NCBI GenBank assembly: GCA_946414885.1
Contig: CAMKQH010000007.1
Span: forward strand, 1-64,000
Direction: 5' to 3'
Source: an uncultured Lachnospiraceae bacterium
GTDB taxonomy: Bacteria; Bacillota; Clostridia; Lachnospirales; Lachnospiraceae
DNA: 64,000 nucleotides
Shown here: positions 1-64,000 of the stretch, one piece after another
How the letters are laid out: the number at the start of each line of letters is the position of its first letter
Numbering within the stretch: position 1 is the stretch's first letter
Notes under the pieces: model-generated
Databases searched by the model: none
Told to the model about the DNA's origin: nothing
The model's input: the letters and a program-made list of their open reading frames with translations, nothing else
Made by a program: the position numbers and the translations under genes

Positions 1-88
1 CCTCCCTTGCCGACGGCTTCCGCCTCCCTTGCCGACGGCTTCCGCCTCCCTTGCCGACGGCTTCCGCCTCCCTTGCCACGTTGCCAGC
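1..88. repeat. 22-bp tandem repeat array (at least 3 copies, runs off the window)
   Basis: A 22-bp unit beginning CCTCCCTTGCCGACGGCTTC occurs at 1-22, 23-44 and 45-66 with no differences. A fourth copy starts at 67 and degrades after about 12 bases. The array is open at the window edge, so the true copy number is unknown. It leads directly into the left arm of the palindrome at 89-305. There are no unique spacers, so it is not a CRISPR array, and no credible reading frame uses it. Confidence 0.9.
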
Positions 89-305
89 ATCCCCTCGCGG
101 CACCAACGGCATACCCCCTTCGGGAACGGCACGGACGGCACTAAGTTCGCCAGCCGTCTTCATGGAGTGGAAAATTTCGAGAAAAACTCGGAGCTAAAGC
201 TCCTCAAACATTTCTCGAAATTTTCCATTCAGCCGACTGGTTTACTAAGTGCCGCCGGCTAATTGTTCCCGAAGGGGGTATGCCGTCGGTGCCGTGGAGG
301 GGATG
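89..305. repeat. Long imperfect palindrome (about 100-bp arms)
   Basis: The reverse complement of 211-305 aligns with 89-186 over nearly its full length. Matching blocks are CATCCCCTC, CGGCATACCCCCTTCGGGAA, CGGCACT and TGGAAAATTTCGAGAAA, separated by short mismatched stretches. The centre holds a small hairpin GGAGCTAAAGCTCC (190-203). The element lies beyond the 3' end of the YcxB-like gene (435-971), so a transcript from that gene would fold it into one very long hairpin. It carries no transposase. It could be a non-autonomous mobile element, a transcript-stabilising hairpin, or both. Confidence 0.85.
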
Positions 306-415
306 TCGCAGGCGTGGAAGGCAGATGCCATCGGTGCCGTGGTGAGAATGTCGTAGGCGTGGAAGGCAGATGCCATCGGTGCCGTGGCGAGAATGTCGTA
401 GGCGCGGTTGACGGA
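281..415. repeat. 45-bp tandem repeat, 3 copies
   Basis: Three copies of a 45-bp unit sit at 281-325, 326-370 and 371-415. The second and third are nearly identical for the first 35 bases; the first and the end of the third have diverged. The first copy overlaps the right arm of the palindrome. The unit length is a multiple of three and one plus-strand frame reads a 15-residue repeat with a CxxC pair, but there is no Shine-Dalgarno or ATG start, so I do not call it coding. Confidence 0.85.
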
Positions 416-434
416 TGTTGTCAGCGCGGTGGAT

Positions 435-971
435 TTAGTCGATAATTTGTATGTCTATGTGGTTCTCTTGGAGAAAGTCTTTGATTTTAGCGAACTGGGC
501 TCTGTCGATGGTGATCATGATTTCGGAGACGTCATTGGGGAAGAAGCAGACGACGTGCTGAAATGCCCGGACAAAAGAAATATTCTTCCAGAAAAGCTTG
601 AGTTTCTTGGTGCCATGGTCATCATAGCCCACGCCTTCTTCATCTAGAGTGATGGTAACGCGATCATTTGCTTGATTGATCAAATCCAGGTACAGCTTGC
701 GCATGCTTCTGTAGTATACGAAAACTATGAGAAGCATGGCAATCATCACGCCCATGCATAAGATCACGTAGAGATCCGCGTCGCCAAAGATGATGAGCAG
801 GATGCAAAGAACTAGCCCAATGACACCAAAAATACAGGCTTTCAGGCAAAATGAAAACACGTCCGACAGTTTTTTCATTGGATCTCTCATCAACTGTCTG
901 GCATTAGCCATTAATATGGTGATTTCCCTCGCTTCCTCATTCGTGATCTTTTCATACTTTTCAATTACCAT
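435..971 (-). CDS. YcxB-like membrane protein
   Basis: A 178-residue protein with two hydrophobic segments (about 45-65 and 70-90), then a cytoplasmic domain of about 80 residues. That domain has the YcxB-like pattern: a strand with GVGYDDHGTKKLKLFWKNI, the W-x-x-I position, and an ending where a side chain enters a short amphipathic helix. The molecular function of this family is not established. The start is an ATG preceded by GGGAGG. It lies 15 bases after the methyltransferase gene, so the two are probably co-transcribed. A second family member is at 33183-33695 inside the TRAP operon. Downstream lie the repeats at 1-415. Confidence 0.65.
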   Translation of the reverse strand: MVIEKYEKITNEEAREITILMANARQLMRDPMKKLSDVFSFCLKACIFGVIGLVLCILLIIFGDADLYVILCMGVMIAMLLIVFVYYRSMRKLYLDLINQANDRVTITLDEEGVGYDDHGTKKLKLFWKNISFVRAFQHVVCFFPNDVSEIMITIDRAQFAKIKDFLQENHIDIQIID

Positions 972-986
972 GCCGTTCCTCCCGCC

Positions 987-1952
987 TTAGTTTTTAGGCG
1001 TCTTCTTTTGCTTTGCCCAGGTATTCCGTTCCCAGAAAACTCCGTCCCGATACCCTTGGATGGAAGGATCTTCCTCTGCCATCTCCAGGCGCTTTTGCGC
1101 CCAGGCACAATATAGTTCATTCTGTTCAACCGTCACAAAACGTCGTCCCAGCTTCTTTGCCGTTACGGCCGTGGTGCCTGATCCGGCAAAGGGATCAAAC
1201 ACAACGTCGCCCTCCCTGCTGCTTGCCAAAATGAGCTTTGCCATAAGCTTTTCCGGCTTTTGCGTCGGATGCGCCGTATTCTCCGGCATGGACCAATAAG
1301 GGATGGACACGTCATCCCAGAAATTGGAGGGACAGGTGTTTCGATAGTTCCCCTCCTCCGTCTCCTCCCAATCTTTCGGCACGCCGTCAATCTTGTATGG
1401 CGCGATCACTTTCCTGCGGATCTTGACGGCATCCAGGTTAAAGGTATAAGTTTTTCCAACTGTTGCAAACCATACGTCTTCCATGCCATTTTTCCAGTTT
1501 GCCTGGGCGCCGCGCCCCTTTTCCCTTTGCCAGGTAATGCGGTTTTGCACCTTTAGCATCTCGTGCAACGTTTCACCGATCACCAGGGAACTCTTCCAGT
1601 CACAACATACGTAAACGGATGCCGTCGGCTTTAAGAGTGGCAGAGCTTTTTCCATCCAGCCCTTTGTGTAGGCCTTGTATGCTTCATGGCTCTCCGCCTT
1701 AAATTTATTGCCGTGATAATCCTTTTCCAGATTGTAGGGCGGATCCACGATCAGAAGGTCCACAAAGCCGCGTGGCAACCTGTCCATGACCGTAAAGCTG
1801 TCCCCGCAAATGGTCTGGTCCAAAACTGTCTTTAATTCCACGGCATCCTTTGGCATTTCCATGATCCGCTTCCGGTATTTCTTACCCTCCGCACTGTCCA
1901 GGGAAAAATCAATGGTTTTGTTTCTAGGCGCTTTCTCCTTGCCTTCCTTCAT
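987..1952 (-). CDS. Orphan site-specific DNA methyltransferase (beta class, N6-adenine or N4-cytosine)
   Basis: The protein transfers a methyl group from S-adenosylmethionine to an exocyclic amino group in DNA. The catalytic motif IV DPPY is in the N-terminal part (LLIVDPPYNLEKDY), and the AdoMet-binding motif I (DPFAGSGTTAV) is near the C-terminus. That order marks the beta class. HPTQKPEKL before motif I is typical. The chosen ATG is four codons inside a possible GTG start (1964); an AAGGG sits about 11 bases upstream, so the start is uncertain. No restriction endonuclease gene adjoins it, which suggests an orphan regulatory or protective methylase. The recognition site cannot be read from the sequence. 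Confidence 0.85.
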   Translation of the reverse strand: MKEGKEKAPRNKTIDFSLDSAEGKKYRKRIMEMPKDAVELKTVLDQTICGDSFTVMDRLPRGFVDLLIVDPPYNLEKDYHGNKFKAESHEAYKAYTKGWMEKALPLLKPTASVYVCCDWKSSLVIGETLHEMLKVQNRITWQREKGRGAQANWKNGMEDVWFATVGKTYTFNLDAVKIRRKVIAPYKIDGVPKDWEETEEGNYRNTCPSNFWDDVSIPYWSMPENTAHPTQKPEKLMAKLILASSREGDVVFDPFAGSGTTAVTAKKLGRRFVTVEQNELYCAWAQKRLEMAEEDPSIQGYRDGVFWERNTWAKQKKTPKN

Positions 1953-2053
1953 GTAACGCTTCACCCTTCTGACACATCGTCACCAGTCTTATCTTCTTGC
2001 TCTGCCTTTGACTATCAAAAACTTTTTGCTTTCCGTCAAAAGCATTCTGCCAT

Positions 2054-2082
2054 ATTATAGCATGTTTTGGTCATCATGACAA
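2054..2082 (-). promoter_or_regulatory. Sigma-A promoter for the methyltransferase and YcxB-like genes
   Basis: On the minus strand a -35 TTGTCA (2077-2082) and a consensus -10 TATAAT (2054-2059) are 17 bases apart. It points to the methyltransferase gene about 100 bases downstream and is back to back with the plus-strand promoter at 2171-2199. Confidence 0.75.
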
Positions 2083-2170
2083 TTCTCCCCTTAGTCCAGC
2101 TTGACGATATCTCCCCAATGGTCAGGCCTCCCGCCTTCCGGCTGCAGGAGCTTCCCCGTCGCCGGAACAG

Positions 2171-2199
2171 TTGCCAAGCATTGGAATACGTGTTATATT
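2171..2199 (+). promoter_or_regulatory. Sigma-A promoter for the DUF6056-type gene
   Basis: A -35 TTGCCA (2171-2176) and -10 TATATT (2194-2199) are separated by 17 bases. They lie about 40 bases upstream of the GTG start at 2238. This is the only clear plus-strand promoter in the window. Confidence 0.75.
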
Positions 2200-2237
2200 T
2201 TGTTTGTTCCATTTTACCCTTCGAGGAGGTTTCTTCC

Positions 2238-3722
2238 GTGAAATACGTTCGAAAAATCATTACCTGGGGGCTGAACGACAAGCTCCACGCCATATTTCTC
2301 ACGCTGATCCTTTTGACCTGTCTTGTGCCGCTTTACGCGCTGACGCAGTATGCTATCCCGTTTTATGATGATTACAATTACGCAAGACCCGTTTGGGTGA
2401 CCTATACCTGGGGCGGTTCCACGCTCAAGGCTGCCATCTCGGGCGCGATCCAAAACGCCATCACCTGCCATTACTCCTGGCAGGGAACCTATGGTTCCAT
2501 CTTTATGATGGGCCTGGTGCCAATGATCTTTGGCGAAGGGTATTATTTCCTGGGGCCCGTGTTTTTGATCACTGTGCTGACTGCTTCCATCTTCACCTTT
2601 GTCGGAGTCATTGTCAGAAAGGTATTCAAAGGTGACGTCTGGACCATGCTGGGGATGCAGTCCGGCACCGCCACCATCGTCATTCTTTTGCTCTACACGC
2701 CGCAGCAAGGCTTTTATTGGTATAACGGCGGCGTCCACTACGTGGGAATGTTTTCCTTTAAGCTCTTTTACCTGTCGCTGCTACTGGCAATTCTCTATGG
2801 CGGCGGGAAGAAATGGCTGTCCGTTCTTGGCGTTGCGGTCAGCATGCCCTTAGCTTTCTTTATTGCGGGTGCCAATTTTATCACCGCCTTGCAGACGCCG
2901 CTCATTGTTCTAACGGTTTTTGCACTCGCCTTGATCTTCAAGAACAAAAGGGCCCTTCTGTGGCTGCCCTCCATGTTGGCTTATTGCATAGGCTTTTATC
3001 TCAACGTATCCGCCCCCGGCAATCAGGTCCGGGCTGCCTACTACGTCGGCCGTGCATTGCCGCCCTTCAAGGCGATCCTTCGTTCCTTCCCCGAAGCCAT
3101 TCGCTTTGCGCGTGAATTTCTGGATTGGCGTACGTTGCTTTTGTATGCCTTACTGATCCCCGTCGTATGGCGTCTGGTCAAGACGGACCGGATCAAGTTC
3201 CGACTTTGGGTCTTCCCCCTTGTTGTCCTTTGGTCCTTCTGCCTGTATGCTTCCACCTGCACGCCAGGCCTTTACGGAACTGGTGCGAACGATCTTTCCC
3301 GCAGCATCAACCTGATCAAGATCACGTTCCAGTTTGTGCTTCTTCTCAACATGATCTATGCCTTCGGAGTCATCCGTACGATGCTTCCAAAGATACCGGA
3401 TTTCCGCATTCCCTGGTACGTCCTGATCTGTTGGTTTCTCGTCTGGTCCTTCTTCTTTAAGATCTCGCCGGACCGCATCGGACAGTATTCCGCCTACGGC
3501 GCGCATTACTATCTCACCTCGGGCGAGGCCAAGACCTTCCACGAGGAATATGAGGAAAGGTTGCGCCTGTTGCATTCTGAGCAGGCTGACGTCGTGCTAA
3601 AGCAGTATTCCATTAGGCCTTGGTTCCTCGGCTGGAAGGATCTGACGGATGATCCCAATGCCGAAGAAAATAAAGCCATCAGCACTTATTACGGAAAAAG
3701 AAGCGTGATCACGGAACCATAA
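2238..3722 (+). CDS. DUF6056-type polytopic membrane protein
   Basis: A 494-residue integral membrane protein with about ten or more hydrophobic segments. An N-terminal helix is followed by an outside loop with YAIPFYDDYNYA, the acidic motif seen in DUF6056 and GT-C glycosyltransferase-like proteins. A polar C-terminal tail of about 80 residues ends the protein. A glycan or lipid-linked sugar substrate is possible but unproven. The start is GTG at 2238, preceded by GAGGAGG at 2223-2229; the open frame extends 57 codons further upstream but without a ribosome site, and across the promoter. It is the only plus-strand gene here, divergent from the methyltransferase and convergent with metH. Confidence 0.6.
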   Translation: MKYVRKIITWGLNDKLHAIFLTLILLTCLVPLYALTQYAIPFYDDYNYARPVWVTYTWGGSTLKAAISGAIQNAITCHYSWQGTYGSIFMMGLVPMIFGEGYYFLGPVFLITVLTASIFTFVGVIVRKVFKGDVWTMLGMQSGTATIVILLLYTPQQGFYWYNGGVHYVGMFSFKLFYLSLLLAILYGGGKKWLSVLGVAVSMPLAFFIAGANFITALQTPLIVLTVFALALIFKNKRALLWLPSMLAYCIGFYLNVSAPGNQVRAAYYVGRALPPFKAILRSFPEAIRFAREFLDWRTLLLYALLIPVVWRLVKTDRIKFRLWVFPLVVLWSFCLYASTCTPGLYGTGANDLSRSINLIKITFQFVLLLNMIYAFGVIRTMLPKIPDFRIPWYVLICWFLVWSFFFKISPDRIGQYSAYGAHYYLTSGEAKTFHEEYEERLRLLHSEQADVVLKQYSIRPWFLGWKDLTDDPNAEENKAISTYYGKRSVITEP

Positions 3723-3745
3723 CCGTGACCACGCTTTTTCTTCTT
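3694..3745. terminator. Bidirectional intrinsic terminator between convergent genes
   Basis: An inverted repeat with core AAGCGTGATCACGG pairs with CCGTGACCACGCTT across a short loop and is flanked by A- and T-rich runs on both sides. It overlaps the stop codon of the plus-strand gene. It can terminate that gene and also the metF-metH operon, which converges from the right. Confidence 0.85.
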
Positions 3746-3777
3746 GCTTTATTCTTTCTGCTTATTCTATTCGGGCA

Positions 3778-6201
3778 TTATGCCTGCTGCCCCATCTGTT
3801 GCATGGAATAACGAACCGTTGCCATTGCATCCTTCGCATAATAATCCGCACCGATGCTGTCCGCATATTCCTGCGTCAATACGGCGCCTCCGACAATGAC
3901 CTTCGCCCAGGGTGCCTTCTCACGGAGCTGCTTGATCGTCTCCTCCATCGCGGGCACCGTCGTCGTCATGAGCGCGCTTAACCCTACCAATGGCGCATGC
4001 TGTTCTACCACTACGTCCACCACGGTCTCAGGCGGCACGTCCTTTCCAAGATCATACACCTCAAACCCGTAGTTTTCCAAGATCAGTTTAACAATGTTTT
4101 TCCCAATGTCATGAATGTCTCCGTGAACGGTTGCGATCACGAATTTTCCGCGGCTGACGGATTCCGAAGAACTGCTGGCCATCTTATTCTTGATCTGCTC
4201 AAAAGCACACTGTGATGCCTCAGCACTCATCAAAAGCTGGGGAAGATACATGGTCTTCTTCTCAAATCCCTTTCCCACAATATCCAGCGCGGGAATGATC
4301 TGAGAAGTCACTATGTCAAGAGGCTCTTCCGTCTTTAACCGCTCTATGGTCAGTGCCGCGGCCTGCTCCTTAAGGCCCTTTACAATGGCTCTCTGCAGGT
4401 CACTCTGGAATTCGGAATCCTTTGCGCCCTCCGCCGTTGCTCCGGCCGTCTGCGCGGGTGCAGCTGCAACGGAAGCATACTTTCCAATGTTCTCGATGTA
4501 ATCCGTGCAGTTTTCGTCAAGTCCGTGCAATGCCCGGAAGGAATAATAACTCTTCATCATCTCCGCCGCATTCGGATTCATGATCGCGGCTGACAGGCCG
4601 TTTTCCAAAGCCAGGGAGAAGAATGCTGCCGTGATGATCTCACGGTTCGGTAAGCCAAAGGATACGTTGGACACGCCAAGGGACGTATGACATCCCAGCT
4701 CATGCTTGATGACGTTCAAAGCCTGTAACGTCGCCAGTGCTGCGTGACTGTCCGCGCTGACCGTCATGGCAAGCGTGTCAAAGATCAAATCTTTCTTCTC
4801 AATGCCATATTCCTTAGCCACCCGGATGATGTTTTTCGCGATCTCAACGCGCTTTTCCGCCTCCGCGGGAATGCCGTCCTCGTCCAGGGTAAGGCATACC
4901 ACCAGTCCGCCATATTTCTTGACAAGAGGGAAGATTTCACGCATCACTTCTTCCTTCCCGTTTACGGAATTGATCATGGCCTTGCCGTTGTAACGGCGAA
5001 GCGCCGTCTCCATCGCAGTCACGTTTGTGGTGTCGATCTGCAGCGGAAGGTCGATGATGGCCTGCAATTCAAAGGCAACCCTCTTCAGCATCTCAACCTC
5101 ATCGATCTCCGGAAGACCCACGTTCACGTCCAGTACGTGCGCGCCCTTTTCCTGCTGCGTCAGGCCTTCGCCCAAAATATAGTCTATGTCATTGTTTCTA
5201 AGTGCTTCCTTAAACCGTTTCTTACCCGTGGGATTGATCCTCTCTCCGATCAGGATCGGGGAATCCTTGAATTCCACCACGTGGGTATAGGAACTGATCA
5301 GCGTGCGGTTCTTGGGTACGATCTCCTTCGGCGCAAGATCCTTTGTCTTTGCCACCGTTGCGGCGATGTAATCCGGAGTGGTACCACAGCATCCGCCAGC
5401 AATGCGGATACCTGCCTCCACGTATCCCTTCATGACGTCAGAGAATTCTTCCGGGAAGACATCGTATACCGTCTGGCCGTTTTCACTTCTCGGAAGACCC
5501 GCATTTGGCTTTAGCAAAACGGGAACGGATGCATAGGCTAGATACTCTTCCACGACGCCCCTAAGCTGCTCTGGTCCAAGGGAACAGTTTGCGCCGATCG
5601 CATCCGCGTGCATGCCCTCGAGCATTGCCACCATGGCCGCCGGAGTGGCGCCAGTCATGAGCTTTCCGTCCTCGCCGTACGCGTTGGATACAAACACTGG
5701 CAGATCACAATTTTCCTTCGCCGCCAAAAGTGCCGCCTTCGTGTCGTAGCTGTCGTTCATGGTCTCAATATAGATCAGGTCCACGCCGCAGGCAGCGCCG
5801 ATCCTCACGGTCTTTGCGTAAACCTCCACGGCATCCTCAAATTCAAAATCGCCATAAGGCTTTAAAAGCTTTCCCATGGAGCCAATGTCCAATGCAACGA
5901 ATTTCTCCTGCATTCCGGAACTGAGCTCCCTTGCTTTCTTGGCATTTTCCACGGCCGCGCTGATCAGGGTTTGAAGCTCCTCATCATCAAATTTCAGGGA
6001 ATTCGCGCCAAAGGTATTGGTGCAAATGATATTGGTTCCTGCGTCAAAATATGCCTTTTGAATCTCAACGATCACGTCCGCGTGCGATACGTTCCAGCGC
6101 TCCGGCAATTCTCCCGGCTGCAGGCCGCGCTTTTGCAAAAGCGTTCCCATGCCGCCGTCCAAATATGTTACGTGATCCTTTAGATAATCCAATACTTTCA
6201 T
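3778..6201 (-). CDS. metH: Cobalamin-dependent methionine synthase without reactivation domain
   Basis: The enzyme transfers the methyl group of 5-methyltetrahydrofolate to homocysteine through cob(I)alamin. Domains in order: homocysteine-binding barrel with zinc ligands in GANCSLGP and GGCCGTT; pterin-binding domain starting at ERINPTGKKRF; B12 cap; and B12-binding Rossmann domain with GDIHDIGKN, whose His ligates cobalt. At 807 residues it stops right after the B12 domain, about 350 to 400 short of the E. coli type. The missing C-terminal AdoMet reactivation domain is supplied by the next gene upstream (6213-6920). It is the last gene of the metF operon. Confidence 0.95.
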   Translation of the reverse strand: MKVLDYLKDHVTYLDGGMGTLLQKRGLQPGELPERWNVSHADVIVEIQKAYFDAGTNIICTNTFGANSLKFDDEELQTLISAAVENAKKARELSSGMQEKFVALDIGSMGKLLKPYGDFEFEDAVEVYAKTVRIGAACGVDLIYIETMNDSYDTKAALLAAKENCDLPVFVSNAYGEDGKLMTGATPAAMVAMLEGMHADAIGANCSLGPEQLRGVVEEYLAYASVPVLLKPNAGLPRSENGQTVYDVFPEEFSDVMKGYVEAGIRIAGGCCGTTPDYIAATVAKTKDLAPKEIVPKNRTLISSYTHVVEFKDSPILIGERINPTGKKRFKEALRNNDIDYILGEGLTQQEKGAHVLDVNVGLPEIDEVEMLKRVAFELQAIIDLPLQIDTTNVTAMETALRRYNGKAMINSVNGKEEVMREIFPLVKKYGGLVVCLTLDEDGIPAEAEKRVEIAKNIIRVAKEYGIEKKDLIFDTLAMTVSADSHAALATLQALNVIKHELGCHTSLGVSNVSFGLPNREIITAAFFSLALENGLSAAIMNPNAAEMMKSYYSFRALHGLDENCTDYIENIGKYASVAAAPAQTAGATAEGAKDSEFQSDLQRAIVKGLKEQAAALTIERLKTEEPLDIVTSQIIPALDIVGKGFEKKTMYLPQLLMSAEASQCAFEQIKNKMASSSSESVSRGKFVIATVHGDIHDIGKNIVKLILENYGFEVYDLGKDVPPETVVDVVVEQHAPLVGLSALMTTTVPAMEETIKQLREKAPWAKVIVGGAVLTQEYADSIGADYYAKDAMATVRYSMQQMGQQA

Positions 6202-6212
6202 GCTTTGTCCTC

Positions 6213-6920
6213 TTATGCTCTCACGTCGTCACTGCGAAATTCGCAATCCTTTTTTTCGCAAGATTCACATTTATGCTCTTGCCCCGGGCAAACGCCAGCC
6301 CCCATTCCAAACAGTGCCGTCACGGATTTCGACGGCGTCATCAGCAGGCTTTCATTCAGCGAGATGCCAATCTTGCGGTTGCAATCCAATAACCGAAACA
6401 CGTCTCTTTGCGCCTCCAGCGGAAGATCCCCGTATCCGGGAGAAAACCTGGCCGTGCATTGCAATCCTTCTGCTTCCGCCTGTCGTTTCATTTCGTCGCA
6501 AAACGCATTGCAAAGCGTCTCCACGCGCTCCGCGCCGTACGCCTGCATAAGCAGTGCCTTCGTCGGGGAAAAACGCTGATGTTTTGCAATGCGCCTGTCA
6601 ATCTCAAGGCCCACCGTGGCGGCAAAGAGGATCACCTCCCTGCTTCCGTTTAAGCACTTCGCCAGGTCCTTCGACTGCGTCTGCAAAGAAAACTGGGGCA
6701 TGCCATCCTCCCAGGTGACGTCCATCCTGCGGTAGCAGACCTGATAGGAAAACGCTCCCTTCAGTTCCTCCACGACCTGGGAGAAAACCTCTCTCAGCGT
6801 TTCGTCCATGGTCTCCGGAAGTCCCAAATATCCCGCATAACGAAGAACTTCCCGCTCGTTGACGGCAAGTGCCTTATCTGCCTCATCATATTTTTTAACA
6901 AAAATCACGTTCTCTGACAT
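6213..6920 (-). CDS. Stand-alone methionine synthase reactivation protein
   Basis: The 235-residue protein matches the C-terminal AdoMet-binding activation domain of MetH. The conserved block RFSPGYGDLPLEAQRDVF corresponds to the RPAPGYP region, and ISLNESLLMTPSKSV corresponds to the TESFAM-like segment. In full-length MetH this domain re-methylates oxidised cob(II)alamin using AdoMet and a reduced flavoprotein. A C-terminal cluster C-x6-C-x2-C-x4-C is an addition not found in E. coli MetH and could bind metal or an iron-sulfur cluster. It lies between metF (14-base gap) and metH (11-base gap), as expected for a split enzyme. Confidence 0.88.
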   Translation of the reverse strand: MSENVIFVKKYDEADKALAVNEREVLRYAGYLGLPETMDETLREVFSQVVEELKGAFSYQVCYRRMDVTWEDGMPQFSLQTQSKDLAKCLNGSREVILFAATVGLEIDRRIAKHQRFSPTKALLMQAYGAERVETLCNAFCDEMKRQAEAEGLQCTARFSPGYGDLPLEAQRDVFRLLDCNRKIGISLNESLLMTPSKSVTALFGMGAGVCPGQEHKCESCEKKDCEFRSDDVRA

Positions 6921-6934
6921 GAACCATCTAACTC

Positions 6935-7816
6935 CTAAAAAACGTTCCCCAGGATCTTTGAGAGATTTTGGTGAATACCGCTTGCGATCTCCGGCTTGTT
7001 CATCGAATATACGTGAACGTTCGTGATGCCGTTTGCGTACAGGTCGATGATCTGATCGGTGGCGTATGCGATGCCAGCCTGCTTCATGGCGTCCGGATTG
7101 GATCCAAACTTGTCGACCATGGCCTTAAACCTCTGGGGCATGAAGGCTCCGGAAAGCTTGATCGCGCGCTCCACCTGATTGGCATTCGTGATCGGCATGA
7201 TGCCTGGCAGGATCGGAACCGTGATCCCCGCTTCGCGGATCTTATACAGGAAATTGTAGAATAAATTATTGTCAAAAACCATCTGCGTCGTCAGGAAATC
7301 CGCGCCTGCGTCCACCTTTTCCTTCAGATATTTGATGTCCTCCCGCTGATTCGCGCTCTCCGGATGAACCTCGGGATAACATGCGGCGCCAATGCAAAAA
7401 TCTCCCCTTGCCTTGATCTCAGCGATCAAGTCCACTGCATGACGGTAATCCCACGTGCTGCGATCCGTCTGCTCCAGTTCCGGCGTCAAGTCGCCGCGAA
7501 GGGCCATCACGTTCAGAATCCCACATTCCTTCATCGCCTCGATCCGCTGATGCACCATGTCCTTGCTTGAAGACACGCACGTCAAATGCGCCAGCATCGG
7601 AACGTCATATTTCTCCTTGATGTTCTTGGCAACGGCAAGGGTATACTCGCTGGTTCCGCCGCCTGCGCCATAGGTCACGCTCATGAACGAAGGTCTAAGC
7701 TCCGCAATTCTCTCCGTGGCCTCACGAACGCTCTCAAAGGAAGTTTCCTTCTTTGGCGGGAATACCTCGAATGACAATGACATTTGTTCCTGCTTCAGTA
7801 TGTCGATGATCCTCAT
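6935..7816 (-). CDS. metF: 5,10-methylenetetrahydrofolate reductase
   Basis: A 293-residue FAD enzyme that reduces 5,10-methylene-THF to 5-methyl-THF, the methyl donor for MetH. Family blocks are visible: SFEVFPPKKETSFE at the N-terminus, SVTYGAGGGTSEYT, AHLTCVSSSKDM and ALRGDLTPE. Length is normal for bacterial MetF. It is first in the metF-reactivation protein-metH operon, so one transcript makes the whole methyl-transfer branch of methionine synthesis. The ATG is preceded by AGGAAGG. No S-box or cobalamin riboswitch fits the roughly 100-base leader. Confidence 0.95.
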   Translation of the reverse strand: MRIIDILKQEQMSLSFEVFPPKKETSFESVREATERIAELRPSFMSVTYGAGGGTSEYTLAVAKNIKEKYDVPMLAHLTCVSSSKDMVHQRIEAMKECGILNVMALRGDLTPELEQTDRSTWDYRHAVDLIAEIKARGDFCIGAACYPEVHPESANQREDIKYLKEKVDAGADFLTTQMVFDNNLFYNFLYKIREAGITVPILPGIMPITNANQVERAIKLSGAFMPQRFKAMVDKFGSNPDAMKQAGIAYATDQIIDLYANGITNVHVYSMNKPEIASGIHQNLSKILGNVF

Positions 7817-7866
7817 GAATGATTGATTCCTTCCTGTCAGTGATTCAAATAATGCTTATCGTTTCC

Positions 7867-7894
7867 ATTATCGCATATTGCGGCAAAAACGCAA
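7867..7894 (-). promoter_or_regulatory. Probable promoter of the metF-metH operon
   Basis: On the minus strand TTGCGT (7889-7894) and GATAAT (7867-7872) are 16 bases apart, about 50 bases upstream of the metF start. The match is moderate. Confidence 0.5.
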
Positions 7895-7916
7895 TCTTTT
7901 TTTATTATTGGGCCGC

Positions 7917-7959
7917 AAAAAAGACCGTGCATCGGAATTTCATCCAATACACGGTCTTT
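7917..7959 (-). terminator. Intrinsic terminator of the repeat lipoprotein gene
   Basis: The stem AAAGACCGTG pairs with CACGGTCTTT (7920-7929 and 7950-7959) around a 20-base loop. It is followed on the minus strand by a run of T. It lies 28 bases past the stop codon at 7987. Confidence 0.85.
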
Positions 7960-7986
7960 ATGATTCCATATGCAGTTAAGAACTTC

Positions 7987-8832
7987 TTACTTTACGGTTG
8001 CTGCGGTGATGTGGGGATTTACGCCCTCATACCAGTAAAGGAAACCTTCGAGATCAACAACGTCACCCTTCTTGAGAGCCTTAACGGTCTTGTAAACCTC
8101 GGTGTCAGCGCCGCACAGATAAGACTCAACGGTGAAGGTGTAGGTGTTGCCGTTTACGGATACGTTGAAGTAAAGGTCATCGCCTTCCTTACCGGAACCA
8201 TCCCACTTGTAAAGAGCCTCGCTCTCAACGGTCATGCCCTTGAAGGCAACCTTCTGGTTCTGCTTCTCGATCAGTGCATCCGTTCCAAGAAGCTCGGTTA
8301 CGTCAACGGGCTCTGCAACATAGGTGTCACCTGCGATGATCTCGTAAGTAGCATCCTCTGCGATCTCAACCTCGCCAGCCCACTCAGCCTTGTAACCGGT
8401 AACGCGGATCTTGGTACCGGGAACCAGCTTGTCAGCATCTTCCTGGGAAGCACATGCCATATTGTAGATGAAATAAGCGCCGTCCTTGTCCTGAGCGTAA
8501 ACGGTAAGCTTTCCGTCCCACCAGCTCTGGTTTGCCTGAACGTATGCTTCGATCACAACGGGATCATCAACCTCAGCTGCCGCATACTCGGCATAGGTCA
8601 TTGCCTTTACTTCGGGCTCAACAACCTCAGTGCTCTCCTCTACGGAGCTCTCTGCTACGGAACTCTCCTCTACGGAGCTTTCTGCTACGGAACTCTCTGC
8701 TACGGAGCTCTCTACGCTCTGGGAAGACTCTGCGGAGCTCTCCTTCCCATTCTGATCTGCAGAATTACAAGCTGCAAATAATAAAAGACCCATGGAAGCG
8801 GCAAGTACAACTGCCAAAACTTTCTTTCTCAT
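7987..8832 (-). CDS. Secreted lipoprotein with Ser/Glu-rich repeat linker
   Basis: A 281-residue protein with a lipoprotein signal peptide (lipobox LFAAC, Cys at about 22). A linker of about 50 residues follows, made of ESSVA and ESSVE repeats. Then comes a folded domain of about 200 residues with a strand pattern suggesting two OB-fold-like units. Similar modules appear in secreted clostridial proteins, but I do not recognise a function. The linker is encoded by 15-bp tandem repeats (about 8632-8715) prone to slippage in steps of five residues. It is a single-gene unit with its own promoter and terminator. Confidence 0.7.
   Translation of the reverse strand: MRKKVLAVVLAASMGLLLFAACNSADQNGKESSAESSQSVESSVAESSVAESSVEESSVAESSVEESTEVVEPEVKAMTYAEYAAAEVDDPVVIEAYVQANQSWWDGKLTVYAQDKDGAYFIYNMACASQEDADKLVPGTKIRVTGYKAEWAGEVEIAEDATYEIIAGDTYVAEPVDVTELLGTDALIEKQNQKVAFKGMTVESEALYKWDGSGKEGDDLYFNVSVNGNTYTFTVESYLCGADTEVYKTVKALKKGDVVDLEGFLYWYEGVNPHITAATVK
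8632..8715. repeat. In-frame 15-bp tandem repeats in the lipoprotein gene
   Basis: About five to six imperfect copies of a 15-bp unit related to GCTACGGAACTCTCC encode the ESSV(A/E) linker. The repeat is a multiple of three, so copy-number change would lengthen or shorten the spacer without breaking the frame. Confidence 0.75.
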
Positions 8833-8889
8833 TTTTCTCCCTTTCCGACACTTGAAAAAAAAGTGTCATGCAAATTCAATTTCCTCGTT

Positions 8890-8918
8890 ATTTTACAAGG
8901 CATTGATGAAGAATGCAA
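8890..8918 (-). promoter_or_regulatory. Sigma-A promoter of the repeat lipoprotein gene
   Basis: On the minus strand TTGCAT (8913-8918) and TAAAAT (8890-8895) are separated by 17 bases, about 55 bases upstream of the ATG at 8832. Confidence 0.75.
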
Positions 8919-8995
8919 TCTCAGTTTTATAGAAATTTCACAGTACGAGTGCCCTATTTTTGAACGTTTTCCATAATTTCTTAGGGTTTTCACCC

Positions 8996-10627
8996 TCATT
9001 TTGCGTTTTTCTTTGCATCCTTTGCCTTATTTTTTAGCACTCGGGCCACGGAAACCGTGATGATGCAGATCCAAACCAAAGCCAACGTTCCAAGCAAAAG
9101 TTTCGCCGTAACCGGGAGCGGTCCGAGGTCTTTCTTTGTCTCCGTCGTCCCTCCGATCTGGTCTAACCGGTACAGACTGATCACGTCCTGATATAGCTTG
9201 TCGATAAACTTGTCATCCACGGTCTGCTTTCTTCTCACGGACTTAACGACGTTCTCGATCAGCTGTCCCGCCGCGTCACGCAGGGATGCCGAACCGTTAA
9301 ATACCGGCGTGACAAAGGTATGCTGCGTATTCTCCAAAAGAAGCTTGGTTGCCTTGATCTTGACGTCGTAATGCTCCTTGCGGTCCTGTCCCTCTTTCGC
9401 GAGATAATCTTGATATTCCTGCGTGTTCCTTGCCTTTAAGGTTACCGGTACGTAGCCCTCGGTTCCGGAGTAGGCGATCTGGACGTCGTCCGTGAGGAGA
9501 TACTGCGCAAAGAGCCACGATGCGAGCACTTCCTGCGGATCTGCCTTATTAAAGACACAAACGGAAGGACCCTGCGAGATCATCTGCGGGTGTTCCGGAT
9601 CAAACTGTGGCACCATTCTGACTGCCGTCTTGAAGGAAACCACTTTATCAGCGCTAATGTCCATCAGCGGCGCCTCAGAGCCCATCCAAGTTGCGCCGGC
9701 GGTGGAATCCACGGCAAAGATGCACTGTCCCGCGTTCAGGAAGTTTGCAGGATAGCTAGAGATCTTGAAGGTGGAAAACGCCTTCGTCTTTCCATGTTCA
9801 GCGATCGTTTTTAAGAGACTTGCCGTCTGATCGTTAAATATCTGGATTTCTCCGCTTTCGTCGGAATATCCCCAATCCTTTTGCCTCAGCATCTGTATCA
9901 TCATGTTGTCCGTGGACTTGTAGATAAACGGGATCATCACGTTCTGGCCGTTCACGACGAAATTTCCCTTGGCGTCCTTTTTCATGGCTGCCTCGGAAAC
10001 CTCCCAGACAAAATCCCAGGTCAAAACGTCGGGAAGCTCATATCCCAGCTTTTCCACGTAGGTCTGATTAACGTAACACGCCTCCGTCGACCTCATAAAG
10101 GGAATCGCATAGATGTTTTCACCGATGGTGCATTCCTCCAAGAATTCCGGAACGATCTCTTCCCTCTTTACGGATTCGAACGCAACCTTCTTGCCGCCAA
10201 GCCCATAGCGGGAATCCTCAAACAGGGAATCCAGCGGCACCACGGTGTTGCTTCCCGTGAGATAGGTGGCAATGTGATCCGGATAGGTAATGCAAACGTT
10301 CGGCGTGGTCTCCGTCGCAATGTTGGTGATGACATCGTTATAAATGTCACCGTAGTTCGTATACAGTCGGACGTTCACGTGGATGTTGGGGTAATACTCC
10401 TCAAACCTGCGGACCGCCTCCTGATAGATCTCCGTCTGCGTCTTATTGGTATCATTCTTTGCCCAAAAAGTAATCTCAAAGGTACGGCTTTCATCCAGTT
10501 CCTTCGGCACTTCAAACTCTGCCCGCCCCTTTGAGCCATGGCACCCCGTCAGCGAAAGCAGGCTTAGGGATACGGCCGCCATCAGGATCGTCAGGCGAAT
10601 TTTTCCAGACTTACGCTTTCCGGTCAT
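8996..10627 (-). CDS. Family 1 sugar-type solute-binding lipoprotein with C-terminal membrane segment
   Basis: A 543-residue extracytoplasmic solute-binding protein of the UgpB/MalE class. The signal peptide ends at lipobox LTGC. The mature domain has the typical ITFWAKND strand, the FEEYYPNIHV segment and DHIATYLTGSNTVVPLDSLF. Unusually, after the folded domain there is a hydrophobic helix (KLLLGTLALVWICIITVSVA) and a basic tail. The protein could therefore be held by both a lipid and a membrane helix. It is the last gene of the operon and overlaps the upstream permease by ATGA. A carbohydrate or glycerol-phosphate substrate is likely but not readable. Confidence 0.85.
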   Translation of the reverse strand: MTGKRKSGKIRLTILMAAVSLSLLSLTGCHGSKGRAEFEVPKELDESRTFEITFWAKNDTNKTQTEIYQEAVRRFEEYYPNIHVNVRLYTNYGDIYNDVITNIATETTPNVCITYPDHIATYLTGSNTVVPLDSLFEDSRYGLGGKKVAFESVKREEIVPEFLEECTIGENIYAIPFMRSTEACYVNQTYVEKLGYELPDVLTWDFVWEVSEAAMKKDAKGNFVVNGQNVMIPFIYKSTDNMMIQMLRQKDWGYSDESGEIQIFNDQTASLLKTIAEHGKTKAFSTFKISSYPANFLNAGQCIFAVDSTAGATWMGSEAPLMDISADKVVSFKTAVRMVPQFDPEHPQMISQGPSVCVFNKADPQEVLASWLFAQYLLTDDVQIAYSGTEGYVPVTLKARNTQEYQDYLAKEGQDRKEHYDVKIKATKLLLENTQHTFVTPVFNGSASLRDAAGQLIENVVKSVRRKQTVDDKFIDKLYQDVISLYRLDQIGGTTETKKDLGPLPVTAKLLLGTLALVWICIITVSVARVLKNKAKDAKKNAK

Positions 10628-11502
10628 CCCTTGGTACCTCCTCTTGACACGCCTGTCATAATTTTCTCCCTAAACGCCAGGAACAATACCACCAAAGGCA
10701 CGGAGATCACCACTACCGCAGCCATCATGGCTGGCACGTTCTCTCGTCCAAAACCATTTTCCCGGATCTCCTGAATGCCGTTTGACACAAGGAAATAGGC
10801 CTCTTCATCCGTGATCAGTCTGGGCCATACGTAGGAATTCCAACACTCAATGACCTTCAAGATCCCAACGGTGATCAGCGTCGGCCGGCAGATGGGTAGC
10901 ATCACCTTCCACAGATACTTTAAGTCGGAAGTTCCGTCCACCTTTGCCGCATAATATAAGGCATCCGGCACCTGCGCGAAATTCTCCTTTAGAAGGTAAA
11001 TATAAAAGACGGAGGTGACGGACGGCAGGATCAAACCTGGGAAGGAGTTCCTCATGTGCAGGTTCGTGATCGTCGCGAAATTCGTGATGACCACCAACTC
11101 ATTCGGAATCATCATCAGCGCCAAAAAACAGGTAAACACAAGATCCTTTCCCGGGAAAGAAAGCCTTGCAAACCCATAGGCGGCAAGGGTCACCACAAAC
11201 AGCATGATCGCCGTCGTGATCACGGTAAAGATCAACGTATTCAACAGATAGCGTCCCAGCGGAACCGTGCTGAACGCATCCAGAAAATTCTGCATGGTGG
11301 GCGAGCTGCTATAGAATTTCGGCACGTACTCCGAGTTATATTCGCTGTAACTCTTCACGGACGTCAGGATCATCCAGTAAAACGGAAACAGAACCATGAT
11401 CGCCCATACGCCAAGTCCCGCGTAAGTTACGCCCTTCCGAACCTTCTCTCCCACCTTCATCCCTTTATTACCATTCCTCACTTCTTCCCTGGAATCTCCC
11501 AT
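10624..11502 (-). CDS. CUT1 ABC sugar permease, MalG/UgpE type
   Basis: A 292-residue inner-membrane permease with six predicted helices. The cytoplasmic EAA-like loop reads YAAKVDGTSDLKYLWKVMLP, which contacts the ABC ATPase. The ending PLVVLFLAFREKIMTGVSRG matches the MalG-type C-terminus. With the MalF-type permease (11833-12723), the ATPase (13516-14610) and the binding protein (8996-10627) it forms a complete importer. It is separated from the upstream permease gene by 330 bases of repeats and palindrome, so it may have its own promoter or a different transcript stability. Confidence 0.93.
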   Translation of the reverse strand: MGDSREEVRNGNKGMKVGEKVRKGVTYAGLGVWAIMVLFPFYWMILTSVKSYSEYNSEYVPKFYSSSPTMQNFLDAFSTVPLGRYLLNTLIFTVITTAIMLFVVTLAAYGFARLSFPGKDLVFTCFLALMMIPNELVVITNFATITNLHMRNSFPGLILPSVTSVFYIYLLKENFAQVPDALYYAAKVDGTSDLKYLWKVMLPICRPTLITVGILKVIECWNSYVWPRLITDEEAYFLVSNGIQEIRENGFGRENVPAMMAAVVVISVPLVVLFLAFREKIMTGVSRGGTKG

Positions 11503-11528
11503 GATTCATTCCTCTCCCAACATGTCAA

Positions 11529-11596
11529 CCGGAATCCCTTATACCCCAGAATCCCTTATCCTTCAGACTCTTTTATCCTCTATGATTCCTTTTATC
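11529..11596. repeat. Four imperfect 17-bp direct repeats between permease genes
   Basis: Reading the minus strand, units close to GATAAGGGATTCTGGGG recur four times at about 17-base spacing, with A/G drift and occasional changes. They lie just upstream of the MalG-type start region. The rest of 11503-11649 holds no gene; an isolated TATAAT without a good -35 is present near 11620. They may be sites for a regulator or relics of duplication. Confidence 0.65.
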
Positions 11597-11649
11597 TCAT
11601 CGCCAAATACGTAATATTATAATCCCGTGGCATCCGTGGCTTTACGAAA

Positions 11650-11829
11650 CCTCGAGGGGGATGGCTTGGTGGTCCCTCTCAGGCATGTGTTCCAAGCGTC
11701 GGTACTTAGGTGGCGTATACGGGCGAACCAGTCATGCGTGACGGGTTCGTCCGTGACACCTTAGTACCGATACGCTGAACTCATAGCGCGAGCGTGCCTG
11801 AGAGAGACCATCAAGCCACGCCCCCGAGT
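11650..11829. repeat. Long imperfect palindrome between the two permease genes (about 80-bp arms)
   Basis: The arm 11650-11729 pairs with 11743-11828 around a 13-base centre. Matching blocks read CTCTCAGGCA, GGTACTAAGGTG, CGGACGAACC and GGCTTGATGGTC on the minus strand, with scattered mismatches. One end reaches to within a few bases of the MalF-type stop codon (11833). In the operon transcript this would be a very stable hairpin that could protect the upstream ATPase-FRG-permease message from 3' decay, as REP elements do after malE. It has no evident sequence relation to the palindrome at 89-305 but is built the same way. Confidence 0.85.
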
Positions 11830-11832
11830 CTT

Positions 11833-12723
11833 TCAATAGTACGTATGCCTCTTACTGATGGTCAGATTGATATACGTGATCGTCAGCACGATGCAGAACA
11901 GTATGATCGCCGCGGCTGACGCGTAAGAAGGATATCCTCCGCTGTCCCCGTATAGCATGTCATACACGTAACCCACGATCGTGTTCATCTCCGCGGCATT
12001 CAAGTCCGTTCCAAAAAGAGCGACCGCATTGCTGTACTCCTTGAACGCGCCAATAAATCCCGTGATGATCAGATAAAACAGCGTCGGCGAGATCATCGGC
12101 AGCGTGATCTTATAAAAAATCCGGAACGGCGTGGTTCCGTCCACGCGCGCCGCATTATAGTAATTGGGATTAACGGAAGAAATGGCGCTCGTCAGCAACA
12201 GGATCTTAAAGGGCATGACCACCCAAATGACGTAAAGACACATGACAAACATCTTGGCAGGATAGGGACCGTCGATAAAGTCCACGGATTCCCCTCCGAA
12301 CCAGCCGATCAGAAGGTTCACGAGTCCGTCCGAGTATGCCGTCTTTTTAAAGAGCACCATGAACACAAGACCTACGGCCAGCGTGTTGGTCACGTAGGGC
12401 AGAAAATAGATGGTCTGGAATAATTTTCTTAATGGCGTGATGGAACTAAGTCCCACGGAGATCAAAAGCGCAATGCCGGTGGAAAGCGGCACGGTGATCA
12501 CCACCATCAAAAACGTATTTTTCACGGCCTGCAGGAAATAGGGGTCATGCAGAACATAGGAAAAATTGTAGGTGCCCATGCCGAAGCTCTTCTGGGAGGC
12601 AAAATTATAGCCCTCCTCCATGGAGTAAATAAACACGTCCACCAGGGGATACACAAGAAATGCGGCCAAAAACAACGCCGCAGGCAAAAGATAGAGCCAG
12701 CCCTTATACTGATTCTTTTCCAT
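11833..12723 (-). CDS. CUT1 ABC sugar permease, MalF/UgpA type
   Basis: A 296-residue permease with six hydrophobic segments starting at GWLYLLPAALFLAAFLVYPL. The EAA-like loop is YNAARVDGTTPFRIFYKITLP. The start is taken as the ATG at 12723, which has GGGAGG at a proper distance, and not the in-frame ATG two codons earlier that abuts the same site. It overlaps the 3' end of the FRG gene by 20 bases, so translation of the two is probably coupled. It partners the MalG-type permease downstream. Confidence 0.93.
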   Translation of the reverse strand: MEKNQYKGWLYLLPAALFLAAFLVYPLVDVFIYSMEEGYNFASQKSFGMGTYNFSYVLHDPYFLQAVKNTFLMVVITVPLSTGIALLISVGLSSITPLRKLFQTIYFLPYVTNTLAVGLVFMVLFKKTAYSDGLVNLLIGWFGGESVDFIDGPYPAKMFVMCLYVIWVVMPFKILLLTSAISSVNPNYYNAARVDGTTPFRIFYKITLPMISPTLFYLIITGFIGAFKEYSNAVALFGTDLNAAEMNTIVGYVYDMLYGDSGGYPSYASAAAIILFCIVLTITYINLTISKRHTYY

Positions 12724-13504
12724 TGTCATTCCTCCCGTTACCGTCTCCGTATTTGATCCTCTGGACCATCTCACGGATCTTCGCACCATTCATGTACAGG
12801 GTATCCTCGCAGAGATGCTTTTGCTGAAGTGCTTTTAGGATGCCTGGCTTCGCTTCCGAAGAAATGACAATTGTGTCAATAAAGTATGACATGGGCACGC
12901 CTTCCTTCTCCAGGATCTTTTCAAAGGCACTTTCATCCCTTCCCCAAAGCAGGAACAATCCCTTCTGCATGGAAAGACGGTCAAACTGTCTCGTGGCGTC
13001 GATAAAGATCGGCATGTCCACGCCGCGCTTTCCCATCGCCGTAGGCTCCTTGTCAATGTACTTCTGAAGCCACTCATAAAGGAATTTGTTGTTCCGTATC
13101 ATTTGACTGGATAACTTGCCGGCATCCTTCAGATATTTCTCATATCTGCTCTTGTTAAAAATATAAACCTTCCCGTCGTTTTCCATGTAGCGGCCTTTTT
13201 CATCATGACAGGCAAAGAAAAGTGCCACGTCAAACGAATAGGAAAAATCCAGCATTCTTGTCGGAAGTGCAAAGTGCTGGGCAATCTCGATGCAGGTTAA
13301 TTCATCAAAATCAAACAGATTCTTCATCTCGTCCACGAAGCGGAACATCTGATCATCCGCCGTGGCCACGTGATCTCCGCGAAGTCCCGAAGGGATCAGG
13401 ACGAAATCGCTGTTCGCCTGACCGCGAAATACGATGACATCTCCCCTTCCGTCAAGCTGCTCAATATATTGGTCATAGGACTGTACTTTTTCCATTTTTG
13501 TCAT
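12704..13504 (-). CDS. FRG-domain protein inside the sugar ABC operon
   Basis: A protein of about 266 residues with the FRG signature. The name-giving FRG triplet is in VIVFRGQANSDFVLIPSGL, and a second block reads IAQHFALPTRMLDFSYSFDV followed by ALFFAC. The family's biochemical activity is not settled; members occur with toxins and defence genes. Here it lies between the transporter ATPase (11-base gap) and the MalF-type permease (20-base overlap), so it is a translated part of the transport operon. Two in-frame ATGs (13504 and 13495) are possible starts, neither with a strong ribosome site. A role tied to sugar import is inference from position only. Confidence 0.8.
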   Translation of the reverse strand: MTKMEKVQSYDQYIEQLDGRGDVIVFRGQANSDFVLIPSGLRGDHVATADDQMFRFVDEMKNLFDFDELTCIEIAQHFALPTRMLDFSYSFDVALFFACHDEKGRYMENDGKVYIFNKSRYEKYLKDAGKLSSQMIRNNKFLYEWLQKYIDKEPTAMGKRGVDMPIFIDATRQFDRLSMQKGLFLLWGRDESAFEKILEKEGVPMSYFIDTIVISSEAKPGILKALQQKHLCEDTLYMNGAKIREMVQRIKYGDGNGRNDNGKESV

Positions 13505-13515
13505 TCCGTCATTAC

Positions 13516-14610
13516 TTAATAACGGATCCTCTCTCCCGTATCCTTTTGGAATAAAAGAACCTTTGCCTTTTTCAGTGTAAACCGTATTTCCTTCGCGGAA
13601 AGGTCGATGGCGTTCTCTGCCTGAATGATGGACCTTATGGTCTTTCCCTGGCACTTTTCGTGCGTGGAAACCACGCTGACGTCACGTCCCATCACTTCCA
13701 CTCTGGACAACTGACACGTAAATGCCCCGTTGGGATCAAGCACAAAGCCCTCTGGCCGGATGCCCACCGTCACGTCCTGATCGGCAACGCCCGGCGCGTC
13801 AAGCACCGCTTCCTCGCCAACGCAAAGCTTGCCCGACTGCACTTTTCCGTCAAACACGTTGATTGGCGGCGTTCCAAGGAACTTAGCGACAAACAAGTCC
13901 ACGGGATCATCATATACGTCCTGAGGTTTTCCGATCTGGTGTACTCTTCCTGCCTCCATCACCACGATCCTGTCGGTGATGCTCATGGCTTCCTCCTGAT
14001 CGTGGGTGACAAAGATCGTCGTGATCTTCGTCTCCTGCTGGATCCTTCTGATCTCTTCCCTGGTCTGAAGGCGCAGTCTCGCGTCCAGGTTTGACAAAGG
14101 CTCGTCCAAGAGAAGCACCTTAGGGCGTTTTACCAATGCCCTGGCGATCGCCACTCTCTGCTGCTGTCCGCCGGAAAGCTCGCTGGGCTTTCTCTCCATC
14201 AGCTCCTCGATCTGCACCAGCTTCGCCGCCTCATAAGCCTTTTCCTTCATCTGCTCCTTGGTGAGCTTTTCCTCACCCTTTAGGTTCTCCAACGGAAAAG
14301 TAATGTTCTGAAGCACGGTCAGGTGCGGATACAGCGCGTAATTCTGGAATACAACGCCAACGCCGCGCTCTTCCGGAGGAAGATTGGTCACTTCCTGCTC
14401 GCCAAAAAATATCTTTCCTTCCGTCGGCTTTTGCAGACCGCAGATCATAAACAGCGCCGTGCTCTTGCCACAGCCGGAGGGCCCTAACAGTCCCACCAGT
14501 TCTCCGTCCGGGATCTCAAAGCAAAAATGATCTACCGCCACCACGTCGCCGCCGGCTTTCTTGTTACGGTTCGGAAATTTCTTTGTCAGATTCTCCAACA
14601 GTACTTTCAT
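13516..14610 (-). CDS. ABC transporter ATPase, MsmX/UgpC type
   Basis: The energising subunit of the CUT1 importer. Walker A is GPSGCGKST, the signature is LSGGQQQRVAIARAL, Walker B is VLLLDEPLSNLDA, and the switch His is in VTHDQEEAMS. A C-terminal TOBE/MalK-type regulatory domain follows (IRPEGF). Length of 364 residues is normal. The start is the ATG at 14610 with GGAGAG just upstream. It follows tcdA by 59 bases with no terminator, so it may be read from the tcdA promoter. MsmX-like ATPases often serve several importers. Confidence 0.95.
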   Translation of the reverse strand: MKVLLENLTKKFPNRNKKAGGDVVAVDHFCFEIPDGELVGLLGPSGCGKSTALFMICGLQKPTEGKIFFGEQEVTNLPPEERGVGVVFQNYALYPHLTVLQNITFPLENLKGEEKLTKEQMKEKAYEAAKLVQIEELMERKPSELSGGQQQRVAIARALVKRPKVLLLDEPLSNLDARLRLQTREEIRRIQQETKITTIFVTHDQEEAMSITDRIVVMEAGRVHQIGKPQDVYDDPVDLFVAKFLGTPPINVFDGKVQSGKLCVGEEAVLDAPGVADQDVTVGIRPEGFVLDPNGAFTCQLSRVEVMGRDVSVVSTHEKCQGKTIRSIIQAENAIDLSAKEIRFTLKKAKVLLFQKDTGERIRY

Positions 14611-14669
14611 GCTTCTTCTCTCCAATTACTTTTCTTTTATGCTCTGTTTCACGGTTCTCCTTCAAAATC

Positions 14670-15425
14670 TCATTTATTTGACGCAAGCAGGTCCTTTATG
14701 ACTTCTCCCGCAATGATCAGGCCGGCAACGGAAGGCACAAACGCGATGCTTCCCGGGATTGCCCTTTTTCCGGCGGGCATTTCTTCTCCAAGGTCAGCGC
14801 CACTCCGTTCAAGACCGTCCTGCACGGCTCCTGACGGCTTCAAAGCCTCCTCCGTGGAATAAACCACCTTCAGCTTCTTCACGCCGCGTTTTTTCAGTTC
14901 CCTGCGCATCACCTTTGCCAACGGACAGACGCTGGTCTTGTATACGTCTGCCACCTGGAATTTTGTGGGATCCATCTTATTTCCCGCCCCCATGGAACTC
15001 ATCACGGGCACGCCGCACTTTTGGGCCTGCAGGATCACGTCAATCTTTGCAGTTACCGTGTCCACGGCGTCCACCACGTAATCATATTGCGAAAAATCAA
15101 ATTCCCCCGCCGTCTCTGGCAGGTAAAAACATTTATAAACGTGCACGACCGCTTCCGGATTGATGGAAAGGATTCTCTCCCTCATCACGTCCACCTTATG
15201 CCGGCCGACGGAGTCTAAGGTTGCAATGATCTGGCGGTTGAGATTGGACAGGCTGACCGTATCATTGTCGATCAGGTCAAACTCTCCCACGCCGCTTCGC
15301 GCCAGTGCCTCCACGACGTAACCGCCCACGCCGCCAATGCCAAACACGGCCACGCGCGCCTTCGCAAGTTTTTCCACTCCGACCGCTCCAATTAAAAGCT
15401 CCGTCCTCGAAAACTGCTCTAACAT
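14670..15425 (-). CDS. tcdA: tRNA threonylcarbamoyladenosine dehydratase
   Basis: A 251-residue E1-like enzyme that uses ATP to convert t6A at position 37 of ANN-decoding tRNAs to cyclic t6A. The nucleotide-binding loop is FGIGGVGGYVVEALARSG. The NLNRQ motif and the Cys in KTSVCPLAKVMRRELKKRG match TcdA/CsdL more than ThiF or MoeB. It is first in a transcript with a strong promoter at 15483-15511 and is followed by the sugar ABC genes; the link looks positional. Confidence 0.9.
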   Translation of the reverse strand: MLEQFSRTELLIGAVGVEKLAKARVAVFGIGGVGGYVVEALARSGVGEFDLIDNDTVSLSNLNRQIIATLDSVGRHKVDVMRERILSINPEAVVHVYKCFYLPETAGEFDFSQYDYVVDAVDTVTAKIDVILQAQKCGVPVMSSMGAGNKMDPTKFQVADVYKTSVCPLAKVMRRELKKRGVKKLKVVYSTEEALKPSGAVQDGLERSGADLGEEMPAGKRAIPGSIAFVPSVAGLIIAGEVIKDLLASNK

Positions 15426-15482
15426 GGTATTTCATGCCTTTCTTTCAAGTCAACTCAAAACGAAATACTGTTGCATGGTGTT

Positions 15483-15511
15483 ATTATATTCGCTTCTCCA
15501 TAGGTTTTCAA
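15483..15511 (-). promoter_or_regulatory. Sigma-A promoter of tcdA and probably the ABC operon
   Basis: On the minus strand TTGAAA (15506-15511) and TATAAT (15483-15488) are 17 bases apart, about 60 bases upstream of the tcdA start. Confidence 0.8.
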
Positions 15512-15518
15512 CAGGAAG

Positions 15519-16085
15519 TTAGTGAACCAGCTTTAATCCAAATTCCCTCCACTCCCAGACTCTGGTGTTCCCCGTGCGGTCCGTAACGTCCAAGTAGCTT
15601 TTTTCGCCGTCGGAAATGGATTCGATCTCATACGTAATCTGTGAGGACATCCAGATTGCCCTGACTCTCGTCTCCCGCTTCACATCGTACTTATAGATAT
15701 AAATATGTTGCTTTAAGTCCTTGTCATTTTTCTTTACCCAAAAGGGTCTGTGGTTTCCATAGCTTCCATGCTTCCAAACCAGGAGGATCATTTCATCTTT
15801 GCCATCCTGATCTACGTCCTTGATGACAAGGTCTTGAACAAACCAATCCCCCTGCGTCTTCCAAACCACGGCTCCGTCTTTTCCGCCGTCACGTACCGTG
15901 ATCCTCCTGCCTTCCAGAGTCACGTAAGCCTGGTCGAACTCCGCTTCCTTCGTTTCCCACTTGATCCAGCCCGGCAGGAAAAAACCGTACCACCATAAAA
16001 AGGAGGCGGCGACCGCAACGATCGCCACCATCCCTAGACTGAAAATTATGATTTTAAAAATTTTCTTTTTTCTCCTAGTATCCAT
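15519..16085 (-). CDS. Small membrane-anchored protein of the DUF3160 operon
   Basis: A 188-residue protein with a basic N-terminus, one membrane helix (about 11-33) and an outside domain of about 150 residues. The domain contains DVDQDGKDEMILLVWKHG, which resembles the calcium-binding loop of VCBS/FG-GAP repeats. Beyond that I do not recognise it. The start is the ATG at 16085, overlapping the end of the DUF3160 gene; an upstream open stretch of 39 codons lies inside that gene and is not used. Overlap with the sigma and DUF3160 genes suggests a shared envelope function. Confidence 0.6.
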   Translation of the reverse strand: MDTRRKKKIFKIIIFSLGMVAIVAVAASFLWWYGFFLPGWIKWETKEAEFDQAYVTLEGRRITVRDGGKDGAVVWKTQGDWFVQDLVIKDVDQDGKDEMILLVWKHGSYGNHRPFWVKKNDKDLKQHIYIYKYDVKRETRVRAIWMSSQITYEIESISDGEKSYLDVTDRTGNTRVWEWREFGLKLVH

Positions 16086-18387
16086 AGTCTTCAGCTTTCC
16101 AATGATACCTGTAAGATTCCATCCACTCGGGGCTGTCCACCCATTCACCCCTGTACCAGCCGTCATCGTCCACCTGCAGGCCAAGCTTGATGCGCCATTC
16201 ACTGTCCGTCATGCGGTCAGAGATCGGCTGCACAAACTGATAATAATTGAATACGCCGCCAACGCCAATGTGGAGTTCTCCGTCAATCGGAAAGATCACG
16301 TAAATCCTTGATGCACCGCCAACTGCCTCCTCCAGACATACGCCATTGGGATCCGTTGCAACGTCCGTAATCAGCGCCATGGGAAACTCTGCAGCATCAG
16401 CATAACCATTGGTCGCCTCATCCTTCACCGTGTCATACCACAAGTGTTCCAAAGATCCGCCGTAACCTCTGATCAGCTCATACTCATCATCCGTGAGCTT
16501 TTCATTCTGGAGCTCTTTCACGGAAATATCACGAAGTTTCGATGACAATTCGCCAAGCTTCTCAAGACCTTCCTTTTCGTCTTTCCCAAGATATCCCATT
16601 TTTTTAAGGCCATCCATCGTCGTCTTGGTCAAGGCGTACAACCTGGAATAAAGCTCCGGCTGAGGTTCCACGTAACCTCTGTCATCGTAAATATAATCAT
16701 CATCGCCGCCCATCTCGGCTATGATCTGCTTTGCATAGAGGACGGTGTCATGCTTCAGCTCCGTCCAGCTTGCGAGATAACCTTCAAGGCTCTTTTTCTG
16801 CCAATTTTCGTTGGTCATGAAGGAAGGATATCCTTCTCCCCGCTCTGCAAGAAGAGGCATCAGCACGTACAGCCAGCCGCCATAGACGGAGGATGACCAA
16901 TATTCATCGGCACTTTGGATCTTGCCGCGCACCTTCTCCATGTTTTCGAGATAATTGGGATATTTGTCATTTCCCTGCTCGACCAGGAGATTTAGGGCAA
17001 GATCGCTGCCCATGGCCGCCGGAACGTCAAGTCCGTCCGGAAGCAATCTCTTACTGCCGTCGCTGGCTTCCTTTACCCTACCGTAGGTAAGCTGCGTAAA
17101 TGCCGCCGCATCCAGCGTAAATCTCTGTCCCATAAATCGGAATCCCTTTGACTCCAAACGCTTGTCAGTCGCGCCTCCGTCATCCTCAAAGACCACGGAA
17201 TTGATCTCAGGAATGCGAAGGTCCAGGATGCCGTCAACGTAATTATTAAAAGCCGTTTTATTTCCGATCAGGTCCTTTACCGAGGCATCCTTGCCATAGG
17301 CTTGTTCGATCACGGGAAGATATTCAAAATATCCCAGGTCATCGCTTTGGCCCACCAGGAATGCAGTCACGTCATAAACGTTGGCCCACTCCGTTCTGCA
17401 TGCCTCGTCTTCCTTCATGGCCATCGTGATCAACAAGGCACATTGATTCATGAGCTCAGATTCCTGAACGTAATTGATCCGTCCGTAAAGTATCATCGCG
17501 CGGAAGTATTTTTCCAGTTGCGCGTCCCCGTCATAATATCCTCTGGGTTTAAACTGGGAATAGTCCTCATAGGTACCCGTGATCAGGGACGTCTCTATTC
17601 CGGATGCATCCATGATCTTGCGAAGCTCTTCATTCACGATGGACGAAGCATACTCAGGGATCTGGTCATTTGAGCCAAACAGGCGGGTTGCAATGCCAAA
17701 GTATGCTACGTTGAGCTTTGCGGCCTCTTCCCATTCACTGCCCTTAAGCGCCTCATACTGCTTCTTGGAATTCTCCAGCATCAAGGAGGACATTTTCTCC
17801 ACGGCACTGCAAAGCGCCCCCTTTTCCACCTTCTTTTGCAACATTGCAAAATACAGATGATAGGTGTGCATCATGGAATCCGCCGTGATAAAGCTAGGAG
17901 TCTGGGTATAGCGATTGGATTCATAGATGTCAAAGAACTCCGCGCTTTGACTTTCGAATACGACAAAATTATTTGCCACAAGCTTTTGCAGCATTTTTTC
18001 GGAGAAAGTATATCTGTCCGCGTCTTTCACGTTGCTCAGGTCTGCATTTGCCTGATAGGAAGCAACGGACGGAGAATACTTCACCTCTGCCTTGTCATAA
18101 TCCACGCTAAAAGCCGCGTTGACTAGTCTCCCGCTTTCGATTCCCGTCGCCGGGTTGTTGCCGGGACCTTCCCGGCCCCCTTGGGCCTTCTGCGAGTCCG
18201 GGCTTTTTCCGGAACCGAGCTTCAGCCCTATGGAAACTCCAACCAAAACCACCACTGCTGCGGCCATGGTCGCGGCGATGGCTACCCAGCCATGCCTTTT
18301 GCGCTTCTTTGCTTTTTTCTTCGCTGCGTTGTTTACGTATTTGGGATCAATGCCGCCAACGGCATCCAAAAGATCATGCTCATTCAT
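16075..18387 (-). CDS. DUF3160 protein with anti-sigma-like membrane anchor
   Basis: A 770-residue protein. The first 32 residues are cytoplasmic (MNEHDLLDAVGGIDPKYV, then Lys/Arg-rich), followed by one membrane helix (about 33-57), a Gly/Ser/Pro linker and a large outside DUF3160 domain (about 105-760) with SFITADSMMHTYHLYFAML. DUF3160 has no established function. The N-terminal layout and the ATGA overlap with the ECF sigma gene (18384-18944) match the usual position of an anti-sigma factor or sigma-linked sensor. No zinc-binding His/Cys motif of the classic anti-sigma domain is present. Confidence 0.75.
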   Translation of the reverse strand: MNEHDLLDAVGGIDPKYVNNAAKKKAKKRKRHGWVAIAATMAAAVVVLVGVSIGLKLGSGKSPDSQKAQGGREGPGNNPATGIESGRLVNAAFSVDYDKAEVKYSPSVASYQANADLSNVKDADRYTFSEKMLQKLVANNFVVFESQSAEFFDIYESNRYTQTPSFITADSMMHTYHLYFAMLQKKVEKGALCSAVEKMSSLMLENSKKQYEALKGSEWEEAAKLNVAYFGIATRLFGSNDQIPEYASSIVNEELRKIMDASGIETSLITGTYEDYSQFKPRGYYDGDAQLEKYFRAMILYGRINYVQESELMNQCALLITMAMKEDEACRTEWANVYDVTAFLVGQSDDLGYFEYLPVIEQAYGKDASVKDLIGNKTAFNNYVDGILDLRIPEINSVVFEDDGGATDKRLESKGFRFMGQRFTLDAAAFTQLTYGRVKEASDGSKRLLPDGLDVPAAMGSDLALNLLVEQGNDKYPNYLENMEKVRGKIQSADEYWSSSVYGGWLYVLMPLLAERGEGYPSFMTNENWQKKSLEGYLASWTELKHDTVLYAKQIIAEMGGDDDYIYDDRGYVEPQPELYSRLYALTKTTMDGLKKMGYLGKDEKEGLEKLGELSSKLRDISVKELQNEKLTDDEYELIRGYGGSLEHLWYDTVKDEATNGYADAAEFPMALITDVATDPNGVCLEEAVGGASRIYVIFPIDGELHIGVGGVFNYYQFVQPISDRMTDSEWRIKLGLQVDDDGWYRGEWVDSPEWMESYRYHWKAEDYGY

Positions 18388-18944
18388 ACCTCGTAACCTC
18401 CTTTTTCCAAATGCCTTTTAAGATCCTCTCGCATCCTAAAAAGCGTGGTCTTTACCTTACTCTGCGAAAAACCATAAGCCTCAGCGATCTCCGAGATGGA
18501 TTCGAAATACCAATATCTTCTCACGAAAAGATTTTGTTGTTCCTCCGTGCAGGTTTTCAGAAACTCATCAATGTAAGTGCTCAGAAAATCTGCTTCGATC
18601 TCAGCTTCCGTATCATTGTCAGCCGGAATGCATTCCTGCATTTCCTGCGTCAGCTCACAATATAATGCAAGCCTCTTCTGACGATGATTCATCCTGTAAG
18701 TATCCAATGCAACGTGCCGGATGATCCTGCCGACAAATGCAAATAAATACTCCCTTGGCTCATGGGGCGGAATGGACTCCCAGGTTTCAAAATACGCGCT
18801 GTTCTCACATTCCTCAGCCGTGTCATAGTCGTCCAATATTCTAAATGCTATCTTTCTAAGTCTTGCACCGTATTTTAGTGCCGTCTGGTTGATGGCTTCT
18901 TCGTTTCTGGATAAGTAGAGCTCTACTATTTCGTTGTCGTTCAC
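18384..18944 (-). CDS. ECF-type sigma factor
   Basis: A 186-residue sigma-70 family protein with region 2 (EAINQTALKYGARLRKIAFR through YLFAFVGRIIRHVALD) and region 4 with helix-turn-helix (ISEIAEAYGFSQSKVKTTLF). The start is GTG at 18944, nine bases after AAAGGAG; the in-frame TTG three codons earlier touches the ribosome site and cannot be the start. The next gene overlaps by four bases and encodes the DUF3160 membrane protein, its likely regulator. An ECF-like promoter at 18983-19015 suggests autoregulation. Confidence 0.88.
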   Translation of the reverse strand: MNDNEIVELYLSRNEEAINQTALKYGARLRKIAFRILDDYDTAEECENSAYFETWESIPPHEPREYLFAFVGRIIRHVALDTYRMNHRQKRLALYCELTQEMQECIPADNDTEAEIEADFLSTYIDEFLKTCTEEQQNLFVRRYWYFESISEIAEAYGFSQSKVKTTLFRMREDLKRHLEKGGYEV

Positions 18945-18982
18945 GAATCGCAACTCCTTTCAGCATTTTTAAGGCCTTCAAC

Positions 18983-19015
18983 CTATATAGCATCTTTTTC
19001 CGCCGGATGGTTACA
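18983..19015 (-). promoter_or_regulatory. ECF-type autoregulatory promoter (candidate)
   Basis: On the minus strand TGTAACC (19009-19015) is followed after 16 bases by TGCTATATAG (18983-18992). The arrangement resembles those upstream of the other two sigma genes (62090-62118 and 55008-55037). Confidence 0.5.
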
Positions 19016-19048
19016 AAATATTATGTTTTTTTCAAAAAAATTTTTCTC

Positions 19049-20128
19049 TCAATTATTTTCTTCCCCTCGAGCGTCCTCCTTTTCAGGGGAATCAGAAATG
19101 TTCAAAACGGAATCGCGGCATACCATTTTACAAGGCAGCCTGACCGGTTCGTAGCTTTCTGCCTTTTCCGTTCCTATAATGTTTTGGATCAGAAAATCCG
19201 CCGCCTGTCGTCCAATCTCCCTGAGCGGCAATTCACAGGTGGTCAGCTTGGGATAAAGATACTCCGTCACCACCTGATCGTCATAACCTACAATGGAAAA
19301 ATCCTTTCCGACCACAAGATTGTTTTCATGCGCGTAATCATATACGCCCCCTGCCATCAAGTCATTCATGCAAAGGATCGCCGTAACGCCTTTTTTGAGT
19401 AATGCTTCGGCTCCAAGCACTCCTGAAGGTTTTTCCCAGTCCCCGTAATATACCCATTCCGGGTGAAAGGGAATTCCCGCCTCGGCCAGTGCCTTTTGGC
19501 AACCGAGAAGGCGCGCCCTTGCATGCAGGTTATCCTCAACGCCCGACAGGATGCCAACGCGCTTGTGCCCTTGTGAGATCAGATATTTCATCATCTCATA
19601 GCCTCCCGCAACGTCATCGGGGACTACGGAGGGAAAACGATTCCCGGAGGACCAGCCGTAAGCAATGACCGTGGGGATCTTGAAGTTTTCGGGAATGCAG
19701 TTGATCGACCTTCCGTGGCCTGCAATGTAAACCAGCCCGTCAACGTGGATGGCCTGCAATTCACTTAAAATGGGATTCATGACGTTCTGGAGTTTTTGCT
19801 CGTCATTATACCAGGTATCCGCCCATTTGTCATACATGCGCAGATTAATGATGACCGCCCGGTAGCCATGCTCCTCACAGCATGCCATGGCCGACTCCAA
19901 AATGTCAGCCGTGCTAAACTGTCCGATATCTTCTGCAATAATGCCAATGGTTTTCGTATTCTGCTTTCTGATGCTGGAAGCAAAATAGTTGGGCTGATAA
20001 CCCATTTTCTCAATGCAGTCCAATATTTTATTTCTTGTTTGCTCACTGATGTTCGATTTTCCGTTTATGGCATTGGACACCGTGCTTGGCGAAACGCCAC
20101 ACATTTTTGCGATCTCTTTCACTGTCAT
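19049..20128 (-). CDS. LacI-family transcriptional regulator
   Basis: A 359-residue repressor with an N-terminal helix-turn-helix (TVKEIAKMCGVSPSTVSNAI), the hinge helix region, and a periplasmic-binding-protein-like sugar-sensing domain (KTIGIIAEDIGQFSTADILE onward). The start is the ATG at 20128 with GGAGG upstream; a frame extension of 12 codons has no ribosome site. It has its own promoter (20176-20204) just after the HPt gene, so it is not strictly part of the phosphorelay operon. Its targets could include nearby sugar-related genes, but no operator was identified. Confidence 0.92.
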   Translation of the reverse strand: MTVKEIAKMCGVSPSTVSNAINGKSNISEQTRNKILDCIEKMGYQPNYFASSIRKQNTKTIGIIAEDIGQFSTADILESAMACCEEHGYRAVIINLRMYDKWADTWYNDEQKLQNVMNPILSELQAIHVDGLVYIAGHGRSINCIPENFKIPTVIAYGWSSGNRFPSVVPDDVAGGYEMMKYLISQGHKRVGILSGVEDNLHARARLLGCQKALAEAGIPFHPEWVYYGDWEKPSGVLGAEALLKKGVTAILCMNDLMAGGVYDYAHENNLVVGKDFSIVGYDDQVVTEYLYPKLTTCELPLREIGRQAADFLIQNIIGTEKAESYEPVRLPCKMVCRDSVLNISDSPEKEDARGEENN

Positions 20129-20175
20129 AATCGATTTCCTCCAACAACTGACCTGCCTAACCAATTCCTTATTTC

Positions 20176-20204
20176 ATTTTATCTCATTCCCGAAAGAAAA
20201 TCAA
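20176..20204 (-). promoter_or_regulatory. Sigma-A promoter of the LacI-family gene
   Basis: On the minus strand TTGATT (20199-20204) and TAAAAT (20176-20181) are 17 bases apart, about 45 bases before the start codon. Confidence 0.75.
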
Positions 20205-20219
20205 TCAGTCATGACGTGC

Positions 20220-20558
20220 CTAGATCAGTTGATCAAGCTTTTCTTTCTGGCATTTTAATGCAGTTACGTATTCCGTATAATCCATCTGCGTTCTTCCCCG
20301 GAGGAGTTCGGTGAGTTCCGAAACCGGCTGGTACAAAGGCGTCAGCGCAAGATTTCCGTAAACTCCCTTGAGAGCATGCGCTGCCTCAAAGGCTTCATCC
20401 AGCTGACCCGCCTCAATCGCCGCCGTGAGTTTCCCAAACGTCTGATCCCCAGCCGCCTTCTCAACCATCTTAAGGTAAAAGGCCTGATTGTTCACACATC
20501 TCTTCAGTCCCTCGTCTACGTCTGCGCCATAATCCTTTAATCCTTCGATCGTCAACAT
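20220..20558 (-). CDS. Stand-alone HPt histidine phosphotransfer protein
   Basis: A 112-residue four-helix HPt protein. The phospho-accepting His is in AAHALKGVYGNL (His61). Such proteins carry phosphate between receiver domains. Two hybrid kinases ending in receiver domains lie upstream (22299-25556 and 26897-29431), as does a receiver-EAL protein (20581-22272), so all parts of a multistep relay are in one operon. It follows the EAL gene by 22 bases. Which receiver it reads and which it feeds cannot be told from sequence. Confidence 0.88.
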   Translation of the reverse strand: MLTIEGLKDYGADVDEGLKRCVNNQAFYLKMVEKAAGDQTFGKLTAAIEAGQLDEAFEAAHALKGVYGNLALTPLYQPVSELTELLRGRTQMDYTEYVTALKCQKEKLDQLI

Positions 20559-20580
20559 CTTTCCTTCTCCTTACGTCAAA

Positions 20581-22272
20581 TTACTTTTCCAACTCGTTTT
20601 GTATAAACTGCTTAAATTCATCAGGAGGAACCGGTTTTGAAAAATAGTATCCCTGAATGATGCTGCATCCCATCTTCCGGAGGGTTTCCACCTGGCGCGC
20701 TTCCTCAACGCCTTCTGCCACAAGCGGTACGCCCAGGAATTCCGCGATCTCAACGACAAGCTCCACCAGCTTCCGGCACTTTTCGTCACGGTTCATGTTG
20801 CGAATGAATTTCATGTCCATTTTAAGGACGTCAATCGGAATGGTCGTCAGCATGTTGAGCGAGGAATAACCCGAGCCAAAGTCATCCATCTCGATCTTAA
20901 ATCCCTTTTGACGGAGCTTTTCCACCGCTTCCGTAAGGCCCTTTGCGTCATCCGCATATGCTGATTCCGTGATCTCAAGCATGAGTTCCTCCGGCGTCAG
21001 CTGATTACTCTGAACCAGATCCAAAAGTCTTTTTTCCAGACCTGCATCATAAATATCCACCCGGGAGACGTTCACCGATACGGGTACGGTTTTTCCGTAC
21101 TCCTCCTTCCACTTGCGGATCTGCGAAGCGGCCTCGCTCCATACGTAATGATCCAGCTTTTGGATCAGACCATTGCTTTCAAAGAGCGGGATAAAATCGC
21201 CCGGACTGATCATGCCAAGCTCCGGATGTTTCCAGCGGATCAATGCTTCCGCGCTCCGCAGTCTGGGCTGTTCGGACGTAACATCATACTTGGGCTGATA
21301 GTAAACGATCAGATTCTTATTTTCCATTGCGGCGTCCATGTCATTGATCAGACGCTCATGATATAGGTCAATGTCATTTTGTTCCTTGCTGTAGAAGGAT
21401 ACGTTCTTCGTGTAATCGCCACGGATCCTGTCACACGCAAGCTTTGCGTGATCGAACCGCTCCTCCACCGTACTTTGCTTATCTGCGTTCTGGTAGATGC
21501 CCGCGCGGATACGGATCCTGGGAATCTGGGAAAATTGCTTTAGCTCCTCCTGCAATCCAAGGAACACGTCCTCATAGCTCTCGCGATGCTCCACGTAAAC
21601 ATAGAAATAGTCAGCATTGGGACGGCAACCGATCCAAATGCTACCGCTAAAGATCGTATCCAGCATGTCAGCGATCTTCCGCAGAACTTCGTCGCCCACG
21701 TGTCTTCCAAACAATTCATTGACCGTGTGGAAATGCTCGATGTTAAGAACAATGGCATCCATGTCCGAAACGGCTTTATTTCCGTCAATCTGGCGGACGT
21801 ATTCCTTGAAAAACTCGCGCGTGTACAGACTTGTCAACGGATCCTTTTCCGCTGATTTCATGACGCTTCTGGTCTCATAGAGTCCGATGATGCGCTCGCA
21901 TCTTGCAAGGATCACCTCAGGCATGTCATAGGGCTTTGCAATGAAATCATCGGCGCCCAGCTTGATGCTCTGCACCTCCGCCGGTTTTTCTGAGGTCATC
22001 ACGATCACGGGAATATTCGTCATGGTTTCATCCTGTCTGATCTTGCCCAGGAGCGTAAATCCATCCATGACAGGCATCAAAAGATCCATGAGGATCAAGG
22101 AAAACCTTACCTTGCGCTCCGTAAGCATCTCCAATGCCCGTGCTCCATTCTCTGCATAAAAGATCTCATAATTCTCCTCGAGAATGTTGCCAAGGATCAT
22201 CCGATTGATCTCTTCGTCATCCACGATCAAGACGCTTCTCTTTAGTTTTCCGGGATAATTGAAATCGCCCAT
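20581..22272 (-). CDS. Response regulator with degenerate GGDEF and intact EAL domain (c-di-GMP phosphodiesterase)
   Basis: A 563-residue protein with an N-terminal receiver (VLIVDDEEINRM, phospho-Asp in LILMDLLMPVMDG). A GGDEF-like domain follows in which the active-site loop reads RPNADYF, so it should not make c-di-GMP. The C-terminal EAL domain keeps the metal and catalytic residues: EALIRW, NVSR, LEITES, DDFGSGYSSL, LKMDMKFI and EGVE. The likely output is c-di-GMP hydrolysis controlled by phosphorylation. The start is the ATG at 22272 with AAGGAG. It lies between the second hybrid kinase and the HPt gene. Confidence 0.92.
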   Translation of the reverse strand: MGDFNYPGKLKRSVLIVDDEEINRMILGNILEENYEIFYAENGARALEMLTERKVRFSLILMDLLMPVMDGFTLLGKIRQDETMTNIPVIVMTSEKPAEVQSIKLGADDFIAKPYDMPEVILARCERIIGLYETRSVMKSAEKDPLTSLYTREFFKEYVRQIDGNKAVSDMDAIVLNIEHFHTVNELFGRHVGDEVLRKIADMLDTIFSGSIWIGCRPNADYFYVYVEHRESYEDVFLGLQEELKQFSQIPRIRIRAGIYQNADKQSTVEERFDHAKLACDRIRGDYTKNVSFYSKEQNDIDLYHERLINDMDAAMENKNLIVYYQPKYDVTSEQPRLRSAEALIRWKHPELGMISPGDFIPLFESNGLIQKLDHYVWSEAASQIRKWKEEYGKTVPVSVNVSRVDIYDAGLEKRLLDLVQSNQLTPEELMLEITESAYADDAKGLTEAVEKLRQKGFKIEMDDFGSGYSSLNMLTTIPIDVLKMDMKFIRNMNRDEKCRKLVELVVEIAEFLGVPLVAEGVEEARQVETLRKMGCSIIQGYYFSKPVPPDEFKQFIQNELEK

Positions 22273-22298
22273 ATCTCTTCTCCTTTGCTTGAAAAACA

Positions 22299-25200
22299 CT
22301 ATATCCGGTACTCTCCGATGAGTTCTTCCATCGTCTGGAATAATTTCTCAGGTTCCACGGGTTTGGAAAGGTGTGCATTCATGCCGGCCTGCAGTGACCT
22401 TTGCACGTCCTCGTCAAAAGCATTTGCCGTCATGGCTATGATCGGGATGCGCTTGGCATCCGCCCTGTCAAGGCTACGGATCTTTCTTGTTGCCTCCAGG
22501 CCATCCATCTCCGGCATCCGCACGTCCATAAGAATCACGTCATAGTAGCCTTCCCCGCTTTGCACAAATTTATCAACGGCAGCTTTGCCGTTCATCGCGT
22601 GGTCCACCTTGGCGTCCTTACTTGACAGAAGCTCCTTCATGATCTCCGCATTGATCTCCACGTCCTCCGCCATCAAAACGATCCTTCCGGAAAGCTCTGC
22701 CATTTTCTTTTCCTCTTGCGCGGAGGGTTCCTGGCCCGGTTTGATCTCCTCACGGTTCTTTAGCGTAAGGGTCACGGTGAATTCCGTGCCTTCGCCCTGC
22801 TTCGAAATAACGTTGATCGTTCCGTTCATGAGATCCACGATATTCTTGGTGATGGCCATGCCAAGGCCCGTGCTGCCGTATTTATTGCTTCTGTCATTAT
22901 TCTCCTGGGTGAAGGCATCAAAGATCTTCGGCAAAAATGCCTCTGACATGCCGATGCCCGTATCGCGTATCACGAAACGGAACGTCGTCTGATCCCCGTA
23001 CAGTGCGACCCTTTCAATCGCGAGCGAAACGTTTCCGGGCGCTTCCGTAAACTTGATCGCATTGCTAAGGATATTGATCAGAATCTGCTTGAGCTTCGTG
23101 TCGTCACCGATATAGTGATCGCCGATCTCTCCGATCACCTTGCACTCATACTTGAGTCCCTTTTCTTCACACTGCGACGTGACCATGGTGTTGATCTGCC
23201 CGATCATCTCCCGGAAGGAAAATTCCTCGCGATGGAGGACCATGCGGCCAGACTCGATCCGGCTCATGTCGAGTATGTCATTGATGAGACTGAGAAGGTG
23301 ATTTGCGCTGTCACCGATCTTTTCAAGATACTCCTTCGTCTCCTTCGGCAGGCTTTCATTGCGAAGCGCCAGGGAATCCAATCCAATGATCGCATTCATC
23401 GGCGTTCGAATCTCATGGCTCATGCTGGACAGGAACGCCGTCTTCGCCTTATTTGCGTCCTCCGCGGCCTCCAGGGCCTCGCTGAGCATCTGGTTCTTTG
23501 CCATGCTCTCTCGGACTTCCTTATCGATCACGGTAAGGCCTAATCCAATCGCATGCACGATATGGTCGTCGCGGTCCTCCGGGTGGCGCACTCCTGCCAC
23601 GCGGATCATTTCGTAGTATTCGTTTCCATCTCTCTTTACCAGATAACGATAGCTGACAAGGGAATTCTCAGCCAATGCCTTGCGCACGTTGTCGGGTTCA
23701 ATGAATTCCAAAAATCCCTTGCGGTAGCTCTCATCCACAAAGCTTTCCCCATACCACCGGAAGCGCTCCCGATACGCGAAATGAACGCCTTGCCCGCTTT
23801 GGTCCGGGTCATCCGGATCCTCCCTGTAGCAGACGGCATCATCCTTGTCGAGATCCACGTGGTACACGCATCTATAATCCGATGCCATGGCCGTGATCAT
23901 TCTGTCCTGATCCTCACGGCGCTTTTGCTGCTCGATCAGCTGCTCAGACAGGGCAAGCCTCTCTTCCATCTCCTTCTTCTTTCTGCGATTGTTTGTCACA
24001 AGGAAGAAAATTACCAATCCGGCACCGATCAGCATCACGACTGCGATCGGGATCGTATTGTCTCTCACAAAATCAATCACCGTGTATGTAAACAGCGCGT
24101 CCATGTAGCGATAAGGGAGATTCTGCAGATATTCATCCCCCACGATGCTGATCGCGCGGTTGATCAGCTTAAGGAGTCCCTCGTTGCCGATCTTTACGCC
24201 AAAGCATCTGTCATCCACGTGACCCAGCTGACGCATGGACAAGTCATTGTAACGGCTGCTCTTGATGATGTCATTTGCCCGCAGTCCGTTCAGCGTCGTT
24301 GCGGTCACCTTCCCGGCGTTCACGGCCTCAAGACAGGCCTCGATCGAAGGATAATAGGTGATCTTCGCCTCTGGGAAATAGGTACTCACGTAGTAGTATT
24401 GCATGCGGTTATTCTCATTCACCGCAAAGTGTGTCTCCGTGTTTTGATCGTAGTCGCCCTTATAGATGATCTCCGTTGCCGAAGACTCCACCGTGCTCGA
24501 CTGATAGATGCCATTTTGCTCGGAATAATACAGGCCGCCGCCCACGGGAAACGCCAGATCGATCTGCTCCGCATTCATCGCCGCGATCACGTCGTCATAA
24601 TTGTCAAAGCCCTGATAGGTAACGCGGAGCCCTTCAACGCCAAGCTCCGTAAGCATCTTGGGCAAAAGTTCTCCGATCAGTCCCGTGACCCCGCCATTTT
24701 TATCGGTATCAGAATAGGGCAGGTAATGGTTTAGGTATCCAACCCTTAACTCGTTATTGTTCCGGAGCCATTCCTTTTCCTCCGCAGACATGCTCCTGCT
24801 GGAAATGCTGGCGGAGTAATATTTGATGCTTAAGGAGTTAATGTAATTGGGCTCCTCGATCATCAGCTGCTCCTGTGCCTGATCGAGTTCCGCCAAAAGG
24901 TCCGCCCTTCCTTTTGTGACGCAAAGATAATAATCCGAAGATCCAAAGGCATAAAGCAGTTCCGCGTTGTTCCGGTCCTGGGTGCCGTCACTTTCCGCCA
25001 CAAGCGCGTCGATCGCGTTTTGATCGAAGGCATCCAGCAGGCTCTGATGATCCGGATACTTCTGCACGGTTGCACGGATGCCATGTTCGCCAAGGAACCG
25101 CTCCAAAACGCCAACCATCGCGCTGTCGAGAACGCCGATCCGCTTTCCGGACAGCGTATCGTATGAAATGGTAATGCTGTCGTCAGAGGCATGCTTTACC

Positions 25201-25556
25201 ATGTTGTAGGTCTCGCTTCCCATGGGTTTTCCCGGGTAACCGATGATGGACTCGCGCTCCTTCGTGCGGGCAAGGCCGGCCAAAAGATCCACCTCGCCGT
25301 CTAAGAGCATCTGGTAGAGCTCCGAAAAACCGCCGTAGACGTATTCATAACGCCAGCCCGTGTACTCAGAGAGCTTGCGATAGTATTCATATGCATATCC
25401 AGTTTTGACTTCGCCCTCGCCTGCCCCTTCCTGGAAGATCTCGTTCTCAAAATATCCGACCCTCACTGTTTTCTGGTCCTGGGCTTTTGAGACCGGGGCA
25501 AAAGGGATCATTACCATCAACGCGATCGCAAGGATCCCTGAAAGCACTCTCTTCAT
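22299..25556 (-). CDS. BvgS-like hybrid histidine kinase with two periplasmic-binding sensor domains
   Basis: A 1085-residue membrane kinase. Order: signal peptide (1-25); two SBP_bac_3 type outside domains (about 30-235 and 268-485), as in BvgS and EvgS; membrane helix (about 500-522); PAS-like domain (about 550-680); HisKA with phospho-His714 in SSMSHEIRTPMNA; HATPase with NAIKF, DTGIGM and GSTGLGMA; and a C-terminal receiver with VILMDVRMPEMDG. It probably senses a small amino-acid-like or sugar ligand. It starts 39 bases after the binding-protein gene and precedes the EAL regulator. Confidence 0.93.
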   Translation of the reverse strand: MKRVLSGILAIALMVMIPFAPVSKAQDQKTVRVGYFENEIFQEGAGEGEVKTGYAYEYYRKLSEYTGWRYEYVYGGFSELYQMLLDGEVDLLAGLARTKERESIIGYPGKPMGSETYNMVKHASDDSITISYDTLSGKRIGVLDSAMVGVLERFLGEHGIRATVQKYPDHQSLLDAFDQNAIDALVAESDGTQDRNNAELLYAFGSSDYYLCVTKGRADLLAELDQAQEQLMIEEPNYINSLSIKYYSASISSRSMSAEEKEWLRNNNELRVGYLNHYLPYSDTDKNGGVTGLIGELLPKMLTELGVEGLRVTYQGFDNYDDVIAAMNAEQIDLAFPVGGGLYYSEQNGIYQSSTVESSATEIIYKGDYDQNTETHFAVNENNRMQYYYVSTYFPEAKITYYPSIEACLEAVNAGKVTATTLNGLRANDIIKSSRYNDLSMRQLGHVDDRCFGVKIGNEGLLKLINRAISIVGDEYLQNLPYRYMDALFTYTVIDFVRDNTIPIAVVMLIGAGLVIFFLVTNNRRKKKEMEERLALSEQLIEQQKRREDQDRMITAMASDYRCVYHVDLDKDDAVCYREDPDDPDQSGQGVHFAYRERFRWYGESFVDESYRKGFLEFIEPDNVRKALAENSLVSYRYLVKRDGNEYYEMIRVAGVRHPEDRDDHIVHAIGLGLTVIDKEVRESMAKNQMLSEALEAAEDANKAKTAFLSSMSHEIRTPMNAIIGLDSLALRNESLPKETKEYLEKIGDSANHLLSLINDILDMSRIESGRMVLHREEFSFREMIGQINTMVTSQCEEKGLKYECKVIGEIGDHYIGDDTKLKQILINILSNAIKFTEAPGNVSLAIERVALYGDQTTFRFVIRDTGIGMSEAFLPKIFDAFTQENNDRSNKYGSTGLGMAITKNIVDLMNGTINVISKQGEGTEFTVTLTLKNREEIKPGQEPSAQEEKKMAELSGRIVLMAEDVEINAEIMKELLSSKDAKVDHAMNGKAAVDKFVQSGEGYYDVILMDVRMPEMDGLEATRKIRSLDRADAKRIPIIAMTANAFDEDVQRSLQAGMNAHLSKPVEPEKLFQTMEELIGEYRI

Positions 25557-25595
25557 ACTGTCGTCACCCCCTTTGCCAACATATGGCGTGACCTA

Positions 25596-26900
25596 TTATT
25601 CCAACGAACCAAAGGCTTTTACCGCTTCATCAACCGTCATGTTAAAATTGCTCACCTGCCAGCCTGCCCTGCGCACCTGGGAATCAGGTTCGTCCGCAAG
25701 ACCAAGCTCCGAAAGATTCACAATACGCTTTGCATCCAACTCGCCAAATGCGGCATATACTCCGTCGAGCGACATGTCTCTGCAGGGCGTCACCATGCGC
25801 TTTGCCTGTGCCATTCTGTTCAACTCCTGCGTAGTGATGAGGAAACGCATAAACTCATTGGTCACGTCAAGGTTTGCGCTGTTCTTGTTCACGGCAAAGC
25901 TGAGCGAAATGGCATTGAGGAAATATCCGCCCTTTTCGGTGGAAGGAACGGGATGGAAGCTGTACTTGAAAGGATTTGCAGAAAATTTTTCCGATTGGCT
26001 CTCGCGCTTTTCCGTACCGGAAACAGTATTTCCTGAGGCAAACATCATCGGCACGTCTCCTTCGAAGAATCGCATGATCACGGCCTGATAATCATTTTCA
26101 AGCGCATTGCAGCTCTCCAGATCCACGTATCCGCGTCCCATAAAATCGGCTGCCTTTTCCAAGGTATCCCGCACGTACTCTCCGGCTCCTGCCTTCATGT
26201 CATTCATCTCCTGAATGGCCTTTTCATTTCCTTGGATCTGCGCGCAAAAATACGGATAATACAGCGGGAACAGCATGAAGCTTCCCCTGTTGTAAGCCAT
26301 GACCGGACTGGAATATCCGGCTTTTTTCAATGCGTCGCAGACGGAAGTGAGCTCGTCATAGGTTTTGGGGATCGCAAGCCCCTCCTTCTCAAAAATACTC
26401 TCATTAACCATCATGCCGTAGGTTGTCGTATAGACGGGCACCGTCGGAACGTGACCGGCATCATCCTTGTACAACAGATTGTCGCGGATACAGGACAGGT
26501 TGATCCCAAGTGCCGGATCGGAAAGGTCTTCCGCCACGTCAAAGACGGTGGCATATTCCTTTTGGTTCGCCATCCAGGGATAGGTAAAAAAGACGTCCGG
26601 CGCCTCGTCACTGGTTAGCGCGGTGACAATAATGCCGTTATAATTATCCAGAAAAACATACTTCATCTTCACGTTGGGATAATATTCCGTGAACAAATTG
26701 AATTCCGCCTCCAGTGCCTCAAAATTGTTATAATGCCCTGCGACCGTGATCTCGCACTCCGTCTGGGTATCCAGCCTTGGCACAAAGGGCCCTTCCGCAT
26801 CCTTGGAAGCCTTTCCGCCCTTGCCGTCACAGCCCGTCAACAGAACCGTGAGCGACAAACCCAGTAACAATGCTTTCCATCCTCTTTTTAACATTTTCAT
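25596..26900 (-). CDS. Orphan family 1 solute-binding lipoprotein in the kinase operon
   Basis: A 434-residue lipoprotein (lipobox LLTGC) of the sugar-type binding-protein family, with EFNLFTEYYPNVKMKYVFL and DEAPDVFFTYPWM as in UgpB-like proteins. No permease or ATPase gene adjoins it. It overlaps the upstream Cache-domain kinase by ATGA and precedes the BvgS-like kinase. A role as ligand-presenting partner of one or both kinases is therefore more likely than transport, although it could use permeases elsewhere. Confidence 0.88.
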   Translation of the reverse strand: MKMLKRGWKALLLGLSLTVLLTGCDGKGGKASKDAEGPFVPRLDTQTECEITVAGHYNNFEALEAEFNLFTEYYPNVKMKYVFLDNYNGIIVTALTSDEAPDVFFTYPWMANQKEYATVFDVAEDLSDPALGINLSCIRDNLLYKDDAGHVPTVPVYTTTYGMMVNESIFEKEGLAIPKTYDELTSVCDALKKAGYSSPVMAYNRGSFMLFPLYYPYFCAQIQGNEKAIQEMNDMKAGAGEYVRDTLEKAADFMGRGYVDLESCNALENDYQAVIMRFFEGDVPMMFASGNTVSGTEKRESQSEKFSANPFKYSFHPVPSTEKGGYFLNAISLSFAVNKNSANLDVTNEFMRFLITTQELNRMAQAKRMVTPCRDMSLDGVYAAFGELDAKRIVNLSELGLADEPDSQVRRAGWQVSNFNMTVDEAVKAFGSLE

Positions 26901-29431
26901 GCTTTCATTTCCCCCTTGATCTTTCTGATCTCCTTCAAGACCAATTTCACGTCAATCGGTTTTGCGATATGTCCGTTCATTCCCGCTGCAAAGCATTCCG
27001 CCACGTTCTCAGAAAAAGCATCCGCCGTCATGGCAATGATGGGAATGCCGGATGCCCACGGATCATCCAGCGCCCTTATGGCCTTCGCCGCCTCAAGACC
27101 GTTCATCACGGGCATTTGGATGTCCATGAAGATTAGCTGATAGTCGCCCTTCTTTGCCTGCTTCATGCGCTCTACCGCGAGCTGGCCGTTCTCAGCCCTC
27201 TCGCTGTCCACGCCATACATCTGAAGCAACATGGATATGATCTCCCAGTTAACGTCATTGTCCTCTGCCACTAGTATGCGCATTCCGGCAATGTCCGCAT
27301 ACGTATCTTCCCGATCGGTCCCGTCGCTTTCGTTGCCCAGTGCCTCACTGATCTTTTTATATAGCGTGGAACGGAACAGGGGCTTGCTGATAAAGCCATT
27401 GACTCCCGCTTCCTTCGCTGCTTCTTCCAGTTCAGACCAATCATAAGCTGAGATCATAAGGATCGGCACTTCCTCGCCGATCTTGGCGCGGAGCTCCCTT
27501 GCCACGTCAATCCCATTCATGTCAGGCATCTGCAAATCCAAGAGTACGACCTGATACCCTGCGTTCCCTGCCACCTTTTCAAGCGCCTGCGCCCCGCTGG
27601 AAGCAACGTCCGCCTGAACGCCGATGGACGCCAAGGTATCCTTTGCCGTCTCCAATAATATTTCATCGTCATCCACAAGAAGCGCCTTGACGTTTGGCAG
27701 CTTTCTTGCGTCCTCTTTGACGTCCGCCAAAGGGACGTCCAAAACCACGCTAAAGGTCGTTCCCTTTCCGACCTCGCTTTGACAGTCAATGGTTCCGTGC
27801 ATAAGATCGATCATTTTCTTTGTAATGGTCAGTCCCAGTCCAGTACCCTGAACCAGATTCACGCGGCTGTCCGTCTGCCGGGAGAACGGCTGATACATAC
27901 GCTCCATGTATTCCTTCGTCATGCCAATTCCAGTGTCTGCCACGACGTAGTTGAGACGTACGGTCTTTTCCTTCTCGCCAGGCTCCTCCCAGATATCAAC
28001 GCTCACCTTGCCGCCCGGCTCGGTATATTTGATCGCATTCGACAGAAGATTGATAAATATCTGATTCACGCGAAGCTGATCCGAATAGAGATACTCATGA
28101 TCGAAATGCTTCACGCGGAAATTAAAGTCAATGTTCTTTTCCTTCACCATGGGTTGGGAAATGTTAAATAGATTCTCGGCACACTCCACGATGGAAAACG
28201 TCACGGGAGACAACGTAAGCTTGCCGCTTTCCACCTTGGAGATGTCAAGAATGTCATTAATGAGCGTCAACAGATGATTGCTGGCAAGATTGATCTTATG
28301 CAGGCTGTCGCGGACCACCGTCTTGTCATCCATGCTCTTGCTTGCTATGGTTGTAAGACCAACGATGGCATTCATGGGCGTGCGGATGTCATGGGACATG
28401 GTGGACAAGAAATCCGTCTTTGCCTGGTTCGCGCGGTCCGCCTCCTTCGCCGTTGCCAAAAGCTGGCGGTTTAGGTAGACAAGGTTCGCCAGATTAAAAA
28501 GGAGCAACAGCAAAAGACCCGCCGAGATAATACCGACAAGCGTCCAGTTTGTTGCCGACTGCTTCAGCTCCGTCATTGGGATCATGGTCACGATGATCCA
28601 ATCATCCGTGGAGTTTACGCGGGTATGACCGACCAGGCAGCGCACCCCTGAAGAATTGCGGATCTCAAAGGATCCAGGCGCGCCAAGGATCTGCGCCTCC
28701 AGCTCGTCCCGGACGGTCTGGTTATAGTCATTATAGGATTGATAAAATTCATAGAAATTGGAATTTTTGAAGGAATGGCCTTTAATGACGTAGTCACCGG
28801 TAACGTCGATCAGGGAAATCTCCGCATTTTGATAGTCCTTTGTCGGGAAAGCCCATCGTTTCTCAAAAGCCGACACGGGAATAATGCGCAGTAAGGCAGC
28901 CTCTCTCATCTGACCGCTCTGACTGTCCCTGACGTGGATCAGACAGCAGAATGCGATGGATTGAATGGCGTTTACCGGATTGGTATAGGCACGCGTCACG
29001 TTCACCGTACCGTTTTCACTAAAAAGATCATCAAAACCATTGTTAAAAATAGCAACGTTCTTGTAAGAGACAGCATAATTATCCGGGTTGGCGGCGCTGG
29101 CCATGGTGGACAGACCGGAGAACTCCCCGTTCTCCAGGAACAAGACGTGCGCCATGACTCCCGGAGTGCTTACGGAATCACGCACGTAGGCGATCGCTTC
29201 CTCTTCGGTCATCTGATTCGCATTGATGTAGTTTGCCCAGCTGTTACAGACCTGCTGCTCTCCCAAAAGATAATTCGTAGTCACGCTCTCCATGGCCACG
29301 GTCATATTCTCAAAGGCTTCCGTTTTGGATGCAAGCATCCTCTGCCGTTCACTTTCGACGTCCAGCAAAACAAAAGCCAAAATCGCAATAAAAATCACGA
29401 TGTTTCCAATGATCATCATGCCTTTTTTCAT
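26897..29431 (-). CDS. Cache-domain hybrid histidine kinase with two receiver domains
   Basis: An 844-residue membrane kinase. Order: membrane helix (about 6-24); outside double-Cache-like domain (about 30-295); membrane helix (297-319); HisKA with phospho-His347 in STMSHDIRTPMNA; HATPase (NAIKYTEPGG, DTGIGM, GTGLGLTI); and two receivers with LLDLQMPDMNG and FMDIQMPVMNG. The phosphorelay therefore has three receiver sites on kinases in this operon plus one on the EAL protein. It is the first gene of the operon and is translationally coupled to the binding protein. Confidence 0.93.
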   Translation of the reverse strand: MKKGMMIIGNIVIFIAILAFVLLDVESERQRMLASKTEAFENMTVAMESVTTNYLLGEQQVCNSWANYINANQMTEEEAIAYVRDSVSTPGVMAHVLFLENGEFSGLSTMASAANPDNYAVSYKNVAIFNNGFDDLFSENGTVNVTRAYTNPVNAIQSIAFCCLIHVRDSQSGQMREAALLRIIPVSAFEKRWAFPTKDYQNAEISLIDVTGDYVIKGHSFKNSNFYEFYQSYNDYNQTVRDELEAQILGAPGSFEIRNSSGVRCLVGHTRVNSTDDWIIVTMIPMTELKQSATNWTLVGIISAGLLLLLLFNLANLVYLNRQLLATAKEADRANQAKTDFLSTMSHDIRTPMNAIVGLTTIASKSMDDKTVVRDSLHKINLASNHLLTLINDILDISKVESGKLTLSPVTFSIVECAENLFNISQPMVKEKNIDFNFRVKHFDHEYLYSDQLRVNQIFINLLSNAIKYTEPGGKVSVDIWEEPGEKEKTVRLNYVVADTGIGMTKEYMERMYQPFSRQTDSRVNLVQGTGLGLTITKKMIDLMHGTIDCQSEVGKGTTFSVVLDVPLADVKEDARKLPNVKALLVDDDEILLETAKDTLASIGVQADVASSGAQALEKVAGNAGYQVVLLDLQMPDMNGIDVARELRAKIGEEVPILMISAYDWSELEEAAKEAGVNGFISKPLFRSTLYKKISEALGNESDGTDREDTYADIAGMRILVAEDNDVNWEIISMLLQMYGVDSERAENGQLAVERMKQAKKGDYQLIFMDIQMPVMNGLEAAKAIRALDDPWASGIPIIAMTADAFSENVAECFAAGMNGHIAKPIDVKLVLKEIRKIKGEMKA

Positions 29432-29501
29432 TTTGTCTCACTCTTTCATTCGTTCACTCTGATGCGCTGGCGTAAAACACATTTAAAATACGCCCTAATT
29501 T

Positions 29502-29510
29502 ATCATACCA
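29502..29510 (-). promoter_or_regulatory. Extended -10 promoter of the phosphorelay operon
   Basis: On the minus strand the sequence TGGTATGAT forms an extended -10 about 70 bases upstream of the first kinase. No good -35 lies at 17 bases. The rest of 29432-29577 shows no gene. Confidence 0.5.
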
Positions 29511-29577
29511 CGTTTTCTTACTTTTTCCGACAATTTTTTTCATTTTCTGATAGATTTCATGGCGATCGTTTTCAGCA

Positions 29578-29626
29578 AATAAAAAAAGCATGGATTCTTT
29601 GCCATTCCTTTGGCTCTGAATCCATG
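29578..29626 (-). terminator. Intrinsic terminator of the TRAP/two-component operon
   Basis: The stem GCATGGATTC pairs with GAATCCATGC (29587-29596 and 29617-29626). It is followed on the minus strand by seven T. It ends transcription after the YesN-like regulator gene. Confidence 0.88.
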
Positions 29627-29698
29627 CAAACGTTATAAAACCTGCAATTCCTTACGTTCCATCGGCAGGTCAAATTGTGTTCCGCGAACGGATTTCCG

Positions 29699-30508
29699 TC
29701 ACTGACGGCGGAAAAGCATCTCCCTGTATTCGCTTGGCGAGGTGCCCGTAATGCGCCTAAATACTTTTGCAAAATAGCTGGAATCGCGAAATCCCACTCG
29801 TTGCCCCACGTCCCTTACGTTCACCGCAACGTCCGCGAGCAGCTCCTTTGCTTTCTCTACCCTAAGTTCCGTCAGATAGGTAATAAAATTTTTGTCGAAG
29901 CACTGTTTGAATATCTTACAAAAATATGGATCAGAATAATTCAGACGCGACGCTGCGTCCTGCAGGGAAACGTCCTCCATGTAATGACGTTCGAGAAATT
30001 CGTAAATCTGCTTTTTTATGATCTGGGTTTTGAAGGAATCCGGTCTTGCGTCCCCTGCGTCTGCATCCGCCGTGGCTGCCTCGAACCGTTTCCCGGCACA
30101 AACCGCGTTACCCGTTACTCTTTTCTCTCCCCGCACCCTTAGGATTGCTTCCTCTAAGACGGCAATCAGTTCCTCCTTCGTTCCCGGCTTTAGGAGATAA
30201 TCCAGTGCCTGCACGCGGATCGCACGCTGCGCAAATTCAAATTCATCATAGGCCGTCAGAAAAATGATGCTGCAATCAGGATCTGCCCTGCGAATGGCTT
30301 CCGCAGCATCAAGACCATTCATGCCCGGCATCGTAATGTCAAGCAATGCCACCTGGCAATGCCCCCCGGTAAAGGCGCTGACTGCCTCTATGCCGTTGGC
30401 AGCCTGAAAAATCTCCACTTCATCTTCAAAATAACTCTGTATGGTTTTACAGAGCACTCTTCTTTCTATCGGCTCATCATCTGCAACGACAATTCGACAC
30501 TTCTCCAT
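29699..30508 (-). CDS. YesN-type response regulator with AraC DNA-binding domain
   Basis: A 269-residue regulator with an N-terminal receiver (VVADDEPIERRVL, phospho-Asp in VALLDITMPGMNG) and a C-terminal AraC/XylS double helix-turn-helix (VSLQDAASRLNYSDPYFCKI and VRDVGQRVGFRDSSYFAKVF). The start is the ATG at 30508 with GAAAGG at good distance. It is the last gene of an operon with a YesM-like kinase and a TRAP binding protein, so it most likely activates the dctPQM promoter, where two 10-bp direct repeats 20 bases apart occur (36880-36909). Confidence 0.92.
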   Translation of the reverse strand: MEKCRIVVADDEPIERRVLCKTIQSYFEDEVEIFQAANGIEAVSAFTGGHCQVALLDITMPGMNGLDAAEAIRRADPDCSIIFLTAYDEFEFAQRAIRVQALDYLLKPGTKEELIAVLEEAILRVRGEKRVTGNAVCAGKRFEAATADADAGDARPDSFKTQIIKKQIYEFLERHYMEDVSLQDAASRLNYSDPYFCKIFKQCFDKNFITYLTELRVEKAKELLADVAVNVRDVGQRVGFRDSSYFAKVFRRITGTSPSEYREMLFRRQ

Positions 30509-30521
30509 GATGCTCATCCTT

Positions 30522-31535
30522 TCAAGGCATAAGCCTTGCAATCTTTTCGATCGTATCCATGTAGGGCTCACAGTATTTCACGTACACTCCGGAGAGAGCC
30601 TCGCGAAAGCGCGCCCTCTCCTCAGGCGTAAGCTCCGTCACCTGCGTTCCGTGCTCCAGCGCAATCTGCCTTGAGGATTCTTCCCTCTCCTTCCACAGCT
30701 CTCTTTCATATAATGCAGACTCCCTGGCACATTCCTTAATAATCTCTCTGTCCTCTTCGCTGAGGGAACGCCAGACGGCCGCTGAACAAATCTGCATTTC
30801 AGGCACCCTGGTATGTTCATCCACCAGATAGTATTTCGCCACTTCATAGTGCCTCATGGTTTCATAAGAGGGCCAGTTGTTTTCGGCACCGTCAGCCAGG
30901 CCCCTTTGCAAATACGAATACACGTCGGAATAGGTTACCTTCAACGCCGTGGCTCCAAGGGCCTCCACCATGTCCGCCATCATGTCGGACTCCTGCACGC
31001 GGATCCGCATGCCCGCAAAATCCTCCAAACGCGAAATCGGTTTTTCGACGGAATAAAAATTCCTTGCTCCCGCATCATACCAGGAAAGTCCTACAAGATC
31101 ATATTCCTCCGTCCTCTTTAGAAAATCCTCTCCAATCTCTCCGTCGAGAACGTTCCACATGTGCTCCGCATTATTGTATAAATACGGCAATTGCAGGACA
31201 TTCATGTCCGGAATGAGCTCTGCCAGCTGAGACAGGGAAATCCGCGCGAACCCAATCCCCCCATATCTCATTTGTTTGATGACTTCGCTCTCGAGCCCGA
31301 GCTCCCCGTCACTTTTTAATAAAATCTTGATCCTTCCATCCGTCTTCTCATAAACCAGCTCCGCAAAACGTTTTCCGCCCAGCGTGGTCGGATAGTCTGC
31401 CGTCTGGTTGTCCGCATAAAAGAAAACATAGTCCGGAGCCTTCCTGCCCGCCGACCTTGTCTTCCACGTCACCACCCCGAAAACAATGACGGCGAGCAGG
31501 CAAAGGATCACGATCATGATTCTCTTTTTCTTCAT
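30522..31535 (-). CDS. Second TRAP solute-binding protein, in the two-component operon
   Basis: A 337-residue DctP-family protein. An N-terminal hydrophobic segment (about 5-23) lacks a lipobox Cys, so it is either secreted or held by its uncleaved helix. The conserved Arg of the ligand site is in FAGMRIRVQESDMMADMVE. YLQRGLADGAENNWPSY matches the family's second ligand segment. It overlaps the kinase gene by ATGA and lies directly before the response regulator. This position suggests it binds the substrate and informs the kinase, while the DctP at 35748-36797 feeds the transporter. Confidence 0.88.
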   Translation of the reverse strand: MKKKRIMIVILCLLAVIVFGVVTWKTRSAGRKAPDYVFFYADNQTADYPTTLGGKRFAELVYEKTDGRIKILLKSDGELGLESEVIKQMRYGGIGFARISLSQLAELIPDMNVLQLPYLYNNAEHMWNVLDGEIGEDFLKRTEEYDLVGLSWYDAGARNFYSVEKPISRLEDFAGMRIRVQESDMMADMVEALGATALKVTYSDVYSYLQRGLADGAENNWPSYETMRHYEVAKYYLVDEHTRVPEMQICSAAVWRSLSEEDREIIKECARESALYERELWKEREESSRQIALEHGTQVTELTPEERARFREALSGVYVKYCEPYMDTIEKIARLMP

Positions 31536-33160
31536 TTCGCATCCCTTCCTTTCCCGTCACGTTCTTCGTTTCCGTCTTCTGCCGCAAGGCTTCCGCCTTC
31601 GTCCGACTCCACAAGCTTCCCGCTCCCGTCTTCCGTTGCAAGATCCCCGCTTTCATCTTCTTTTTCCGCAAGGTCCGTCTCGCGGCGCAGTGGCACAAAA
31701 AGCTGAAGGGTGGTTCCTTCGCCCTCCCTGCTTTGGATCGTCAGCTCCGCATGATCATACATTGTCGCGATCCTTCGGTGAATATTGCCGATACCGATTC
31801 CCACCTGATCATAGTTTCTGTTTTTCAGATGCTCCCGAAGCTGATTTAATTCCTCCTCGCTCATTCCGATCCCCGTGTCTTGAATGGTAATGCAAAGCCT
31901 ACCGTCCACCTCGTCAAACTGCGTTCTTACCACGCCTCCCTCAATCTTTGGCGACAGACCGTGAACCACGGCATTTTCCAAAAGCGGCTGAAGCGTGAAT
32001 GTGGGAATCAAAACCTCCTGCGCCTTTACGTTACACCGTACCTCATATTCCACCCGGTCTCCAAACCGCATTTTCTGGAGATACATGTAGTCCTCCGCCA
32101 CCTTCAGTTCCCGGGCAAGTAAAACCTCCGTCGTCTGGTTCTTTAGGTTATAGCGGAAAATCGAACTGAGGGCTTCGATCATCTTTTCCGTAGTCTGCGC
32201 CTCTTCCAGGTTTGCCATTCCCTCGATTACGTTGAGCGTGTTAAACAAAAAGTGGGGATTGATCTGATTTCGTAAGAGCTCCAGATTCATAATCTCCAGC
32301 TGTTTTTCCACCTCAAGGGTCTCAATTTCCTGTAAATGTAATTTTTCCAGTACCTCCCGTTTCTCCTCCAACGCGCTGATATATTCACCCGTGGCATATT
32401 TCATCTTATTGAACACGCTGACAAGCTCCCCCAATTCATCTTTCCGGTCCGTCTCCACGTCTGCAATGTAAAAATCATTGGCGGCGATTCTTCTTGCAGC
32501 CTTTGTCAAATGCATGATCGGGGAAATAATTCCGCGATTTAAGGCTCTGGTGCTCCAGGCAGCAGTCACCAGCAACAAGAGGCAGATAATGATTGCCAGC
32601 GCAGGCGCCAGATAGAAAAAAGGCAGATAGGACCGATACCGCAGATTCCCCTCGGCCACGGTCGTCGTGGAAAAACGCTTTGCGTAGGTCAAAAGATAGT
32701 CCTGCATCTCATAGATTTCATAGAGCTGATCGACGTATTCGCCTCCCGCCGGGTTCCCTTCCGCAAGGAATTGATCCCGGCGCGTGCAATAAATGTCATA
32801 GCTTGATCTTAATGCCTGGAGCTGTGCAAGACGCTCTTCCCCGAGCTTTGGGTCCTCGGGCGAAATACCGCGGATTGAGGCGCGGGTTGCGTTAATCTGC
32901 GTCTCCAGCGCCTTTTTGTTTTCCTCCGTTCTCTCATGCACGTACAGGGCAAACTTGTCCTTCTCTGCAGACAGCTTTTCCGTCATCTCGCCGCCCCTGG
33001 CGTTTTCCTCCATAATCTGGCTCAGATCCACCGTCAGGAACTTAACCACCCAAAGATCAAACGCCACCAACGTCAGCACGATCAATAAGACCACGCAGGC
33101 AAGGACTGCAGTTTTATTTTTTATGGTTAATCTCTGCCACAGTTCATTGATTTTTTTCAT
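31532..33160 (-). CDS. YesM-type sensor histidine kinase with acidic C-terminal tail
   Basis: A 542-residue kinase. Order: membrane helix (about 15-37); outside sensor segment of about 150 residues; second membrane helix; HAMP; His_kinase domain with phospho-His in RNQINPHFLFNTLNVIE; and HATPase with DTGIGM and VGIGIGNI. After the catalytic domain there is a tail of about 40 residues rich in Glu, Asp and Gly with loosely repeated units such as SGDLATEDG, absent from ordinary YesM proteins. It pairs with the AraC-type regulator two genes downstream. Confidence 0.92.
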   Translation of the reverse strand: MKKINELWQRLTIKNKTAVLACVVLLIVLTLVAFDLWVVKFLTVDLSQIMEENARGGEMTEKLSAEKDKFALYVHERTEENKKALETQINATRASIRGISPEDPKLGEERLAQLQALRSSYDIYCTRRDQFLAEGNPAGGEYVDQLYEIYEMQDYLLTYAKRFSTTTVAEGNLRYRSYLPFFYLAPALAIIICLLLLVTAAWSTRALNRGIISPIMHLTKAARRIAANDFYIADVETDRKDELGELVSVFNKMKYATGEYISALEEKREVLEKLHLQEIETLEVEKQLEIMNLELLRNQINPHFLFNTLNVIEGMANLEEAQTTEKMIEALSSIFRYNLKNQTTEVLLARELKVAEDYMYLQKMRFGDRVEYEVRCNVKAQEVLIPTFTLQPLLENAVVHGLSPKIEGGVVRTQFDEVDGRLCITIQDTGIGMSEEELNQLREHLKNRNYDQVGIGIGNIHRRIATMYDHAELTIQSREGEGTTLQLFVPLRRETDLAEKEDESGDLATEDGSGKLVESDEGGSLAAEDGNEERDGKGRDAK

Positions 33161-33182
33161 TGGGATCCATCTTTCGTCTTTT

Positions 33183-33695
33183 CTAATACTTCTCTTGTTT
33201 TTTCATCATATCACAATCGGATCGAAAAGACAGCAGTTTTCCCTTAAGATACCGGAAGAAATCCTCCTTTTGATCTCCAAGCACCTGATTAGTCAATACG
33301 TATCCATGAACGTCGTCCGAAAAAATAATGATGGAATCACGTCTCCGGATGGCATTTCGTATGCGATTCCAGGTGAGTTGCTCATGTTTTTCCCCGGCCG
33401 TTACGCGGATACCATCGTCGTTCACCAAAAGCTCAACGGCCTTAGGGCCGTCCTCCAAAAGCTTCGCGCACCTTCCGAGAATCGCCAGGGGTTGGATCAG
33501 CGGGAAAAAAGCGCAGCCGAAAACCAAGAGTCCCCTTGCAAAGCTCCCTGCAACGTTCCAGAACCGGAAGGCCGCGCAAAATGCAGCAACCGTAAACGTG
33601 ACGTTCACTATCCCCGCCAAGGACCTGTAGGTGGCAGACATCGCCATCTTCCACAGGTCCGTCGCCCTTACCTTACAACAAAACTGATATTCCAC
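33183..33695 (-). CDS. YcxB-like membrane protein in the TRAP operon
   Basis: A 170-residue protein with two hydrophobic segments (about 25-65) and a cytoplasmic domain of YcxB-like type, with WNRIRNAIRRRDSIIIFSDD and an ending at about residue 150. The start is GTG at 33695, nine bases after AAGGAG. It sits between dctM and the sensor kinase gene. Its function is unknown; a link to the TRAP system is inferred only from position. It is a distant relative of the protein at 435-971. Confidence 0.6.
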   Translation of the reverse strand: MEYQFCCKVRATDLWKMAMSATYRSLAGIVNVTFTVAAFCAAFRFWNVAGSFARGLLVFGCAFFPLIQPLAILGRCAKLLEDGPKAVELLVNDDGIRVTAGEKHEQLTWNRIRNAIRRRDSIIIFSDDVHGYVLTNQVLGDQKEDFFRYLKGKLLSFRSDCDMMKKQEKY

Positions 33696-33740
33696 GCACC
33701 CCGCTCCTTTCTCTTAAATCCATTTCCAAAAAACGGCCCC

Positions 33741-35036
33741 TTATTTCATCAGCAAATTGGGGAGGAACATGCTGATCTCAGGTATAAAGGTGATCATCAT
33801 AAGAACTACGACCATACACGCATAAAATGGCAACGTAGCCTTGACTACTCTTTCCATTTTTACCTTTCCTACGGCTGATCCGATAAAAAGAACCGCACCC
33901 ACGGGAGGCGTTAATAGACCAATGCCACAGTTAAGCACGATCATGATTCCAAACTGCACCGGATCAATTCCGATGGACGTGGCGATGGGCAGCAGGATGG
34001 GCGTTGCAATCAGAATAATGGGTGCCATGTCCATGATGCACCCCAGGAACAGCAAAATCACGTTCAAAAGCAATGCGATCAGAATCGGGTTATCCGTCAG
34101 CCCTATGATGGCATTTGCCGCCAAATCCGGCACGTGCAGCGTCGTAAGACAATATCCAAAAATGCTTGAAGAAGAGATCAGAATGAGCACAATGGAAAGC
34201 GTGTCGACGCACTGCTCCAGATTCTTCCAGACGCCCTTCCAATCCAGTCCCTTATAGATAAATACGCTGACTATGAGACTGTAGATTACGGCAATGGCTG
34301 CAGATTCCGTGGCAGTGAACCAGCCGCCGACCACGCCCACAACGACTATGATGACTGCTGCAAGAGCCCAGAAGGATTCCGCGAGCTGCTTTGCCAGTCT
34401 TTTCAGGCTAAATCTCTCCCCTTTAGGATAATGTCTTCTCTTTGAAATCACGTAGGAGCCGATCATGAGAGAGGCAGCCAACAGAGCTCCCGGCGCATAA
34501 CCTGCCAAAAATAGACTCCCGACCGACACGCCGCCGGCGCTCATGGCATAGATGACCATGTTATGGCTCGGCGGAACCAGCAAGCCTTCACAGGACGAAG
34601 TGATGGTCACTGCCGTGGAAAAATCATCGTCATATCCCTGATCCACCATCATGGGAATCAGAATGCTTCCAAGGGAAGCGGTATCTGCTGAGGCGGAGCC
34701 GGAAATTCCGCCGAAAAAGTATGATGCCACAATGTTTACCATAGCCATTCCGCCAGTCATCCATCCGACGCAGGCATCCGCCAGTTTGATGAGTTTATCC
34801 GAAATTCCTCCGCTCCCCATTAGACATCCCATGGTGATGAAAAAGGGAACCGCCATCAGGCTAAAGGAACTGATGCCCTTCACCATCTGCTGACAGACCG
34901 TCGTAAGGGGCAACCCCTGATATAACAGGCAAAATATGGATGACAGTGCCACGGCATAAGCGATGGGAAACCGCAGCAGGATCATGATCAAAAAACTAAT
35001 GAGTAAAACGGCAATCGCCGCACCGTTAACGCTCAT
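33741..35036 (-). CDS. dctM: TRAP transporter large permease
   Basis: A 431-residue membrane protein with about 12 helices and family motifs: PFFITMGCLMGSGGI near the N-terminus, GGISGSASADTASLGSI, and GLLTPPVGAVLFIGSAVGKV near the C-terminus. It forms the sodium-driven channel of a TRAP importer with DctQ, whose gene it overlaps by ATGA. Substrate class is probably a carboxylate or sugar acid, based on the family. Confidence 0.95.
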   Translation of the reverse strand: MSVNGAAIAVLLISFLIMILLRFPIAYAVALSSIFCLLYQGLPLTTVCQQMVKGISSFSLMAVPFFITMGCLMGSGGISDKLIKLADACVGWMTGGMAMVNIVASYFFGGISGSASADTASLGSILIPMMVDQGYDDDFSTAVTITSSCEGLLVPPSHNMVIYAMSAGGVSVGSLFLAGYAPGALLAASLMIGSYVISKRRHYPKGERFSLKRLAKQLAESFWALAAVIIVVVGVVGGWFTATESAAIAVIYSLIVSVFIYKGLDWKGVWKNLEQCVDTLSIVLILISSSSIFGYCLTTLHVPDLAANAIIGLTDNPILIALLLNVILLFLGCIMDMAPIILIATPILLPIATSIGIDPVQFGIMIVLNCGIGLLTPPVGAVLFIGSAVGKVKMERVVKATLPFYACMVVVLMMITFIPEISMFLPNLLMK

Positions 35037-35560
35037 GCTTTCTTCTCCTCCTTGATGAACATGCTTTTTACGTGACCGTACAGGGCTTCCAGTTCAAACA
35101 CGATCATGGCAAAGCCGGCCACGGGAATGGGAAAATACATCCAGAATCTTGAGAGCTTTGGCATGCTGACGTAGGTTCCCTTGGCTCCTATTTTCACGGC
35201 ATAGTTCCACCCCACCACCAGCATCACCACGGCAAGACCCATAACGCACAAATCTGCCATAAGATCCAGAAATCTCAGCAGTTTTTTGGGAAGATAAGCA
35301 TCCAAGGCCGTCATGCGTATGTGTGCGCCGCGCCTGATCGCCAGGGCCGCTGAGAGCACTGCCATGTATGCCATCAGCGTAAGGACCACCTCCTCACTCC
35401 ATGCGGGATCCGGAATAAACGGCACGTACCTGCCCAGCACGCTCATGCCGGTGATTAGAATGTCTGCAATGAGAAGAAGCTTGCAGATCAAAAGCACGGC
35501 TTGATAGGTAACGTCATAAATGGGTTTCAGGCGGTCTATCTTTTGAAATATTGTTTTCAT
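35033..35560 (-). CDS. dctQ: TRAP transporter small permease
   Basis: A 175-residue protein with four hydrophobic segments and the DctQ-type signature around WSEEVVLTLMAYMAVLSAAL and IRRGAHIRM. It is the membrane partner of DctM. It lies 187 bases after the dctP gene, with structured RNA between them (35617-35718), which may set different expression levels for the binding protein and the permeases. Confidence 0.93.
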   Translation of the reverse strand: MKTIFQKIDRLKPIYDVTYQAVLLICKLLLIADILITGMSVLGRYVPFIPDPAWSEEVVLTLMAYMAVLSAALAIRRGAHIRMTALDAYLPKKLLRFLDLMADLCVMGLAVVMLVVGWNYAVKIGAKGTYVSMPKLSRFWMYFPIPVAGFAMIVFELEALYGHVKSMFIKEEKKA

Positions 35561-35616
35561 GCGTCCTCTTTTCTGCCGCCAAAGGGCAGCCTATATTTCT
35601 TTTCCAAACAATGCTT

Positions 35617-35718
35617 CAGGGAGCCGACGTGCCGTTTCCGGCTTCCTGCTCCCTGCGCATTTTAGGTATTTTGTGATGCCATCGGCTTTCAAAGTCGATG
35701 CCTTCTTTGAGCAGGCAC
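35617..35718 (-). promoter_or_regulatory. Intercistronic hairpins between dctP and dctQ
   Basis: Three hairpins can form. One pairs CAGGGAGC with GCTCCCTG (35617-35655), one pairs about 10 of 12 bases (35678-35702), and a short one follows (about 35700-35718). Their place after the binding-protein gene fits partial termination or mRNA stabilisation that yields more DctP than DctQM. Confidence 0.55.
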
Positions 35719-35747
35719 AAACGGCATTTTTACTTCAGGCCCTGACG

Positions 35748-36797
35748 TTATTTCATGTCAAGGATCTGCTGGTACAGCTTTTCCTGTCCCTTAATGTTTT
35801 CGTCAATGACCGATTTTACGGCATTCTGCCAAGGTGTCTTGTCCGTGACCTCGATGACGTGAACCCCGTCCTTCTTAAGCTGATCGAGAACCTCTTTTTC
35901 CTTCTCTTCGGAGATGGAGCGATTGTACTCAGAGGCCGCTTTTCCGGCTTCGATCAAAATCTTTTGCTGCTCTTCGGAAAGCTTGTTCCATGCCGCATCC
36001 GTGATGATGACCTGAATGGCTCCCAGAGTATGTCCGTCGAGGATCATATAGGGCGCAACCTCCGGAAAGGCATTGGATTTATAGTTTGCGATCGGCTGTT
36101 CCGCACCGTCCACCACCTTCGTCTGCAGTGCCGAATACAGCTCGCCAAAGCTTACCACTGTAGGGGATGCGCCAAGGCCCTGCACCAGGCCGTTCATGAT
36201 GGGATCGTTGGACACTCTCAGCTTCATTCCCTTGAAGGAATCGATGCCGGAAATCTCATTCACGGTAAAGAAATGCCGGAAACCCTCTTCTCCATAGAAC
36301 AAGCCTCTTACGCCGCTGCCATTTTCTGAAGGCTCCCTCAGGAATTCGCTTGCCAGATCAGAGGTCGCAAAATTCCAAAAATGATCGCGGCTCACAAAGG
36401 TGTAAGGCAGGGAAAGAAGCATGGATTTTTTCCCGCCATAGCTCGTCAGGGCAAATGCGGAAATACGGGAAATATCGATGGTTCCGCCCTCTCCAAGCAT
36501 GGTGTCGAGCACGTCGTTTTCTGATCCGAGCACTCCGCCTGCCTGAAGGTCGATCACGATCGAACCGTTGGATCTCTTTTCCACCTCTTCCTTAAACTTC
36601 TGGTCCGTCATGCCAACAATGGTGTCCAGCGGATTAACCTCCGCCATAACCAGCTTGACGGTCGCAGCTGAATTAGCTCCGCCGCCGGAGGCATCATTCT
36701 TTGCCGCAGATGCCTTCTCAGGCGCGGCTACGCCGCACGCTGCCATGGAAACTGTCATGATTGCCGCCATAATTACTGCCAAGACTTTCTTTCTCAT
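35748..36797 (-). CDS. dctP: TRAP transporter solute-binding lipoprotein
   Basis: A 349-residue binding protein with a lipobox (MAAC) and a short Ala/Gly/Ser linker. The family motif FKGMKLRVSNDPIMNGLVQ holds the ligand carboxylate-binding Arg. LQTKVVDGAEQPIANY is the second ligand segment. It is the first gene of the dctPQM operon and has the strongest promoter in that region. Homologues bind C4-dicarboxylates, sugar acids or other carboxylates; the substrate is not readable. Confidence 0.94.
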   Translation of the reverse strand: MRKKVLAVIMAAIMTVSMAACGVAAPEKASAAKNDASGGGANSAATVKLVMAEVNPLDTIVGMTDQKFKEEVEKRSNGSIVIDLQAGGVLGSENDVLDTMLGEGGTIDISRISAFALTSYGGKKSMLLSLPYTFVSRDHFWNFATSDLASEFLREPSENGSGVRGLFYGEEGFRHFFTVNEISGIDSFKGMKLRVSNDPIMNGLVQGLGASPTVVSFGELYSALQTKVVDGAEQPIANYKSNAFPEVAPYMILDGHTLGAIQVIITDAAWNKLSEEQQKILIEAGKAASEYNRSISEEKEKEVLDQLKKDGVHVIEVTDKTPWQNAVKSVIDENIKGQEKLYQQILDMK

Positions 36798-36846
36798 TTA
36801 CGTAACCTCCCTTTTTTCGATCGGGGCTTTCTCTCCCCACGTTTTT

Positions 36847-36909
36847 ATTATAAAAGCTTCGATTTTCGGGAAATAGCGTAAATTTTTAACAATCCAGTGA
36901 AATTTTTAA
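36847..36909 (-). promoter_or_regulatory. dctP promoter with direct-repeat activator site
   Basis: On the minus strand a perfect TATAAT (36847-36852) lacks a good -35 at 17 bases. Just upstream are two copies of TTAAAAATTT (36880-36889 and 36900-36909), exactly 20 bases apart, about two helical turns. This is the geometry expected for a dimer or two AraC-type subunits acting as a class II activator, probably the regulator at 29699-30508. Confidence 0.65.
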
Positions 36910-36931
36910 GATATGGACTGCCTATCGCGAC

Positions 36932-38104
36932 CTACCTTCCCCGCAGGCGGTTATAATAAGCGGTCTGCACTTCGTAAACGGAGGATTTTTCAAATTCGGT
37001 TTGTTGTTTGCCCCTGATATCGAAAACGGCAAACTCACCCGCCTGATTCTTAACAACGTAGAACTGATGCTCCGTATCCGAACCGAACGTTGTGATCTTT
37101 TTGTAGACGGGCTCAATGACAACATGTAAGTTTTCATCAAGCACCCCGCAGAATATATCTTTTTCATCCCATACGGAGAATTGTAATTGACGCGCATAGG
37201 TTTGCGTGAAGCTGCTCATGGAATCTGAAATCCAACCCTCCATCTCGCCGGACAGGGCATTTCCCTTGGCATCGACCAGCTTCATCTTGGAATCTGCCAG
37301 CCCGGCGGAACCGTTCCCCTGCATCGTAACGAGGAAACAATTTTCAGAGACGTAATAAATTGTCCGGTACTCCGGTTGCAGGATAAAATGATACTGCTCG
37401 TCCAAAAGCGCAGTTCCCTGATCTCCGATCGCTTTGTAATAGATGCGCAGCGAATCCGCCCCTGCATGATCATACACATAAATCGGGTACCTCGTGATGA
37501 GGTTGTACGCAATGGGAACAATGACGGTGAGTTTTTCATCCACAATACCGTACCGGCTCATCACGCGGATCATGCCGCCGTCATAAGGAGCATACTCACG
37601 ATTTTCTACCATCAGCTGATCAAAAGCACGATCCAGCTTGAGAATACATCCGCAGTAACTGACGTCTGGCTCGCACCCCATATTTTCATACTCTTTGATC
37701 TCCTTCGAGACTGAAATGCACAGCTTCCTGCCTTGTACTACTTTCTTAACGTCGTCCACCTTTTTCAGAAAGGCGCCGTAATCCTCGTACACGTACAGAA
37801 ATACAAGGTATGTTTCTCCATCTTTCTCCAAAACAAAATACTTGTCATTCTCAAGAAGAAGCAGATCAAAGTAAGCATCAAAAGCTCCCGCGTCGTTGCA
37901 CTCGCTGTATTTGAGAAAATCCTTTGTAAGCGTCATATACTGCGATACGTCAGCAAAGCACTTTGCATCTGCCAGCGCCGCGTTCTCAATCTTTCGTTCG
38001 TTTTCAATCTTTTGCCCGTTCTCAACCCTTTTGGTCTCGATTCTTTTCGCATTCATCGGAACCGCCACAAGTATTGCCAATAACGTTATCAGAAATCGAT
38101 ACAT
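36932..38104 (-). CDS. Secreted WG-repeat-like protein
   Basis: A 390-residue protein with an N-terminal signal-like helix (about 3-17). The C-terminal 200 residues contain several WG-repeat-like units, each a Gly-x-Asp turn followed by an I-x-P-x-Y segment: YGIVDEKLTVIVPIAYN, LLDEQYHFILQPEYRTI and GVLDENLHVVIEPVYKKI. Function of such repeats is unknown. The ATG follows directly on a terminator-like hairpin and six T (38105-38161), so its ribosome site (GGCGGG) is inside the stem. A decayed relative of this gene and its leader is at 40660-40815. Confidence 0.65.
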   Translation of the reverse strand: MYRFLITLLAILVAVPMNAKRIETKRVENGQKIENERKIENAALADAKCFADVSQYMTLTKDFLKYSECNDAGAFDAYFDLLLLENDKYFVLEKDGETYLVFLYVYEDYGAFLKKVDDVKKVVQGRKLCISVSKEIKEYENMGCEPDVSYCGCILKLDRAFDQLMVENREYAPYDGGMIRVMSRYGIVDEKLTVIVPIAYNLITRYPIYVYDHAGADSLRIYYKAIGDQGTALLDEQYHFILQPEYRTIYYVSENCFLVTMQGNGSAGLADSKMKLVDAKGNALSGEMEGWISDSMSSFTQTYARQLQFSVWDEKDIFCGVLDENLHVVIEPVYKKITTFGSDTEHQFYVVKNQAGEFAVFDIRGKQQTEFEKSSVYEVQTAYYNRLRGR

Positions 38105-38161
38105 AAAAAATCCCGCCTTTCTTCGTAAGTCCTATTCCATAAGACGACGAAAAAGACGGGA
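38105..38161 (-). promoter_or_regulatory. Terminator-like leader hairpin abutting the start codon
   Basis: On the minus strand the stem (38147-38161 with 38111-38126) is followed by T6 and then immediately by the ATG of the WG-like gene. The 3' arm contains GGCGGG, the only ribosome-site candidate. The element can act as an attenuator, as a translation lock, or as a terminator for an upstream transcript. About 50 bases of it recur at 40764-40814. Confidence 0.6.
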
Positions 38162-38244
38162 TGTTCTTGTGAAAAGTATCAAATTCGCCTATGGCAGGAA
38201 GTAATTCCACAAATCAGGACATTCCCCGGGGGACTGCCCTACAA

Positions 38245-38289
38245 TAAAAAGGAGCCTAAAGAGGCAAAGTTGTGTCTCTTTAGGCTCTT
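38245..38289 (-). terminator. Intrinsic terminator after the Cys-pair membrane protein gene
   Basis: The stem AAGAGCCTAAAGAG pairs with its near-complement (38251-38265 and 38275-38289) around a short loop. It is followed on the minus strand by TTTTT. It ends the operon 39382-40524 / 38361-39338. Confidence 0.88.
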
Positions 38290-38360
38290 AGTGACAGGGA
38301 AGAAGGGCTGTATGAAGTTCTTTTTAGTGCGTGTCATAGAAACAAGCGATTTCCCATCGA

Positions 38361-39338
38361 TTAATAGTCATTATGCGTTTTCTCGTTTGAATAAGTACCG
38401 ACAGACTTCAGTTTTTTGCCTGTAAAGTCATCATTCACGCTCACGTGCACTTCCTCATAGACTTGCAGGCAATAAGGACAACGAACCGACGCCCTGATGC
38501 GGTCGTGCCTTACGTTCTCATAGGTACGAACCTCTCCATAAACATGATCCGTCGTAGTCGAGCTCAGAAGCTGTCCTCCCTGAAAGACTCTCTTCGTCGT
38601 CTTATACTTTCCTTCCGGGACAGATACGCTTGCATCAGCGTAAAACGTTTCCGACACCTTGAACTCCTGATTCATCATGCTTGAGATCACGTGGCAAGTA
38701 TAGCACCGAATGACGCTCCCATTCACCTTTAGGCAGGCAAACAGATTGACTATCGCAATAATCCCCGCCGTGATCCCCAGATCAACGGAAAGGGGCATTT
38801 CATGCCAATTCTTTTTCAGGACCAGAGATGCAACGAAATGCGCAGCCGTCAAAAACAACGCAAAAAACAGAGTTGAGAAAAACACGCTTCCCTTACGTAC
38901 GTCTGCATTGGGAAAGCTTTGCTTTGGAAGAGGGAACGCCTCCTTTTTCTTTACGCGTTTCGCCTTGATGAAGGTGACTCTAAGCCAAAATATCACTGCC
39001 GTGAGCGCCGCAAAGGCAACCGTGGCAAGGATCGTCCTTAGCTCGATAAACGTACGCAAAAAATCGGTCGTCGAATCGGGGTTTAATATTCTTATGGAAA
39101 AATACTTGTACTTTCCATTTGCCTGATTCCAGAAAAAGATGCCTGCAGCGCCCCAAAAGCAAAGCACGTCAAGAATCCTTGGAAGTAAAAGAACCAAAGC
39201 GCACTTAGCCGGAAAAACCTTTGGATTATCTGCGTTCGGCCCATCATACTTATGATTAACCTGCGTCAGGAGCGTATGTCCCAGGACCTCGGGATTGTCT
39301 ATTTCATTCGCGATATTATTTTCTGTTTGATTATCCAT
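38361..39338 (-). CDS. Four-helix membrane protein with paired cysteines
   Basis: A 325-residue protein with four hydrophobic segments (about 45-70, 95-115, 150-172 and 185-205), then a soluble C-terminal domain of about 115 residues. It has a Cys pair CYTCH after the last helix and a second pair CPYC near the end, which together could form a zinc ribbon. I do not recognise the family. GGAGG precedes the ATG. It is the second gene of an operon with the GNAT-like gene 43 bases upstream. Confidence 0.6.
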   Translation of the reverse strand: MDNQTENNIANEIDNPEVLGHTLLTQVNHKYDGPNADNPKVFPAKCALVLLLPRILDVLCFWGAAGIFFWNQANGKYKYFSIRILNPDSTTDFLRTFIELRTILATVAFAALTAVIFWLRVTFIKAKRVKKKEAFPLPKQSFPNADVRKGSVFFSTLFFALFLTAAHFVASLVLKKNWHEMPLSVDLGITAGIIAIVNLFACLKVNGSVIRCYTCHVISSMMNQEFKVSETFYADASVSVPEGKYKTTKRVFQGGQLLSSTTTDHVYGEVRTYENVRHDRIRASVRCPYCLQVYEEVHVSVNDDFTGKKLKSVGTYSNEKTHNDY

Positions 39339-39381
39339 GTTTCATCCTCCGAAAGCTTTCCTTCTCACGTAGCCCTTCCTC

Positions 39382-40524
39382 TTATGCATTCTCTAGGAGA
39401 TAGAACATTCTCGCGTACGCCTTTTCCATGCGGAAGCCCAGCTTTTGTGCGCAATAGATCGCGTCATAATTGTTCGCCGGGATAAGGCAGGTGAATACGT
39501 TCCTTCCCGCTTTATGTTCTCTCTCGATCATGTACAGCAAAAGATCATGCGCGAAATATTTGCGCCGCTCGTCCTCCGCCGTAAACAAGTTCGAAATCTC
39601 GACCGTTTCCTCGGGGCAGGTCACAAACGAGCAGACAGTTTTTTCATGGCGCTTTGCAACATAGAGGCTCCCGCCGCGACTGATCTTGTCTACAATGCTC
39701 TCTTTGAATCCATCTTTCTCATAGAACTCAATATTGTCCGGCAAAGACTTCTCTTTCGTACGCGTCCCTTTCACAAGGGAAACGCAAAAGCCACTCTCTT
39801 TGCAGTATTTTGTGCGCTGAATCGGTCTCATCTCGTCATAATCCAGCCGCATTTTGTACCATACGCCGTCGAAAGCATAGCCCAAGTCATACGCGCTATC
39901 AAGCAGTTCCACGTTCGCCATATCGATGGATAAGTCTGATTCGCCGAGCTGTCCTTTCTTGTCGACAAGCTGTTTCATTTTATAATGCCAAGTAAAGAGC
40001 TGGCGTCTGAAATCGTCCACGCCGCAGTCTTCTTTCAGACGTAGTTCATACTTGTTTCTGGGGCCCTTTTCCCCCATGATGATGCCTTCATAAGTCACGT
40101 AGGCATTCTTCTCGTTTAATACGACATAGGAGCCATCGCATTTGATTTTCTTGCGCGCAGAAGGTTTTGGGATGACGGGCGCTTCCGTTTCCTTTTTTGC
40201 AGGTTTTCCCTTATCCTTCAAATACTTCTTTGCCTTTTCCCCTTCGTCCCAGAGTGCCTCTGGCGCACTGATGCATTCGCCGTTTACGCATCCATCTTTC
40301 GTCTCATATACCGGCGCGATTAGGATTTCATTCAGCTGCCCTTCCTTGGAAAAAATAAACTGTACCTCACCAGACACGTAGGAATCATCCTTTTTCCCAT
40401 CGTCGTTTACGGGTACTTCCTTTGTGTTCTTGAAGATCTTTGCAAGGTCTTCCTTGGAAATCTCCGCATACACTTCATCGTGATCACTTAACTCCGTCAT
40501 TACTTCCGTAAACTCTAATTTCAC
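39382..40524 (-). CDS. Protein with C-terminal GNAT-like acetyltransferase domain
   Basis: A 380-residue protein. The first 120 residues are charged with a Lys/Glu/Pro-rich linker at about 90-120. The middle part is of unknown fold. The last 150 residues look like a GNAT domain: VEISNLFTAEDERRKYFAHD corresponds to the acetyl-CoA loop region, and AIYCAQKLGFRMEKAYARMF to the typical C-terminal helix-strand. The substrate is unknown. The start is GTG at 40524 with GGGGGAAATAGAGG upstream. A strong promoter lies at 40613-40641. Confidence 0.6.
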   Translation of the reverse strand: MKLEFTEVMTELSDHDEVYAEISKEDLAKIFKNTKEVPVNDDGKKDDSYVSGEVQFIFSKEGQLNEILIAPVYETKDGCVNGECISAPEALWDEGEKAKKYLKDKGKPAKKETEAPVIPKPSARKKIKCDGSYVVLNEKNAYVTYEGIIMGEKGPRNKYELRLKEDCGVDDFRRQLFTWHYKMKQLVDKKGQLGESDLSIDMANVELLDSAYDLGYAFDGVWYKMRLDYDEMRPIQRTKYCKESGFCVSLVKGTRTKEKSLPDNIEFYEKDGFKESIVDKISRGGSLYVAKRHEKTVCSFVTCPEETVEISNLFTAEDERRKYFAHDLLLYMIEREHKAGRNVFTCLIPANNYDAIYCAQKLGFRMEKAYARMFYLLENA

Positions 40525-40612
40525 CCTCTATTTCCCCCGATTTTATCATGAATCACATTGCCATTGCTCCCGCACTCGTAACGTAATTCTCCATTTCGAA
40601 TGACACGATTCC

Positions 40613-40641
40613 ATTATATCATTACTCTGCTTGCAGTGAAA
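40613..40641 (-). promoter_or_regulatory. Sigma-A promoter of the GNAT-like gene
   Basis: On the minus strand TTTCAC (40636-40641) and TATAAT (40613-40618) are 17 bases apart, about 90 bases before the GTG start. The leader between them has no other clear element. Confidence 0.7.
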
Positions 40642-40659
40642 TAGTTTTTACGAAACTTA

Positions 40660-40815
40660 TCCCAGCCAGGCTGCAACTCACCCGCCTGCTTCCCGGCAAC
40701 GCAGAACTAATCTATCACGTTTGTCATACTCCCGGATTTCCTTCGAGAACGATAAGCACAAAATCCCGCCTTTCTTAGTTCGTCCTATTCTCTAAGACAA
40801 CAAAAAAGGCGGGAG
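40660..40815 (-). pseudogene. Decayed, internally deleted copy of the WG-like gene and its leader
   Basis: Three blocks match the gene at 36932-38104 in the same order. Positions 40673-40711 match 37029-37068, 40722-40760 match 37684-37721, and 40764-40814 match the leader hairpin 38111-38161. In between, several hundred bases are missing. The start codon has become GTG and the frame closes after about a dozen codons. It is thus a remnant of a duplicated gene. Identity judged by eye is roughly three quarters or better within blocks. Confidence 0.75.
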
Positions 40816-40847
40816 AGATTCCGCAGCGTCACATAAAGGACAAAGGA

Positions 40848-40931
40848 TCATAACATTCCAAAAGAAATAATGGCACATACTAATAATTTATTTTTGATCT
40901 GTAACCTTTTCCCGAAAGCTTTCTTTTCCAT
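40848..40931 (-). CDS. Small peptide gene (27 residues)
   Basis: An ATG at 40931 follows a perfect GGAGGA (40938-40943) at 6 bases. It reads 27 codons to TGA. The peptide has a basic N-terminal half (MEKKAFGKRLQIKNK) and a hydrophobic end (LLVCAIISFGML) with one Cys. This resembles a small membrane peptide, a signal-peptide-like leader or a prepeptide. No processing or modification gene adjoins it. It lies just upstream of the decayed WG-like copy, so it could also be left over from a lost operon. Confidence 0.5.
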   Translation of the reverse strand: MEKKAFGKRLQIKNKLLVCAIISFGML

Positions 40932-40998
40932 GGTTAATCCTCCTTCGCCATTCATTACTCTATGACTTGCATAAAAACATTAACAATAATCCATCTAT

Positions 40999-41051
40999 AT
41001 GCGACATTTATTTTTATTAACCCCCATATAATTTTGTCATTTATGTCGCAT
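40999..41051. promoter_or_regulatory. Inverted repeat upstream of the small peptide gene
   Basis: ATGCGACAT (40999-41007) and ATGTCGCAT (41043-41051) are perfect inverted copies separated by 35 bases of AT-rich sequence. The gap could hold a promoter, with the arms as operator halves or a stem. The rest of 40932-41070 has no gene. Confidence 0.45.
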
Positions 41052-41070
41052 CAGTTGGGTCATAGAATGC

Positions 41071-41112
41071 AAAAAAATCCCGCGAGCCCTTATTTTATAA
41101 GGGTTCGCGGGA
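41071..41112 (-). terminator. Intrinsic terminator of guaA
   Basis: A 15-bp stem beginning TCCCGCG (41078-41092 with 41098-41112) has a small loop and is followed on the minus strand by seven T. It is 8 bases past the stop codon of the GMP synthase gene. Confidence 0.93.
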
Positions 41113-41120
41113 AGTTGGCA

Positions 41121-42101
41121 CTATTCCCACTCGATGGTTCCGGTGGGCTTGGGAGTCAGATCATACAGAACTCTGTTGATGCCAGGCACTTCGCTGGTGA
41201 TGCGGCTTACGATCTTGCCGAGGAGGGCGTAGGGAATCTCCTCGATGGTGGCGGTCATGGCGTCCTTCGTGTTGACGGCGCGGATGATGCAGGGCCACTC
41301 GAAGCTGCGGAGGCCATTCTTTACGCCAACGGATTTATAATCGGGAACGATGGTGAAGTACTGCCATACCTTGCCTTCTAAGCCAGCTTTTGCAAACTCC
41401 TCGCGAAGGATGGCGTCGGACTCGCGAAGGGCGGTAAGACGGTCTCTGGTAATGGCACCAGTGCAGCGAACGCCAAGTCCGGGGCCGGGGAAGGGTTGAC
41501 GCTCAACCATGCCTACGGGAAGTCCAAGGGCACGGCCGATCACGCGAACCTCATCCTTGAATAGGAGCTTAATGGGCTCTACGAGACCTTCAAAGTGAAT
41601 GTCCTCAGGAAGTCCGCCCACGTTGTGATGTGCCTTAACGGGACCGGATTCAAGAATGTCGGGATAGATGGTTCCCTGTGCAAGGAAATCTACGTCGTCA
41701 AGCTTGCGGGCCTCTTCCTCAAATACGCGGATGAATTCCTCGCCAATGATCTTACGCTTCTTCTCAGGCTCAGCAACGCCTGCGAGCTTGTCCAGGAAGC
41801 GATCCGTTGCATCAATGTAGATCAGGTTTGCGTCCATCTGATTCTTAAATACTTCGATAACCTGCTCAGGCTCACCCTTGCGAAGCAAACCGTGATTTAC
41901 GTGTACGCAAACCAGGTTCTTGCCAATGGCTTTGATGAGGAGCGCTGCCACAACGGAGGAGTCAACGCCTCCGGAAAGGGCCAGGAGCACCTTCTTGTCA
42001 CCAACCTGTTTTTTCACTGCTTCTACCTGCTCAGCGATAAAAGCGTTTGCCTGTTCGGGCGTGGTAATTCTTTCCATTGATTCCGGTCTTACGTCTGCCA
42101 T
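41121..42101 (-). CDS. guaA: GMP synthase ATP-pyrophosphatase subunit (no amidotransferase domain)
   Basis: A 326-residue protein covering only the ATP-PPase and dimerisation domains of GuaA. The PP-loop is LALSGGVDSS (about residues 41-49). FPGPGLGVRC and the ending TPKPTGTIEWE are hallmarks of the GMP synthase C-terminus. It adenylates XMP and aminates it to GMP. The usual N-terminal glutamine amidotransferase domain of about 190 residues is absent; the ATG has AAGGAGG and its own promoter, so this is a genuine start. It must use free ammonia or a separate amidotransferase subunit, as archaeal enzymes do. No such partner is in the window. Confidence 0.92.
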   Translation of the reverse strand: MADVRPESMERITTPEQANAFIAEQVEAVKKQVGDKKVLLALSGGVDSSVVAALLIKAIGKNLVCVHVNHGLLRKGEPEQVIEVFKNQMDANLIYIDATDRFLDKLAGVAEPEKKRKIIGEEFIRVFEEEARKLDDVDFLAQGTIYPDILESGPVKAHHNVGGLPEDIHFEGLVEPIKLLFKDEVRVIGRALGLPVGMVERQPFPGPGLGVRCTGAITRDRLTALRESDAILREEFAKAGLEGKVWQYFTIVPDYKSVGVKNGLRSFEWPCIIRAVNTKDAMTATIEEIPYALLGKIVSRITSEVPGINRVLYDLTPKPTGTIEWE

Positions 42102-42157
42102 GTCATCCTCCTTAAATTGTTTTTATTCTTGTATTACTAATTTCAATCCCTATTGGT

Positions 42158-42186
42158 AGTATAGCATGTGGACTCAAAATCCGCAA
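42158..42186 (-). promoter_or_regulatory. Sigma-A promoter of guaA
   Basis: On the minus strand TTGCGG (42181-42186) and TATACT (42158-42163) are 17 bases apart. The -35 touches the stop codon of the LtaS-GDPD gene. Confidence 0.75.
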
Positions 42187-45069
42187 TCACGAGTCACCGG
42201 ATGCATCCCCGTGACTCGTTAAATAGTCCATTTGGGGTTCCGTGATGCAATCGGAATACAAGCCGCCAACTTCTTTTAGATAGCGCGCTGCCGCCTCGGG
42301 ATCGTCCACCGTGTGGAGATAGACCTTAAATTTCTTATCCTTGAGCTCTTCCCGTATTCTGGCAGTCCCTGCCCAAGTGTCCGCAGGCATCGTTAAGACC
42401 CCGATCCCTTTTTCCTCCATAAACTTTAGCATGGACGCACTGTCTTCCGGATACCCGGTATAATAGATTGTCAACAGATAATTCTCAAAGGGATAAACCG
42501 CATTCACTTCATCGTACATTTCCTGATAATAGAGCTGAACGATCACGCGGTCCAACACGCTTTCCCTGTGACTGTTTTTCGCCGTATCCACAAAGATCTG
42601 CATGTCTTTCGAAACGGTGGGACTGTACTTCGTATCGGTCACAAACCATACGTCAGGATACTCTTCCATGATGCCAAACCAGTCCTCAAGCGTGAGCGGC
42701 GTATACTTTCCGTAGATGGGCGCCGCCTTAAATTCCTTTGACGTGGGAACGGGCCGTGCGTCATCCGTCCATCCAAACGCTGCATCCTGGCCCAGACTGC
42801 TTTCCCAATCATGCCGCAGCACCATAACGCCGTCCGCCGCGATCTGGACGTCTGCCTCAAATACTCTCTGTCCCAATTGGTAATTGTACAGGAATGCTTC
42901 CAGCGAGTTCGTCATAACGTCTCCCTCACCCGTCATTCCCAGCGCATGCGTGACGGACGCGTATTCCTCATACCATTTCCCGCCCTTCTGGACTCCGCCC
43001 GTCTTTTCCGGACTTTTATCCCGATAGGATTTGGGTGTGAAGGTTTCTTCCGTAACCTTCGACGAAAACATTCCGTCATAAGCAAACGTCCAATAATCCC
43101 TTAACGCCTGCAGATCATTCTTCTTGAGATCGTCATGCTTTATTCCGCCTGCGTCAGACAATTGTCTCGCAGATAAAATGGGATATTCCCTGCGAAGCTC
43201 AGATTGAAACATCCGGAATTGCGACAGCGGAAGTCCCAGTTCTTCCATGAGAATGCCGCCCAGATAGTTTGCGCTCACGTCACCCGGATGGAAGAAATCC
43301 GCATCGTAATTGGCCCAGATCAAGTAGGGAACACTGTATTTTAATTGCGTTTTACTCTCTTCAGGCAATTCCCTGCCTCCATAGATCGCAGAATAAAACT
43401 CATCTGAAAGCATGGCCTGATGATCTCCAAAAAAGCAGATCACGGTTGGCTCTTCCACCGTCTCAAAATATGCCAGCAATTCCCGCAGCGCGTCATCCGA
43501 CTGTCTTAACAAGCTCAAGTAGGATTCTTCCATGCAGTACTCATCTTTCACCTGGCTTTCCACGCCGCCTATGCTCAGGATCCTCTGCGGGCGCTTTGCA
43601 TCCCAGTAAGGAGAATGATTTTGAATGGTTACGTCAAACGCGAAGAGCGGCTTTGAAGCATCCCTGTTCTCATACCTGTAGATCAGTTCCTGATAATTGG
43701 AACGGTCCGAAACGTAATTCCCGACGTATTCCACCTCCGTTTCGAAGGTAAGCAGATCGACAAACTGATCAAATCCAAAATACTGATACACCCTGTCGCG
43801 GTCATAGGCATTCTTTACGTTGGGATGAATGGCCATGCTGGAATAACCAAGGGCTTCAAATTCAGAAACAAGGGAAGGCATTTCCCTGTCAACGCCGCTG
43901 GAATAAGGAATCATGGTATAGGGCAAAAACCTCATGGAATTCCCCGTCAACACTTCAAACTCACTGTTGACGGTCAGTCCCCCGAGAATTGACATATAGA
44001 GCTTTCCACGAATGGCATTTTCTGCCGAATAGAGGGAATCCAAAAACGGCATAATGGGTTCCTTGGTTTCAAAGTCGCCCAATACGCGCGGATCGCCAAA
44101 GGCCTCGTTCATGATCACAATAACGTTGGGTCTTTGATCACTTTCCTCCTTAAGGGGAACAAATTTCTCTTCCGCCGCTTTTCCAATCTGGAGAACGGTC
44201 TCCGCTGAATAATCCTTCGGGACTTCTATCTTATTGCAGCTATACTCTACAAACGGATAGAGCAAACACCCGTGCAGGGTATCCGTCCGGTAATACAGCC
44301 ACAGGCTGTCATCTATGCCGTGGTCCTTCAGGAAGGATGTCCCCATCAGAATGAAAAAGAAGGAAAAAACACAGACCGCGGACGCAATGCTTGCGATGAC
44401 GTGGACGAGCAACGCACGATATTTCGGATGCTTTGCTTGAATGCTTTTCCAATGAATGTCTAACTTGAGAATAAAGACGGTAAAGAAAATAAACCAGATC
44501 AAACTATAGATCAGTTCGCTGGAAGGCGTATAATCATAGTTGCCCATGACCATCGCGGCAGTATTGATCACGCGAAGGTCTTCAAAGCTGATCGCCTGTC
44601 CGCGAAAAGAGATCACGTAAAACTCGGCAATGGTCACGATAGTCAAAAACACGTTGCCGAGAGCGATTGCCAAGGGAATTCTCTGCGTAAACAGGAAGAA
44701 GAAAAGATAGATGACGTAGATCATCGCAACGCAAAGGAGCGTGGATTTCCGGTACAAAATGGTTACGTCCGTGATCGGAAATTCCATTCTTTGAAACAGC
44801 TTATACGGTACAATGATCAGATAAACGCCCAGTGCGATCCAGGCTGGCCAAACAGGCAGTTTTTTGCAGTTGACCAAAATGCCGCTTAACGCGGCGAACC
44901 CGCATCCCAACAGCAGATGCTTAAACCCGTTGGGCTTGAAATACAGAAAAACGCCAATCATCGAAAGGGAAAGCAGGATGCCAAGGATCAATCGCACCTT
45001 GCTTTTGACAAAGATCAATTGGGAGTATTTTTTTATGCACTTCATCAGAGAAGCATTTTCTTTCATCAC
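42187..45069 (-). CDS. Fusion of LTA synthase-like polymerase and glycerophosphodiester phosphodiesterase
   Basis: A 960-residue protein. The N-terminal part has five or so membrane helices (to about residue 250). An outside sulfatase/LtaS-fold domain follows, with metal ligands in IVIMNEAFGD and FFGDHQAML and the nucleophile Thr in LGGLTVNSEFEVLTG. From about residue 700 a GDPD domain follows: SVTHALGMTGEGD, NSLEAF, FEADVQIAADGVMVLRHDW. LtaS-type enzymes add glycerol phosphate to a polymer; GDPD enzymes cleave glycerophosphodiesters. One chain with both suggests making and trimming, or a different polymer. It is last in the envelope operon and overlaps the previous gene by ATGA. Confidence 0.88.
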   Translation of the reverse strand: MMKENASLMKCIKKYSQLIFVKSKVRLILGILLSLSMIGVFLYFKPNGFKHLLLGCGFAALSGILVNCKKLPVWPAWIALGVYLIIVPYKLFQRMEFPITDVTILYRKSTLLCVAMIYVIYLFFFLFTQRIPLAIALGNVFLTIVTIAEFYVISFRGQAISFEDLRVINTAAMVMGNYDYTPSSELIYSLIWFIFFTVFILKLDIHWKSIQAKHPKYRALLVHVIASIASAVCVFSFFFILMGTSFLKDHGIDDSLWLYYRTDTLHGCLLYPFVEYSCNKIEVPKDYSAETVLQIGKAAEEKFVPLKEESDQRPNVIVIMNEAFGDPRVLGDFETKEPIMPFLDSLYSAENAIRGKLYMSILGGLTVNSEFEVLTGNSMRFLPYTMIPYSSGVDREMPSLVSEFEALGYSSMAIHPNVKNAYDRDRVYQYFGFDQFVDLLTFETEVEYVGNYVSDRSNYQELIYRYENRDASKPLFAFDVTIQNHSPYWDAKRPQRILSIGGVESQVKDEYCMEESYLSLLRQSDDALRELLAYFETVEEPTVICFFGDHQAMLSDEFYSAIYGGRELPEESKTQLKYSVPYLIWANYDADFFHPGDVSANYLGGILMEELGLPLSQFRMFQSELRREYPILSARQLSDAGGIKHDDLKKNDLQALRDYWTFAYDGMFSSKVTEETFTPKSYRDKSPEKTGGVQKGGKWYEEYASVTHALGMTGEGDVMTNSLEAFLYNYQLGQRVFEADVQIAADGVMVLRHDWESSLGQDAAFGWTDDARPVPTSKEFKAAPIYGKYTPLTLEDWFGIMEEYPDVWFVTDTKYSPTVSKDMQIFVDTAKNSHRESVLDRVIVQLYYQEMYDEVNAVYPFENYLLTIYYTGYPEDSASMLKFMEEKGIGVLTMPADTWAGTARIREELKDKKFKVYLHTVDDPEAAARYLKEVGGLYSDCITEPQMDYLTSHGDASGDS

Positions 45070-46367
45070 TTATTTACTCCTGCGCCACGTTCATTTTCCA
45101 ATTTGCGAATTCTCGCATCCTTACGCACAAAGAACACCGTGCCGCTCATGGGAAAGACCCATTCGTTGGAGAGCGCGATGCTGTATACGCCATTCTCCTC
45201 TTCCAGCGTGTTATCATAGGAGGAGGCATCTCCCTTATTCAGGAAGGAATACATCTCCACGTCCATGGCATCCTCGTTGTAGCTGATGGAGATCTGAGGA
45301 TCCTTTGTCGGCTCCACCAGCGCCACCTCGATGATGCTGTCCCAGCGCTTTGGCATGTGGAAAATCAGCGATACGTCATGTTCCATGGCAGTTTGATCAT
45401 GCGCCACCTTGAAGGTAAAGAGCAGGCCGTAATCGCGGCCTTTGTAAGAGCCAACCTGCACGTCGTACAGTTCTCCCTTCGTGCGATCGATGGTGAGATG
45501 CGGGCGGAACATTCTATGTGCCAGGGCGAGCAGCTCTCCTTTATGATCCTGATCCTGTAATTCCTTGAAGATTGCCTTATCTTCCGCGTCAATGTCAAGG
45601 ATCTCGCGGAAAATGCAATTCTTAAACACTTCTCTCTCTTCTCCGTTTTTACTGCTGCGGAGAAAGGCATCCAAGCCGCCGTTGTCATAGATCAGACCGA
45701 TTTTGACAAACTCGCTGTTCATGTTATTTCCCTTGGGATCAAGGTATTTTACGGTATAATTCAGTTCTTCCTGCACGTAGAAATATGGATCACGGCTTGC
45801 GTCCGTCCGAAGGGACTGGAATGCCTGCGTGCGTTCCGTCTCCAGCACAAAGCGATAAGAAAACGCTGTCTTTATGCGGCAGTCCCCCGCCGTCAGATTA
45901 GATTTTTGTTTAAAGTCTTCCGGCGTGAGCAGATACGTCTCCAAATGATTCTCGATCATGTCCGCCGCGTCCTTGTCATTTACGATGGACCCAATAAATG
46001 CATTGACGAACACCTTTTTCTGATCATTCTCGTAAAGCTCCATGGCCTCAGGATGATACATGAGCGTGTCCAAAATCTGCTCCGAAATCTCGGAGGCATA
46101 GCTCTCTTTTGACATCCATTCATGCGCAATGTCGAATACCAGAAATGCCGCGAGCACGCCCATGAGATTCCCTACGGTATCCTTCAAAAGATCCATCAGC
46201 GACGCGTCCGGATCACTTAGGAACAAAAAAATCTCGCCGAAAACAATCAGTAGCAAAACGCCTACGTAAAGAAGAACGTAACCCAGCTTTTTATTCTGCT
46301 TGTTAATCTTCTTTTGCCGCTCGGAATCATGCGCATTCACGCGCTTATCATTTGCGGAATTGTCCAT
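45066..46367 (-). CDS. Unknown membrane protein of the envelope operon
   Basis: A 433-residue protein with a charged N-terminus (about 1-28), two membrane helices (about 29-51 and 63-85), and a large soluble domain of about 340 residues that I cannot assign. There is no lipobox and no recognised catalytic motif. The start is the ATG at 46367, after AAGGAGGAAATCGGAGG; it overlaps the VanX-like gene. It overlaps the LtaS-GDPD gene by ATGA, so the two are probably made together and may work together. Confidence 0.6.
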   Translation of the reverse strand: MDNSANDKRVNAHDSERQKKINKQNKKLGYVLLYVGVLLLIVFGEIFLFLSDPDASLMDLLKDTVGNLMGVLAAFLVFDIAHEWMSKESYASEISEQILDTLMYHPEAMELYENDQKKVFVNAFIGSIVNDKDAADMIENHLETYLLTPEDFKQKSNLTAGDCRIKTAFSYRFVLETERTQAFQSLRTDASRDPYFYVQEELNYTVKYLDPKGNNMNSEFVKIGLIYDNGGLDAFLRSSKNGEEREVFKNCIFREILDIDAEDKAIFKELQDQDHKGELLALAHRMFRPHLTIDRTKGELYDVQVGSYKGRDYGLLFTFKVAHDQTAMEHDVSLIFHMPKRWDSIIEVALVEPTKDPQISISYNEDAMDVEMYSFLNKGDASSYDNTLEEENGVYSIALSNEWVFPMSGTVFFVRKDARIRKLENERGAGVNK

Positions 46368-47073
46368 AACCTCCGATTTCCTCCTTTGTAAAAACGCCGC
46401 CGTAGATTGCACTCTTTCCCTTAAAATCTGCCCAGAACCTGTCGCCGTAATCAAAGTGCCACCACTCCGAAGGGAGATTCGTAAATCCCTCCTTCAGCAT
46501 CACGCGGCAAAGAAGTCTTCTGTTCTCGCGGATCGTCCGGAGCGGTTCCTTGTCCGCCTGTTCGAAAAAGTTCGTCTTTGTCTTTTCCGTAAAGGCATCA
46601 AAGGCGGTCCCCATGTCCAGTTCCTTCCCGCTTGCATCCAATATGGTCAGGTCCACGGCGCCACCCGTCGTATGTACCGGCGGCGTCTCCCTGTCCTCCA
46701 CGGGTTCTGACACAAACCCGCGGATCACGGCATCCCGCTCTGATTCCGAAACCTGATCCAAACCAAAGTCACGGATGATGTTCATGGAATAGGTCTCATA
46801 TAATTCTTGCTGCAAGGCAAAGGGTCTCCAGGCATCCCAGATCCGGAAGCGATACCCTGCGGGGAGCCTTTTGGCCGCGTGATAAAGCCTTTCAGCCACC
46901 TCCCTGCGCATCAGGCAGTTCTTTTCCGCATGCGTCATGCCCAGAACGGGATATTGCATCGCAACGTCTATTCTTTGATCCGAAACGATCTCAACAAAAT
47001 CGGATTTTTTGTCTTTTCCAAACATGTTTCCGACCCCCTGTTCCAACTTGATGCCTTTGTATTTTTGGTGCAT
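46348..47073 (-). CDS. D-alanyl-D-alanine dipeptidase (VanX/DdpX family)
   Basis: A 241-residue zinc dipeptidase without signal peptide. Zinc ligands and catalytic residues are in PPVHTTGGAVDLTI (H-x6-D) and in SEWWHFDYGDRFW (EWWH). The substrate-binding Arg is in FRIWDAWRPFALQ. It hydrolyses D-Ala-D-Ala in the cytoplasm or at the wall. It directly follows the D-Ala-D-Ala ligase gene. In vanA-type operons VanX removes D-Ala-D-Ala, but no VanH or lactate ligase is here. Peptidoglycan recycling or control of the dipeptide pool is more likely. Confidence 0.9.
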   Translation of the reverse strand: MHQKYKGIKLEQGVGNMFGKDKKSDFVEIVSDQRIDVAMQYPVLGMTHAEKNCLMRREVAERLYHAAKRLPAGYRFRIWDAWRPFALQQELYETYSMNIIRDFGLDQVSESERDAVIRGFVSEPVEDRETPPVHTTGGAVDLTILDASGKELDMGTAFDAFTEKTKTNFFEQADKEPLRTIRENRRLLCRVMLKEGFTNLPSEWWHFDYGDRFWADFKGKSAIYGGVFTKEEIGGYGQFRK

Positions 47074-47117
47074 CTGCGCTTACCTTTACGGCCGCGCGGC
47101 GCATCCTCATTTGCGTC

Positions 47118-48302
47118 TTACAGCTTCGCTCCGCCCTTGCTTCCGCCAAAGCTTGCGGAATTTAAGATATTGGTGTCAAAAGTAAAGGTCAGGGCCGAAT
47201 CGGTTCTTTGTCTCTTGAAGGCAAGCTGGATCATGCGGTCAAGCAGTTCCTTGTAAGGAATGCCGATGGGCTCCCAGAGATAAAAAGCAAGGGATCCGGG
47301 GATCGTGTTGATCTCGTTGAAATAAAGCTTTCCCGTATCCTCGTCGATCATGAAGTCAATTCTTGCAACGCCGTTACAGCCCAGTGCCTTGAAGGAACGG
47401 ACTGCAAGCTCGCGTACCTCTTCGCGCTGCTCGGGCGTAAGGTCTGCGGGAATTTTTCTTGCAACGCTTGCCATGCCCTTCGAACCGCTTCCCTTGGCAT
47501 TGCTAACGTACTTATCCTCATAACTCAGAATGTCCTTGGTGTGCAAGGGTTCTTCGCACTCCGAAGCAATGGCCTCGTTCTCATCGCCGAGCACGGAACA
47601 GTTGATCTCGCGAAGGTTGGAGATCGCATGCTCCACAAGGATCTTCGTGCTGTAACGGAAGGCATCGTCGATGGAATTAGCAAGTTCCACCCGCGTCTTT
47701 GCGATGCTGATGCCCACGGAGGAACCAAGGTTCACGGGCTTGATAATCACGGGATAACCGAACTTCTTTTCAATCTTGTCCATGAGGCCTTCCATGTCGG
47801 CATAATCAGCCAGGACGTAAAGTGCCGCGTCAAGGATCGGAACGTCATACTCCTTGAGGATGGTCTTCATGATGAACTTGTCCATGCCGACTGCAGATGC
47901 CGTAACGTCGCATCCAACAAACGGAACGCCAAGGGTCTTAAAGAATCCCTGCAGTGCGCCGTCCTCTACGTTTGTGCCATGCACCACCGGGAACACAATG
48001 TCAACGTCGATAGGCGTGTTCTTGCCGAATTTCTTGGGCGGATGCGGCACCAGCGAAACCTTGTCGTTCTCGTTCAGCATGATCACGCGCTGGGAATTTT
48101 TCAGCAGTTCGTCAATATTCTTATAGGACTCGATCTGACCGATCTTCTCGCCCACGTAGATTTCGTTTTTCTTCGTGAGATATACGGGGATCACGTCATA
48201 CTTCTCGGTATCCATGCTCAGGTACGCCTGAATGCCGGAGATGACGGAAACCTCATGCTCCACGCTCTTTCCACCAAACATCAATGCAACTCTTGTCTTC
48301 AT
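47118..48302 (-). CDS. ddl: D-alanine--D-alanine ligase
   Basis: A 394-residue ATP-grasp ligase. Motifs: ALMFGGKSVEHEVSVIS at the N-terminus, FVGCDVTASAVGMDKFI, PVIIKPVNLGSSVGIS, YEDKYVSNAKG in the omega-loop, and FNEINTIPGSLAFYLW at the end. The Tyr in the DKYVS segment is the position kept in D-Ala-D-Ala ligases and replaced in D-lactate ligases, so D-Ala-D-Ala is the likely product; D-Ser activity cannot be excluded. GGAGG precedes the ATG. It lies in the wall operon between the GNAT gene and the VanX-like gene. Confidence 0.92.
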   Translation of the reverse strand: MKTRVALMFGGKSVEHEVSVISGIQAYLSMDTEKYDVIPVYLTKKNEIYVGEKIGQIESYKNIDELLKNSQRVIMLNENDKVSLVPHPPKKFGKNTPIDVDIVFPVVHGTNVEDGALQGFFKTLGVPFVGCDVTASAVGMDKFIMKTILKEYDVPILDAALYVLADYADMEGLMDKIEKKFGYPVIIKPVNLGSSVGISIAKTRVELANSIDDAFRYSTKILVEHAISNLREINCSVLGDENEAIASECEEPLHTKDILSYEDKYVSNAKGSGSKGMASVARKIPADLTPEQREEVRELAVRSFKALGCNGVARIDFMIDEDTGKLYFNEINTIPGSLAFYLWEPIGIPYKELLDRMIQLAFKRQRTDSALTFTFDTNILNSASFGGSKGGAKL

Positions 48303-48336
48303 TTCTTACTTCCTCCATCTATGTCTCAAGTTTTAT

Positions 48337-48843
48337 TTATTTTAATTCTTTCACAAGACACAACGTTAATTCATCATCGTTTTTGCAAGCCTCGTTGTTT
48401 GCCAATACATGCTCCATGTAATAAAGCCCTTTTCCATCGGGAACATAACCTCGCAGAGCATAGAAGCGTTGCGCAGGGCCATAATCCGCATTTAGGCAAA
48501 CATCCAGATAAACCCTTCCATTCACTTGGCGCGCCTGCTCCTCAGCCAGATCCATAAGCCGCGTGGCAATCCCCTTGCGTCGATATTTTTCGAATACTAC
48601 CAAGTCACAGATCCCTGGCAGGCCTTGGTTCTTCATCGAGCCCCATTTGCACTGATAATACAGAAATACGTATCCCGCAAACTGATCACCATAAAGCGCC
48701 AGCAAGGCTGAACACTCATTCTTTTCTTGTGCGTCAAGTTGCCTGCGAAGATAATCAGCAAACACTTCCGTTTCGTCATTATCCGCTTTGCAAATGGCCG
48801 GAATGTCCGCATAGGTCATTTGTCGTATTTCAATCCCATTCAT
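48337..48843 (-). CDS. GNAT family N-acetyltransferase
   Basis: A 168-residue single-domain acetyltransferase. The acetyl-CoA loop is VFEKYRRKGIATRLMDLAEE, and ARQVNGRVYLDVCLNADYGP followed by RFYALRGY matches the C-terminal half. The acceptor is unknown. The start is taken at the ATG at 48843, with AGGG in front, and not the ATG six codons earlier that overlaps the metallophosphoesterase stop without a ribosome site. It is between that gene and ddl. Confidence 0.85.
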   Translation of the reverse strand: MNGIEIRQMTYADIPAICKADNDETEVFADYLRRQLDAQEKNECSALLALYGDQFAGYVFLYYQCKWGSMKNQGLPGICDLVVFEKYRRKGIATRLMDLAEEQARQVNGRVYLDVCLNADYGPAQRFYALRGYVPDGKGLYYMEHVLANNEACKNDDELTLCLVKELK

Positions 48844-48853
48844 TACTTGTTCC

Positions 48854-49756
48854 CTATCCATATATCTTTACGGTTTCACCTTCGTCCGTGAATGAAATGC
48901 TTACGGAACTGGCTTTCGGTTCTATGGAAACGCCGTTCCATGTGGGCTTTTCAAGGCCTAACTCCGCTGGCGTCACAGCCTCATATTCGGCCTGCATGCC
49001 CTCGATGCGAACCTGTAACGTTTCTATCGTCACCACGGCGCTGAGTGCCCTGTCGTAGGGCACGTAGCCGTAGAGATACGCATATTTTTCTTTTATCACG
49101 GGATCGTCATTGGGTACGCCAATCCAGGGTCCAAACGCCGAATTCATGGTGTAGTAGGGCACGTGATCCAACAGCTTAAAATCTTCGCCGTGGTCATGTC
49201 CGTTCATACACAGAAGAACCCGCTTGCCTTTGAATAACTCAAAAACCTCCTGCCGGTTCCAAACGGCACGATTGCGGAATTCGTTGGTCAGGCTGTGATG
49301 GGAAAAGATCACATACTTCATCCCGTCAGACAATTCCTTCTTCAGCCATGCCAGTTCCTCCCGGGGGATCAAGGGATATTTCACGTTCTCTCCCCTGGTT
49401 TCCGGGAAGGAAACCTCCTTGTCCCCACGCTTTTCATAGCAGGAATCCAAGAAGATAAATTTCACGCCGTCTTTCACGAAGGAATACCAGGGGCTCTCCA
49501 ATCCAAGGAAATTCATGGTATCCTTGAGGTTCACCTTCACGTCATGATTTCCAAGCACGTGGTAAACCGGCACGCCGGCATTACGAAATGCTTCAATGAC
49601 GTGGGCATACTGCGGAAACGGTGCGACGACGTCGCCGAGGGAAACAATGAATTCCACGTTCTCGTTCCTTGCCCTCGTCAGAATCTCCCGGATCCGCTCA
49701 TCGCCCTTTGTTGCGTAATCATAATGCAGGTCGCCAAAAACCAAAAATTTTACCAT
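48854..49756 (-). CDS. Calcineurin-like metallophosphoesterase
   Basis: A 300-residue protein with all the metal-binding motifs of the family: GDLHYDY, SLGDVV, LGNHDVK, FSHHSLT and MNGHDHGED. There is no signal peptide, so it acts in the cytoplasm. The C-terminal 80 residues form a beta-rich extension. The substrate is unknown; the position in a cell-wall operon suggests a phosphorylated precursor or lipid-linked compound. Confidence 0.85.
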   Translation of the reverse strand: MVKFLVFGDLHYDYATKGDERIREILTRARNENVEFIVSLGDVVAPFPQYAHVIEAFRNAGVPVYHVLGNHDVKVNLKDTMNFLGLESPWYSFVKDGVKFIFLDSCYEKRGDKEVSFPETRGENVKYPLIPREELAWLKKELSDGMKYVIFSHHSLTNEFRNRAVWNRQEVFELFKGKRVLLCMNGHDHGEDFKLLDHVPYYTMNSAFGPWIGVPNDDPVIKEKYAYLYGYVPYDRALSAVVTIETLQVRIEGMQAEYEAVTPAELGLEKPTWNGVSIEPKASSVSISFTDEGETVKIYG

Positions 49757-49836
49757 GAAACGTATTTCACTCCCTTTGTCTGCTGAGGGTATCCTTCAGA
49801 CCGTCTCATTTTCAAGAAGTTCTTTCCGGCAGTTAA

Positions 49837-51561
49837 CTAGTAGTTATCCGGCAGGTCATTTTCCAACAATATGAATTTATGCCCCTGACCTTTGATGGCA
49901 TAGGCGTAGGAAAGGGCATCCTCGAGTTTGTCAACGCAAACGCATTTGTCCTCAGGATAGTTCTTGCTAAGAACGCCTGCACGAATGGATTCACGGTTCT
50001 TCTTGCCGACGATCAGAATATAATCGCAGCAATCTGCCGCGTAAGTGCCGAATTTGAAGTTATATTCATCCTCTTTTGCGCCAAGCTCCACCATGCCCGG
50101 GGTGATGAGAATCCGGATGCCGTCAAACATGGCAAGGGTCTCCACGGCCGCCTTGGAGCCGACGGGATTGGAATTGTAGGCGTCATCAATGATGGTAACG
50201 TTGCCCTGCTCGCGCATCTGCATGCGATGTTCCACGGGCTGGATGCGGCGCACCGGAATCTTCAGTTCCTTGAGGGACATGCCAAACTTGTTGGCAACGG
50301 CAATGGCGCCAACCACGTTGATCACGTTGTGCGCTCCGATGAGCTTCATCTGGAAGCGCTCTTCCTCGCCGCTTGGCGTTACCACCGTGAACTCCGTCCC
50401 GAGCTGGGAAACCGTGACGTCCTTCGCCTGGTAGCCTGCTGCCCGCTCCGCTTCCGTTGCATGATGCACTGCACTGTTTTCCTTTTCCTTGCCAGCCGCA
50501 TCTGCCGCAGCGTCGGAATAATAGAAAATCTTATTCTGATAACCCACTGCCTGTTGCTGGATATACTCGTTGTCGCCGTTTAGGAAAAGCATGCCGTCCT
50601 CAGGGAGACAGTCCGCCAGCTCAAACTTCGTCTTCTGGATGTTCTCCATGCTGTGGAAGGTCTCCAGATGCTGCGGTCCCACGGAGGTGATCACGCCGTG
50701 ATGAGGATGCACAATGTCGGTATCCTCCTTAATGTCGCCAACGTGGCGTGCGCCCATCTCACAGATGAACAGCTCGTGGGTGGGCTTTAAGGATCCTCTG
50801 ATGGTCTTTACGATGCCCATGGGAGTGTTGTAGCTCTCCGGGGTCACCAGCACGTTATACTTGCCCTGCAGGAGCGTCTGCAGGTAGAACTTCACGCTCG
50901 TCTTTCCGTAGCTTCCCGTCACGCCAATGATCTGGAGCCCCGGAACGCTCTTTAGCTTCTTCTTTGCGTCATTGATATAATACTGATTCACCGCCTTTTC
51001 GATCGGACGGTTGATCACGTTCGAAATCAGGTTAAACACAAGCTGAAGGGAGATCAGGATCAGGAACGTCCCCGTAAGGAATCCCGGAAAGCCTTCCTGT
51101 GCGTTGTTGGAAAACAGATCCCAATGGATCTCAGAGAATCCGCCTGCCATGCAGACTGGCACGATCAGGCTAACCAAAAGAACAATGCCTGTGATGACTG
51201 CGATCGTGGTGATCATGCGCTTTACGCGGGGCGTGTAATTGAATTTGGATTTGGTGTTTAGGCGCTTCATGGCCCGATATACCAGGCGCACCAGAAGAAG
51301 CGTCAAGATGGCGAGAACGTCCGTGGTCCAAAGGGCGATGCCCCGTCCGATGCCATCGGGAAGAAGGCTTGCAAGGATCCGGAGGATTCCAAGGATTCCC
51401 GTAAAAACAAGGAGCCACTGCTGCCTTAGATTCTTTTTCAGCCACTTCGGGTGTTCATCGTTCTTGTACCCGTTTAGCTGGAACATGTGCATGTTGTATC
51501 GTAGCGCGTAACAATAGGCCGGAATGGCCAAGATTGCCGCAATGACGGTTCTAATGATCAT
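49837..51561 (-). CDS. Membrane-anchored MurF-like ligase
   Basis: A 574-residue protein. The N-terminal 195 residues hold about five hydrophobic segments. Then come the Mur ligase central domain (P-loop VTGSYGKTSVK, GARHVGDI, NGDNEYI) and the C-terminal domain with RRIQPVEHRMQMREQGNVTI and DDAYNSNP. These match MurF, which adds D-Ala-D-Ala to the UDP-MurNAc tripeptide. The usual MurF N-terminal UDP-binding domain is absent and replaced by membrane helices, so it may use a membrane-bound acceptor. Its presence with ddl supports handling of D-Ala-D-Ala. Confidence 0.85.
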   Translation of the reverse strand: MIIRTVIAAILAIPAYCYALRYNMHMFQLNGYKNDEHPKWLKKNLRQQWLLVFTGILGILRILASLLPDGIGRGIALWTTDVLAILTLLLVRLVYRAMKRLNTKSKFNYTPRVKRMITTIAVITGIVLLVSLIVPVCMAGGFSEIHWDLFSNNAQEGFPGFLTGTFLILISLQLVFNLISNVINRPIEKAVNQYYINDAKKKLKSVPGLQIIGVTGSYGKTSVKFYLQTLLQGKYNVLVTPESYNTPMGIVKTIRGSLKPTHELFICEMGARHVGDIKEDTDIVHPHHGVITSVGPQHLETFHSMENIQKTKFELADCLPEDGMLFLNGDNEYIQQQAVGYQNKIFYYSDAAADAAGKEKENSAVHHATEAERAAGYQAKDVTVSQLGTEFTVVTPSGEEERFQMKLIGAHNVINVVGAIAVANKFGMSLKELKIPVRRIQPVEHRMQMREQGNVTIIDDAYNSNPVGSKAAVETLAMFDGIRILITPGMVELGAKEDEYNFKFGTYAADCCDYILIVGKKNRESIRAGVLSKNYPEDKCVCVDKLEDALSYAYAIKGQGHKFILLENDLPDNY

Positions 51562-51619
51562 GATACCTCCTGGCGGGAATCTGCGAAAGTCCGCGCGTTC
51601 CCAGCCTTAGCTTTTGGCT

Positions 51620-52390
51620 TTATGCTTCAAAATACGCCCGCATCACGTTGCGGAATACCTGAGGTTGCTCGAGGTAGGAGAAATGACCGGCTCCCGTCAG
51701 CACCACGAGACCGTTATGCGGAAGCTTTTCCTCCATGATCTTCGCGTCACTGATCGGCGTCGCCGTATCCTTGTCGCCCCAGATGAGCAACGTGTCTTGC
51801 TGAATCTTTGGAAGCAGCCCGGTTAAGTCTTCGTTCACCGCCATGACCAGGCACTTGCGCATCATGGGTGAGGCTGCGCGGTAGTCTGCGGAACCCTGGC
51901 GGTTTCGCCAGTCATCGATCAGCTCAGGGAACAGCGCATATACCACCTTCATGTTCAGGATTCCCTTGAGCATCTTATACTTGCGGATCTTCACCTTCTG
52001 CTTAAAAGTTTTCTTTGGCAGGATGCCCGCGCTGTCGATCAGGACGATCCTCGTGATCTCGAAAGGAAGGTTCTCCCTTGCGGCAAGCTTAATGATCACG
52101 CGGCCGCCGTAGGAATGTCCGATCAGGGTTGCCTTTTTGATCCCCAGGGCTTCCATGAATTTCAAGAAGAAATCCGCGTAGGCATCCACGTTCCAAGCCT
52201 CTCTCGGCTCATCGCTCGCGCCAAATCCGGGCAGGTCAAACTGGACGAAGCGGACCTTGTCATTGATCGCATTCGCCACGCTGTCATACATGCCGAGATG
52301 TGTCCCCCAGCCCTGCAGCATGACGACGGTCTCCTCGCCCTCGCCCGTGATCTTATAACTGATATTGTATCCGTCAACAATAATGTTCAT
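51620..52390 (-). CDS. Alpha/beta hydrolase
   Basis: A 256-residue alpha/beta-fold hydrolase. The oxyanion region is MLQGWGTH, the nucleophile elbow is LIGHSYGGRVI, the acid is in LLIWGDKDTATP, and the His is in TGAGHFSYLEQP. There is no signal peptide. The substrate is not predictable. It is the first gene of the envelope operon, 58 bases upstream of the membrane MurF gene. No convincing promoter was found in 52391-52460. Confidence 0.88.
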   Translation of the reverse strand: MNIIVDGYNISYKITGEGEETVVMLQGWGTHLGMYDSVANAINDKVRFVQFDLPGFGASDEPREAWNVDAYADFFLKFMEALGIKKATLIGHSYGGRVIIKLAARENLPFEITRIVLIDSAGILPKKTFKQKVKIRKYKMLKGILNMKVVYALFPELIDDWRNRQGSADYRAASPMMRKCLVMAVNEDLTGLLPKIQQDTLLIWGDKDTATPISDAKIMEEKLPHNGLVVLTGAGHFSYLEQPQVFRNVMRAYFEA

Positions 52391-52460
52391 AGTGATAGTT
52401 TATTCGGGAAGTCCCGCTCCCATTCTAAATATACAGGCAAATGCAACTTTCCTCTGGCGT

Positions 52461-52491
52461 AAAAACAGCGCCGCGAAGAATCTCGCAGCGC
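52461..52491 (-). terminator. Intrinsic terminator of the tethered sigma factor gene
   Basis: GCGCTGCGA pairs with TCGCGGCGC around a six-base loop and is followed on the minus strand by TGTTTTT. It lies about 70 bases past the stop codon at 52559. Confidence 0.85.
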
Positions 52492-52558
52492 CATCTTCAC
52501 ATCATAACATTATAAGCTTTTTAGCTCTTCATAGCAAGAAATTTCTAAATTTCAGGCA

Positions 52559-54928
52559 TTATTCGAACTCATATAGATTATATGCTTCACCCGCATGCGT
52601 TATGATTGCCCGGGCGTTGTTGTTATAATAGGTTCCCTCCACGTCCAGTCTGGTTCTCTCTTTGGTCTCAAGGTCAACCACGTAGATTTCGTCCTTCGCC
52701 TTATTGGCATATTCAATCACGCATTTGTCATTGAGGGGCTTCATATCGTAGACCGCCTGGTCACTTTCATAAATCACGTTCAGATTCTCGTCAAAAACCT
52801 GATTCTTCCTGTTCTGGGTGGCGATCAGGTATCTTCCGTTTGGCGATTCATATTTCAAGGCAATATACTCGTCATCCGCGCCTTCATAGGTCTTTCCGTT
52901 CATAAGGCTGACGATCACGTTGACGTTGTGCTCGCCGGATGCGTCCGTTTTGGTGATTCCTCCGCACACAAAACGGGTATCCTGCGGTAAGCCATAGGTT
53001 TCGATGGATCCAGCCGCCGTTCTGCCGCTAAGCAGCTTCATGACCGTTCCGTCACCAAAGAAAATGGCATCTGCCCCCACGTAGCTTGAGTCTCCCATCT
53101 TGAAACAATTCCGCGCGTAAAATACGTCATCAGGTCCAAACGTCTTATACGCCGTCATAAGCTCATCCGACTTGGAAGCGGCAGCGTACTTAAACCCATC
53201 CATTTCCCAGACAACGTTTAGGTCATGATCCATTGCGTAATACTTTTTCGCCCCGTCACGCACCACGATCAGCCCGGTTGTCGTAATTCCCGCATATTCG
53301 TAGTAATGATCCGCTTCCGGTTTCAGGGACAACTCATTGATCTTCTTGCTGCCGTCATAAACTTCAATTCTGTCGCCGTGATATTCCACGTAGAAATACT
53401 GGGTATTCGTTGGTCTTACGTAAACATTACCCGCCGGATCCGCAAACAAAACGTTGCCATCAAAATCCAAAACACACTGCCAGTTCATAAACTGATCAAT
53501 GCCGCAAATAATATAACCGGAACCCGGCTCGTAGATCGGGGAATTTCCCTTTACCTTCCAAAGCTCCTTCTTGTTCTCAAGGTCATAAGCCACCAGGTAT
53601 TTTACGTTATCCTCCTCTGCATCATAGACTACAACCCCGTCATGATACGTCAAAACACAATCCGAATCACGCTGCACTCTCGGGAACGTAAGGATCTCCC
53701 GATCGTCTTTCACGATGGTGACAAAGGTATTGTCCCCGTCCGTAATGCCATAATAGCCATCACCCAAAAGCTCCACGTGGGAACTTCCTGCAAATGCCAG
53801 GCGCTTCCCCTTCTCGTCAACAACTTCTTTGTTTTCCTTATCCGTGGTAACAAACGTGCTGTCAGAGCCCTCCACCGTTAATAATCCGCTGGTGAAAGCT
53901 TTTCTGAACGTAACCTTCGTGATGACTCTTTCCTCCAGCTTAGGCAAAGCTTCCCGTCCTTCTTCCTTACCTTCTTCGCCTTTGCGGTCTCCGTCTTCCT
54001 GCTTGCCTGACTGGGACTTCGAAGTGGATGCCGACGCAACCTCTCCCTCCTTGTCCGGATTCTTTGTGCCGCCAAGCTTCGGGATCACAACGATCAATGC
54101 GATCACTGCGGCAAGTGCTGCCACGCCTACAATGATCCACTTTAAGAGATTAGCTTCCGCAGCCCGGCCTGCCTTACCGGCAACGCCGGCAGCCGAATTA
54201 GCCGCTGAAGAGGCGATCGTGCCGGCCTGCATGGCATTAGCCCCGGCAAGCGCATTTGTAATGCTCCCGTAAACCGCCTCGCTCTCTGCAAAGCTGCAGC
54301 ACTTTGCGCTTTCCGAGAAGATAAGCGCCAAAATGGGTACGCCTGCAAACGAATAAAGCTTGACGCCTTTCTTTTCCTCCAGGCGAAGAATCTCTTCCTT
54401 CAGCTTTGCCCTGGATACGCTCAGGCGGTTCTTTACCGCATTCTCGTTGCATCCCATCTGCAGCGCCACTTCGCTGATGGACAAATTGCTGAAATAATAA
54501 AGCAACACCGTCTGATATTGATTAACGCTGAGAACGTCCCGCATGATTTGGAACAGGATCTCTCTTTTTTCTTCCTGCAAAACATAATCCTCAGGAAGTT
54601 GGAAATCCGTCTCCTCGTTGACCAGATCCTCCAGGATCTCGCCGTCGACCGGCGTCGGAATTCTTTTCCGATACAAATCCTTGCACTTATTCGTTGCAAT
54701 TGTCTCGATCCATGCAGGGAATCTCTCCGGAGCGTTAAGCATGGAAATACTCTTCCATGCAGTTACGTAAGCCTCCTGCACAACGTCCCTTGCATCCTCT
54801 TCATTTCCCAAAAAGCTCTTTGCCAAAAAGTAAACCCTGTTACAGGTCCCTTCGTACAGCGTGCGGAATGCACTCGCATCCCCTTCCTTTGTCATTCTTA
54901 CCAGTTCGGAATAATTCATCTCTCTCAT
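52559..54928 (-). CDS. Membrane-tethered ECF sigma factor fused to an extracellular beta-propeller-like domain
   Basis: A 789-residue single chain. Residues 1-185 are a complete ECF sigma factor: region 2 (NRVYFLAKSFLGNEEDARDV, AWIETIATNKCKD) and region 4 (SISEVALQMGCNENAVKNRL). A further hydrophobic stretch (about 191-211) and an Ala-rich linker lead to a membrane helix (about 261-284). A Lys/Glu/Ser-rich linker follows, then about 450 outside residues with repeated four-strand-like units (DGYYGITDGDNTFVTIV, KYYAMDHDLNVVWEMDGF) suggesting a WD40/PQQ-like propeller. The sigma factor is thus physically bound to its own sensor. It has its own ECF-like promoter and terminator and is a single-gene unit. 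Confidence 0.88.
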   Translation of the reverse strand: MREMNYSELVRMTKEGDASAFRTLYEGTCNRVYFLAKSFLGNEEDARDVVQEAYVTAWKSISMLNAPERFPAWIETIATNKCKDLYRKRIPTPVDGEILEDLVNEETDFQLPEDYVLQEEKREILFQIMRDVLSVNQYQTVLLYYFSNLSISEVALQMGCNENAVKNRLSVSRAKLKEEILRLEEKKGVKLYSFAGVPILALIFSESAKCCSFAESEAVYGSITNALAGANAMQAGTIASSAANSAAGVAGKAGRAAEANLLKWIIVGVAALAAVIALIVVIPKLGGTKNPDKEGEVASASTSKSQSGKQEDGDRKGEEGKEEGREALPKLEERVITKVTFRKAFTSGLLTVEGSDSTFVTTDKENKEVVDEKGKRLAFAGSSHVELLGDGYYGITDGDNTFVTIVKDDREILTFPRVQRDSDCVLTYHDGVVVYDAEEDNVKYLVAYDLENKKELWKVKGNSPIYEPGSGYIICGIDQFMNWQCVLDFDGNVLFADPAGNVYVRPTNTQYFYVEYHGDRIEVYDGSKKINELSLKPEADHYYEYAGITTTGLIVVRDGAKKYYAMDHDLNVVWEMDGFKYAAASKSDELMTAYKTFGPDDVFYARNCFKMGDSSYVGADAIFFGDGTVMKLLSGRTAAGSIETYGLPQDTRFVCGGITKTDASGEHNVNVIVSLMNGKTYEGADDEYIALKYESPNGRYLIATQNRKNQVFDENLNVIYESDQAVYDMKPLNDKCVIEYANKAKDEIYVVDLETKERTRLDVEGTYYNNNARAIITHAGEAYNLYEFE

Positions 54929-54975
54929 TCATTTTTCCTGCGCCAAGCGCATTCTCCTCCTCTTTCCATATTGTC

Positions 54976-54997
54976 GACCAAATCAAAAATTTTGGTC
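54976..54997 (-). promoter_or_regulatory. Leader hairpin of the tethered sigma factor gene
   Basis: In the 5' untranslated region GACCAAA pairs with TTTGGTC around an eight-base AT-rich loop. It lies between the ECF-like promoter and the ribosome site. Confidence 0.5.
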
Positions 54998-55007
54998 TTT
55001 CAATAGG

Positions 55008-55037
55008 TTAGACGAAGCAACTTTTCATCAGGTTAGA
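55008..55037 (-). promoter_or_regulatory. ECF-type promoter of the tethered sigma factor gene
   Basis: On the minus strand TCTAACC (55031-55037) and CGTCTAA (55008-55014) are 16 bases apart. This matches the known AAC -35 and CGTC/CGTA -10 layout of many Firmicutes ECF promoters, which suggests that the protein activates its own gene. Confidence 0.65.
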
Positions 55038-55055
55038 TAAAATGCAAAAAAATTT

Positions 55056-55568
55056 TTAGTCACTTTCCAAACCATCCAAAGCCTCTCCCATCTCCATGTC
55101 GAAAATGGTTTCCTCCACGACCTTCACGCATTCGTCTGCGTGCTTTAGGATGTCCTTTCCCCAAAAGCGGATCACGGTCCAGCCGAGGTACAAAAGTTTC
55201 TTGTTGGCCTCGTCGTCACGCCTCTTTGTGTTCGTGATCTTTTGGATCCAAAACTCCGCGTTATTGCCGCGTTCCAGCTGGGGCTTTAGGACCTCCCAAT
55301 CCTTTCCGTGAAAGAATTCGCTGTCGCAGAAAATTGCGATCTTATATTTTGTCAGAACAATGTCCGGCACTCCCGGAAGGGTCCTTACGTTCTTCCGATA
55401 GCGGTAACCCTTTGCCCATAAAGCCTTGCGGAGCTTTAGCTCAATGGAAGTGTCCTTGCTCTTGATGCGCTGCATGTTGTAGTGCCGCGCCTCTTTTGCG
55501 CTTCCCTTCTTCGCAGGGCCGGGGCATCTTTTCTCACGATTCCCCATATTCATATCCTCATCCGTCAT
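55056..55568 (-). CDS. vsr: Vsr-type very short patch repair endonuclease
   Basis: A 170-residue endonuclease of the Vsr family. Motifs: NMQRIKSKDTSIELKLRKAL, LPGVPDIVLTKYKIAIFCD with the catalytic Asp, FFHGKDW, and ITNTKRRDDEANKKLLYLGW followed by TVIRFWG. Classic Vsr nicks T:G mismatches made by deamination of 5-methylcytosine, so it normally lies beside a C5 methylase. None is here; the methyltransferase at 987-1952 is of the amino class and far away. It follows the antiporter gene by 21 bases and is probably co-transcribed with it. Confidence 0.88.
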   Translation of the reverse strand: MTDEDMNMGNREKRCPGPAKKGSAKEARHYNMQRIKSKDTSIELKLRKALWAKGYRYRKNVRTLPGVPDIVLTKYKIAIFCDSEFFHGKDWEVLKPQLERGNNAEFWIQKITNTKRRDDEANKKLLYLGWTVIRFWGKDILKHADECVKVVEETIFDMEMGEALDGLESD

Positions 55569-55589
55569 GGCCCGTGTTTTCCAAGGTTT

Positions 55590-57524
55590 CTATGCCCTGA
55601 AAAGGAATCCTGCCACCAAATAGAATGCAGCTGCGATTCCCGTGATCACAAAGCTGTATCTCACGCGAACCCGAAGGACCGCATAAGGATCGCATCCTAT
55701 GGCCGTTCCAACGTTCATGCTGTCTGCGGTAAACATACAGTTCTTTTCGCCCGCAATGCCCGCGCCCGCGATGGCACCCACGCAAAGCGCGAGATTCACG
55801 CCAAGAAGGGGTGCAAAGTGTACGGCGATCGGGAAAACGATTGCGTACATGGACCAAGAGGAACCCAAGGCAACGGTCAGGAACATGGCGAGTAAAAACA
55901 TGACCATCGGGAAGATGGGACCAAACTTGCCAAATGCTTCCAGGGCGTCAACAAAGTATTCCGTCAGTTGGAGCGTGCTGAGAAGCGTGGAAAAACAAAT
56001 CGTCAAAAGGTACAAAAGAATTGCAAGCGTGGAATTTGCAATGCCCACCACCAGGTGCTCCACAAACTGCTCCGGCGTGAGCAATCCCTGCCAACAGTAG
56101 AACAAAAACATGAAGATCAGCGTCGCCGTCAGTCCTACCGCGCTGTCCACCATAAATCCCCCGGCAACGACGGAACGGATCGCCAGTGAAGTTACGGCAA
56201 GAACAAGGATCGGAAGCATGATGTTTATGATCTTTCCCCACATTTCCGGCTCATTTAAGCTCAAATACTTTTCTGAACCGTCCGGCCACAGCTTTCCGCC
56301 TTCCTTCACTCGCCTGTCGGCGTTCTTGAGCCTTTTCGTCAGGGGAAGCTTGCCAAAACAGTATAACAACATAAAGATCACTACCAAAATGGAGAAAAAG
56401 TTAAACGGAATGGACTGACAGAACAGTCCAACGGGATTCTCCTTGATCGAGGCGCTGAGCGTACCAATAACGAAAATGCCCCAAAGGGAAAGGGGGATAA
56501 AGGAGCTGAGCACCGTAGGCAACAGGCTGTAAAGAAGGGAAGTCTTCTCTCTCGGAATGGCCTGTTCCTTGGCAACGGCGTTCGTGGAATTGGCCGCGCA
56601 GGACATGTTCAGGCCGTCATCAATGCAGGTTGCCGCCATGATGCCATATGCCGTGAGCATCATTCCCCGCTGGCTTTTGACCTTGCTGTCCGCGAGTTTT
56701 TTGAAGGCCGTCACCGCGCCAGACGCCTCGATGAGCTGGACCACGCCTCCCATCAACGCCATCACGTATACCGTCCATACGTTATCATATGCCATCATGG
56801 TCTCTATCATGGCGTCAGAGTAACTGGCCGCGATGCCGTTCCGGTAAACGAGAAGTGCCGCCAGCATGCCTGAGACGATCAGGGATTCCACGGTACGCTT
56901 TGTCACAAGAACGTAGACCAGCATGAGGATCAACGGAAGCAAGAAGACCGGCGCATTCGCGTCCTTTGGCACAAAGATCCACGCCAAAACGTAAACCAAT
57001 GCAAGTATGCCGTATTGGATCACCATGCGACGCTTTGAAAGCGGCGTCTGGTTCTTCGGATGCTGCAGAATACCCTTGCGCATGCCGGACAGAGCCAGAA
57101 TCTGCGAATGTTTGCCGGAAACCTGACCGTACACGCGCTTCATCATCTCGCCGTACAGGTCCGGATGATGCGACAAAATGTCCATCATGTCATCTGCATC
57201 CAGGCGGTACACAATGGTACGTCCCAGGGAACGCACGGTGGAAAGGCGCTTTTGCTTTGACAAAACGCCGTATTCGCCGAAATATTGTCCCTCGTGCATG
57301 ATGTTGATCTGCTCGCCCTCGCGGCTTAAAACAATGGCTGTTCCAGACTCCAGGAAATACATGCAATCCGGTTCTCCGTCAATGACGCAAATGTCCTTAC
57401 CGTTCTCAAATTGCTGGCGCTTTAATTTCTTCTTGATCTCCTCTAATTCCTGCTTGTCCTCTTCACTGTCGCCTATCTTAAAAAAGTCCTGTATGAACTT
57501 GTCGTCAATCCGATTCTTGGGCAT
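55590..57524 (-). CDS. NhaC-type sodium/proton antiporter fused to a cyclic-nucleotide-binding domain
   Basis: A 644-residue protein. Residues about 20-145 form a cNMP-binding (CAP_ED) domain with CMYFLESGTAIVLSREGEQI and the phosphate-binding cassette FGEYGVLSKQKRLSTVRS, keeping the Gly-Glu pair and the Arg. From about residue 165 there are 11 or more membrane helices with NhaC features (CIDDGLNMSCAANSTNAVAK, ALGSSWSMYAIVFPIAVHFA, AIAGAGIAGEKNCMFTADSM). The fusion suggests ion transport gated by a nucleotide second messenger. A strong promoter is at 57590-57618. Confidence 0.88.
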   Translation of the reverse strand: MPKNRIDDKFIQDFFKIGDSEEDKQELEEIKKKLKRQQFENGKDICVIDGEPDCMYFLESGTAIVLSREGEQINIMHEGQYFGEYGVLSKQKRLSTVRSLGRTIVYRLDADDMMDILSHHPDLYGEMMKRVYGQVSGKHSQILALSGMRKGILQHPKNQTPLSKRRMVIQYGILALVYVLAWIFVPKDANAPVFLLPLILMLVYVLVTKRTVESLIVSGMLAALLVYRNGIAASYSDAMIETMMAYDNVWTVYVMALMGGVVQLIEASGAVTAFKKLADSKVKSQRGMMLTAYGIMAATCIDDGLNMSCAANSTNAVAKEQAIPREKTSLLYSLLPTVLSSFIPLSLWGIFVIGTLSASIKENPVGLFCQSIPFNFFSILVVIFMLLYCFGKLPLTKRLKNADRRVKEGGKLWPDGSEKYLSLNEPEMWGKIINIMLPILVLAVTSLAIRSVVAGGFMVDSAVGLTATLIFMFLFYCWQGLLTPEQFVEHLVVGIANSTLAILLYLLTICFSTLLSTLQLTEYFVDALEAFGKFGPIFPMVMFLLAMFLTVALGSSWSMYAIVFPIAVHFAPLLGVNLALCVGAIAGAGIAGEKNCMFTADSMNVGTAIGCDPYAVLRVRVRYSFVITGIAAAFYLVAGFLFRA

Positions 57525-57589
57525 AAATATCCCCCCATAACGAAAATCCGTGAATTTGATCCGTCCTTTTATGACAAACCATCACTTTC

Positions 57590-57618
57590 ATTTTATCGTT
57601 ACGGAGGGATTTCGTCAA
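57590..57618 (-). promoter_or_regulatory. Sigma-A promoter of the antiporter-vsr unit
   Basis: On the minus strand TTGACG (57613-57618) and TAAAAT (57590-57595) are 17 bases apart, about 65 bases before the antiporter start. This is among the best promoter matches in the window. Confidence 0.8.
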
Positions 57619-57646
57619 TTCTTATTCCCCGCGCGGCCGGTGAAAA

Positions 57647-58654
57647 TTACCCGATGCCCATGCATTCGTAGCAGATCCGGATGGCTTTGTTCTTCAGATC
57701 GTTAAAACCATTGTCCTTTAGGCCGATCAACAAAAGCACGATGGCCGCTGCGATCAAGAGCGTGCGCAGAACGATCCGCGCCATGCTTCTTTTCCTTACG
57801 GCATCTTTACAATTTGCGCCGGGATTCTTCCTGCCGTTGGCAACTCCGTAATGGATCGCAGACGCGGGGCAACGTCCAATGCATTCGCCGCACTGGATGC
57901 ATTCCCTGTCACAGACCTTTCTTACGTCCATTTTGCAGTGGCGCACGCAGGCATCACAGTGAATGCATTTCGCCTGATCCACCTTGATCCCAAAGAAGGA
58001 GACGGGATTGAAGAAAGAATATATGGCGCCAAGGGGACACAGGAAACGGCAAAAGGCACGGAAACAAAAGACGCAGGTCAACAGAATCAAGATTAGAACG
58101 GCAGCCTTCCACGTAAACAGTGCTCCCGTCATGGCGCGCAGCCTTTCCTGCAAAAGCGTTAAGAGAATGCCGGCCTCCAAAGTGCCGGCGGGGCAAAGAT
58201 ACTTACAAAAGCCCGGTGCCAGCGTGATCAGCGGGACCGCAATGACAAAGATCAGGAGAATGCCATATTTCAGATAAGACAGCCCCCGGGTCACACTACT
58301 TTTTTGGATCTTTGGAGTGGGGATCTTATGCAGAAGCTCCTGCAGGAATCCAAAGGGACAAAAGAATCCACAGATGAATCTTCCCAAAAACAGACCAAGC
58401 AAAAGAAAAGTTCCCAATACGTAATATGGGAACTTGTATTTCGATGAAAGGAGCGCCGTCTGAAGGCTTCCCAGCGGGCAGGCGGCGACTGCGCCCGGGC
58501 AGGAGTAGCAGTTCAGTCCGGGAACGCATACGCCCTTTGTGTTTCCCTGCCAGATCTTGCCCGTGGCAAATCCTTTGAAATTACAGTTGTACAATACCGC
58601 CGCAAGGAGCTGCACGTAGCGCCTTGCAAAGCGCCGAAAATGATTCTTCTTCAT
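57647..58654 (-). CDS. Membrane iron-sulfur electron carrier (NapH/YccM-like)
   Basis: A 335-residue protein with about five helices and many cysteines. CYSCPGAVAACPLG and FICGFFCPFGFLQE are the membrane motifs of the NapH/NosR family. CKYLCPAGTLE and CRFLCPLGAIYS are repeats of the same kind. A 2x[4Fe-4S] ferredoxin domain follows (CIHCDACVRHCKMD, CIQCGECIGRCPAS). The start is the ATG at 58654. It is last in an operon after the TlpA-like lipoprotein, so it probably passes electrons across the membrane to that thioredoxin. Confidence 0.9.
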   Translation of the reverse strand: MKKNHFRRFARRYVQLLAAVLYNCNFKGFATGKIWQGNTKGVCVPGLNCYSCPGAVAACPLGSLQTALLSSKYKFPYYVLGTFLLLGLFLGRFICGFFCPFGFLQELLHKIPTPKIQKSSVTRGLSYLKYGILLIFVIAVPLITLAPGFCKYLCPAGTLEAGILLTLLQERLRAMTGALFTWKAAVLILILLTCVFCFRAFCRFLCPLGAIYSFFNPVSFFGIKVDQAKCIHCDACVRHCKMDVRKVCDRECIQCGECIGRCPASAIHYGVANGRKNPGANCKDAVRKRSMARIVLRTLLIAAAIVLLLIGLKDNGFNDLKNKAIRICYECMGIG

Positions 58655-58736
58655 GTAAATGATCTTTCCGTGAATACCACGCGGGACACGCTCTTCAAGC
58701 ACTGGTCAGGCATTGATTTTATGCATCCGCCTGACG

Positions 58737-59432
58737 TTATTTTGCAAGACACTCGTCAATGGCACCCTTGTATTCCTTATACTGCGTCTCGGCATCCATT
58801 GCGCCAAGATAAACCTTGAAGATAACGCCTTGGTCGATCACAAGCGTATACGGAATGCCGTCCGTGGGGTAATATGCTTCGATTATGCCCTCTTCATCAT
58901 AGGCAATGGGAAACGTATATCCCTTCTCCTTCACCAGGGCATCCACGGTCTTTTTCTCTTCCATGCAGTCGACGCACAGGATCGCCACGCCGTCAAGCCC
59001 GTCGTCCTTCAGCATTTCAAAGGCAGGCATCTCGCGCATACAGGGGCCGCACCAAGTGGCAAAGAAATTTAAGAGCACCACGTCCTCATCATGCTCGGAC
59101 AAAGTGAAGGTGCTGCCGTCCGCCAGCGTTGCCGTAAAGTCTGGCGCCACGTCACCCTCTTCAAGCGCCTTGACTTTTCCCTCCTTCAAAGTCGCGTTCG
59201 CGCGGTCCGGAAAACGGTTCTTCTTTTCTTCCTCCGAAGAACTCTCCTTCGCCGCTTCACTCTCCGACTCTTGAGTGGAGGCGCTTTCCTGCTCCTTCGA
59301 TGCGCTTGTTTCACTTTCCTGCGTTTGCTTCGTTTCCTTATCGCCCACGCCTGCGCATCCGGTCACGCCGCCTGCAAGCATTACGGCCGCCAGCGCAACA
59401 CAGACGGCCTTGATCATTCCTTTACGTCTCAT
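58737..59432 (-). CDS. TlpA/ResA-like thioredoxin lipoprotein
   Basis: A 231-residue lipoprotein (lipobox VTGC) with a Ser/Glu-rich linker to about residue 75. A thioredoxin fold follows with active site FFATWCGPCMREMPAF and the cis-Pro region DGIPYTLVIDQ. It reduces or exchanges disulfides outside the cell membrane. The iron-sulfur membrane protein 82 bases downstream is a likely electron source. The linker resembles that of the lipoprotein at 7987-8832. Confidence 0.92.
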   Translation of the reverse strand: MRRKGMIKAVCVALAAVMLAGGVTGCAGVGDKETKQTQESETSASKEQESASTQESESEAAKESSSEEEKKNRFPDRANATLKEGKVKALEEGDVAPDFTATLADGSTFTLSEHDEDVVLLNFFATWCGPCMREMPAFEMLKDDGLDGVAILCVDCMEEKKTVDALVKEKGYTFPIAYDEEGIIEAYYPTDGIPYTLVIDQGVIFKVYLGAMDAETQYKEYKGAIDECLAK

Positions 59433-59466
59433 CTTTCAATCCTTTCAACCCAGTCGTCAGCGCGAT

Positions 59467-60525
59467 CTACGCGATGACTTTATTCTTTCCGGTAGTCTTC
59501 CCAAGATAAAGCTTTTTATCCGCTTCCTGCACCCATTCATCAATGGAACAGCCGCGTTTTCTCTCTTCCACGCCAACGGTGATGGTGACGTTGATCCACT
59601 GATCATCAAACGTAATGGGCTCCGCCTCGATCTTTTTTCTCAGGCGCTCCATCAGATCCACGCCGTCCTTCACGGACGTTTGCTCCGCATCATTTCCAGA
59701 TTCGTCCGCGCTAACCACAAAGATCAGGAATTCCTCACCGCCCCAGCGGGCAAGCTCGCAACCCGTACAGAGTTCGCGCATCTTGTCAGCGATCGAGCGC
59801 AAAATGGCATCGCCCGCATTATGTCCATAGGTATCGTTGATCTTCTTAAAGTTGTCAATGTCCGCCATGGCGAGGAATCCTTGCGCTTCCTCCGGCAGAT
59901 TCTCCAGGCGGTTGATCACGTAATGCCTGTTATAAAGCCCCGTCAGGCGGTCCACCTGCGCCATGTCACGTAGCTTGTCTTCTGACTGAACAACCATTCT
60001 GAGCATGTAATCCGTATAAAAGATCAAAAAACTAAACACGATCAGGGCATTGGTGATCCAAAACAGCGCCGCATAATTTTGATTCCTCTCATAGATTGGT
60101 CCAAAATAAGCAACGTAACCCGTACAGATCAGATAAAACAGCGCAATAAAAAGACTTACCGGTCTGGCCTTTAAGCTCTTTTGCCTTTTCCCCTCGCGAT
60201 TGATCCGTATGGAAAGGTATTCCGTTACGAACATGACGGGAATCATGGAAAAGCAGTATAAATGGAATCCATAGCCGTATCCCAAAAAAACCGTGGAAAT
60301 TCCCATGTAAAACGTGAGCCAAAGGTATACAATCCACACGTAGGCGTCCAACCGTTCCTTATGGATCAGGAAATATCCCAGCACGTAGACTCCCGCCGTC
60401 GGGATGCTAAAATAAGTCAAAAAGGGCGCGTCAACCATGTGAAAGAATGCCATCAGTCCAAACACCAACAGCAAGATCACGGTATTTACCGCATACGTCA
60501 TCTTTTTCGCTTTGAAAAACATCAT
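59467..60525 (-). CDS. Membrane diguanylate cyclase
   Basis: A 352-residue protein with six membrane helices (to about 190) and a GGDEF domain. The active-site loop is ARWGGEEFLIFVV, a functional variant, so it should make c-di-GMP from two GTP. The RxxD inhibitory site expected just before the loop is replaced by CTGC, so classic product inhibition is likely absent. It precedes the TlpA-like gene by 34 bases. With the EAL protein (20581-22272) the window codes for both synthesis and breakdown of c-di-GMP. Confidence 0.92.
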   Translation of the reverse strand: MMFFKAKKMTYAVNTVILLLVFGLMAFFHMVDAPFLTYFSIPTAGVYVLGYFLIHKERLDAYVWIVYLWLTFYMGISTVFLGYGYGFHLYCFSMIPVMFVTEYLSIRINREGKRQKSLKARPVSLFIALFYLICTGYVAYFGPIYERNQNYAALFWITNALIVFSFLIFYTDYMLRMVVQSEDKLRDMAQVDRLTGLYNRHYVINRLENLPEEAQGFLAMADIDNFKKINDTYGHNAGDAILRSIADKMRELCTGCELARWGGEEFLIFVVSADESGNDAEQTSVKDGVDLMERLRKKIEAEPITFDDQWINVTITVGVEERKRGCSIDEWVQEADKKLYLGKTTGKNKVIA

Positions 60526-60551
60526 GGCCGCGCCTCCTTGTGTATAGTATT

Positions 60552-60580
60552 ATCATACTTTTTTTTGCGGCCGTTTGCAA
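60552..60580 (-). promoter_or_regulatory. Sigma-A promoter of the diguanylate cyclase operon
   Basis: On the minus strand TTGCAA (60575-60580) and TATGAT (60552-60557) are 17 bases apart, with an A-rich spacer. It lies about 25 bases upstream of the start codon. Confidence 0.7.
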
Positions 60581-60586
60581 GTGATT

Positions 60587-61582
60587 CTAAAATCCCGTTT
60601 TTTGAAACAGAGCCTCCAGTACGCGAACGCTTCCGCCGCAATCCTTGACGTCTTGCCCAAGGAACTCGGTTGCGTCCTTTGCCGTGATCGTCCTTTCCAT
60701 CTTCTCACCGCCCACGGTATATTCGAAGGTCACGTGATCCAGATTGCCCACCACGCCGATCAACACGCAGGCCAGGGATTCCATGTCGCTTTCCATTTGG
60801 ATGACGTATGGATCTTTCCCTTCCCCTGACGAAGGCAAGTTCTCCTTCAGCCGGATGATCCATCCGTAGGGCTCCTGTGCAGTCTCAAGTTGATTCTCAT
60901 AATCTCCGATCCGTGAACGGGCATTCAACGCATTCATTGTTCGCTGGTTTGCGGACGCGTCACCCACGTATGCGTGCCTTGTAGCGTAAACTGCGGCCGT
61001 CAAAGACGAAATGCCGGCACCGTCCTCCCAGATGATTTTGTTTCCAAGCCAAATCTGCTTTAGGTTTTTCTCATCTTTTAATTTGTACGTGTATTCTTTT
61101 CCGGCAGAATGAAAGAAACTTACGATTGCCGCTTTTGGGCGGATCACCACAATGTCATTTTCCTCCTCAAACCGGACTTTGGAAAGTACGTGTGCGCTGT
61201 CCAGGGAAGTCGCCTGAAAATGCAGTTCTCCGTCTTGAACGAAAAGCTTCTCCACGGCAAAACTCGCCCCGTCAAAGGTGATGCCTACGACAAACGTTCT
61301 GAGCACCATAAAAAGCAAAAACAGAATGACGGTAATGAGGCTGCTGCAGATTGCGATCCTTTGCATCAGGCGCGTCTTTTTCAGAAAATCAATTTCCTTA
61401 ACGTCTCTTTCCGTCGGCCGGATTTCCTCTTCCGCCTCACCCTTCACGTCCTTCAGTATCTTTGCGCACGCAGCGCAGGATTTTAAATGCTCCCTGATTA
61501 CCTCGTTGGTCTTCTCACTCGTTAATCCGTCAACGTAAGACGGAAACAGATCTTGTATTACTTCACATGGAACGTTAGCCAT
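60587..61582 (-). CDS. Zinc-finger anti-sigma factor with outside domain
   Basis: A 331-residue protein. The cytoplasmic N-terminus is a zf-HC2 anti-sigma domain with CEVIQDLFPSYVDGLTS and HLKSCAACAKIL (H-x3-C-x2-C). A membrane helix follows (about 73-98). The outside part of about 230 residues is beta-rich and of unknown function. Its gene overlaps the ECF sigma gene by eight bases, the standard pairing for co-regulation. The sigma factor is presumably held until the outside domain senses envelope stress. Confidence 0.9.
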   Translation of the reverse strand: MANVPCEVIQDLFPSYVDGLTSEKTNEVIREHLKSCAACAKILKDVKGEAEEEIRPTERDVKEIDFLKKTRLMQRIAICSSLITVILFLLFMVLRTFVVGITFDGASFAVEKLFVQDGELHFQATSLDSAHVLSKVRFEEENDIVVIRPKAAIVSFFHSAGKEYTYKLKDEKNLKQIWLGNKIIWEDGAGISSLTAAVYATRHAYVGDASANQRTMNALNARSRIGDYENQLETAQEPYGWIIRLKENLPSSGEGKDPYVIQMESDMESLACVLIGVVGNLDHVTFEYTVGGEKMERTITAKDATEFLGQDVKDCGGSVRVLEALFQKTGF

Positions 61583-62054
61583 CGTTTTCTACTTCCTTTC
61601 TCAATTTTTCTTTCCCGCGGTAGAATGTCACCCGGGCCCAGTTTTCCGTTTTTCCAAGGACCTCTCCAATCTCTGCGAATGACAATCCTCCAAAGACCCG
61701 GAGATACGTTACCTCGCGATACGGTTCCTCAAGACCGTGGAATTTCCGAAGAAGCTCCACCTTCCCAAGGGCTTGCATCACTTCGTTCTCCGCAGATCCG
61801 ACTTGGATCTCCGTTTCATCCACGTCCTCATGTTCCTTATGCTTTCGAAGGTAACTGAGATAAAGATTTTTTGCGATGGCACACAGCCAAGTGGAAATCT
61901 TGCACTTTCCGTCGAAGCGGTCTATGGATTGGATTGCCTGATAAAAGGTCTCCTGGGTGAGATCCTCCGCAAGGTCTTCACTATGCGTGATGGAGATTAA
62001 ATATTTGTAAACCGTCTGGGCGTATTGCTGATAGATTTTGTCCATGGACTCCAA
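61575..62054 (-). CDS. ECF-type sigma factor
   Basis: A 159-residue sigma factor with region 2 (YKYLISITHSEDLAEDLTQE, STWLCAIAKNLYLSYLRK) and region 4 (LSFAEIGEVLGKTENWARVT). The start may be TTG at 62054, with AAGGAGG about 10 bases upstream, or the ATG at 62045. The next gene is its zinc-finger anti-sigma factor. A TGTAACA-type promoter at 62090-62118 suggests autoregulation. Confidence 0.92.
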   Translation of the reverse strand: MESMDKIYQQYAQTVYKYLISITHSEDLAEDLTQETFYQAIQSIDRFDGKCKISTWLCAIAKNLYLSYLRKHKEHEDVDETEIQVGSAENEVMQALGKVELLRKFHGLEEPYREVTYLRVFGGLSFAEIGEVLGKTENWARVTFYRGKEKLRKEVENDG

Positions 62055-62089
62055 GACCTCACCGCCTCCTTTCTTGCCCTTCTATATGG

Positions 62090-62118
62090 TTAGTGCAAAA
62101 AATCATGCTTTTGTTACA
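62090..62118 (-). promoter_or_regulatory. ECF-type promoter of the sigma/anti-sigma operon (candidate)
   Basis: On the minus strand TGTAACA (62112-62118) is followed after 16 bases by CACTAA (62090-62095). Its layout is shared with the candidate at 18983-19015. Confidence 0.45.
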
Positions 62119-62146
62119 ACCAAATTTCATTTTATCATAAAATTTT

Positions 62147-62177
62147 AAAAATAGGGCCGCGACTTAAGCCGCGACCC
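62147..62177 (-). terminator. Intrinsic terminator of the pseudo-helicase gene
   Basis: GGGTCGCGGC and GTCGCGGCCC form a ten-pair stem (62154-62163 with 62168-62177) with loop TTAA. On the minus strand it is followed by TATTTTT. It lies 20 bases after the stop codon at 62197, showing that this is a real gene end. Confidence 0.9.
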
Positions 62178-62196
62178 AAACTTCTTAAATATGCTT

Positions 62197-64000
62197 TTAT
62201 TTCTTGAATGCCACTGCCTTCCGGCTGCGATAGATCGCGCCGATCAATTTCTGCGGCGCCGTAGCGTCTGCGTTATCCAACGCCAGCAAACCGATCAGTC
62301 CAGTCTTCTTTGCATCCGCAAATAATTCTCCCACGTTCGGAAGATCCACTGCGATCATGGGAACAAACAGGAATAACGTCTGCCATAGGATTGGCGCGGT
62401 CTCTTCCCTGTCTGCCTGATGGAAGTCGATCTTTTCCTTCCCCTTCTTCCAGTAGCCCCAAACCTGTGCAAGCGTTGCCAGATTGGCATTACAGCACTCT
62501 GAAGCACCGACAAACGCATGATGAAGTTCAACGGCAAGGGTAAAGAGCTTTTCCCGCTCCTTCTCATATTTCTGGCTAAACCAAGGATTCTGGGCCACCC
62601 GCTTTTCGGAAACCTTCGCGTCCTTTGACAACAGCTCCTTCACGAAATCCAGATCCAAAAGAATTCTCTGGTCTTCACCCTTTTCCTTCGACCACTTCTC
62701 CAACAGTTCCTTCCGCTCTTTCTCAACGGCCTCAAGATGGAATTTCGCCTGCTCTCTTTCTTCTTCTTTGAGCGTCATCTGCTGCTTTGCAGCGTTGATG
62801 GCCTTGGTCAGCTTCGTGATCTTGTCGGTGACGGTGGTCTGATTGTTCCGGATCGTTTCCTGCACCTCCGTCAGCTCCTGATACTGGCCGGCAAGTTCCT
62901 TCATCTTCTTCTCTGCCGCGGGAGCCTTCTCCTGGGCTTCAATTGCTTCCTTCGAGCATTGATCTGCCTGCTCCAGTACGGCATCATACTTCTTCTTCTG
63001 AAGAATCTTCATCATCGGATTAACGGAAGCACGGAGCTCTCTCTCCTTGTCAAAGCCCGTGCGGATCACGTCATTATACTTGGTCCATTCGTTCTTTGCC
63101 TGTTGGGCTGCCGCGCCAACCTCTTCCAAATGCTGGAGAAGCTCTTCATGATCGGCATTGTGCTTATCTCTCTGCTCCATCAGGGGCTTCTTCGTATTCT
63201 CGGCATTCTCAATCTCACGCTTACAGTGCTCAATTGCGGCCTCTGCTTCCTTGAGATTCTTCTGCGCAAGCTTTTCTTCCTTGTAGTTCTTGAGAAAGGC
63301 CTTCTGAAGCCCGCCAAGCTCTGCCTGAAGGTCCTGTACGACCTTTAGCTGCGCCAAGAATGCTTCCCTGGCCTTTGCATATTTCGGAAGACGGTCTCCC
63401 GCCACGTCTACCTTGCGGAACTCCTCCACTTCCGGCAACAGGACCTTCTCATAAAAGGCCTTTCGCTCTGCGTCACTGCCAAGCGTTGCCGCCAGTCTTC
63501 CCAGGGTCTTCTCATGATCCTTTAAGTCCTTGCAAAGCTTTTCCAAAGCCACACAGTCATCTGAGGAAAGCATCATGGAATAATTATTGAGTGCGTCATT
63601 CCTTAGCATGTACCACTTTGACGGATACTCCGCGTAGGCATTGTTCGTCTCCTCACCATGATAGAACTTAAAGCCCTCGAAAGCGTCGTCCGGCTTGTCA
63701 TAATTTGCAAGAAGAACCGCCCTTTCAACCACGTTGCCGGCAAGAAGCTCCTTCAAAACGGCAACCTTGTCTGCTTCCGTCTTTTCCTTTGCGGCGACAA
63801 GCCTTCCCGTCTCCTCGAATGCCACGCCTTCCCCCTTCGCAACGGAAAGATTTACGTCAATCTGTTGCCAAACGGTATTCCCGGTCTTTGCGGGCCATTT
63901 CCCCAAAGGCGCGTTCTCCAATGACAAAATCTCGTTTAAGCTCAAAAAATCAGCATCCAGATCCTCCCCGTCCAGAACCACGTTACGTCCGGGCATGGGT
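62197..64000 (-). CDS. Helicase-family protein with lost nucleotide-binding motifs (partial, cut by window edge)
   Basis: At least 600 residues; the frame is still open at the window edge, so the N-terminus is missing. Segments match a family of large SF1 (AAA_11/AAA_12, Upf1-like) helicases. VNLSVAKGEGVAFEETGRLV is normally followed by a Walker A of the GPPGTGKTT type, but here the site reads AAKEKTEADKVAVLKELL. VVERAVLLANYDKPDDAF then matches. A coiled-coil of about 250 residues follows. Near the end, LFLFVPMIAVDLPNVGELF is normally followed by a Walker B of DEAGQA type, but here it reads LALDNADATAPQ. The protein stops at AIYRSRKAVAFKK, where relatives continue with GDPLQ and the second motor domain. 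ATP hydrolysis is not expected. Confidence 0.72.
   Translation of the reverse strand, partial: PMPGRNVVLDGEDLDADFLSLNEILSLENAPLGKWPAKTGNTVWQQIDVNLSVAKGEGVAFEETGRLVAAKEKTEADKVAVLKELLAGNVVERAVLLANYDKPDDAFEGFKFYHGEETNNAYAEYPSKWYMLRNDALNNYSMMLSSDDCVALEKLCKDLKDHEKTLGRLAATLGSDAERKAFYEKVLLPEVEEFRKVDVAGDRLPKYAKAREAFLAQLKVVQDLQAELGGLQKAFLKNYKEEKLAQKNLKEAEAAIEHCKREIENAENTKKPLMEQRDKHNADHEELLQHLEEVGAAAQQAKNEWTKYNDVIRTGFDKERELRASVNPMMKILQKKKYDAVLEQADQCSKEAIEAQEKAPAAEKKMKELAGQYQELTEVQETIRNNQTTVTDKITKLTKAINAAKQQMTLKEEEREQAKFHLEAVEKERKELLEKWSKEKGEDQRILLDLDFVKELLSKDAKVSEKRVAQNPWFSQKYEKEREKLFTLAVELHHAFVGASECCNANLATLAQVWGYWKKGKEKIDFHQADREETAPILWQTLFLFVPMIAVDLPNVGELFADAKKTGLIGLLALDNADATAPQKLIGAIYRSRKAVAFKK

Follow-up and report, generated by a model that had tools for sequence, protein, structure and literature searches.

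The window analysed here, bases 1–64,000 of a 164,832-base contig, ends within a gene whose product resembles a superfamily 1 (SF1) helicase with its catalytic sequences replaced. This locus raises the question of whether such a gene is a decaying enzyme gene or encodes a conserved protein that has given up the motor, and, in the latter case, what that protein might do. The gene (contig positions 62197–64200, minus strand, 667 amino acids) starts at 64200, with GGGAGG four bases 5′ of the ATG, and its open frame runs past the window end. The first-pass annotation of the window had called the frame intact; this holds for 62197–64000, although the annotation had only 599 of the 667 residues before it. 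It had also placed a terminator 20 bases past the stop, where a hairpin of 10 pairs indeed stands. As a terminator scan of this stretch gave 5 sites against 4.1 in shuffled sequences, only the place and the strength of this hairpin are distinctive.

62154..62177, minus strand: terminator-like hairpin, 10 pairs (8 G-C), followed by TATTTTT; begins 20 bases past the pseudohelicase stop
62197..64000, minus strand: window part of the pseudohelicase gene, 599 residues and the stop; the rest continues to contig position 64200
62257..62292, minus strand: place of motif II (Walker B), replaced by LALDNADAT; residues 637–648
63526..63576, minus strand: motif Ia site, lost (intact relatives read SCNNAAVEN); residues 209–225
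63763..63798, minus strand: motif I (Walker A) site, now occupied by VAAKEKTEADKV-type sequence; residues 135–146
63847..63915, minus strand: scaffold segment LGKWP...WQQ, just before motif I, kept; residues 96–118, with 12/23 columns invariant in dead and 15/23 in intact proteins

Descent from SF1 helicases and loss of the motor

When a profile of ten homologues that share the loss (hereafter, the dead proteins) was aligned by hhalign with one built from ten helicases that are intact, the match reached a probability of 100% and an E-value of 2.5e-82 over 634 columns, with 25–669 of the dead profile aligned to 227–935 of the intact one. The intact relatives are UPF1/IGHMBP2-like SF1 helicases related to MkoC (Mokosh), which they match at E-values of 1e-56 to 1e-66; AAA_11 and AAA_12 are present in them, together with a P-loop and DEAGQA. 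Alignment with these relatives places AAKEKTEADK of the pseudohelicase where they have GPPGTGKTT (Walker A), and LALDNADAT where they have VDEAGQA (Walker B), confirming the replacement of both Walker motifs that the annotation had reported. Motifs I, Ia, Ic and II are lost, and the flanking scaffold motifs LGKWP, VERAxLLAxYxxPDDAF, PW..xY..EREKLF and GALYRxRRA are retained. The P-loop pattern was absent from all ten dead proteins, and none of them had DExxQ at the place of motif II; one member (G089) reads LALDEADAT there, keeping the D-E pair, but has no P-loop.

The second RecA-like domain is absent as well, as had been proposed. The profile alignment ends at intact position 935, at the GDP that opens motif III, and all ten dead proteins stop within 20–30 residues past motif II, without the domain of motifs III–VI. 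The loss of the Walker motifs and of the second domain was, however, only part of what had gone: the N-terminal ~225 residues of the helicase are missing, the pseudohelicase beginning at template position 227, and about 65 residues have been deleted after motif Ia. Because the P-loop, the Walker B acid, the second RecA domain and the nucleic-acid motifs are all gone, neither ATP hydrolysis nor translocation is expected from what is established about how helicases work. The sequence thus suggests a passive structural protein that would be unable to hydrolyse ATP or to unwind.

Searches with the pseudohelicase alone yielded no Pfam domain at the cut-off and nothing significant in the PDB by sequence. 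Pfam scans of the ten dead members showed no AAA_11/AAA_12 and, at E≤1, no PLD domain, and the MkoC model matched neither the dead protein (P0001) at E≤1 nor L013 and L014 at E≤0.001. Single-sequence scans of the pseudohelicase did match SMC coils (TIGR02168, E-value 1e-10; 40 bits, where the cut-off is 567) and JetC. Foldseek likewise put coiled coils at the top, Rad50 and JetC first, and not helicases. These matches, and the absence of AAA_11/AAA_12 from all ten members, would suit a mere SMC/Rad50-type coiled-coil protein whose helicase likeness is a reading error. We regard this explanation as very improbable, because the SMC matches cover essentially the coil alone, whereas the profile alignment spans head segments on both sides of it.

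The AlphaFold2 model of the G011 protein, which is 96% identical to the pseudohelicase, consists of a head plus a coil (pLDDT 82.4, pTM 0.73). This model is not independent of the homology, since intact helicases were in its alignment; a model from four dead sequences only had a pLDDT of 36.5. A second look at the structural matches found UPF1, IGHMBP2, SETX or Sen1 in 13 of 50 rows, aligned from residues 4–6 to 667. The annotation had named the lack of any structural match to SF1 helicases as evidence against its own reading; such matches are present for this model, built with intact helicases in its alignment. Coiled-coil/SMC proteins were among the matches listed from a viral structure library, and a PDB search with a mixed profile matched UPF1/NAM7/SEN1 through the intact rows of that profile. 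The hhalign E-value, and the fact that ten genomes share one pattern of loss and one end point of the protein, put the helicase kinship beyond chance. These results show that the pseudohelicase descends from MkoC-like SF1 helicases, and they bear out the proposed SF1 (AAA_11/AAA_12) scaffold with an inserted coiled coil.

Distribution, phylogeny and selection

Matches were found in 13 of the 138 genomes of the genus sample: ten have the dead form, two an intact long form (G069 and G159) and one (G133) a coil-only match, a 67-residue stretch. No intact paralogue was detected in the ten carriers at E≤0.001 (completeness of those under 90%: G078, 84%; G118, 86%; G119, 79%), and no genome of the genus holds both forms. 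The dead protein is for this reason unlikely to be a decoy of an intact paralogue on the chromosome. Among 397 genomes of the family, with at most three candidates scored per genome, 22 others matched, 15 with a P-loop and seven coil-only in short frames (386–489 amino acids); 14 of the 15 also have DE[AS]GQ, and the remaining one (G377) has a frame truncated where the retrieved sequence stops. The order sample of 392 gave 16 matching genomes, three with the dead form, all within the genus, eight with intact motifs (G042, G442, G248, G546, G590, G825, G666 and G696) and three coil-only (G254, G431 and G578). Thus, among the matches read in the 397 family and 392 order genomes (G690 and G772 left out), no dead form occurs outside the genus, where every relative whose motifs were read retains the P-loop, coil-only matches aside.

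No dead form was found on viral contigs either. The intact profile matched 16 viral loci; one single-protein query matched one contig and another none. Among 557 plasmid records, none covers 80%. One intact relative (L093) lies on a contig classed as viral, IMGVR_UViG_2531839574_000005, and its coiled-coil tip is closer to the dead family than are those of the other viral-contig rows.

In the tree, all dead proteins group together (100/100) within the intact ones, with G176 as the nearest intact protein (88/84). The dead homologues are 52–96% identical to the pseudohelicase, apart from the most divergent one, that of G119, at 33%. This G119 gene (L059, 1102–3177) has an extra C-terminal tail and adjoins a UvrD-type helicase gene. 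The frames are unbroken, with no stop, in all ten genes. Close pairs gave dN/dS values of 0.072 (G000–G011), 0.132 (G000–G089), 0.097 (G011–G089) and 0.073 (G071–G018), and values of 0.05–0.15 were obtained in each of four regions taken singly; for deeper pairs dN/dS is rough, since synonymous sites are near saturation.

We used the D-Ala-D-Ala ligase as a marker of genome relatedness. The nine genomes with ligases at 91–100% identity (G000, G089, G011, G071, G018, G138, G118, G078 and G076) all carry the dead helicase, and the next eight complete ligase matches (76–81%), as well as the fragmented G127, are without it. The nine carriers form one clade (support 100) in a ligase tree of 28 genomes, although the ligase gene, ~14 kb from the locus and syntenic in several carriers, is not a fully unlinked marker. 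G119, the tenth dead member, gave no ligase match. The pseudohelicase is therefore a clade-core gene, vertically inherited under purifying selection in the nine nearest sister species.

The gene is shortened at both ends relative to intact relatives, as a recently silenced pseudogene or an assembly error might be. Either has a negligible probability: the same architecture recurs in ten assemblies down to 33% identity, and the unbroken frames and a dN/dS of about 0.1 per region rule both out. The first-pass annotation was right that the gene is not decaying. It had named intact close homologues beside a break local to this genome as the outcome that would speak against it; instead, the homologues at 52–96% identity all lack the motifs, and no frame is broken. 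We thus have little doubt that this is the conserved pseudo-enzyme the annotation had proposed, a pseudohelicase whose catalytic motifs are lost in ten genomes and which is kept under selection.

Conservation of the coiled-coil arm

To follow where constraint lies in the two forms, we counted invariant alignment columns in four sets, namely the three nearest intact proteins, nine intact proteins, six dead lineages, and seven dead lineages with G119 added. The coil features concerned are the following.

62686..62997, minus strand: coiled coil, second helix; residues 402–505, from the AlphaFold2 model of the G011 protein
62893..63078, minus strand: distal end of the coiled coil; residues 375–436, the best-conserved 62-residue window of the dead protein over six lineages
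63028..63402, minus strand: coiled coil, first helix (antiparallel); residues 267–391, as modelled by AlphaFold2 for the G011 protein (96% identity)

The invariant columns of motif I fell from 12/12 in the three intact and 11/12 in the nine intact proteins to 2/12 in the six and 0/12 in the seven dead ones. Corresponding counts were 13/17, 9/17, 0/17 and 0/17 for motif Ia, and 11/12, 8/12, 1/12 and 1/12 for motif II; motif Ic has 2/15 in the dead proteins. The distal tip behaved in the opposite way, with 3/62 and 0/62 in the intact sets and 38/62 and 17/62 in the dead ones. Control scaffold segments differed little between the three intact and the six dead proteins (15/23 vs 12/23 and 21/42 vs 18/42). 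Mean pairwise identity of the coil was 0.25 among intact and 0.58 among dead proteins, and that of motif I was 1.00 and 0.53, respectively. The six dead lineages have diverged from one another somewhat less than the intact proteins have, which makes the direction of the shift more certain than its magnitude, and the conservation of the tip may be due in part to the smaller depth of the dead set. These results show that, in the dead clade, constraint has moved from the motor motifs to the coiled-coil tip.

The same counts bear on a clamp, a role for which the annotation had also allowed and which is possible: head and coil would still hold DNA or RNA with no need for ATP, in the manner of Deinococcus PriA. 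D. radiodurans PriA is reported to bind DNA without helicase activity (PMC4504706), and the scaffold near the nucleic-acid side is partly kept in the pseudohelicase. We nevertheless hold a nucleic-acid clamp to be improbable, as the nucleic-acid-contacting motifs Ia and Ic are lost, the second RecA domain that would complete the groove is absent, and the proteins are acidic (pI 5.2–5.7 in ten members; 5.35–8.62 for the trimmed regions of intact relatives). The C-terminal 142 residues of the pseudohelicase are basic (pI 9.06).

The membrane-protein gene, possible roles and neighbours

A gene for a membrane protein of 243 amino acids with four hydrophobic segments lies 70 bases upstream of the pseudohelicase gene on the same strand. 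It is preceded by a putative promoter, TTGCAA-17-TATAAT, the best-scoring site of the scan (10 of 12); the scan gave 7 promoter-like sites against 2.7 in shuffled sequences, a consensus match that does not by itself imply function. The terminator-like site stands after the pair. The annotation had suggested looking at the neighbours of dead homologues, and the membrane-protein gene adjoins the dead gene upstream, on the same strand, in nine of the ten genomes. The flanking gene order is common to the carriers, making one fixed locus in nine species, and only the G119 gene lies elsewhere; no counterpart of this membrane-protein gene was found in the whole G119 assembly (79% complete), beside the dead gene or away from it. 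Diverged copies without a pseudohelicase occur in G014 and, shortened, in G148. Because of this absence and these lone copies, the pairing is strong in the clade but not obligatory. Hydropathy points to three to five hydrophobic segments in these membrane proteins and to a soluble tail at the C-terminus. They matched no family at its cut-off and, in the family-wide sample of 397, gave nothing beyond weak partial matches apart from G000; their dN/dS is 0.08–0.16 in three close pairs. Between G000 and G071, the pseudohelicase is 67% and the membrane protein 50% identical, and the flanking genes 78–97%, the membrane protein thus changing faster still than the pseudohelicase.

Taken together, these observations are best explained by a conserved pseudohelicase that acts with the upstream membrane protein as a tether or scaffold, a reading to which we assign a probability of about 0.5. 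Partnership with the membrane protein is itself probable. Selection has preserved how the head packs, together with the far end of the arm. The RecA-like head would serve as a passive docking platform and the antiparallel coiled coil as the working arm, ~100–125 residues in length, or about 15–18 nm at 0.15 nm per residue, whose distal tip would be the putative binding site for a partner. The head may dock on one partner and the arm tip on another, the membrane protein being the best candidate for one of them, and the two proteins, expressed from the common putative promoter, would together make up a tether or scaffold anchored in the membrane. For this membrane-tether mechanism, we put the chances at roughly even or slightly below.

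The main competing role is in genome defence, as the annotation had considered. A decoy or sensor derived from a Mokosh-type MkoC helicase would use the inherited coil to bind a helicase of a phage or plasmid, or the target of that helicase, and would block it or trigger a membrane effector, in this case the upstream protein; abortive systems are often built with a membrane partner. The MkoC matches of the intact relatives, the occurrence of relatives on plasmids and viral contigs, and the faster evolution of the pair than of its neighbours (G000 vs G071) all speak for such a role. The dead protein itself, however, has no MkoC match at E≤1, and its fixed locus, vertically inherited in all nine nearest genomes, is unlike a mobile, patchy defence gene. 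Nor do the neighbours (antiporter, sigma factor, diguanylate cyclase and sugar genes) make an evident defence island, Vsr being the only defence-like one. A defence role was thus not borne out, and we consider it unlikely, about as much so as the clamp.

MkoC and MkoA, which we take to be COG1112-type SF1 helicases, share with the intact relatives the whole head-coil-motif II layout. The pseudohelicase differs from them in lacking the motor motifs, the second RecA domain and a direct MkoC match, and in its fixed vertical locus. It differs from the SF1B RNA/DNA helicases UPF1, IGHMBP2, SETX and Sen1 by the absence of ATP motifs, a single RecA domain and a much longer coil insertion. Like SMC, Rad50 and JetC, it would have a long antiparallel coiled coil that extends from a head of the RecA-like/ABC kind, but its head is SF1-like and without nucleotide motifs. 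RecC and AddB are SF1 helicase folds that have lost ATPase function and belong to an active nuclease-helicase as subunits, whereas the surroundings of the pseudohelicase encode no active helicase partner. We tentatively suggest, as a bolder reading that is less likely than not, that a helicase of a mobile, defence-associated family was co-opted once, stripped to its first RecA domain and its arm, and fixed in one clade as a core protein; selection would have abandoned the ATP and nucleic-acid motifs for the coiled-coil tip, and the protein would act with the upstream membrane protein as a membrane tether, no active helicase partner being present in the cell.

PriA belongs to superfamily 2 and retains two RecA domains. 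Deinococcus PriA and yeast Utp25 resemble our protein in being conserved helicase folds with lost catalytic motifs and a presumed binding-scaffold function (PMC4504706; PMC9539457). Utp25, a DEAD-box (SF2) protein, differs in superfamily and in keeping both RecA domains, and is described by its authors as only the second pseudohelicase after Deinococcus PriA (PMC9539457). In neither has constraint moved to a coiled coil. Mokosh is described as an anti-phage system, with a PLD-like domain in its proteins (PMC10952713), and is said to degrade viral transcripts (PMC11291487). Among the matches listed in literature searches on Mokosh/MkoC, COG1112 and pseudohelicases, no motor-less relative of the MkoC-like family is reported. 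What appears to be new here is a pseudohelicase cut to one RecA domain, with constraint shifted to the coiled coil. Few pseudohelicases have been proposed so far, and here the steps can be dated for a whole clade, which has intact relatives within its bacterial family, lost the motifs in one event and shows an exchange of constraint that can be measured. With only two genes, the unit allows a direct test of how a motor turns into a scaffold, and the complete absence of AAA_11/AAA_12 from ten members warns that Pfam-based scans miss such proteins.

Some neighbouring genes are worth recording in their own right. The minus-strand gene at 55590–57524 encodes a cyclic-nucleotide-binding domain fused before a Na+/H+ antiporter family domain (644 amino acids), with orthologues at 82–100% identity only in eight of the nine clade genomes and none at that level in G118. 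The Vsr mismatch endonuclease gene lies at 55056–55568 (minus strand). At 52559–54928, also on the minus strand, an ECF-type sigma factor is fused to a hydrophobic segment with a long C-terminal extension (789 amino acids in all), possibly a sigma factor carrying its own sensor. Outside the window, the frame of an ABC ATPase (L003, 13842–14915; contig 73842–74915) has some ten copies of IIEKN in its 5′ part; instead of being protein, these may belong to a repeat upstream of the coding sequence that happens to be in frame.
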